This document shows, piece by piece, positions 1 through 34,931 of a stretch of 34,931 bases of DNA. The DNA lies in contig JAILIY010000030.1 in assembly GCA_024695025.1 (NCBI GenBank), forward strand, positions 1 through 34,931. The letters run 5' to 3'. This DNA is from Acholeplasmatales bacterium. Lineage in GTDB: Bacteria; Bacillota_I; Bacilli_A; Acholeplasmatales; Anaeroplasmataceae. The translations under genes were made by a program, and so were the position numbers. The notes beneath the pieces are model-generated. The model saw only the letters and a program-made list of their open reading frames with translations. It was not told where the DNA came from and searched no databases. How positions within the stretch are numbered: position 1 is the first letter of the stretch; each line of letters begins with the position of its first letter.

Positions 1-273
1 CATTAAATTATCAATAACAACAACTAGCATAAAGGATAGTGACAATACTATAAATAAATCATCTTTATTAGTTGAAATAGATATGATTAACAATACTAAC
101 GCAAATATAAAGAACATTAATGTAAATACTATTTTTAGGATTGATTTAAGCTTTTTGTTATAATCTATATCACCGCAAACTGATTCTAAAAAAGTCGATA
201 CTAAAGTGGCAAATAATTCAACAAATATCTGAGCTATAAATTCAAAAAAGATTTCTAATATTGCTTCTACCAT
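1..273 (-). CDS. Partial small hydrophobic membrane protein (C-terminus runs off the window edge)
   Basis: Not in the ORF track. The reverse complement from ATG at 273 reads MVEAILEIFFEFIAQIFVELFATLVSTFLESVCGDIDYNKKLKSILKIVFTLMFFIFALVLLIISISTNKDD..., open to the edge. GGTGA Shine-Dalgarno (SD)-like sequence just upstream. Confidence 0.6.
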   Translation of the reverse strand, partial: MVEAILEIFFEFIAQIFVELFATLVSTFLESVCGDIDYNKKLKSILKIVFTLMFFIFALVLLIISISTNKDDLFIVLSLSFMLVVVIDNLM

Positions 274-311
274 AATCAACTCACCTTTAAAATTATATTA
301 TAGATAAAACA

Positions 312-341
312 AAAAGGCAAACAAATTGATGTTTGCCTTTT
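312..341 (-). terminator. Rho-independent terminator-like hairpin
   Basis: AAAAGGCAAAC-(8 nt)-GTTTGCCTTTT, perfect 11-bp inverted repeat directly after the stop of the 356..598 ORF. Confidence 0.75.
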
Positions 342-355
342 AATTATAATTATCT

Positions 356-598
356 TTATTCAAAATAAGTATTTTTATATACTACAATACCTAATATTCT
401 TATTCTTTTTCCTCTAATATAGCCTTCTTGGCCTGAATCTTCATCAACAGAAAGTCTTTGATATATTCTCACTTGATATAAAACGGCATTATAATCTTTT
501 GTTCCACCATCTTTATGTGTTTTTGGAATAGGAATACAAAATACAACTAGCCAAAATAATATAATTAGCACTAAAATTAGTTTTACTTTCTTTTTCAT
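356..598 (-). CDS. Small membrane-anchored or secreted hypothetical protein (80 aa)
   Basis: N-terminal hydrophobic segment MKKKVKLILVLIILFWLVVFCIPI; AAGGGAG SD upstream of ATG. Confidence 0.6.
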   Translation of the reverse strand: MKKKVKLILVLIILFWLVVFCIPIPKTHKDGGTKDYNAVLYQVRIYQRLSVDEDSGQEGYIRGKRIRILGIVVYKNTYFE

Positions 599-697
599 AT
601 TTATCTCCCTTAATTATAATTAACGAATAAATCAAAGTTTTTTTTGAAAAAATATTAAAAATATTTTAATCTTGTAGCTATAATTACTTAATTAATA

Positions 698-3328
698 TTA
701 CTTTCTTGGATTTTTAATGTTTGCTTGAGCAGCTGCTAAACGTGCAACTGGTACTCTAAATGGTGAACATGAAACATAATCTAAACCAGCATTATGATAG
801 AATTCAATACTCTTAGGTTCACCACCAGTTTCACCACATACACCTATATGTAAATTAGGTCTTGTTGCTCTACCTTGTTTAACTGATAAATTAACTAATT
901 TACCAACACCCTTGTAATCAAGTGTCTTAAATGGATCTTCTTCTAAAATCTTTTGTTCATAATATGAAGGTAAGAATTTAGATGCATCATCTCTTGAAAA
1001 ACCAAATGTCATTTGTGTTAAGTCATTTGTACCAAATGAGAAGAATTCTGCCTCACTTGCGATTTCATCAGATAAAAGTGCAGCTCTTGGGATTTCAATC
1101 ATTGTACCTACATGGTAAGTCATCTTAATGTTGTTATCTTTAATTAATTTATCTGCAGTTTCACAAATAATATTCTTAACGAATTTTAATTCTTTTACTT
1201 CAAGTACTAGTGGTACCATGATTTCTGGTTCAATAGCCTTACCAGTCTTTTTCATTACATTGATAGCCGCACTTATAATAGCTTTAGTTTGCATTACACA
1301 AATTTCAGGATAAGTAACAGCTAAACGACAACCTCTGTGACCCATCATAGGGTTAGATTCATGAAGTTCTTTAATTCTATCTTTAACTTTATCAACACTT
1401 TTTCCTAATGCACTTGCAAGTTCAACAATTAAATTTTCTTCTTGAGGTAAGAATTCATGTAGAGGTGGGTCAAGTAAACGTACATTTACATTTCTTCCAT
1501 CCATAACCTCATATAAGCCTTCAAAATCTTTTTGTTGCATTGGAAGTAATTCAGCTAAAGCTTTTTCTCTATCTTCTTTAGTTTCGGCTAAAATCATCTT
1601 TCTCATAGAAAAGATTCTATCCTTGTCAAAGAACATATGTTCAGTACGACAAAGTCCGATACCTTCAGCACCAAAGATTACTGCTTGTTTTGCATCTTTT
1701 GGATTGTCGGCATTAGTTCTTACAGCTAAATATTTATATTTATCTACCCATGTCATAAAACGAGCATAATATCCTGAAGTTAAATCAGGAGCTTCTGTTT
1801 TAATTTCACCTAAATATACATTACCTGTTGAACCATCAACAGAGAATGTATCCTTATCAGTATAAACTTTACCACCTATTGTAACAGTTCTTGCCTTTTC
1901 ATCGATGATTGCCTCACCACAACCACATACACAGCACTTACCCATACCACGAGCAACTACAGCAGCGTGTGATGTTAAACCGCCTCTCATTGTTAAAACA
2001 GCTTGAGCAGCAACCATACCAACGATATCTTCAGGTGATGTTTCTTGACGAACTAAGATTACCTTTTCGCCATTTTTCTTACGCTTTTCAGCTTCATCAG
2101 CACTGAATGCTAATTTACCAAAACCAGCACCAGGACCTGCAGCTAAACCTTTGGCAATTGGCTTAGCCTTATTTAATTCATCTTTGTTGAAATTAGGAAG
2201 TAATACAGTACCAAATGAATATGGATCTATTCTTAATACTGCTTCTTTTTCATCAATTAAGCCTTCATCAACTAAATCACATGCAATCTTAAGTGCAGCG
2301 CTTGGTGTACGCTTACCATTTCTTGTTTGTAAGAAATATAATTTACCTTCTTCAACTGTAAATTCCATATCTTGCATATCTTTATAATGGTTTTCCATTA
2401 GTGTAATTGTCTTAATGAATTGTTCATAAACTTCAGGCATTCTTTTCTTTAATTCTGTAATATTAAGAGGTGTTCTTATACCTGCAACTACATCCTCACC
2501 TTGTGCGTTAGGTAAATATTCTGCAGATACAACCTTCTCACCTGTACCAGGGTTTCTTGAGAAGGCAACACCAGTACCTGATGTTTCACCCTTGTTACCA
2601 AATGCCATTGATTGAACATTTACGGCAGTACCCCAAGAATAAGGGATATTGTTCATCATACGGTATGTATTTGCACGAGGGTTATCCCAGCTTCTAAATA
2701 CAGCTTCAATAGCAGTTTCTAGTTGATAATAAGGATCAGTTGGGAATTCTTCATTGAAAGTCTTCTTATAATATTCTTTATATTTTTCAACTAATTCTTT
2801 TAATTCAGCTGCTGTTACTTCTGTATCAAGTTTGTATCCTTTAGATTTTTTTAAATTATCTAACATTTCATCCATATCGTCTCTTGGGTGACCCTTTGCG
2901 ATATTTGTAAACATTAAAATAAATCTTCTGTAAGAATCGTATGCAAATCTTTCATTGTTTGTTTCTTTTGCTAAAACCTTAACAGTCTTATCATTTAAAC
3001 CTAAATTTAAGATTGTATCCATCATACCAGGCATTGATACTCTTGCACCACTTCTTACTGATACAAGTAATGGATTTTTATCTCCACCAAAATTCTTACC
3101 TGTCTTCTTTTCTACATCCTTAATTTTTAAATAAACATCATCAAGTAATTCCTTTGGTAATTTTCTATTGTTATTATAATATAATTCACAAGCTTCAGTT
3201 GTGATTGTAAAGCCTTGTGGAATTGGTACACCAATGTGAGTCATTTCGGCTAAACCAGCGCCTTTACCACCTAATAGTTCCTTTCCTAAACCATAAGCTT
3301 CTTCAAAATGATAAACGTATTTCTTCAT
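698..3328 (-). CDS. ppdK: Pyruvate, phosphate dikinase
   Basis: Full-length PPDK motifs: GGKGAGLAEM, the phospho-His loop GGLTSHAAVVARGMGKCCVCGC, C-terminal GVCGETGG. The ORF track starts at TTG 3343, but GGAGGATTTTAATATG places the start at 3328 (MKKYVYHF). Confidence 0.97.
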   Translation of the reverse strand: MKKYVYHFEEAYGLGKELLGGKGAGLAEMTHIGVPIPQGFTITTEACELYYNNNRKLPKELLDDVYLKIKDVEKKTGKNFGGDKNPLLVSVRSGARVSMPGMMDTILNLGLNDKTVKVLAKETNNERFAYDSYRRFILMFTNIAKGHPRDDMDEMLDNLKKSKGYKLDTEVTAAELKELVEKYKEYYKKTFNEEFPTDPYYQLETAIEAVFRSWDNPRANTYRMMNNIPYSWGTAVNVQSMAFGNKGETSGTGVAFSRNPGTGEKVVSAEYLPNAQGEDVVAGIRTPLNITELKKRMPEVYEQFIKTITLMENHYKDMQDMEFTVEEGKLYFLQTRNGKRTPSAALKIACDLVDEGLIDEKEAVLRIDPYSFGTVLLPNFNKDELNKAKPIAKGLAAGPGAGFGKLAFSADEAEKRKKNGEKVILVRQETSPEDIVGMVAAQAVLTMRGGLTSHAAVVARGMGKCCVCGCGEAIIDEKARTVTIGGKVYTDKDTFSVDGSTGNVYLGEIKTEAPDLTSGYYARFMTWVDKYKYLAVRTNADNPKDAKQAVIFGAEGIGLCRTEHMFFDKDRIFSMRKMILAETKEDREKALAELLPMQQKDFEGLYEVMDGRNVNVRLLDPPLHEFLPQEENLIVELASALGKSVDKVKDRIKELHESNPMMGHRGCRLAVTYPEICVMQTKAIISAAINVMKKTGKAIEPEIMVPLVLEVKELKFVKNIICETADKLIKDNNIKMTYHVGTMIEIPRAALLSDEIASEAEFFSFGTNDLTQMTFGFSRDDASKFLPSYYEQKILEEDPFKTLDYKGVGKLVNLSVKQGRATRPNLHIGVCGETGGEPKSIEFYHNAGLDYVSCSPFRVPVARLAAAQANIKNPRK

Positions 3329-3369
3329 ATTAAAATCCTCCAACGTTTAAAAGTGTTTTACAATTTATA

Positions 3370-3398
3370 ATTATATCATTTTATTGAGGGCCTATCAA
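3370..3398 (-). promoter_or_regulatory. Sigma-70 type promoter of ppdK
   Basis: Minus strand TTGATA-17 nt-TATAAT (-35 at 3393-3398, -10 at 3370-3375), about 40 nt upstream of the ATG. Confidence 0.7.
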
Positions 3399-3424
3399 GT
3401 TTATAGAACTCTATTAATTAAAAA

Positions 3425-3448
3425 ATCAGGCTCTTTTAAAAGCCTGAT
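3425..3448 (-). terminator. Terminator downstream of the HipA-like gene
   Basis: ATCAGGCT-CTTTTAAA-AGCCTGAT hairpin with an A/T tract, just past the stop at 3460. Confidence 0.7.
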
Positions 3449-3459
3449 AAATCTAATGA

Positions 3460-4272
3460 TTAAAATAAATACTTATATTTTCTCATCTGTTCAAATATAA
3501 TCTTTTTAACTCTGTCTTTTTCTAAAGAAGAATAAATCTTTAATTCTTCACATTCAAATAAATCTTCAACATCTTTATGATTAAAATTAAAAACTATATT
3601 TTGTCCATATAATTTGTCTGATAATAACATTTGTTCTTCTAAATCAAAACTAAAAGTTTTACCCTTTACGCCTTCAATTAATTTATATATATCCTCACCT
3701 AATGGATAATCCATTTTTGTGTCTGACAAAAGAGACGCACCATTATCAAATATTGGACATAATTTATAATTATCTTTATCGTCTATTAATACAGCTATAT
3801 TATGAGTATGTCTATCTTCATTCAAGAAAAAACCATCGATTGTTAAAACTTTGTTCATATATTTTCCAAAATTTTTTATTTTCGTGATTTTTTCTACTTG
3901 TTCAACCAAAAATTTCAGTCTTTCTTCGTGATCTTTAATTTCCCATATAGCACTATGTAGGCTCTTACCATAATAATTTTTAAATAATCTTTCAAGTGTA
4001 ATTACTTTAAAGCCACCATTTAAAAAATTATTACTACTAACGCCATTATAGATTTGTTTTTTGTATTTAATTTGTTGCGGATTATATATTACATATTCAT
4101 CTTCTTTTAGATTTGAAAATTTTAATAAATGAGAAATTATATATTCAGATAAGCCTTCATATCCAACTGAATCAGTTTTATACCAAATATCACCATTTTT
4201 CCATTTTAGTTGGTTTCCTTTTGATGATTGTCTATCTAAACTTATCATATCTTGTTCAAATAATTCTACCAT
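3460..4272 (-). CDS. HipA-like serine/threonine kinase domain protein (candidate toxin)
   Basis: HipA/CtkA-type catalytic loop TIDGFFLNEDRHTHNIAVL followed by PIFDNGASLLSD; adjacent to an HTH gene, with a 7-nt gap. Confidence 0.75.
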   Translation of the reverse strand: MVELFEQDMISLDRQSSKGNQLKWKNGDIWYKTDSVGYEGLSEYIISHLLKFSNLKEDEYVIYNPQQIKYKKQIYNGVSSNNFLNGGFKVITLERLFKNYYGKSLHSAIWEIKDHEERLKFLVEQVEKITKIKNFGKYMNKVLTIDGFFLNEDRHTHNIAVLIDDKDNYKLCPIFDNGASLLSDTKMDYPLGEDIYKLIEGVKGKTFSFDLEEQMLLSDKLYGQNIVFNFNHKDVEDLFECEELKIYSSLEKDRVKKIIFEQMRKYKYLF

Positions 4273-4279
4273 ATAACAA

Positions 4280-4828
4280 TCACTCCTCTATTTTAATCCA
4301 AAAATTATCTTCTGCCATTCGTCCTTCGGTTTTTTGAATAATTAGATATGGATCATAAAAAGGCAATCCTAGATTTTCTAATACAAGTTTTAACTTATCT
4401 CTTGTCTCTGGGAAACATCTACTTTTAAGAAATTCTTCATAATCTTCGTATGTAGGATTAGAAACAACTCCAAAGGCTCTTTTCATTACATCATTTGTAT
4501 AATTAATTATTTTAATTCTTCTTTCTAAATCATCCACATCAATTATTGTGCAAATAATATTTTCCATCATATATATTAATCTTTTTTGAAATTTTTTTTC
4601 TGGAATTATTAATTTATCAATATAATCTAAATTATTTTCAATCATATTTAATAATAAGACAACTGGTCCAGTAACTTTTGAGCCAGGCTTTTCCCATCTT
4701 TCAATAGTAGGCTTTGATGAACCAATAAATTTTGCAAAATCATTTTGAGACATATTTAATTTATTTCGAATTCTTCTAAAATCATGTTCTGTTGCATATT
4801 GTGGTATTGCATAATTAATATTTTTCAT
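4280..4828 (-). CDS. XRE-type HTH protein with extra C-terminal domain (candidate antitoxin/autoregulator)
   Basis: HTH segment FRRIRNKLNMSQNDFAKFIGSSKPTIERWEKPG; conserved-looking tail FLKSRCFPETRDKLKLVLENLGLPFYDPYLIIQKTEGRMAEDNFWIKIE; AAAAGGAGG SD. Confidence 0.75.
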   Translation of the reverse strand: MKNINYAIPQYATEHDFRRIRNKLNMSQNDFAKFIGSSKPTIERWEKPGSKVTGPVVLLLNMIENNLDYIDKLIIPEKKFQKRLIYMMENIICTIIDVDDLERRIKIINYTNDVMKRAFGVVSNPTYEDYEEFLKSRCFPETRDKLKLVLENLGLPFYDPYLIIQKTEGRMAEDNFWIKIEE

Positions 4829-4849
4829 AACAAAAACCTCCTTTTATTC

Positions 4850-4898
4850 ATATTACCATTATTTTGATGGTAAATCAATATACTTTTACCATTATTTT
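4850..4898 (-). promoter_or_regulatory. Promoter with embedded operator upstream of the HTH-HipA module
   Basis: Minus strand TTGATT-17 nt-TAATAT (-35 at 4873-4878, -10 at 4850-4855). A perfect TTACCAT-7 nt-ATGGTAA dyad (4853-4873) fills the spacer. TTACCATTATTTT occurs twice (4853-4865 and 4886-4898), 33 bp apart. Confidence 0.65.
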
Positions 4899-4919
4899 AA
4901 ATATTTAATAGTTAAAAAA

Positions 4920-4942
4920 ATCAGGCCCTAAATGAGCCTGAT
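4920..4942 (-). terminator. Terminator downstream of the glycyl radical domain gene
   Basis: ATCAGGC-9 nt-GCCTGAT with adjacent A-tract, just past the stop at 4951. Confidence 0.65.
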
Positions 4943-4950
4943 AAATTTAA

Positions 4951-5184
4951 TTACATTGATTCATGAATTGTACGGCTGATAACGTCATCTTGTTGTTCTT
5001 TAGTTAACTTGATGAAGTTTACAGCATAGCCTGAAACACGAATTGTTAATTGAGGATACTTCTCAGGATGAGCTTGAGCATCTAATAATGTTTCTCTATT
5101 GAATACATTAACATTTAGATGATATCCACCATCATCAACATAAGTGTCTAACATTTGAACTAAATTTTCTACTCTATTTGACAT
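4951..5184 (-). CDS. Stand-alone glycyl radical domain protein (GrcA/YfiD-like; C-terminal part of a split PFL)
   Basis: 77 aa containing the PFL glycyl radical signature [35 protein letters not shown]; own AAAGGAGG SD between the PFL core stop and this ATG. Confidence 0.93.
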
Positions 5185-5204
5185 AATTATATATCCTCCT
5201 TTAA

Positions 5205-7238
5205 TTAGTCTTCTTCTTTACCTAATGATTCAGGTGTAATTGAGAATGTATTAGAAATACCATCTCTTGAATATTCATATGGTAACTTAGCTACTGATTC
5301 AAGTGATGCTAAAGCACCATGAGAATCTCTACCATGCATTGGGTTTGCACCTGGAGCTAAAGGTTCACCTTCACGTCTACCATCTGGTGTATTACCTGTC
5401 TTCTTACCATATACTACATTTGATGTAATTGTTAAGATTGACATAGTAGGTTCACTGTTACGATATGTATAATGCTTTTTGATTTTGTTCATGAAAGTCT
5501 TAACTAACCATACAGCAATTTCATCTGCTCTATCGTCGTTATTACCATATTTAGGGAAATCACCTTCAGTTTTAAAGTCTGTAATAATACCAAACTTATT
5601 TCTGATTGGAGTTACCTTAGCATATTTAATAGCTGATAATGAGTCAACTGCACAAGATAAACCAGCAATACCAGTTGCGAAATATCTATGAACATTAGTA
5701 TCATGTAAAGCCATTTCGATAGCTTCATATGAATACTTATCATGCATGTAATGGATTAAGTTTAATGTATTTACATATAAACCTGCAAGCCATTCCATCA
5801 TTTGTTCATATTTATCTAATACTTCTTCATAATTAAGTGGTTCATCAGAAGTGATTGATTCAAATTTAGGAGATACTTGAAGTGGCTTACCAGTAGCCTT
5901 ATCAAGCATTAATTCATCCTTACCACCGTTCATTGCATATAATAAGCACTTAGCTAAGTTAGCACGTGCACCGAAGAATTGCATATCCTTACCAACTCTC
6001 ATTGAAGATACACAACATGCAATACAGTAGTCATCACCCATATTAGGTCTCATTAATTCATCTGATTCATATTGAATTGCAGATGTTCTAATTGATAAAT
6101 CAGCACAGAACTTCTTGAAGTTCATAGGTAATCTCTTGCTCCATAAAACTGTTAGGTTTGGTTCTGGAGCTGGTCCTAAGTTATCAAGTGTGTGTAATAC
6201 ACGGAATGAATTCTTTGTTACTAATGTTCTACCATCAGTACCCATACCACCGATTGATTCAGTTACCCAAGTTGGGTCACCTGAGAATAATTCGTTGTAT
6301 GATTGAATTCTCATGAACTTAACAATACGTAATTTCATGATGAATTGATCCATTAATTCTTGAGCTTCTTCTTCAGTGATAACGCCATTCTTTAAATCTC
6401 TTTCAATATAGATATCTAAGAATGTAGAATTACGACCAATTGACATTGCAGCACCGTTTTGATCTTTAACTGCACCTAAATAACCGAAATATAAAGCTTG
6501 GATAGCTTCACGAGCACTTGTAGCTGGTTTTGAAATATCGCAGTTATATTTAGCTGCCATTTCCTTTAAGCCCTTTAATGCTTTAATTTGTTCAGAAACT
6601 TCTTCTCTGTCTCTTACTCTATCTGGAGTCATTTCACCATCGATTAATGACTTGTCTAATTCTTTTTTCTCGATTAAATAATCGATACCATATAAGGCAA
6701 CACGTCTGTAGTCACCAACAATTCTACCTCTACCATAAGTATCAGGTAAACCTGTTAAGATGTGACTCTTACGAGCAAGTCTCATTTCAGGAGTATATGC
6801 ATCATATACACCGTCATTGTGAGTCTTTCTATATTTTGTAAAAATTTCTTTTACTCTATCAGATACTTCATAACCATACATTTGACAAGCTTGTACAGCC
6901 ATTGTAATACCACCGAATGGTTGTAAGCTTCTCTTGAATGGTACATCTGTTTGTAAACCAACAATCTTTTCTAAATTCTTGTCAAGATAACCAGCATTGT
7001 GACTTGTTAAAGTTGATACGATATCAGTATCAGCAAGTAAAACGCCGCCCTTTGCTCTTTCTCTATCTTGTAAATCACGTACTATCTTCCATAATCTAGT
7101 AGTTGCATCTGTAGGTCCTGCTAAAAAGCTACCATCGCCTTCATATGGAGTATAGTTTCTTTGTATGAAATCACGAGTATTGATTTCATCGTTTGACCAT
7201 TTACCTGGGACGAATCCTTCCCAACCCTTAAAAAACAT
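5205..7238 (-). CDS. pflB: Pyruvate formate-lyase core lacking the C-terminal glycyl radical domain
   Basis: [14 protein letters not shown]...[14 protein letters not shown] at the N-terminus; thiyl-site Cys-Cys in [14 protein letters not shown]; ends ...[18 protein letters not shown], before the Gly-radical motif. Start moved from 7265 to 7238 by homology to the PFL N-terminus. Confidence 0.95.
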
Positions 7239-7267
7239 AATTTTAATCTCTCTTTCCTTTTTCATTT

Positions 7268-7318
7268 AATATAGTTAGATTAAACCAACAAAAACAATTT
7301 TATATCGTGATATAAAAT
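7268..7318 (-). promoter_or_regulatory. Candidate internal promoter with upstream dyad before the PFL core
   Basis: TTGTTT-18 nt-TATATT on the minus strand (-35 at 7292-7297, -10 at 7268-7273), preceded by a perfect 22-bp dyad ATTTTATATC-GT-GATATAAAAT (7297-7318). Confidence 0.5.
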
Positions 7319-7336
7319 AATTCAACCCTAAATTGA

Positions 7337-7663
7337 TTACTTTTTAATTTTTTTTATATCCTCGATTTTACTATCAATCCACAACTCTAAAATTTCCTCT
7401 GGCTGATAGCCTCTACAGCTTGCTATTACTTCTAAATCATTTAATACTAGGACTGTGGGGATTGTTTTAACCTCAAACATGTTAATTAAATCCATTGTGT
7501 CTTCATTTGCTTCAATGTGATATAGTTTACAATCGTTACGACTTTTAACAATTGAATCTAAAATTGGCATAAGTGTCAAACAATTTGCACAGGATTCCCC
7601 AGATACCTCTACTACTGTAATTCCCTTGAGATAATCCTTAAAATTATCTTTATTAAGCCACAT
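7337..7663 (-). CDS. Thioredoxin-like protein with CANC active-site motif
   Basis: VVEVSGESCANCLTLMPILDSI plus a cis-Pro type segment VKTIPTVLVL; start overlaps the end of pflA by 11 nt. Confidence 0.8.
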   Translation of the reverse strand: MWLNKDNFKDYLKGITVVEVSGESCANCLTLMPILDSIVKSRNDCKLYHIEANEDTMDLINMFEVKTIPTVLVLNDLEVIASCRGYQPEEILELWIDSKIEDIKKIKK

Positions 7664-8393
7664 CTTTTATCACTCCTAACAAATATTTTGCATGCCTTAC
7701 TTCCTCTTTAGTTGGAGTTCTTACACCGTCAAGTCTATAAGGTATACCTAAATTTTGGTATTTAACAATACCCATTGTGTGATATGGTAATACTTCGATT
7801 TTATCGACAGTTTTTAAAGTGTCAATAAATTCTTTAGTCTTTACTAAATATTCATCATTAAGCGTATATCCAGGAACTAGTACGTGTCTAATCCACATAT
7901 GCTTATTATTATCTGATAAATATTTTGCAAAAGCTAAGACATTCACATTTGGCTTAGAAGTAAGTTCTATATGCTTTTGATTATCGATATGCTTAATGTC
8001 AAGTAATACTAAATCAGTATATTTCAATAGCTCATCGATTTTAGCAACTACTTCAGGATTATTTTTATCAAATATAATTCCTGATGTATCTAGTGCCGTG
8101 TGAACATTTTGTTCTTTCAAAAGTTTAAATACTTCTGTGACAAAATCTATTTGCACAAGTGGTTCGCCACCGGATATCGTTACTCCACCACCCGTTTTGA
8201 AGTAACCTTTGTAGCGCAACGCTTCATTTACGACATCTTTTGCCTCATAAATTTCTGCATTGTCCTGTGTCCATGTGTCAGGATTATGACAATATAAACA
8301 TCTCAAAGGACAGCCCTTTAAAAATATTACATATCTTATACCTGGTCCATCGACAGTACCACCCGCAAAAAATGAATGAATCTTACCTACCAT
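7653..8393 (-). CDS. pflA: Pyruvate formate-lyase activating enzyme (radical SAM)
   Basis: Radical SAM CxxxCxxC in FLKGCPLRCLYCHNPDTW; GGGVTISGGEPLVQ; adjacency to PFL. AGGGG SD favours ATG at 8393 over 8402. Confidence 0.95.
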   Translation of the reverse strand: MVGKIHSFFAGGTVDGPGIRYVIFLKGCPLRCLYCHNPDTWTQDNAEIYEAKDVVNEALRYKGYFKTGGGVTISGGEPLVQIDFVTEVFKLLKEQNVHTALDTSGIIFDKNNPEVVAKIDELLKYTDLVLLDIKHIDNQKHIELTSKPNVNVLAFAKYLSDNNKHMWIRHVLVPGYTLNDEYLVKTKEFIDTLKTVDKIEVLPYHTMGIVKYQNLGIPYRLDGVRTPTKEEVRHAKYLLGVIKDVA

Positions 8394-8625
8394 AATCATC
8401 ATCCCCTATGCATTTTACATTATACATCATTCTAGTCAAAAAAGATAGTTTTTATAATAATAAAATATTATTCAATTTATGATTCCTTTTTAATAATGAT
8501 TCTTAATAAGGATTAATTATTTAAACATTTAAAATTCAAAAAAATTCATTTTTTTCGAATAATAATTTTATATATAAAAAAAGCCAAATTAGAGAAAACG
8601 TTTTTCAATAATTTGACTTTATATT

Positions 8626-10017
8626 TTATGCAAGTTTTAACTTTAACCAAGCTATAGATAATTCTGCCCATTTATTAATATATGGTATTTCTTTGTTTTT
8701 ATCTCCACCACTTGATTCTTTATTTGCAAGTGATAAACCATGACCTCCCATCGGGAACATATGGTATTCACAGTTACAATTATTCTTCTTATATGCTTCT
8801 ATTAATAAAAGTGAATTCATTAAAGGTACTGATTCGTCTGTATATGTACCCCATAAGAATAAATCCGGAGCATTTTCATTTACTTCATTTTCTAAAGATA
8901 ATCTTTTAAGTAACACTTCATCAGTATAATTACCAATTAAATTAACAAATGATCCCTTATGTGCATATTCTTCTTTTGCAGTGACAACTGGATATCCTAA
9001 CATCAATAAATCAATTTTACATTTGTAAATATCTTGATGTAAGGCGACCTCTAAAATATTGTGTCCACCAGCACTGAAGCCTAAACCAATAATTTTAGAT
9101 ACTCTTTTGTCTTTATTATAAATTCTTATTACTTCTGCTAAATATTTTTGAGGCATTGGATATAAATCAAGTGTCTCTCTATAATTTACTATTACTACAT
9201 TAAAGCCAAAATCATTATAAAATTTGGCAACTGGTTCTGATTCACGAGGGGAAGTATATTTATAACCACCACCGGCAGCGATGACGATTAGAGGACTTAC
9301 ATCATCTCTTACAAAATATTCTCTATAATAATTATCTGTATTTAAAATAGATATCATTTGTTTTCCGTCACCAACTAAGATTTTTAAATATTCATTTCTT
9401 AAAACGAGCTTTTCATCCTTTAAAATAGTATCTTTGATACTAGGTAGATATTCTTCAAGCTTTTTAAGTTCATTTTCATAATGTTTAACATAAGCTTCTT
9501 CTTTTTTCTTTAAAAGGATAGGACCATATTTTAAAGCGTAGCCAGGGTATGCATAATTACCTTTTTCAAATACCATTATTTCATAATATTTACCACCATC
9601 TACTATAGCGTATTCATCTGTGATAATAAAGTTATTATTAGTTAAATATCTTCTTACGATATAGGCATCACTTTGAGCACCTATAATTAATTTTTTATTT
9701 TTTAATTTTGATATAGATTCTTCTAATATATTTTTAATTAATATACCACCCATACCACTTATAATAGCTGTATCAAATTTAGAATCAATATTTTTAAATC
9801 CGTCAGATTTAACAATTTCAATACTATTTTCTAAATTAGCTTTTATAATATTTTCTTTTGCGTTTTCTAAAGGCATATCATTTAAATCAGATGCGATACC
9901 ACTTTTAACATTATAATCCTTAAGTGCCTTTATTAATGTGTAGGCATGGTCACAGCCACAATCAACTACACAATTACTGTCTTTTGCGAGACTCGCAATT
10001 AAATCTATTCTATCCAT
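8626..10017 (-). CDS. Fusion: TrmK-like tRNA (adenine22-N1)-methyltransferase and alpha/beta hydrolase (esterase-like)
   Basis: N-terminal ~205 aa TrmK-like (VVDCGCDHAYTLIKAL, DTAIISGMGGILIKNIL, GAQSDAYIVRRYL). C-terminal ~240 aa hydrolase with IAAGGGYKYTS, GFSAGGH nucleophile elbow, GTYTDESVP and MGGHGLS. ATG overlaps the upstream sigma gene stop by 8 nt. Confidence 0.85.
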   Translation of the reverse strand: MDRIDLIASLAKDSNCVVDCGCDHAYTLIKALKDYNVKSGIASDLNDMPLENAKENIIKANLENSIEIVKSDGFKNIDSKFDTAIISGMGGILIKNILEESISKLKNKKLIIGAQSDAYIVRRYLTNNNFIITDEYAIVDGGKYYEIMVFEKGNYAYPGYALKYGPILLKKKEEAYVKHYENELKKLEEYLPSIKDTILKDEKLVLRNEYLKILVGDGKQMISILNTDNYYREYFVRDDVSPLIVIAAGGGYKYTSPRESEPVAKFYNDFGFNVVIVNYRETLDLYPMPQKYLAEVIRIYNKDKRVSKIIGLGFSAGGHNILEVALHQDIYKCKIDLLMLGYPVVTAKEEYAHKGSFVNLIGNYTDEVLLKRLSLENEVNENAPDLFLWGTYTDESVPLMNSLLLIEAYKKNNCNCEYHMFPMGGHGLSLANKESSGGDKNKEIPYINKWAELSIAWLKLKLA

Positions 10018-11173
10018 TTTTAATCAACCTCAAACATTCTTTTAATTCTTCTTTATATTTAGAATGATATAATTTTTTTAGTGCTCTATCTATAATTTGA
10101 TCTATTCTTTGTCTTGTGACACCAATTTCTGAACCAATCTTTTCATTCGAATAAAATTTACCATCAAAAAGACCATATTTTAATTTTAATATATAAGCTT
10201 CTTTTGGTGTCAAAAGTTCATTTATACAATTATCTATTGTCATAGATAATCTCTTTTTGATTGCCACATCAAAAGGGGTTGTTGAATCACTTGCGATAAA
10301 ATCTCCAAGTGTAGATTCTTTGTCATCACCTATTTCTTTATCTAAAGATTCAGGTGCCCTAGTTAGTTCAATTAATTTAATGACATCAGCTGTTGAAATA
10401 TTCATATATTTAGCTATTTCATCAACTTTAGGTTCTTTGCCTAATTCGTTAGTTAAATCATTGAAAGCTTTATTAAATTTATTGATGCTTGTATTCATAT
10501 AAGATGGAATTCTTATAGTTCTTGACTGTTCAACTATCGCATCTAATATACCTTGTCTTATCCACCAGGTTGCGTATGTTGAAAATTTATAACCAAGTTT
10601 ATAATCATATCTGTCACAGGCACGCATTAAACCCATAGAACCTGCCTGATTTATATCAGATAAAGGTAGGCCTCTGTTTGAAAATTTTCTTGCGATAGAC
10701 ATAACTAATCTCAAATTAGCCTCAACAAGCCTATTTTTGGCTATAATTCCATTTTCTACATTGTTCAAAAGATTATCATATTCATCTTTTGAAATCTTGT
10801 TATAATCAATTTTATCAAGCTTTTCTTGGCTTTCATTACCTAACAAAATGATTTTAGATAATTCAATTTCTTCTTCTGGTTTTAGTCTTCTTACAGTACC
10901 TATCTCATTTAAATATAATTTTGTTAAATCACCATTATATTTAGCATTGTCATATTTTATTGAATCATCGGAAAGACATTCTAAGTCTTTTTCTATTTCA
11001 ATTTCATCATCTGTTGAAATAATAACTATTTCATTTTCGCTTAATAAATCATAAAGCTCTTTATATTCATTAGATGATTTAGAAAAATATTGTAACAATT
11101 CATCTTCATTTATTATATTGTCATTTTGTATAGCTTTTTCTTTTATTATATTAAAGCATTCATTAATAGTCAT
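10010..11173 (-). CDS. Second sigma-70 family factor (divergent RpoD paralogue)
   Basis: [77 protein letters not shown] and a C-terminal HTH IGSEIGVTRQRIDQIIDRALKKL; GAGGT SD. Confidence 0.93.
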   Translation of the reverse strand: MTINECFNIIKEKAIQNDNIINEDELLQYFSKSSNEYKELYDLLSENEIVIISTDDEIEIEKDLECLSDDSIKYDNAKYNGDLTKLYLNEIGTVRRLKPEEEIELSKIILLGNESQEKLDKIDYNKISKDEYDNLLNNVENGIIAKNRLVEANLRLVMSIARKFSNRGLPLSDINQAGSMGLMRACDRYDYKLGYKFSTYATWWIRQGILDAIVEQSRTIRIPSYMNTSINKFNKAFNDLTNELGKEPKVDEIAKYMNISTADVIKLIELTRAPESLDKEIGDDKESTLGDFIASDSTTPFDVAIKKRLSMTIDNCINELLTPKEAYILKLKYGLFDGKFYSNEKIGSEIGVTRQRIDQIIDRALKKLYHSKYKEELKECLRLIKNG

Positions 11174-11233
11174 AAAACCAACCTCATTTTTATTTTACTA
11201 TAATAGAATACAAATTACCATTAAAAAAGAAAA

Positions 11234-11256
11234 GAGATACTAATAAATAGTATCTC
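11234..11256 (-). terminator. Terminator between rpoD and the sigma paralogue
   Basis: GAGATACT-7 nt-AGTATCTC followed on the minus strand by TTTTCTTTTTT. Confidence 0.85.
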
Positions 11257-11263
11257 AATATAA

Positions 11264-12460
11264 TTAATGTGAAGTCATAAAATCTTTTAATTTTTTACTA
11301 CGAGAAGGATGTTTTAATTTTCTTAAAGCCTTAGCTTCAATTTGTCTAATACGTTCACGTGTAACATTAAATTCACGACCAACTTCTTCTAAAGTTCTTT
11401 GTCGCCCATCAATTAGACCAAATCTTAATCTTAAAACTCTTTCTTCACGTTCTGTTAAAGTAGCTAAAACAGAATCTAATTCTTCTCTTAATTTTTGTTT
11501 AGCTGTATATTCATAAGGATCTAAAGCATGTGGATCAGAAATAAAATCACCTAAAGATGAATCTTCTTCTTCGCCAACTGGAGCCTCAAGTGAAATTGGT
11601 TCTTGAGCAATTCTTTGAATTTGTTGAACCTTTTCAACTGGAATTTCCATTCTTTCTGCAACTTCTTCAGGAGATGGTTCACGAGATAATTCTTGAACTA
11701 ATTGACGTTGGATTCTAACAAGCTTATTAATTGTTTCAACCATATGAACTGGAATTCTTATTGTACGTGCTTGGTCAGCTACAGCTCTTGTGATAGCTTG
11801 TCTTATCCACCAAGTTGCGTAAGTTGAGAATTTATAACCCATTTCATAATCAAATTTATCTACAGCCTTAATTAAACCCATGTTACCTTCTTGGATTAAA
11901 TCCAAAAATTGTAAACCACGGCTTAAATATCTTTTAGCGATAGATACAACTAATCTAAGATTAGCATTTACAAGTTTTTCTTTAGCTTCTTCAGCCTTTT
12001 CAAAATCATCTTGTAATTTTTCATATTCTTCAATTGAAACTGTGTTTTGATCATCTGCTTCAATTCTATCTAATTGTTCTTTTGCTTGACGTCCTACAAC
12101 TACAAGTTGAGCAAGTTCTGTTTCTTCTTGCAAAGAAAGTAGAGGGATTTTTCCAATATCCTTAAGATACATTCTAACTGGGTCATCAACCTTAATTGAT
12201 GTAGGTAATTGGTCATATTTAGAAATATCTACTTCTTCAACATCTGTTAAATTTACTTCGTCAGTATCATCATCGCTATCATCAATTGAATCCTTTGATG
12301 GTACGACATCTATATTATTTTCAATAAGCTTAGCTTCGATTTTTTCGTAGCTTGTTTGGTCGTCATCCTCACAATATTTAAAAATATCATTTGAATAAAC
12401 TGTGTTGCCGTTTTGCTTACTTAATTCAGTTAATTCTTTAATGGCTTGTTCAAAATCCAT
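11264..12460 (-). CDS. rpoD: RNA polymerase primary sigma factor RpoD/SigA
   Basis: Canonical regions 2 and 4: [39 protein letters not shown] and [33 protein letters not shown]; downstream of dnaG. Confidence 0.98.
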
Positions 12461-12473
12461 TTTTGTAATCCTC

Positions 12474-14333
12474 CTAAGATTTTTGTTTTTTTGATTTTAT
12501 ATTATTTTCTTTTTGTTCCTTAAGCTTTCTATTTTTGAACATTTTTTCTAGTATGTAAGTCTGACCCTCAGGTGTAGGCTCACTACTTATTTTATTAGAT
12601 AATATCTTGTTAGAATTATCTAAATTTATTGATTTTAATTTTTCTATACACATCTCGATATCATCGATATCGTTTGTGATATGTTCTTTTAATATATAAT
12701 CATTTATTGTTATATATTGTTCTACATCTTTATCATTTAAAGCTTTTATGAATTTACCTTGATCAAATTCATCAAATTCATCATAATAATCTATTAATGA
12801 TAACCATAAGTTTTGATTTTCAGGTGTCATACCACCTAAATCATTCATTATTTTTTCATCAATAGATAAAGCAAGTGATTTAGATTCTATCGCGTATCTA
12901 AATAATCTAATTTCACAAATATTATTATATAAGTGCTTTGGAGTTATAACCTTTACATCAGGTTCAACTGGCACGTTATAGCTTGGTACATCATAGCCCA
13001 TATAAGGGTCATAATTTTCAAAGCCTGTATTGTCTAAATTAGATACGGCGTGATTATTTTTATAATTATCAAAATCTGATTTAACAGCATCTAAATTAGA
13101 ATTGATTTTATCTTTAAATTTATTTAAATATTCATCAATTTCAATTTGGCTATTTAATCTTGATATTATTTCAAATACATTGTTTTTAACTTCATTTAGT
13201 ACTTCTCTATCATTTAGATTTTTACCAAAGAATTGAGCTTCATATTCAAATTCTAAAGAATCTATGATATGAGATTCAAAATATTCTTTATATTTTGATG
13301 TACCATATTTTAAAACATATTCATCAGGGTCCATCTTGTCAGGTAACATTACAGAATATACTTTAAATCCATTTCTCTTAAAGACATTGATTGCCTTAAT
13401 TGAATTTGTTATACCTGCCTTATCACCATCGTAACAAACAACAACTTCATTACAGAATTTCTTTAATAACATTGCCTGTTTATCACTAAAGGCTGTACCT
13501 AAAGAACAGACTGCCTCACCAAGACCACTTCTAAAGGATGCTATTACATCCATCTGGCCTTCATGTAAAATAGCTCTATGCTTTTTTATCATTTCTGGCT
13601 TGGCTAAATTTATATTAAATAATACTTCACCTTTTCTAAATATTTTAGTTTCTTTTGAATTAATATATTTAGAATTATCTTCACCCTTAAATATTCTTCC
13701 ACTAAAGCCTAAGACATTACCCATCTCATCTTTGATTGGGAACATAATACGATTAGAGAAAATATCATAATAACCTTTAGAATTATTTTCTACTAAACCC
13801 ATATCAGCCATATCGAGTTCTAGATAGTCACAAGACTTTAATACTTTATATAATGTATCACCAAAATCAGGAGATAAACCTACATCAAATTTATCTATTA
13901 ATTCATCTGTAAGGCCACGCTTTTTTAAATAATTAATTGCGTCTATTCCTGATTTATCTTTGGTTAAAAATGTTTTATAGAAATCTTTTGAGATTTCCAT
14001 AATCTTATAATATTTAAGATTTAGATTAGCGTTCTTATTTACATAATTGTCTTTATATTTAACACCATTAAATTCACATAGCTTTACTAAAGCATCTTTA
14101 AATTCTATACCTTCAATTTGTTCGATAAAATCTAAAGCATTACCATGCTTGTGACAACCGAAACAATTAAATATTTTCTTTTCAGGTGAAACGTAAAATG
14201 ATGGTGTTTTTTCATTGTGGAAAGGACATAAACCTTGATAATTCTTTCCTTTTTTTGTAAGACTTACATATTTTGATACTAAGCCTACAATATCGGTTTG
14301 GTCAATTAGATTTTGAATTTCTTCATTTGTCAT
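12474..14333 (-). CDS. dnaG: DNA primase
   Basis: CHC2 zinc motif [35 protein letters not shown]-like [26 protein letters not shown] and YDGDKAG; dnaG-rpoD order. Confidence 0.97.
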
Positions 14334-14355
14334 AATAACCTCCCCTTCTAATTAA

Positions 14356-15735
14356 TTAGAATTTTAATTTTGATTCAATATATGGAATTACTTCTTCAAT
14401 CTTTAATGTGATTTGTTCCATAGTATCTCTATCACGTACTGTTACTGTACCTTCTGATAATGTATTGTCATCAACACATACACAGTAAGGTGTACCAATA
14501 GCATCTTGTCTTCTGTAACGTTTACCGATGTTTGCTGTTTCATCATAAACAGTTGAGAAATGAGATGCGTATAAATCAAATATTTCAAGTGCCTTATCAG
14601 CGTGATTCTTTTTAATTAATGGTAATACTGCAACCTTATATGATGATAAAGCAGGATGTAATCTTAAAACGATTCTTGTGTTTCCTTTATCATCTTTTTC
14701 TTCATCATATGCTGAGAATAATACAGAAAGTAACATACGTTCAACACCAACACTTGGTTCTACAACATATGGTAAATATTTTGTATTAGTTTCAGGGTCT
14801 AAATATTCTAAATTTTCTTTTGAATGAGTTTGATGAGCATTTAAGTCATAATCAGTTCTTGATGCGATACCCCAAAGTTCACCGAAGCCCCAAGGGAATT
14901 CAAATTCGATATCTGTAGTCGCATTTGAATAGAATGATAATTCTTTTTGTTCATGATCTCTAAATCTTAATTTTTTCTCATCAACACCAATTGATTTCAA
15001 AAATTCCATACAGTAGCTTCTCCAGTAATTGAACCATTCAAGCTCTGTACCTGGCTTACAGAAGAATTCAAGTTCCATTTGTTCAAATTCTCTAGTTCTG
15101 AAAATGAAATTACCTGGAGTGATTTCATTTCTGAATGATTTACCAATTTGACCAATACCAAATGGTACTTTTCTTCTTGTTGTTCTTTGAACGTTTTTGA
15201 AGTTAACAAAGATACCTTGTGCTGTTTCAGGACGAAGGTAAACTTCAGCCTTGCTATCTTCAATAACACCCATATGAGTTTTAAACATTAAATTGAATTG
15301 ACGGATGTCTGTATAATCTAAGGCACCACAAGTAGGACATACAATCTTGTTTTCTACTAAATATTTTGTCAATTCTTCGTTTGTCATACCATCCCCTGTT
15401 AAAGCGCCATGTGTAAAGTCTTCAATTAATTTGTCAGCTCTAAAACGTGAATGACATTTTTTACAGTCAACTAGTGGGTCACTAAATGAACCGATGTGTC
15501 CTGATGCAACCCATACTTCCTTATTCATTAAAAGCGCAGCGTCAAGTCCAACATTGTATCTGTTTGTTTGGACAAATTTATTCCACCAAGCCTTCTTGAT
15601 ATTATTCTTTAATTCAACACCAAGTGGACCATAATCCCATGCGTTTGCAAGTCCACCATAAATTTCACTACCTTGGAAAACAAAGCCTTGTTCTTTAAGA
15701 TATGAAACCAATCCTTCTAATGTTATTTTTTGCAT
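14356..15735 (-). CDS. glyQS: Glycyl-tRNA synthetase (single-chain class II type)
   Basis: LKEQGFVFQGSEIYGGLANAWDYGPLGVELKNNIKKAWW; motif 2 RNEITPGNFIFRTREFEQMELEFFC; SYRYRRQDAIGTP-like anticodon domain; GGAGG SD. Confidence 0.97.
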   Translation of the reverse strand: MQKITLEGLVSYLKEQGFVFQGSEIYGGLANAWDYGPLGVELKNNIKKAWWNKFVQTNRYNVGLDAALLMNKEVWVASGHIGSFSDPLVDCKKCHSRFRADKLIEDFTHGALTGDGMTNEELTKYLVENKIVCPTCGALDYTDIRQFNLMFKTHMGVIEDSKAEVYLRPETAQGIFVNFKNVQRTTRRKVPFGIGQIGKSFRNEITPGNFIFRTREFEQMELEFFCKPGTELEWFNYWRSYCMEFLKSIGVDEKKLRFRDHEQKELSFYSNATTDIEFEFPWGFGELWGIASRTDYDLNAHQTHSKENLEYLDPETNTKYLPYVVEPSVGVERMLLSVLFSAYDEEKDDKGNTRIVLRLHPALSSYKVAVLPLIKKNHADKALEIFDLYASHFSTVYDETANIGKRYRRQDAIGTPYCVCVDDNTLSEGTVTVRDRDTMEQITLKIEEVIPYIESKLKF

Positions 15736-15788
15736 TTTTTAATCCTCCACTAAAATAACTCGACTTTATCATTTTAGCCCATAAAAAT

Positions 15789-15837
15789 AAAACACGCAAG
15801 GTTAAAAAATAACTTTTTTTATCTTTTTGCGTGTTTT
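15789..15837 (-). terminator. Terminator downstream of ysxC
   Basis: AAAACACGCAA ... TTGCGTGTTTT inverted repeat just past the stop at 15849. Confidence 0.75.
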
Positions 15838-15848
15838 TAATTAATTTA

Positions 15849-16472
15849 TTAATTATTATCTATAATTTCTTCTATTAAAGGCTCTTTTATCTCTACAAAT
15901 TCATCTAATAATTTAAGAATTTGTGGAAGGCCTTCTCTCTTTTCACTAGATGTGACAATAAATCTATCTGTAGGATCTAAACCTAATGTTTGTTTTATTG
16001 TTTCTTTACATTTAGCTCTTTCACTATTTTTAACTTTATCAGCTTTAGTTGCGATAATAGTTACATTTAAATTGTAGTATTTTAAAAATTCATACATCAA
16101 TTTATCATCTTCTGTTGGTTTATGTCTAAAATCAACAAGTAAAAATACCATTTTAAGATTTTCTCTATTTTTGACATATTTTTCAATCATCTTACCGAAT
16201 GTTGCCTTAACTGATTTTGCAACTCTTGCAAAACCATATCCTGGAACATCGACAAAATAGAATTGTTCATTTATGAAAAAGAAATTTAGTGTTTGTGTTT
16301 TACCTGGGTTTGATGAGGTTCTAGCTAAATTCTTACGGTTGACTAGCATGTTGATAAATGATGATTTACCAACATTACTACGTCCACAGAACATGAATTC
16401 TGAATAATAATCTTGTGGCCATGAATTTTCATCGACTGCTGATTTTAAGAATTCTGCACTTTTAATTTCCAT
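15849..16472 (-). CDS. ysxC: Ribosome biogenesis GTPase YsxC/EngB
   Basis: GRSNVGKSSFINML, TSSNPGKTQTLNFF, DVPGYGFARV, TKADKVK. Confidence 0.96.
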   Translation of the reverse strand: MEIKSAEFLKSAVDENSWPQDYYSEFMFCGRSNVGKSSFINMLVNRKNLARTSSNPGKTQTLNFFFINEQFYFVDVPGYGFARVAKSVKATFGKMIEKYVKNRENLKMVFLLVDFRHKPTEDDKLMYEFLKYYNLNVTIIATKADKVKNSERAKCKETIKQTLGLDPTDRFIVTSSEKREGLPQILKLLDEFVEIKEPLIEEIIDNN

Positions 16473-16476
16473 TTTA

Positions 16477-16884
16477 TTAGTGTAAATCTAGCATGTAATC
16501 AATCTCAACTAAAATATCTTTAATCTGTTGAAATTTAATTAAATTCATTGCCGCATCAAGAGTGTATCTTTTGCAAGATTGAATGTTTGAATCTTGTGGT
16601 TCAAGTTCTAAATTAGAATCATATTTACCCACAAAATATGTTACTTCCTTTAAATTTGTATTGTGAACAAAATATTTAACTGTTCTTTTTAAATTAGGAA
16701 GAATTTCAGGCTTAATACCAGTTTCTTCAAAGCATTCTCTTAATGCACAATCTAGATTTGTTTCTCCTCTTCTTTTATGACCTTTTGGAAAACCATATGT
16801 ACCACTTGGTTCCATAATTAGGACATATTCTCTATGTCCTTCTAATTCGGTATATAACACAACACCACACGAAAACTCTCTCAT
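16477..16884 (-). CDS. Nudix hydrolase (possibly diadenosine tetraphosphate hydrolase-like)
   Basis: Nudix box GHKRRGETNLDCALRECFEETGI. Confidence 0.9.
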   Translation of the reverse strand: MREFSCGVVLYTELEGHREYVLIMEPSGTYGFPKGHKRRGETNLDCALRECFEETGIKPEILPNLKRTVKYFVHNTNLKEVTYFVGKYDSNLELEPQDSNIQSCKRYTLDAAMNLIKFQQIKDILVEIDYMLDLH

Positions 16885-16886
16885 AA

Positions 16887-18437
16887 TTATTCACTCACTA
16901 TCCTTAAAGCTGTTTTTAATCCATCCAAGGCCGCACTTGTTATACCACCAGCATAACCTGCACCTTCACCTATTGGATATATTCCTTTTATATTAGATTC
17001 TCTGTTTTCATCTCTTACAATTCTTACAGGAGATGATGAACGAGACTCAATACCAATTATAATAGCATCATCATATTTAAATCCATGAAGCTTTTTATCA
17101 AATTCATTGATTCCAAATTTTAAATTATCTAAAACAAAATCCGGAAGGCAACGATTTAAATTACAAAATTTTAATCCATGAGGGTAAGTAGTTTTTACAC
17201 TTCTTAAAGAACTTGCAACCTCATCATTTAAAAATTCTTTACATAAATTTGCTGGCGCCTTATAATCTTTTGAAATTTCAAATGCCATTTTCTCATATTT
17301 TTCTTGAAAATACAACCCATCAAGTACATTACCTTTATCATAATCACTAGGTTTTATATCAACTAGTACTGCACTATTTGAATTAATATTGTCTCTATCA
17401 CTATTACTCATACCATTGACAACGATAGTACCAGGATCTGATTGTGAGGCTATTACATAACCTCCTGGACACATACAAAATGTATACACACCACGGTCGT
17501 TGTTGTGGGCGCTTAATTTGTAATAAGCTGTAGGTAATAAATCTTTAAATTTACCATATTGGGACTCATTAATTAAATCCTTTGGATGTTCAATTCTAAC
17601 GCCCATAGAAAAGGCCTTTTGGGTCATTTCAAGACCACTTTTGTATAAATCAATAATAGTGTCACGAGCGCTGTGACCAAGACCTAAAATCAAATGATTA
17701 GTATCCAATATAAATTCTTTATTATCAATTAAACTTGTCATTTTACAAGATAATAAATTATCTTTTTTACAACTACTAATAAATTTAGTATCAAAATAGA
17801 ATTCTCCGCCTAAAGATTCAATTTCAAGCCTAATATTTTTAACAATCTTTTCTAAAAAATCAGTGCCTATATGAGGCTTTGATTCATATAAAATATTTTC
17901 TTTAGCTCCATGCTTATAAAATTCATATAGAATGAAATTTATAAGAGGGTCTTTTAAATTAGTAGTCAATTTACCATCAGAAAATGTTCCTGCTCCGCCT
18001 TCACCAAATTGAACATTAGAATTTAGATTAAGTACTTTCTTTTTCAAAAAGTCATCGACATTTTTCTTTCTAATTTCAATTTTTGAGCCACGCTCAATAA
18101 TTATTGGTTTGGCATTACATCTTGCCAAATATAGGGCACAAAACATCCCTGCTGGTCCAAAACCAACTATGATTGGTCTGTCGTTATGATTATAGTTTTT
18201 ATATTCTAAATCATAATTCTTCTCTTTATATAAACTGATATTGTTACCTTTAAGTGGTTTGTCAGTTTCGACCATTAAATTATAGATTACATAAATATCA
18301 TTTTTATTTCTTGCATCAATTGATTTTAATAAAATTTTAAATTTAAAATCATTTAATTTTAATTTTTTCTTAATGATATTTTCTAAATCATTTTGTTCAC
18401 TTGGCTTTATTTTAAAATTATTTATTTGATATTTCAT
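16887..18437 (-). CDS. FAD-dependent dehydrogenase family protein (COG2509-like)
   Basis: IIVGFGPAGMFCALYLARCNAKPIIIERG dinucleotide-binding motif; NVQFGEGGAGTFSDGKLTT; C-terminal GIYPIGEGAGYAGGITSAALDG. Confidence 0.88.
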   Translation of the reverse strand: MKYQINNFKIKPSEQNDLENIIKKKLKLNDFKFKILLKSIDARNKNDIYVIYNLMVETDKPLKGNNISLYKEKNYDLEYKNYNHNDRPIIVGFGPAGMFCALYLARCNAKPIIIERGSKIEIRKKNVDDFLKKKVLNLNSNVQFGEGGAGTFSDGKLTTNLKDPLINFILYEFYKHGAKENILYESKPHIGTDFLEKIVKNIRLEIESLGGEFYFDTKFISSCKKDNLLSCKMTSLIDNKEFILDTNHLILGLGHSARDTIIDLYKSGLEMTQKAFSMGVRIEHPKDLINESQYGKFKDLLPTAYYKLSAHNNDRGVYTFCMCPGGYVIASQSDPGTIVVNGMSNSDRDNINSNSAVLVDIKPSDYDKGNVLDGLYFQEKYEKMAFEISKDYKAPANLCKEFLNDEVASSLRSVKTTYPHGLKFCNLNRCLPDFVLDNLKFGINEFDKKLHGFKYDDAIIIGIESRSSSPVRIVRDENRESNIKGIYPIGEGAGYAGGITSAALDGLKTALRIVSE

Positions 18438-19473
18438 TTTTCAAATCCTCGTATACTGTTATACTACAAAGCCACGCAAAAAATAAATTATAGCCGCCAC
18501 AAACTCCGTCACAGTCAATCACTTCACCCATAACATAAATATTACTGTCTGATTTAAGTGATAAGTTATCGTTAATATAATTAATATCAATTCCACCGAC
18601 ACAAACTTGTGCAAATTCAAAATCATAAGTTGATTTAATATTTAAAACAATCTTATTAGGGTCTAAATTATATTTATTAATATAATCTAAAAGCTTAGGA
18701 TTAATGACGCTTTCTAATGTATTATATTTTTTATTATCTAGTAAATCAATAACAATTTTACTTTTTTGGTTATCTAAATGTTGATAATAACTTGATAAAT
18801 TCATCACACATATACCAGAAATACCATCATCTTTAAAAATGATTTCTCCGCTTTCTTTGTGAATTAATTTATCGCTACTGTATAATGATACATTACATTT
18901 ACATCTAACACCTGATATAGCTTTAATATTCTCTTTTACTTTAAAGCCTACAAGTGATGGTTTAAAGTCATTAAATTTGACATTTAATGATTTCAAATAA
19001 TCGTAACTAAAACTATTTTTAAATGATGCATATGAACCTGTACAAATAATTATTTTATCGTATGGTCCATAGTTTTCAACATAATATTTGTCACCTTTAT
19101 TTTTTATATTATTGACAAATAAATCAATGATATTTCCTTTATTATTCTTTAATAAAATATTAAGGACAGATAGACTTGATTCACTTATTGGGTAAAGTCT
19201 TCCTTCACCATCTTCTTTAGTATAAATATTTAATTCTTTAAATAGATTAAATACTTTATCTTTATTAACTAATAATTTAGATAATAATTTGTTGTCATGA
19301 TAATATTTTTTATCAATATTAGTGTTGGCAATATTACATCTACCATTGCCTGAGGCAAGGATTTTTCTTCCAAGCTTACCACTATTGAAAATATCATAAT
19401 TTATATTAAGTTTTGAAATTAATGCCCCAAGCATTAAACCTGAAGCTCCACCACCAATAATAGCTACTTTCAT
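18418..19473 (-). CDS. HI0933/YhiN-family flavoprotein (NAD(P)/FAD-dependent oxidoreductase)
   Basis: VAIIGGGASGLMLGALISK; GRKILASGNGRCNIANTN; GEVIDCDGVCGGYNLFFAW. Start refined to ATG 19473 after AAAGGTG. Confidence 0.9.
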   Translation of the reverse strand: MKVAIIGGGASGLMLGALISKLNINYDIFNSGKLGRKILASGNGRCNIANTNIDKKYYHDNKLLSKLLVNKDKVFNLFKELNIYTKEDGEGRLYPISESSLSVLNILLKNNKGNIIDLFVNNIKNKGDKYYVENYGPYDKIIICTGSYASFKNSFSYDYLKSLNVKFNDFKPSLVGFKVKENIKAISGVRCKCNVSLYSSDKLIHKESGEIIFKDDGISGICVMNLSSYYQHLDNQKSKIVIDLLDNKKYNTLESVINPKLLDYINKYNLDPNKIVLNIKSTYDFEFAQVCVGGIDINYINDNLSLKSDSNIYVMGEVIDCDGVCGGYNLFFAWLCSITVYEDLKNEISNK

Positions 19474-19551
19474 TTTCAAACACCTTTTTAATTATATCAT
19501 AAAATATAATTATTATGTATAGAAAAAATACAATTCACTATATACAAAAAT

Positions 19552-19579
19552 ACTCCTTTAGGAATATTCCCAAAGGAGT
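19552..19579 (-). terminator. Terminator downstream of the zinc-ribbon/TPR protein gene
   Basis: ACTCCTTT-AGGAATATTCCC-AAAGGAGT hairpin just past the stop at 19588. Confidence 0.75.
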
Positions 19580-19587
19580 TATTTTCA

Positions 19588-21213
19588 TTAACGATTCATA
19601 TTTAATTCTTTTTCAATAACGTACATTCTCTTCTTATATTTTTCAATCTTGTCATCAATTGGGTTAATACGAGAAGCTAATTCTCTCTTCTTAGTAACGA
19701 TTGATTTACGACACTTATTTAATTGATCCATATAACCAGCACGTTCCTTGTTAGAATAAACTGGATTGTCTTTTAATACTTGAAGCTTGATTGCTTCTTC
19801 TTCAAGTTTCTTTAATTCATTTAATTCAGGCATCTTAAGTTTTGAATTTTCAAGTTCGAAAATTTCATGGTCAAGTTTTTGACGTTCATCAAGTAATTCT
19901 TGTTTTTCTTCTTGGTGTTCTTCCCAATACTTTTCATTCTTGATCTTTTGGTCAACACGGTCACGCTTACGAATATCAACGAATTTATCGTCTAGTTTTT
20001 TCTTCGCAGCCTTGATCTTTTCAAGACGCATATTTCTTTCTTGCATTGAACATTCAATACCAACTTTAACCTTTGAACCTTTGTGTTCATAACCCTTGTT
20101 ACGAATAATAGATTCATGCATCTTAACTAAGCTTGATAAGATTGCAGTTACTGTACCATGTCTTTTAGCGATATCAATTAGATAATCCCAACAATTGATA
20201 CATACATCTTGAGTAGCAACAAATTTCTTATATGCTTCTACAGTTTGAGTTTCTTTCTTCTTACCGAAGTCAGTTAATGCTTGCTTACTAATCTTAGTAA
20301 CAACGGCGCTAATGTTAGATGCTAATTTATCTTCATAAGTTACAATATCAACACCAAATGTTTGGTTTGCCTTACGCATCATTGGTTCTACTGTATCAAT
20401 TGTATCTTTAACCTTAGCGAAGTTTTCTTCAGATGGAACTTTAGCAAAATCAATACAACTCTTAAGAACATATGCAACCATAATATCGATTAAGTTTGTT
20501 CTTACTGTGAATTGATAATCTTCAAATTCATCTTTTTCAGCATTTTGTAGACATGAATTCCAACAATTGATAGCTTCAAGGAATCTGAAGTTTTGTGGAG
20601 TTGATTGTCTAGCAGCACAGTTACCTTTCATTAACCAAGCGTCACTATTTTTACCATCTAATTCAATTACACGGTTTGCATAGTTTTCAGCATCTGTATA
20701 GTTTTCTGAATCATAAGCATTTTCTGAAAGAATGAATAAGTTTTCAATCATTTGTAATGATCCAGCAGGTGCGCTGTTGTCGATTTGACGTTTGATTTGT
20801 TGAACTGGTTTTGCTTGTTGTACAGGCTTAGCTTGTACAGGTTTTACTACTACTTTCTTAACTACTGTTGGACCTGCTTTAGTAACTGGTTTTGCTTGTA
20901 CTGTAGGTCTAACTTGTGAAACGATACGTTTCGCTGCTTGAGGATCTTGTGTTTGTGCACCAGCTGGCTTTCCAACTACTACCTTTCTTACGATTGTAGG
21001 GGCTGCCTTTGGTTTTAATACTGCATTTTCCTCTGGTTGTTGTGGTGCTTCTTTTACTTCTTGTTGTTTTGCATGTGGTTTGTCATCTACTTCTCTAAAT
21101 AGCGTTTTAGCCTCGTCAACTGAATATTTTGCACCACAAACTTGGCACTCGAACATTCCTTCGACTTTGACGAAGTCGGATTCACCACATAAATCACATA
21201 CTATCTTTTTCAT
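19588..21213 (-). CDS. Zinc-ribbon protein with Pro/Gln/Lys/Val-rich linker, TPR-like region and coiled-coil C-terminus
   Basis: CDLCGESDFVKVEGMFECQVCGAKYSVDEA zinc ribbon; linker repeats PTIVRKVVVGKP / PTVVKKVVVKP / QAKPVQQAKPVQQ; TPR-like SENAYDSENYTDAENYANRVIELDGKNSDAWLMKGNC. Start at 21213 after AAAGGAG. Confidence 0.75.
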   Translation of the reverse strand: MKKIVCDLCGESDFVKVEGMFECQVCGAKYSVDEAKTLFREVDDKPHAKQQEVKEAPQQPEENAVLKPKAAPTIVRKVVVGKPAGAQTQDPQAAKRIVSQVRPTVQAKPVTKAGPTVVKKVVVKPVQAKPVQQAKPVQQIKRQIDNSAPAGSLQMIENLFILSENAYDSENYTDAENYANRVIELDGKNSDAWLMKGNCAARQSTPQNFRFLEAINCWNSCLQNAEKDEFEDYQFTVRTNLIDIMVAYVLKSCIDFAKVPSEENFAKVKDTIDTVEPMMRKANQTFGVDIVTYEDKLASNISAVVTKISKQALTDFGKKKETQTVEAYKKFVATQDVCINCWDYLIDIAKRHGTVTAILSSLVKMHESIIRNKGYEHKGSKVKVGIECSMQERNMRLEKIKAAKKKLDDKFVDIRKRDRVDQKIKNEKYWEEHQEEKQELLDERQKLDHEIFELENSKLKMPELNELKKLEEEAIKLQVLKDNPVYSNKERAGYMDQLNKCRKSIVTKKRELASRINPIDDKIEKYKKRMYVIEKELNMNR

Positions 21214-21654
21214 GTGTTTTCTCCTTTTCATTATTCATATTAACCAACCCTGTAGTACGCTCCTGTTTCCGGTTGACTTCTAAATTGTTTTAAAAATATG
21301 AGAATTCTTACAAAATAGGCACTATCACTTTATTAGCTATTTAAGCACCAAATATAACTAAAAAGCTTATTCTTAAGAATATAGGTGTGCGTTTGTAGAA
21401 TGTAGAACCAAATCTACTAACTCTTTTTTAAATTTTGCATACTACTTTATGTTTAATCGAAGTAAGACTTCGAATATAACCTAATTTATCTATAATCAAT
21501 TGATTTTTTAAAATCGCTTACATACATTATATCTAGAAATATTGTATCATATAAGGATTTTTTTATCAAGTCAATTTTGCTCAAATCATGCTTAAAAAAG
21601 ATGAATAATGCTCGTTTTATTGATAAAAACCGCGTTTTAAACCAAAAAAGAAAA

Positions 21655-21678
21655 AAGCCAAAGCTTATGCTCTGGCTT
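21655..21678 (-). terminator. Terminator overlapping the end of the GT8-PlsC gene
   Basis: AAGCCAaAGC-tta-tGCTcTGGCTT hairpin with an adjacent A-rich (minus-strand T-rich) tract. Confidence 0.6.
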
Positions 21679-23461
21679 GAGTTGTATATTCTAGTTTTGT
21701 ATGATATACACTTTCGTATATTTCTTTCCATACTTCATAATTCTTATCCATAATATATTGAACATTTTCAATATTAGTCTTATTTTTGTCAGGATAAATA
21801 GGTTCTGAAATATGAATTGTATATTCTTGAACCTTAAAACCATCTGGACCAATCTTGTCACTATCTTCCATTGTGATAAAGATAGGTACTACTGGTACAT
21901 TAGCCTTAACTGCAAATTGGAAAGCACCTTTCTTAAGTGGTTTAGGCTTACGGTAATTCCACCACATGCTTTGTTCAGGATATACTAATACTAAATTACC
22001 TTTTTGTAATAATTTATTCATACTTCTCATAAACTTAACCATAGTCTTTGTATTACTTGAAAGTGGTAAAGTGTAGCAGTTTCTCATAAGAAGTCCATAA
22101 AAACCACCAAATGAAGTATAATTACCTTCTCTTATTACTCTAAAGAATCTTCTTTTCTTACGAGCTTTAGATGTTTCAAAAGCTTGTTCATATGCAACTT
22201 GGATTGCAAAAGATTCAAATGCATTGAAATGGTTAGAAGTTAAAATAGCACCGCTATCTAAATTCTTTAAGTTTTCAATACCTTTAATTTCTTTAATTAT
22301 TAAATTTTGTTCCTTCATTTGCTTATTTAAGAACTTTCTTGCTAAGAAATAAGCAAATTTAGTTTTGATTTTAGATCTAATTTTCTTTCTTTCGTAATCT
22401 ACTTGATCAGGTAATAATTCTTTTGAAGGTGGGTCTTGTTCAACATCTTGATCAAATTTACCTTCTAGTTCATATTCTTCAATCTTTCTTAAGACTTTTA
22501 ATCTATCAACAGACTTAATACCTAATTTAGATTTACAATTAACAAATGTATCTATTCTTTGGATTTCTTCATTTGCAAGCTTAACAAGTCCATCGTAGCC
22601 TTCCATATCTTTCTTTAGGCTTTCTTCTGTAACTGAATTTCTAACAGCTAATACTTGATCATAAAATGGAGTCATTTTTGCATACTTCCACCAAATGTCA
22701 GAAAATTGTGAATCACATTTCCATGGTTTTCCCCACATTAGGTAGTGAATCATTTTTGCTTCTTCTGGCTTACATAAAATTTTTAAATCACCAAATGATT
22801 CTGTATTCCAAGCATTGTCAATCCATGTAACTCTATTGAAACAGATAATATTTAAATAATCTTCATCTTGAGTTACTTTACATTCATAAACATTTAATAA
22901 ATTTAAGAATTGTTCTAATACACATTCTTCTCTAAATAATTTACAGTTGATTAAAATATGACCTGCATTGAAGAATTTATGTCTGTCTAAGCCTAAATTC
23001 TTTTCAACATATGTACCAAACAAATCAATTTGTTCCATTGCTTGTTCTGTACATCCACCGATTAAATTATTTCCTAATTCATGGTTATAAAATTCAGAAA
23101 TATCACCAGGAACGATTACGTCACTGTCAATATAAATTGCTTTATCATATTGTTTGAACATTTCAGCGATAAATAATCTGAAATATGTTGTCTTTGTATA
23201 ATAATCTCTAACAGGAAGTTTATCCTTAATAGAATTATAATAAGAAGAAACGTCAACAAATTCTAATTCGAAATTATCACTAATATTTTCGTATGCTAAT
23301 TTTTTGTTTTCCTCATCTATATCAACATTTAGAATATATGCTTTGTAATTGTAATCCTTACTTGCATTTTCCATTATTGATTTTAGAGTTACAGCTGTGA
23401 ACTTGTAATATTTGTTATCACAAGCAAAGAAAATTGGAATAATTTTATCATTCATCTTCAT
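21665..23461 (-). CDS. Fusion: GT8-family glycosyltransferase and PlsC-like acyltransferase
   Basis: GT8: IPIFFACDNKYYKFTAVTLKSI, KAIYIDSDVIV (DxD), FNAGHILINCKLF, HYLMWGKPW. PlsC-like: SGAILTSNHFNAFESFA, FYGLLMRNCYTLPL, LVLVYPEQSMWW, KKGAFQFAVKANVPVVPIFI. AAAGGAG SD. Confidence 0.88.
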   Translation of the reverse strand: MKMNDKIIPIFFACDNKYYKFTAVTLKSIMENASKDYNYKAYILNVDIDEENKKLAYENISDNFELEFVDVSSYYNSIKDKLPVRDYYTKTTYFRLFIAEMFKQYDKAIYIDSDVIVPGDISEFYNHELGNNLIGGCTEQAMEQIDLFGTYVEKNLGLDRHKFFNAGHILINCKLFREECVLEQFLNLLNVYECKVTQDEDYLNIICFNRVTWIDNAWNTESFGDLKILCKPEEAKMIHYLMWGKPWKCDSQFSDIWWKYAKMTPFYDQVLAVRNSVTEESLKKDMEGYDGLVKLANEEIQRIDTFVNCKSKLGIKSVDRLKVLRKIEEYELEGKFDQDVEQDPPSKELLPDQVDYERKKIRSKIKTKFAYFLARKFLNKQMKEQNLIIKEIKGIENLKNLDSGAILTSNHFNAFESFAIQVAYEQAFETSKARKKRRFFRVIREGNYTSFGGFYGLLMRNCYTLPLSSNTKTMVKFMRSMNKLLQKGNLVLVYPEQSMWWNYRKPKPLKKGAFQFAVKANVPVVPIFITMEDSDKIGPDGFKVQEYTIHISEPIYPDKNKTNIENVQYIMDKNYEVWKEIYESVYHTKLEYTTQARA

Positions 23462-23710
23462 TTAATTTTCTCCTTTGGTAATGCTATAAAACATTAAATC
23501 TTTAAATAAAAATGGCACATAACCAAATTTATTTATTATATTATAGACTTTTAATTCATCTTTGGCAAGTAAAATCGATAAAATTGCGTTGTTACAACAT
23601 ATTTTAGTGTTTTTTGTATATTAAAACTTTTATATTTTTATTTCTATCTAGTTTTAAATACCAATAGAGATAGTCACAAATATTTATTATTTAATTTTTA
23701 ACTTTACGCG

Positions 23711-23743
23711 TTGTAATTATTTATATATTATTATATAATAATA
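23711..23743 (+). promoter_or_regulatory. Promoter of the DUF1836 gene with palindrome over the -10
   Basis: TTGTAA-17 nt-TATAAT (23711-23716, 23734-23739); perfect 18-bp palindrome TATTATTATATAATAATA at 23726-23743. Confidence 0.6.
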
Positions 23744-23762
23744 AATAAGGTAGGAGGAAAGT

Positions 23763-24368
23763 ATGGACTTAAGTAGAAAAAAAGCAATTGAAAGATGGTT
23801 AAATGATTTAAACAACTTTAGTTTTAAAGATTTTAACAATTTACCAGAACTTGATTTATATATGGAACAAGTGATGAAATATCTAGATAAGCAATTATAT
23901 ATATTTCAAACTTCAACAGACGACAAACAAATCACTCCATCAATGATAAATAACTATGTCAAAGGTGAAGTTATACCTGCGCCTAAGGCAAAAAAATATA
24001 GTAAAGAACATCTAGCAATCATCCAAGAAGTATGTTCTTTAAAGAAAGTTTTATCACTTGATGAAATTAAACAAATAATTCAAACAACTTATAAGGATGA
24101 AAACAAAGAATTGACATATGATCACTTCAATATGATCAATACTAATAAGACAGCTAATATCGTAAGTGATGCATTTAAACAATTAAATGATGTCGATGAC
24201 AACGACGAATTGGAACTTACAAACATCGCTTTAGAGTTTGCGATAACAGCTAACTGTTATATCAATATAGCAAAAAGAATTCTTTATTATAATAGAACAT
24301 TTAAATTAAATGAAGAATTCCAAAAAGAAAACGAAGAAAACAATAATAACGAAGAAAGAGGAGAATAA
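23763..24368 (+). CDS. DUF1836-like putative DNA-binding protein
   Basis: DUF1836-like segment QITPSMINNYVKGEVIPAPKAKKYSKEHLAIIQEVCSLKKVLSLDEIKQII; TAGGAGGAAAGTATG start region. Confidence 0.8.
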   Translation: MDLSRKKAIERWLNDLNNFSFKDFNNLPELDLYMEQVMKYLDKQLYIFQTSTDDKQITPSMINNYVKGEVIPAPKAKKYSKEHLAIIQEVCSLKKVLSLDEIKQIIQTTYKDENKELTYDHFNMINTNKTANIVSDAFKQLNDVDDNDELELTNIALEFAITANCYINIAKRILYYNRTFKLNEEFQKENEENNNNEERGE

Positions 24369-24382
24369 ATCTCCTCTTTTTT
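24355..24382 (+). terminator. Terminator overlapping the stop of the DUF1836 gene
   Basis: AAAGAGGAGA-5 nt-TCTCCTCTTT followed by TTT. Confidence 0.85.
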
Positions 24383-24415
24383 ATTTGCAGATATTCTACC
24401 CATGAAATGAAATTA

Positions 24416-24480
24416 TCTGTTGATGAACCTGTTCTTTCAGCTTGTGTATGTTATTTCCATACAGTTTGAAAATCAACAGA
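24416..24480. other. Nested inverted repeats in an intergenic gap (possible structured RNA or pseudogene remnant)
   Basis: Outer TCTGTTGAT (24416-24424)/ATCAACAGA (24472-24480), middle TTTCA (24435-24439)/TGAAA (24467-24471), inner TGTATG (24445-24450)/CATACA (24458-24463). Confidence 0.4.
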
Positions 24481-24529
24481 GTTAACATTTGGATTCATAT
24501 TTAATGACAATAATCTTGGAGGTATCGCG

Positions 24530-24545
24530 AATCCCCTAGGGGATT
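24530..24545. repeat. 16-bp perfect GC-rich palindrome AATCCCCTAGGGGATT
   Basis: Direct reading; unusual composition for an AT-rich intergenic region. Confidence 0.7.
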
Positions 24546-24623
24546 GTTATTCATTTTATCTTTTAATTATTTTATTTGTCTACTTTAGAGACATCATATC
24601 AAGAATTTAGGCAGTTATTTTTA

Positions 24624-25421
24624 TTATTTAGATAATTCTTTACTTCTATTTTTACAAGCTTCGCTACATTCATAAATAGCTTTTTCAAAATTATATTCAT
24701 ATAATTTGTCCAAACCTGCAAGAGTAGTTCCACCCTTTGAACAAACATTTTTAATTAATTGTTCAATTGATTCATCACTTTCTAAAATAAGGGAAGCACT
24801 TGAAATAATTGATTCACAAGTAAGCTTTTTAGCTATTTCATAATCAATACCATCTAAAACCGCCTTATCAATAAATGCTTTGGCAAATAATTCTAAATAA
24901 GCTGGCATAGATCCATTAAGTGCTAAAGATGCGTCCATCTTATCCTCTTCAACTGGATAACATACACCAATTGAATTTAAAATTTCAATTGCCTTTTTAT
25001 AATATTTAGAATCACGATTTTTAGATGCGACAGTTGCTACTGCCTTATTTATTAGGGCAGGAGTATTTGGCATTACTCTTATAATTTCAGCATTCTTAAA
25101 ATTCTTTTCGATATATGAAATTGTAATACCTGCTGCGATACTTATAACACCTTTTCCTTTAAAATCTAATTTAGAGGCAATTTCCATATTTTCTGGGAAT
25201 ACTTGAGGCTTAATTGAAAGTAAAATCATTTCACAATTTGAAAACAATTCTTTTGGACTTTGAGTATAATTAAAGCCTCTTTCTTTATTGTAATAATCTA
25301 CTTCATTATCTGTGTATAGATTTAATAAGATTTCTTCTTTTTTAAATACTTTTGATTTGATGATACCTTCTAAGATGGCACCACCCATTTTCCCTACACC
25401 TAATATACCTAATTTATACAT
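24624..25421 (-). CDS. proC: Pyrroline-5-carboxylate reductase
   Basis: LGILGVGKMGGAILEGI; ILLSIKPQVFPE; RVMPNTPALINKAVATVA; SKGGTTLAGLDKLYE. Confidence 0.95.
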   Translation of the reverse strand: MYKLGILGVGKMGGAILEGIIKSKVFKKEEILLNLYTDNEVDYYNKERGFNYTQSPKELFSNCEMILLSIKPQVFPENMEIASKLDFKGKGVISIAAGITISYIEKNFKNAEIIRVMPNTPALINKAVATVASKNRDSKYYKKAIEILNSIGVCYPVEEDKMDASLALNGSMPAYLELFAKAFIDKAVLDGIDYEIAKKLTCESIISSASLILESDESIEQLIKNVCSKGGTTLAGLDKLYEYNFEKAIYECSEACKNRSKELSK

Positions 25422-26659
25422 TATTTTCTTACACTTCCATTTCCTGAAATAATATATTTATATGTTGTAATTTCACGAAGTCCCATAGGTCCACGTGCGT
25501 GAAGCTTAGTTGTTGAAATACCAATTTCAGCACCAAAACCAAATTCACCACCATCAGTAAATCTAGTTGAAGCGTTGTGATATAGACACGCGCTATCAAC
25601 TTCTGTAAAGAATTTATTTACAGCGTCCATATCCTCTGTAATAATTGCCTCACTGTGCTTAGTTGAATGTTCATTTATAAATTCGATTGCACTATCAACT
25701 CCATCAACTATTTTTACAGAAACGATATAATCATTATATTCTGTATAATAATCTTCATCTGTTGCAGGCTTACAATCGATAATCTTTTGTACCTCTTTAT
25801 CTCCTCTAATCTCAACACTTGGAGTTAGAGTTTCAAATGCTTGTTTTAATTCAGGTAAGAAATTTGCTGCAATTTTTTTATCAACAATTATATTTTCAAT
25901 TGCGTTACATACACTTGGACGTTGATGCTTAGCATTTATACATACATTAAGTGCCATATGTAATTTAGCATCCTCATGTACATAAAGTGTACAATTTCCA
26001 GCACCTGTTTCAATATAAGGTACTTTTGAATTTTCAACTATATAATTAATTAATCTTTTAGATCCTCTAGGTATCAATAAATCAATGTATTCTTTTTTAG
26101 TAATTAATTCATCTGTAGTCTTTCTATCAGTTGATTCAATTAAAGTGATGATATCTGGATTAACTATATCACAAATTGCATTTCTCATTACTTTAACTAA
26201 AGCCTTATTTGTATTGATAGCTTCCTTACCACCCTTTAGTACACAAGCATTAGCTGTCTTAATTGTTAAGGCTGTGATATCTACACTTACGTTAGGACGA
26301 GATTCAAATATTGCACAAATTACTCCAAATGGTACTCTGATTTTTTTGATATTTAAACCATTTTCAGGATTAAATTCTTCAATAACTTCACCGATATAAT
26401 CTTTTAAATTCATTACATCAATTACTGAATCTGCAATATTATTTAATCTTTTTTCGTCTAATTTAAGTCTGTCGACCATTACACTAGATATACCGTTTGC
26501 TTTGGCATTATTTATATCTTTTTCATTTTCTTCTAAAATAAATTTAATATTATCCTTTAATGCTTTAGAAATATTTTCTAAACATTTATTTCTATTCTCA
26601 TTAGATAATTTTAATAATTCTTTTTGAGCAAGCTTACAGCTATTTAATAAAGAATCCAT
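25421..26659 (-). CDS. proA: Gamma-glutamyl phosphate reductase
   Basis: IRVPFGVICAIFESRPNVSVDITALTIKTANACVLKGGKEA; GAGNCTLYVHEDA; GEFGFGAEIGISTTKLHARGPMGL; AAAGGAGG SD. Confidence 0.97.
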   Translation of the reverse strand: MDSLLNSCKLAQKELLKLSNENRNKCLENISKALKDNIKFILEENEKDINNAKANGISSVMVDRLKLDEKRLNNIADSVIDVMNLKDYIGEVIEEFNPENGLNIKKIRVPFGVICAIFESRPNVSVDITALTIKTANACVLKGGKEAINTNKALVKVMRNAICDIVNPDIITLIESTDRKTTDELITKKEYIDLLIPRGSKRLINYIVENSKVPYIETGAGNCTLYVHEDAKLHMALNVCINAKHQRPSVCNAIENIIVDKKIAANFLPELKQAFETLTPSVEIRGDKEVQKIIDCKPATDEDYYTEYNDYIVSVKIVDGVDSAIEFINEHSTKHSEAIITEDMDAVNKFFTEVDSACLYHNASTRFTDGGEFGFGAEIGISTTKLHARGPMGLREITTYKYIISGNGSVRK

Positions 26660-27785
26660 AAAACTCCTCCTTTATTACAACTAAATTATCAGCATGTATA
26701 ACTTCACTTTTGCCTTTATATCCTAAAATATCAGTAAATTCACTACTCTTATGTCCTTTAATTAAATTAATTTCATTAGATGAATAATTAGAAATACCTT
26801 TGGCAATTATTACACCATCACTATTTTTAATATCAATTATAGAACCTTTTAAGAATTCACCTTTACAATCAGTTATACCTGTTGGTAAAATAGATACTTT
26901 TTTTACATTTAAATCATTTTTAAAATTCTTATCTAATATAATTTGTCCACAAGAATTAGTCTTAAAAATCATCCAATCATCTCTTGAAGATATACATTTT
27001 TCATATTTATTGAATAATGTACCTATTTCTTCTCCTTTGACGATATTGACTAATTCATCTATTTTATTTGAATTACAAATAATCATATCCAGTCCACTCA
27101 TATTAGATATTAAGGCAGCCTTAATTTTAGTTTCCATACCGCCTGTACCAACTTTTGATGTTGCACCTGTTGCCATAGAGATGATAGATTCATCTATATG
27201 CTTTACATCTGAAATCATTTTGGCATCATCATATAATTTAGGATTTTTGTCATATAATCCATTTATATCAGAAAATAATATTAATAAATCTGCACTTACC
27301 ATAGGTGAAATTAAAGAAGCTAATGTATCGTTGTCACCAACCTTTATTTCATCTACTGCCAAGGCATCATTTTCATTGATTACTGGGATGATATTATTTT
27401 TAAACATACTATCTAATGTATCAGATAATAATACCATTCTCTTTCTTACTTGGAAGTCGTCATGATTAACTAATATTTGACCTAATTTTAATTCATATAA
27501 ATTCGCAACACTATTATAGCTTTCCATAAGCTTTGCTTGACCTACTGCCGCACAAGCTTGTTTTAAAGCCATATTGGTAGGCTTTTTAGTAAGACCTAGT
27601 TCATGCATGCCTACAGCAATTGCCCCACTTGTAACTAAACAAGAGTCTATGCCTAAATCTTTTAGCTTTGAAAAGCCAGACATAATAGAATTTAACATCT
27701 TGATATTGATGCTTAAATCTTTTTTTACAAGGCTTGATGAACCGACCTTAATTACTATTCTTTTTATGTTCTTAAAATCTCTCAT
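26640..27785 (-). CDS. proB: Glutamate 5-kinase (with C-terminal PUA-like region)
   Basis: RIVIKVGSSSLV; VTSGAIAVGM; PVINENDALAVDEIKVGDNDTLASLIS; GTGGMETKIKAA. ATG at 27785 preceded by GGAAGTGA is favoured over 27803. Confidence 0.95.
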   Translation of the reverse strand: MRDFKNIKRIVIKVGSSSLVKKDLSINIKMLNSIMSGFSKLKDLGIDSCLVTSGAIAVGMHELGLTKKPTNMALKQACAAVGQAKLMESYNSVANLYELKLGQILVNHDDFQVRKRMVLLSDTLDSMFKNNIIPVINENDALAVDEIKVGDNDTLASLISPMVSADLLILFSDINGLYDKNPKLYDDAKMISDVKHIDESIISMATGATSKVGTGGMETKIKAALISNMSGLDMIICNSNKIDELVNIVKGEEIGTLFNKYEKCISSRDDWMIFKTNSCGQIILDKNFKNDLNVKKVSILPTGITDCKGEFLKGSIIDIKNSDGVIIAKGISNYSSNEINLIKGHKSSEFTDILGYKGKSEVIHADNLVVIKEEFYGFFIK

Positions 27786-27844
27786 AAAATCACTTCCAAA
27801 CATTAATTATTATACAATAATATCATTTAACATTAAAGAAATAA

Positions 27845-30800
27845 TTATAAATCCTCAATTATTTCACTCATTCTCTTTAATGCCTTATATCTGTTACCAA
27901 ATACCAATTGATATTTGTTTTCAAGGCAATATTTCAATTCCTCTTCTGTATCAATATTGTCTATTATAAAATCTTTATTAAATTCTTTAGCTAAATTATT
28001 AAATGATTCAATTGATTTAGAACCACCACTTTTGTAATCATACAATATACAATCGACATTATCATTAAATATATCTACTATATTTTTACTCATAATATTA
28101 ATTTTTAATGATTTAATATCATTTACATTGTTGTTGCATTGATTAATTATAATACCGAAAAATTTAGGATTAATTTTATATTTTTCTAATGCTTTTTTAA
28201 TAAATGAATACAATTCTTTTAAAGTCTCATCATGGACATATACATATACATTAAAAAAGCCTTTTTTAGTTGTATATAGCATCTTTAATTCCATAATAGC
28301 CCTAAAAATAACATATTTGTCTATTTCAATAATCTTATTTTTTCTAATTGCCACTTCTTCAATTTTTGAAAAAGGCAATTCCATCTCATCTAAAGATGGC
28401 ATTACAAAATAAGCATATACTTCCCTTTGGATTAAATCGACTACCTGTTGGTAATTGATTGCAAGTCTATTTTGGTCAATTGCCTCACTTATTCTTGTAA
28501 TCAAATTGTTGTTATAAAATCTAAGTTTTGATAATTCATTATTGTAGTGGGCTATACTGTGGGAATTTGATTCCATATCTATAGCATCATTTAGTGCATC
28601 TAGTGCGTAAGATATAACATCTTGATATGTCTTGTTGATTGTTGATTTATTAACTCTAAAGCAGCCACAATTAAATTTTAATTTAACTCTTTTATTTAAT
28701 TTATATATTTCATCTGAAACATAATTAAATATTTCATTTAAATATTTATCAACTAATCTTCTGTCGCTTAAATCCCTAAAGATGATGGCGTATCTATCTC
28801 TGTCTAGATGGTATGCACTCCATTTGAAATGATTAGATAAATAATCATTGATTTTCTGTCCGACAGTATATATTAACTGATTCATAAATTCTAAACCATA
28901 TAGATCACTATATAATTTAAAATCATCAATTTCAATTATGGCTAAAGCCATATTTAATTTTTTGATTTCGTTATTTAAATCAATTGTTAATTTCAATTCT
29001 GTTTCCATCTTAGAAATTGGATTTTTATAAGCTAATTCTTTTAATTCATTCTTTTCTTTTTTAGATGATGTAATATCATCAATTAAAGAAATAATCCAGA
29101 ATTTACCATCAATTATTATTGATTTAAATGTCTCTTTAATAAATAATTTTTCTATTCCATTATCAAATGGATATTCCATTGTTTCATCTAATAATTCATT
29201 TTCATAAATATCATTATAAATTCTTTTGTATCTTACTCTATAATCTAAATCTATATGATAAATATAATCATCTAATGAAATATCTTCCATTATACCTAAA
29301 ATAGCTTGTGCTGTTTCATTTAAATGGACATAGCCATCTTGACATTCTTTAATGCCTTGAGACATATTATCGATAATGAAAAATTTCTTCTTATTTTCAT
29401 ATTCTAAACTATCTTGATTTAGCCACATCAATAATCTTGTGTTGATAATACTAGTTATCAATTTTAATAATTCATATGTGTTAGGTTGAATAATAAATGG
29501 TGTATGGCCAATAAATGTGATACTTCCAATTGAGTCGATGTTGTTATTTAAAGGCATTGAAAAACCATATATATCATCGCCATATAAATCATTATTTACA
29601 ATATCTTTGTTGTAGCTTCTGTCTGATTGGTCTAAGAATAATTCTGTACCTCTTATGTAGCATTCATAATTTAATGTGTTTTTCAAATCAGCTTCATTTA
29701 AATTCTTATCATAAGCTCTTTCTTTTTTAAAATGTAATCCATACATTTTTCTTTTTAAATACATTAAATATATTTCTTCAACTTGAGTAAGCTTACATAT
29801 TTCAATACAAATAAGTCTATATACTTCTCTAAATTTTGTATCTAAATTCAATTTAGAAATATTGTTAAATAATTTTTCTAATCTCTTAAAATCTTCACTT
29901 ACACCTATAGATAATTTATTGTCTACTTTTTTTATTACTTCTTGTTTTATAACGACAGGTTCGACATATTTAGGGTTTAGCTTTTCTCTTCTTGAATGAC
30001 TAAAATCAAATGCCTCACCCTCAAGTGGTGATATATTATAATTTTTTGTCGCCTCAGGTGTTTTAACAATAGGTATAATTACATCTTCTGGTTTGATTTC
30101 TTTTTCTTTTTTCTTTGGCTTAAAGATTTCAGGTTCAAATTGTGGCTTATCATCTTTATAATCTGATTTAGAAATGTTGTCTAAATCTTTTAAATCTAAT
30201 AATTTTTTTAATTTATTATGATAAGAACTTATTGAAGGGGCACTACCCATAATATTATATAAATCTAAACATGCGTAACAAAAATCAATAGATTCATCTA
30301 AATATTGGGCTTGGGCAAGCTCTTCAAAATCACTTTCTAAAATGGTTGCCTTTTTAATTCCACCAACCTTTAAATATGATTTAATTAAAAGAGTTGCGAT
30401 TTTAAGTGCGTATCTTGAATTATTATTACTTTCTTTTAATAATTCATTACCTTTATTTATACATTCTAAATAATTTTCTTTTTGATATATTATATATAAT
30501 TTATTGTATCTAACAATCAATAAATCATCTAATTTAACATTGTCTAAATAATATTCTTCTACCTGTGGTATTGTTTCTAAATAAGAATCAAAATCGCGTT
30601 CGAAAAAATATATTTTAGATAATTCTAATTTGGCATATACTAATTCTTCTTTAGTGATATCATCTTTTAAATATTCAATTAAAATATTTTTAGCTTTGTC
30701 ATATTGTTTTACTGTAAGGGCAAGTCTTATTAAGTCGTGTAGATAAATACTTTCTTCACTTATAGGTAAATATTCTTTTTTGATTTCAATAAATTTACCT

Positions 30801-31078
30801 ACCTGGTCATATCTTTTACAGCCAAAACAAATATCTATAATACCGTCACATATTTTAATTACTGATTTAGAATCTAGTTTATCAAAATCATTGACGATAT
30901 CATATAAGATTTTTAAGGCTTCATTAACCTTGCCAAGCTTATTTAATATAATAGCCTTATAATGAGCTACTAATATATAATCATATGAAGTTTTAGATTC
31001 TGTCTCTAAATACATATCAAGCTTTTTAATGCTTGATTCTGTCATATCTAGATTTAGTAGTTCATTTAAACTTAGCAT
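27845..31078 (-). CDS. TPR-like / GAF-like / degenerate GGDEF / degenerate EAL multidomain protein
   Basis: N-terminal helical repeats; GGDEF-fold remnant MALAIIEIDDFKLYSDLYGLEFMNQLIYTVGQKI...YHLDRDRYAIIF; EAL-fold remnant AIDQNRLAINYQQVVDLIQREVYAYFVMPSL; AGGTGG SD. Confidence 0.78.
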   Translation of the reverse strand: MLSLNELLNLDMTESSIKKLDMYLETESKTSYDYILVAHYKAIILNKLGKVNEALKILYDIVNDFDKLDSKSVIKICDGIIDICFGCKRYDQVGKFIEIKKEYLPISEESIYLHDLIRLALTVKQYDKAKNILIEYLKDDITKEELVYAKLELSKIYFFERDFDSYLETIPQVEEYYLDNVKLDDLLIVRYNKLYIIYQKENYLECINKGNELLKESNNNSRYALKIATLLIKSYLKVGGIKKATILESDFEELAQAQYLDESIDFCYACLDLYNIMGSAPSISSYHNKLKKLLDLKDLDNISKSDYKDDKPQFEPEIFKPKKKEKEIKPEDVIIPIVKTPEATKNYNISPLEGEAFDFSHSRREKLNPKYVEPVVIKQEVIKKVDNKLSIGVSEDFKRLEKLFNNISKLNLDTKFREVYRLICIEICKLTQVEEIYLMYLKRKMYGLHFKKERAYDKNLNEADLKNTLNYECYIRGTELFLDQSDRSYNKDIVNNDLYGDDIYGFSMPLNNNIDSIGSITFIGHTPFIIQPNTYELLKLITSIINTRLLMWLNQDSLEYENKKKFFIIDNMSQGIKECQDGYVHLNETAQAILGIMEDISLDDYIYHIDLDYRVRYKRIYNDIYENELLDETMEYPFDNGIEKLFIKETFKSIIIDGKFWIISLIDDITSSKKEKNELKELAYKNPISKMETELKLTIDLNNEIKKLNMALAIIEIDDFKLYSDLYGLEFMNQLIYTVGQKINDYLSNHFKWSAYHLDRDRYAIIFRDLSDRRLVDKYLNEIFNYVSDEIYKLNKRVKLKFNCGCFRVNKSTINKTYQDVISYALDALNDAIDMESNSHSIAHYNNELSKLRFYNNNLITRISEAIDQNRLAINYQQVVDLIQREVYAYFVMPSLDEMELPFSKIEEVAIRKNKIIEIDKYVIFRAIMELKMLYTTKKGFFNVYVYVHDETLKELYSFIKKALEKYKINPKFFGIIINQCNNNVNDIKSLKINIMSKNIVDIFNDNVDCILYDYKSGGSKSIESFNNLAKEFNKDFIIDNIDTEEELKYCLENKYQLVFGNRYKALKRMSEIIEDL

Positions 31079-31079
31079 T

Positions 31080-31523
31080 TTACCACCTATAATCTAATTT
31101 TTTTATAAATTTATCATCTTTATATAAAGATATTTTATTTTCATCAATGATGATATAATAACCATCTTTAAAGCTTCCTGGATTAATAAATAAAATATTT
31201 TCTTCAATAAATATTAAAGGAATGTGAGTGTGACCAAATATAACTATGTCACATTCTTCTTGTAGGCCCTTATACAATATTGATTGGTATGTTTCTTTAA
31301 CTCTATATTTGTCCCCGTGAGTCAACAATATTTTTTTATTGTATAATTCTAATATTCTTTCTTTGTCACCATAATAGTCACAATTGCCTTTAACATAAAT
31401 TATATTGTTGTTTTCAAGGTAATCAAGTTCACTTCCATAATCACCGGCGTGAATTATAAAATCATATTTATTTTTAATATCTAAATTCTTGTAATGATTA
31501 TCTGATAATACTAAAATCTTCAT
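31080..31523 (-). CDS. YfcE/MJ0936-family metallophosphoesterase
   Basis: Metal-binding motifs LSDNHY, HAGDYG, VKGNCD, LLTHGDKY, IFGHTHIP. Confidence 0.92.
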   Translation of the reverse strand: MKILVLSDNHYKNLDIKNKYDFIIHAGDYGSELDYLENNNIIYVKGNCDYYGDKERILELYNKKILLTHGDKYRVKETYQSILYKGLQEECDIVIFGHTHIPLIFIEENILFINPGSFKDGYYIIIDENKISLYKDDKFIKKLDYRW

Positions 31524-32094
31524 TTATTTTATCCTTAATTTTTCTTAAAGCCTTTTGTCTGTGTGAAATTGTATTTTTCTTTTCAAGCGGCACTTCGGCA
31601 AGTGTTTGACCAAATTCTTCTACATAAAAATATGGGTCATAGCCAAAACCGTTTGTCCCACGTCTATCATCAATTATTTTTCCTTCACAATAATCTTGTT
31701 CTAAAAGATATTCATCATTTGGATAATATACGCAAATTGCACAGACGTATCTGGCATATCTATCACTTACATTTTTAAGATTTTTAAGTAATAATTGATT
31801 GTTGTCCTCATCATCGTGAGTACCTGCATATCTAGCACTATAAATACCTGGTTCCCAGTTTAGGCCACGACATTCAAGTCCTGAATCATCTGATATAGCT
31901 ATACAATTTAATTTTTTTGAAACTGTCTTTGCCTTAATTAAAGCATTTTCTTTAAATGTTTTACCATCTTCAATTATATCTTCAGTAAATCCAATCTCTT
32001 TTAATGTTTTAAATTCAATATTTGGATTATTTAAAATTGATTTAAATTCTTTTACTTTATTTTTGTTGTTAGTCGCGATTACTACTGTCTTCAT
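31498..32094 (-). CDS. rdgB: XTP/dITP diphosphohydrolase (RdgB/HAM1 family)
   Basis: VVIATNNKNKVKEFKSIL; AISDDSGLECRGLNWEPGIYSARYAG; GTNGFGYDPYFYVEEFGQTLAEV; overlaps the phosphoesterase gene. Confidence 0.95.
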   Translation of the reverse strand: MKTVVIATNNKNKVKEFKSILNNPNIEFKTLKEIGFTEDIIEDGKTFKENALIKAKTVSKKLNCIAISDDSGLECRGLNWEPGIYSARYAGTHDDEDNNQLLLKNLKNVSDRYARYVCAICVYYPNDEYLLEQDYCEGKIIDDRRGTNGFGYDPYFYVEEFGQTLAEVPLEKKNTISHRQKALRKIKDKINEDFSIIR

Positions 32095-32218
32095 AATTAT
32101 TCCTCTAAAATTTAAAATATCATATTAATTTTACCATATTTTTTATAATTAATATTTATTAATTATGATTTTCTTTTATTTTTTTTAATTATAGGTTATA
32201 ATTAGGTAGGTGATTTAT

Positions 32219-32698
32219 ATGAGAAAATGTGTTTATCCAGGTTCATTTGATCCAATTTCAAATGGACATTTAGATATAATTAAGAGAGCTTCAAAATTAT
32301 TTGATGAAGTTCACGTAATAGTAGGTCATAATCTACTAAAAAAATATATTTATACAATTGATGAAAGAATTGATATGATTAATGAATGTGTCAAGGATTT
32401 ACCAAATGTAAAAGTAATTGCTTACGATGGACTTGTTGCTCAATATTGTAAGGAAAACAATATCAATATCATGGTTCGTGGAATGAGAAATTATAGTGAT
32501 TATGAAAATGAATTTTCTTTATTCCAATACAACAGAGATATCTATCATGAAATTGAAACAGTAATACTTATGCCAACGACAAGACTACAGGTTGTATCTT
32601 CATCTTCTATTAGAGAATTATTAGAATTCGGTGTAGATATATCTAAATATGTACCAAAGTGCGTAGCTGAAAAAATTACAAATAAATATAAAAAATAA
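32219..32698 (+). CDS. coaD: Phosphopantetheine adenylyltransferase
   Basis: CVYPGSFDPISNGHLDIIKRAS; NIMVRGMRNYSDYENEF; VSSSSIRELLEFG. ATG 32219 after AGGTGA is favoured over GTG 32210. Confidence 0.97.
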   Translation: MRKCVYPGSFDPISNGHLDIIKRASKLFDEVHVIVGHNLLKKYIYTIDERIDMINECVKDLPNVKVIAYDGLVAQYCKENNINIMVRGMRNYSDYENEFSLFQYNRDIYHEIETVILMPTTRLQVVSSSSIRELLEFGVDISKYVPKCVAEKITNKYKK

Positions 32699-32705
32699 TA
32701 AAAAT

Positions 32706-32729
32706 ATGCCAGTGATTATTCACTGGCAT
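32706..32729. terminator. Bidirectional terminator between convergent coaD and GAF-HD-GYP genes
   Basis: ATGCCAGTGA-TTAT-TCACTGGCAT perfect 10-bp stem with flanking A and T tracts. Confidence 0.88.
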
Positions 32730-32733
32730 TTTC

Positions 32734-34179
32734 TTATTTAGATTTTAATTCTGTAAATATTTCTACTAATCTTTTATCAAGTTTTCCTTCTTTTACCATT
32801 TCATTTAATATGAATAAAGCTTTATCATTTGGAATAGGCTTTTTATAGGGCCTATCTGATGATATTAACGATTCATAAATATCAGAAATAGTTATGATTC
32901 TTACAAATTTAGAAATATTTTCGTCTTTAATATGATTTGGATAACCTGAACCATTTAAATATTCGTGGTGGTTTGAGGCAATTTCTTTAACCTTTTTATA
33001 TTTTCTACCAAATTTTAATTCGTTTAAAATATTGTGAGTATATACGACATGTTTTTCAATTTCGGCTCTTTCGTCTTGAGTTAAAGTGCCCTTTTCAATT
33101 TTGGCATTTAGATATTCTTCATCTGTTAATAATTTTAATTTACCATATTCTGTATTATAAGTTTTGTCTTTGATACTTTCGATAAATTCTTTATCTTCAT
33201 CTGTTAAATATGATTTTTTGTCTAATTCGATAATAAATTCTTTAGCCTTATTTATTAATTTAATTTCATCATCATATAATTCTTTTTCATAATTACCTTT
33301 AAGGTAATTAATTTCAATGCTAGCCTTGATTAAATCATATCTTAATAACATCTTATCTAAGATTGTTTCAAATCTTGTTGCCTTATTTAATATTTTAGAA
33401 GGTACGATGATTTTACCAACATCGTGAAGGTAAGCTGCCATAAGTAATTCTTCTTTTTCGTCTTCTGTAATAATATCATATTTTTTCTCATTAATATAAT
33501 CGACAAATTCACCACAGATTTTGGCAACATTTACTGTGTGGAAGGCATTATATGGAGTTCTTGATTCAATGGCTTTAACCATCGCCTTTACAAATGAATC
33601 TAATAATTCTTTGATGTCATCATATAATTTAATATTATCTAGTAACATACCAGAAAGACTTGATAAAGAATAAATAATTCTTTCAACATCATATGAAAAT
33701 GGTACTACTTTTTTAAATTGACTAGCATTTATTAGCTGCATGACACCTAAGACATTCTTGTCTTTATCAAATAGAGGTAATACAAGTACAGATTCAGTAT
33801 GATATCCTGTCAATTTATCATATTTTTTTGGGCCTTCCCAATTATAATTTTTATCGCTATATACATCTTCTACATTTACTATTCTTTTAGTTCTACCACA
33901 GTAGGCTGCCACACTTGATGAATTGATGTCAACTGGTGGTAAATCAATCTTTTCATCCTTGCCACCCTTTTTAATATTTTGTGACTTTGTAATCATAAAA
34001 AAGAATTCTAATTTATCTTCGTTTTTAAGATATAAAGTACCGCCGTCACAATTAGATATTTTCATACCTGTTTCTAATATATCTTCAAGTAAAACATAAT
34101 AATCATTTTCTTTAGACATATTAGATATGACATCTAATATCTTTTCTATATCTTTATTTAAAATCATCAAAGCCACCAT
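32734..34179 (-). CDS. GAF domain plus HD-GYP domain protein (putative cyclic dinucleotide phosphodiesterase)
   Basis: GAF-like N-terminus (ISNCDGGTLYLKNEDKLEF, SVLVLPLFDKDKNVLGVMQLINA); HD motif AAYLHDVGKIIVPSKILNK; GYP motif IASNHHEYLNGSGYPNHI. ATG at 34167 (MILNK) is an alternative start. Confidence 0.88.
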   Translation of the reverse strand: MVALMILNKDIEKILDVISNMSKENDYYVLLEDILETGMKISNCDGGTLYLKNEDKLEFFFMITKSQNIKKGGKDEKIDLPPVDINSSSVAAYCGRTKRIVNVEDVYSDKNYNWEGPKKYDKLTGYHTESVLVLPLFDKDKNVLGVMQLINASQFKKVVPFSYDVERIIYSLSSLSGMLLDNIKLYDDIKELLDSFVKAMVKAIESRTPYNAFHTVNVAKICGEFVDYINEKKYDIITEDEKEELLMAAYLHDVGKIIVPSKILNKATRFETILDKMLLRYDLIKASIEINYLKGNYEKELYDDEIKLINKAKEFIIELDKKSYLTDEDKEFIESIKDKTYNTEYGKLKLLTDEEYLNAKIEKGTLTQDERAEIEKHVVYTHNILNELKFGRKYKKVKEIASNHHEYLNGSGYPNHIKDENISKFVRIITISDIYESLISSDRPYKKPIPNDKALFILNEMVKEGKLDKRLVEIFTELKSK

Positions 34180-34927
34180 CCTTTAGGTATTTTATTGAAT
34201 TATAAGTTTTATTATAATCACTTATTTCAATTAATATTGATGTATTATCATTAAGCTTATTTATATATTCATAAGCTTTTTTATAATCTATTTTACCTTT
34301 TCCTAATTCTTCATGAGAATCTATTATTTTATCATTATCATTTATATGAATATGTTTAATATATGGTGATAATTCTTTAAACCATATATCTAAATCCATA
34401 TTAGATATAGATGCGTGGGCTATATCTAAACATACACCTATTCTTTCGTGGTTAATATTTTTAACTAAATCCCTTAACATATATGGATCTAAATCAAACA
34501 TATTTTCAATATATATTTCTAAATCTTTAAATTCTTCTATTAATTTTAAATAAGCTTCTGTATTTAATTTAATCCATCTTTCTTTATAATTAATATCTTT
34601 CATCCAAGTGATGTAATTAGTGTGGAACACAACACCTTTACATTTTAGTTTTGAAGCAATTTCAAGAGATTTTCTTACCCTTTGGTAAGATATATTTTTA
34701 ATTAAATTATCTTTTGAATCTAAAACTATATCAAAAAATACACCATGTAAAGTATCATTTTTTCTATTTAAAGAACTATATTTATTTATAATATCATTTA
34801 ATTTTTTTTCATCATCTAAGATATCAGGCATAAAGAATTCGTTGTATTCAAAGCCTAAACTGTATTCTTTACTTAAAGATAAATATTTATCTAATTCTAA
34901 AATCTTAGGTATAACATAATATTTCAC
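34154..34927 (-). CDS. TIM-barrel sugar phosphate isomerase/AP endonuclease family protein (may extend past the window edge)
   Basis: LHGVFFDIVL, CKGVVFHTNY, IYIENMFDLDP, IGVCLDIAHAS, IKHIHINDND, DSHEELGKGKIDY. GTG start is at the window edge. Confidence 0.75.
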   Translation of the reverse strand: MKYYVIPKILELDKYLSLSKEYSLGFEYNEFFMPDILDDEKKLNDIINKYSSLNRKNDTLHGVFFDIVLDSKDNLIKNISYQRVRKSLEIASKLKCKGVVFHTNYITWMKDINYKERWIKLNTEAYLKLIEEFKDLEIYIENMFDLDPYMLRDLVKNINHERIGVCLDIAHASISNMDLDIWFKELSPYIKHIHINDNDKIIDSHEELGKGKIDYKKAYEYINKLNDNTSILIEISDYNKTYNSIKYLKDGGFDDFK

Positions 34928-34931
34928 GATA

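Follow-up and report, generated by a model that had tools for sequence, protein, structure and literature searches.

A 598-amino-acid protein of an Acholeplasmatales bacterium joins an N-terminal glycosyltransferase domain of family 8 (GT8) to a C-terminal acyltransferase domain of the LPLAT/PlsC superfamily. With a probability of roughly 0.6, we favor a model where this protein is a bifunctional, cytoplasmic, membrane-associated glycolipid-synthesis enzyme that attaches both a sugar and a fatty acyl chain to the same membrane glycolipid. Our search of the open-access literature uncovered no description of a GT8-acyltransferase fusion or of its pathway, and the fusion appears to represent a conserved bifunctional family that is apparently undescribed. 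What is new is this architecture and the pathway implied by it, rather than the catalytic motif.

The fusion gene and its predicted domains

The gene is located on the minus strand of the window (the whole stretch of DNA that was analysed, 34,931 nucleotides), and its features are as follows.

21665..23461, minus strand: gene for the 598-aa fusion (GT8b~AT2), from the ORF list and translation; ATG start; 80 full-length homologues
22718..23437, minus strand: GT8 glycosyltransferase domain, residues 9-248; PF01501 E 1.8e-40; LgtC, WbbM and GlyE matched by sequence and by fold
23120..23128, minus strand: DSD metal-binding motif, D112-D114; both Asp residues present in 97% or more of the 81 aligned rows and invariant in alignment A1
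22721..22747, minus strand: H239...K245-P-W247, second metal/diphosphate motif of GT8; H239, K245, P246 and W247 invariant in alignment A1
22289..22717, minus strand: linker, residues 249-391; helices at 279-300, 318-332 and 361-383 in the AF2 model
21875..22288, minus strand: LPLAT/PlsC-superfamily acyltransferase domain, residues 392-529; PF01553 E 6.4e-12; predicted fold like LpxM, PlsC, PatA and squash GPAT
22214..22231, minus strand: H411-x4-E416 (HX4D motif with D changed to E, within NHFNAFES); D in 80 of 81 sequences, window codon GAA
21968..21982, minus strand: YPEQS, residues 494-498, start of the motif III block YPEQSMWWNYRKPKP; YPEQS, MWWNY and KPKP invariant in 81 of 81 sequences
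23470..23476, minus strand: ribosome-binding site AAAGGAG, 8 nt before the ATG, read from the sequence
21655..21678, minus strand: intrinsic terminator-like hairpin overlapping the stop codon, with a 10-pair stem and a T-run

The ORF, its coordinates, the GT8 and PlsC-like fusion and the four motifs named in the preliminary description (DSD, H...GKPW, NHFNAFES and YPEQS) are all present as written. The reading frame is unbroken, with neither a frameshift nor an internal stop. A frame or annotation artefact that joins two genes can be rejected, because the same fusion is found on 80 other contigs.

The GT8 half scores 139.5 bits against PF01501 (cut-off 24.3), covers positions 1-250 of the 253 in the profile, and keeps the DxD and H-x5-K motifs of family 8. 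The spacing of H239 and K245 is the same as that of H244 and K250 in LgtC. Sequence matches to LgtC, WbbM and GlyE (E values of 1e-11 to 1e-24) are accompanied by strong fold matches, and the GT-A fold, the DxD motif and a QDED block are common to these enzymes and the fusion. The acceptors of LgtC, WbbM and GlyE are LPS or protein glycans, and we know of no case in which any of the three carries an acyltransferase domain.

The acyltransferase half reaches 45.9 bits against PF01553 (gathering cut-off 23) and carries the LPLAT catalytic motif, as HX4E in the window protein and as HX4D in 80 of the 81 sequences. The LPLAT fold and HX4D are common to the fusion family and PlsC proper (1-acylglycerol-3-phosphate acyltransferase; fold match 5kym). 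However, the domain scores 38.6 bits against TIGR00530, where the cut-off is 102.95, the family reads YPEQSMWWNY in place of the EGTR motif III of PlsC, and PlsC has no counterpart of the attached GT8 domain. The late acyltransferases LpxL/LpxM provide the top fold match (5kn7), but the match to their profile PF03279 is below the cut-off (11.9 versus 22.3 bits, E 0.12). PatA, the mycobacterial PIM mannose acyltransferase, is also matched by fold (5f2z/5oce), but the identity is 12-13% and PatA is not fused. When PDB sequences were searched with a profile built from the acyltransferase alignment, nothing matched.

The full-length model (pLDDT 87.8, pTM 0.80) has a GT8 part that matches WbbM, LgtC and GlyE, and the acyltransferase part modelled alone reaches a pLDDT of 90.3. 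With the latter, the structures recovered at E <= 0.001 were solely LPLAT enzymes, namely LpxM, PlsC, PatA, and squash and human GPAT, and in the PDB fold search the scores for LpxM and PatA were about equal to that for PlsC. The fold alignment excluded sequence L155 (genome G320), part of which is masked with X. The helix at 361-383 is basic and directly N-terminal to the acyltransferase core in the AF2 model, which would fit a membrane-associated LPLAT.

Family spread, operon context and repeated fusion or fission

A scan of GTDB genomes gave 466 related places, and the 80 best were retained. Each of these 80 is a full-length GT8-acyltransferase fusion with 53-67% identity, and their hosts are Acholeplasmatales, Anaeroplasma, Lachnospiraceae, Oscillospiraceae, Ruminococcus, other Clostridia, and one Treponema MAG. 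In the 81-sequence alignment, mean identity to the window protein is 69% for the acyltransferase half and 54% for the GT8 half, and the least conserved part is residues 271-385 of the linker (43%). Across the 81 sequences there is essentially no variation in the DxD, H...KPW, N-H-F and YPEQSMWWNYxKPKP blocks. The preliminary description had considered that the acyltransferase domain might be unconserved in orthologues, whereas it proves to be the better conserved half.

Simple contamination can be rejected as the source of the Treponema match, because 41 of the 79 genomes in the Treponema genus group carry fused genes, split genes or a distant version of the acyltransferase half (AT2). Split, adjacent genes predominate among these matches, fused genes occur occasionally, and one case has the reverse order. 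In Clostridia the fusion is patchy, since matches were found in just 2 genomes, Roseburia among them, from a 399-genome sample of the phylum around Roseburia.

A second acyltransferase gene, AT1, is located directly upstream of the fusion in 67 of the 80 loci, usually with a gene for a second GT8 protein, GT8a, between the two. The order AT1, GT8a, fusion is found at 66 loci, and one further locus has AT1 and an unusual fused frame. The three genes mostly overlap or nearly overlap, often by 1-5 nt. AT1 (for example L038 6381-7169, L124 5894-6676 and L167 6267-7070) codes for a small LPLAT-like protein that is covered weakly by Pfam and NCBIfam. It carries NHTxxxxD (HX5D) and YPEAHIWP, found in 96 of 101 cases by pattern, and the HX5D form is apparently fixed.

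Some relatives from the window's genus and family have the two halves split, with separate adjacent genes for GT8b (the GT8 half of the fusion) and AT2. With few exceptions, split loci in Bacillota/Mycoplasmatota and Treponema keep the two genes adjacent or within a single operon, in several gene orders; an exception is genome G007, where they are on different contigs. On the AT2 tree, which was built quickly and has some long branches, the fused or split label needs about 7 changes, at least 3 of which are forced by strongly supported branches. In other relatives a GT2 gene replaces GT8b in the slot upstream of AT2 (L123 6844-8076, L122 6645-7922 and L162 7782-9047). A CrtO-type glycosyl-lipid acyltransferase (PF18927) adjoins GT8b/AT2 in some Treponema and several Bacilli loci. 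None of the gene types that would be specific to an acceptor (flippase, CDP-alcohol transferase, isoprenoid or sterol genes) accompanies the fusion loci consistently.

Several additional arrangements were observed. In L156 (2268-5110), a second GT8b copy is located directly upstream of a GT8b~AT2 fusion. A divergent HTH_3 regulator gene is found just upstream of the operon in the Acholeplasmatales-like relatives L115, L116, L118, L119, L123, L124 and L127. Downstream of the fusion, Acholeplasmatales conserve a protein of 547 aa (window 19588-21231) that has zinc-ribbon-like CxxC motifs at its N-terminus and gives weak TPR matches.

We also searched the window genome by family and by region. 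The fusion is its only GT8 gene. A PlsC candidate on contig C18 scores 77.7 bits against PF01553 and 81.3 bits against TIGR00530, the latter itself under the cut-off of 102.95. Because this canonical PlsC candidate is the better one, housekeeping phosphatidate synthesis need not depend on the fusion, and a housekeeping PlsC role for the fusion is disfavored both by this candidate and by the fusion's own TIGR00530 score. On contig C59 (L167 5120-7070), an AT1 homologue overlaps, and is directly behind, a gene for a GT4 glycosyltransferase that weakly resembles glycolipid synthases (LTA-anchor and monoglucosyl-DAG) at scores well below their cut-offs, so that the genome has another glycosyltransferase-acyltransferase pair; a GT8a gene was sought behind AT1 at the end of this contig and was not found. 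A diverged CrtO-like gene on C143 (L165 5253-5825) is located beside ACP-, FabF-, FabG-, FabZ- and AccBC-like genes, which look like a fatty-acid synthesis cluster when the translations are inspected by eye. Of the 22 genus members checked for the two genes, all 10 with GT8a also have AT2, and all three with CrtO have AT2 but lack GT8a; both are small, post hoc patterns from incomplete genomes.

Elsewhere in the window, genes for a large GGDEF-EAL protein (27845-31078) and an HD/GAF-domain protein (32734-34179) are close together, which suggests cyclic-di-GMP signalling in this organism.

A candidate acylated-glycolipid pathway

The union of GT8b and AT2 recurs in fused, split and reordered forms and is accompanied by further glycosyltransferase and acyltransferase genes. 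Therefore, the best explanation is that the two domains carry out steps on one glycolipid. The analysis shows the fusion, its conservation, the predicted folds, the operon linkage and the repeated fusion and fission. Both activities are inferred from motif conservation in the sequences, and we likewise infer the shared substrate, the order of the steps, the acceptor and the membrane association. The N-terminal GT8 domain would use a nucleotide sugar to glycosylate a lipid or lyso-lipid acceptor, retaining the configuration of the sugar, as is the class reaction of GT8 enzymes. The C-terminal LPLAT domain would then O-acylate that glycolipid on its sugar or lipid part, with acyl-ACP, acyl-CoA or acyl-phosphate as the activated fatty acid, H411 acting as the base and E416 taking the usual role of Asp. 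In most relatives, AT1 and GT8a of the same operon would perform a paired round of these reactions. The window genome instead has its AT1 homologue beside the GT4 gene on another contig, and it also has the diverged CrtO-like acyltransferase.

The preliminary description proposed a bifunctional enzyme that acts on one acceptor. Action on one glycolipid gains support from the genome context, including occurrence in at least 80 genomes, repeated switching between split and fused forms in two phyla, and the extra glycosyltransferase and acyltransferase genes; a glycolipid, a lipoteichoic-acid-like anchor and a glycan are all candidate acceptors.

Precedents exist for the second reaction. PatA acylates a mannose of PIM and thus provides an example of an LPLAT that acts on a glycolipid sugar. 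GlcB, a PlsC-like protein from the glucoselipid operon of Rouxiella badensis, probably acylates a glucose hydroxyl of the glucoselipid (PMC12299268). From these two examples, enzymes with the LPLAT fold can acylate sugars, although GlcB is partnered by GNAT and HAD proteins and lacks a glycosyltransferase partner. CrtQ and CrtO of staphyloxanthin synthesis follow the same logic of a glycosyltransferase paired with a glycosyl-acyltransferase, and CrtO-like genes adjoin GT8b/AT2 in some genomes. However, the CrtQ-CrtO pair uses another glycosyltransferase family, an unrelated acyltransferase family and a carotenoid acceptor.

A different route to a glycolipid is unlikely but deserves consideration. 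The GT8 proteins might first glycosylate glycerol, glycerol phosphate or a lyso-lipid, after which AT1 and AT2 would acylate the glycerol hydroxyls to yield a glycosyl-diacylglycerol, which is the lipid anchor itself. This scheme would account for two LPLATs and two GT8s that travel together, and it is consistent with the glycerolipid acyltransferases (TIGR00530) being the nearest named families to AT2 and with the resemblance, well below cut-offs, of the GT4 beside AT1 in the window genome to LTA-anchor and monoglucosyl-DAG synthases. However, one recurrent partner belongs to the CrtO family, and Staphylococcus aureus CrtO acylates a sugar rather than glycerol, forming its ester at the C6'' hydroxyl of a glucosylated lipid (PMC5587911). 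Moreover, LpxM and PatA match the acyltransferase fold about as well as PlsC does, and the window genome already has a housekeeping PlsC candidate.

We consider it highly unlikely that the two domains use separate substrates and that fusion merely co-regulates them or co-localises them at the membrane. Split genes in many genomes, including those on different contigs in G007, would be compatible with such independence, but repeated fusion and fission, together with adjacency in shuffled orders in two phyla, point to sequential or joint use.

Under the preferred reading of joint action on one glycolipid, the recurrence of the pair as joined or neighboring genes in many gut bacteria and Treponema indicates that it is probably part of an undescribed acylated-glycolipid pathway. 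More tentatively, gut anaerobes, Anaeroplasmataceae and treponemes might share a widespread, undescribed glycolipid built by modular pairs of glycosyltransferases and LPLATs, one pair of which has been repeatedly fused, and to which AT1 would contribute an HX5D motif unlike the standard HX4D. If so, the family marks membrane glycolipids of a conserved but uncharacterised class in bacteria that are abundant in gut and rumen, among them Roseburia, Ruminococcus-type Clostridia, Anaeroplasma and Treponema. In such commensals, glycolipids at the surface are candidate targets of host immune recognition and, where the bacteria lack a wall, as Anaeroplasma does, candidate contributors to membrane stability. 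Because the fused form can be tested as a single gene in a heterologous host, the pathway is readily accessible to experiment.

The HX4E and YPEQS motifs

The preliminary description raised the possibility of altered acyltransferase chemistry on the basis of HX4E, which we reject. The family has the standard HX4D, with D in 80 of 81 sequences and E in the window protein alone. Among 117 AT2 sequences the window's E is the sole genuine one, as two other non-D pattern matches fall elsewhere in their proteins; a much more divergent relative, L160, reads NHFSPLE. HX4E is also natural and functional in the late acyltransferases of lipid A (LpxL/LpxM), where E127 of Acinetobacter baumannii LpxM is critical for activity (PMC6286764). 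Judged from these sequences, D416E is an ordinary, conservative substitution that is private to the window protein.

Lowered acyltransferase activity in the window species is nevertheless possible. The window protein departs from the family at 9 of 185 conserved positions, the second most among the 81 sequences, and three of these departures (D416E, C409S and C527I) are at conserved acyltransferase positions and might represent early decay. Such a loss would be compatible with the glycolipid-synthesis role in the remaining family, but we regard it as quite unlikely, given that nothing has changed at N410, H411, S417 or anywhere in the YPEQSMWWNYRKPKP block, that the end branch of the window protein on the AT2 tree is 0.19 versus a median of 0.23, that the gene has no frameshift or stop, and that E works in LpxM. 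Least probable of all is a base-calling or assembly error at codon 416, where GAA is one base from the Asp codons GAT/GAC and the draft assembly is fragmented (178 contigs, 78% complete, the only genome for the species), but where the nearby private changes C409S and C527I suggest true lineage divergence and the gene is free of frame errors.

YPEQS could be mistaken for a degraded motif, but its invariance across the family (81 of 81) leads us to reject this interpretation. It corresponds to the PEG(T/S) motif, since YPEGSMW or FPEGSEW stands there in distant homologues that occupy the same slot of the operon.
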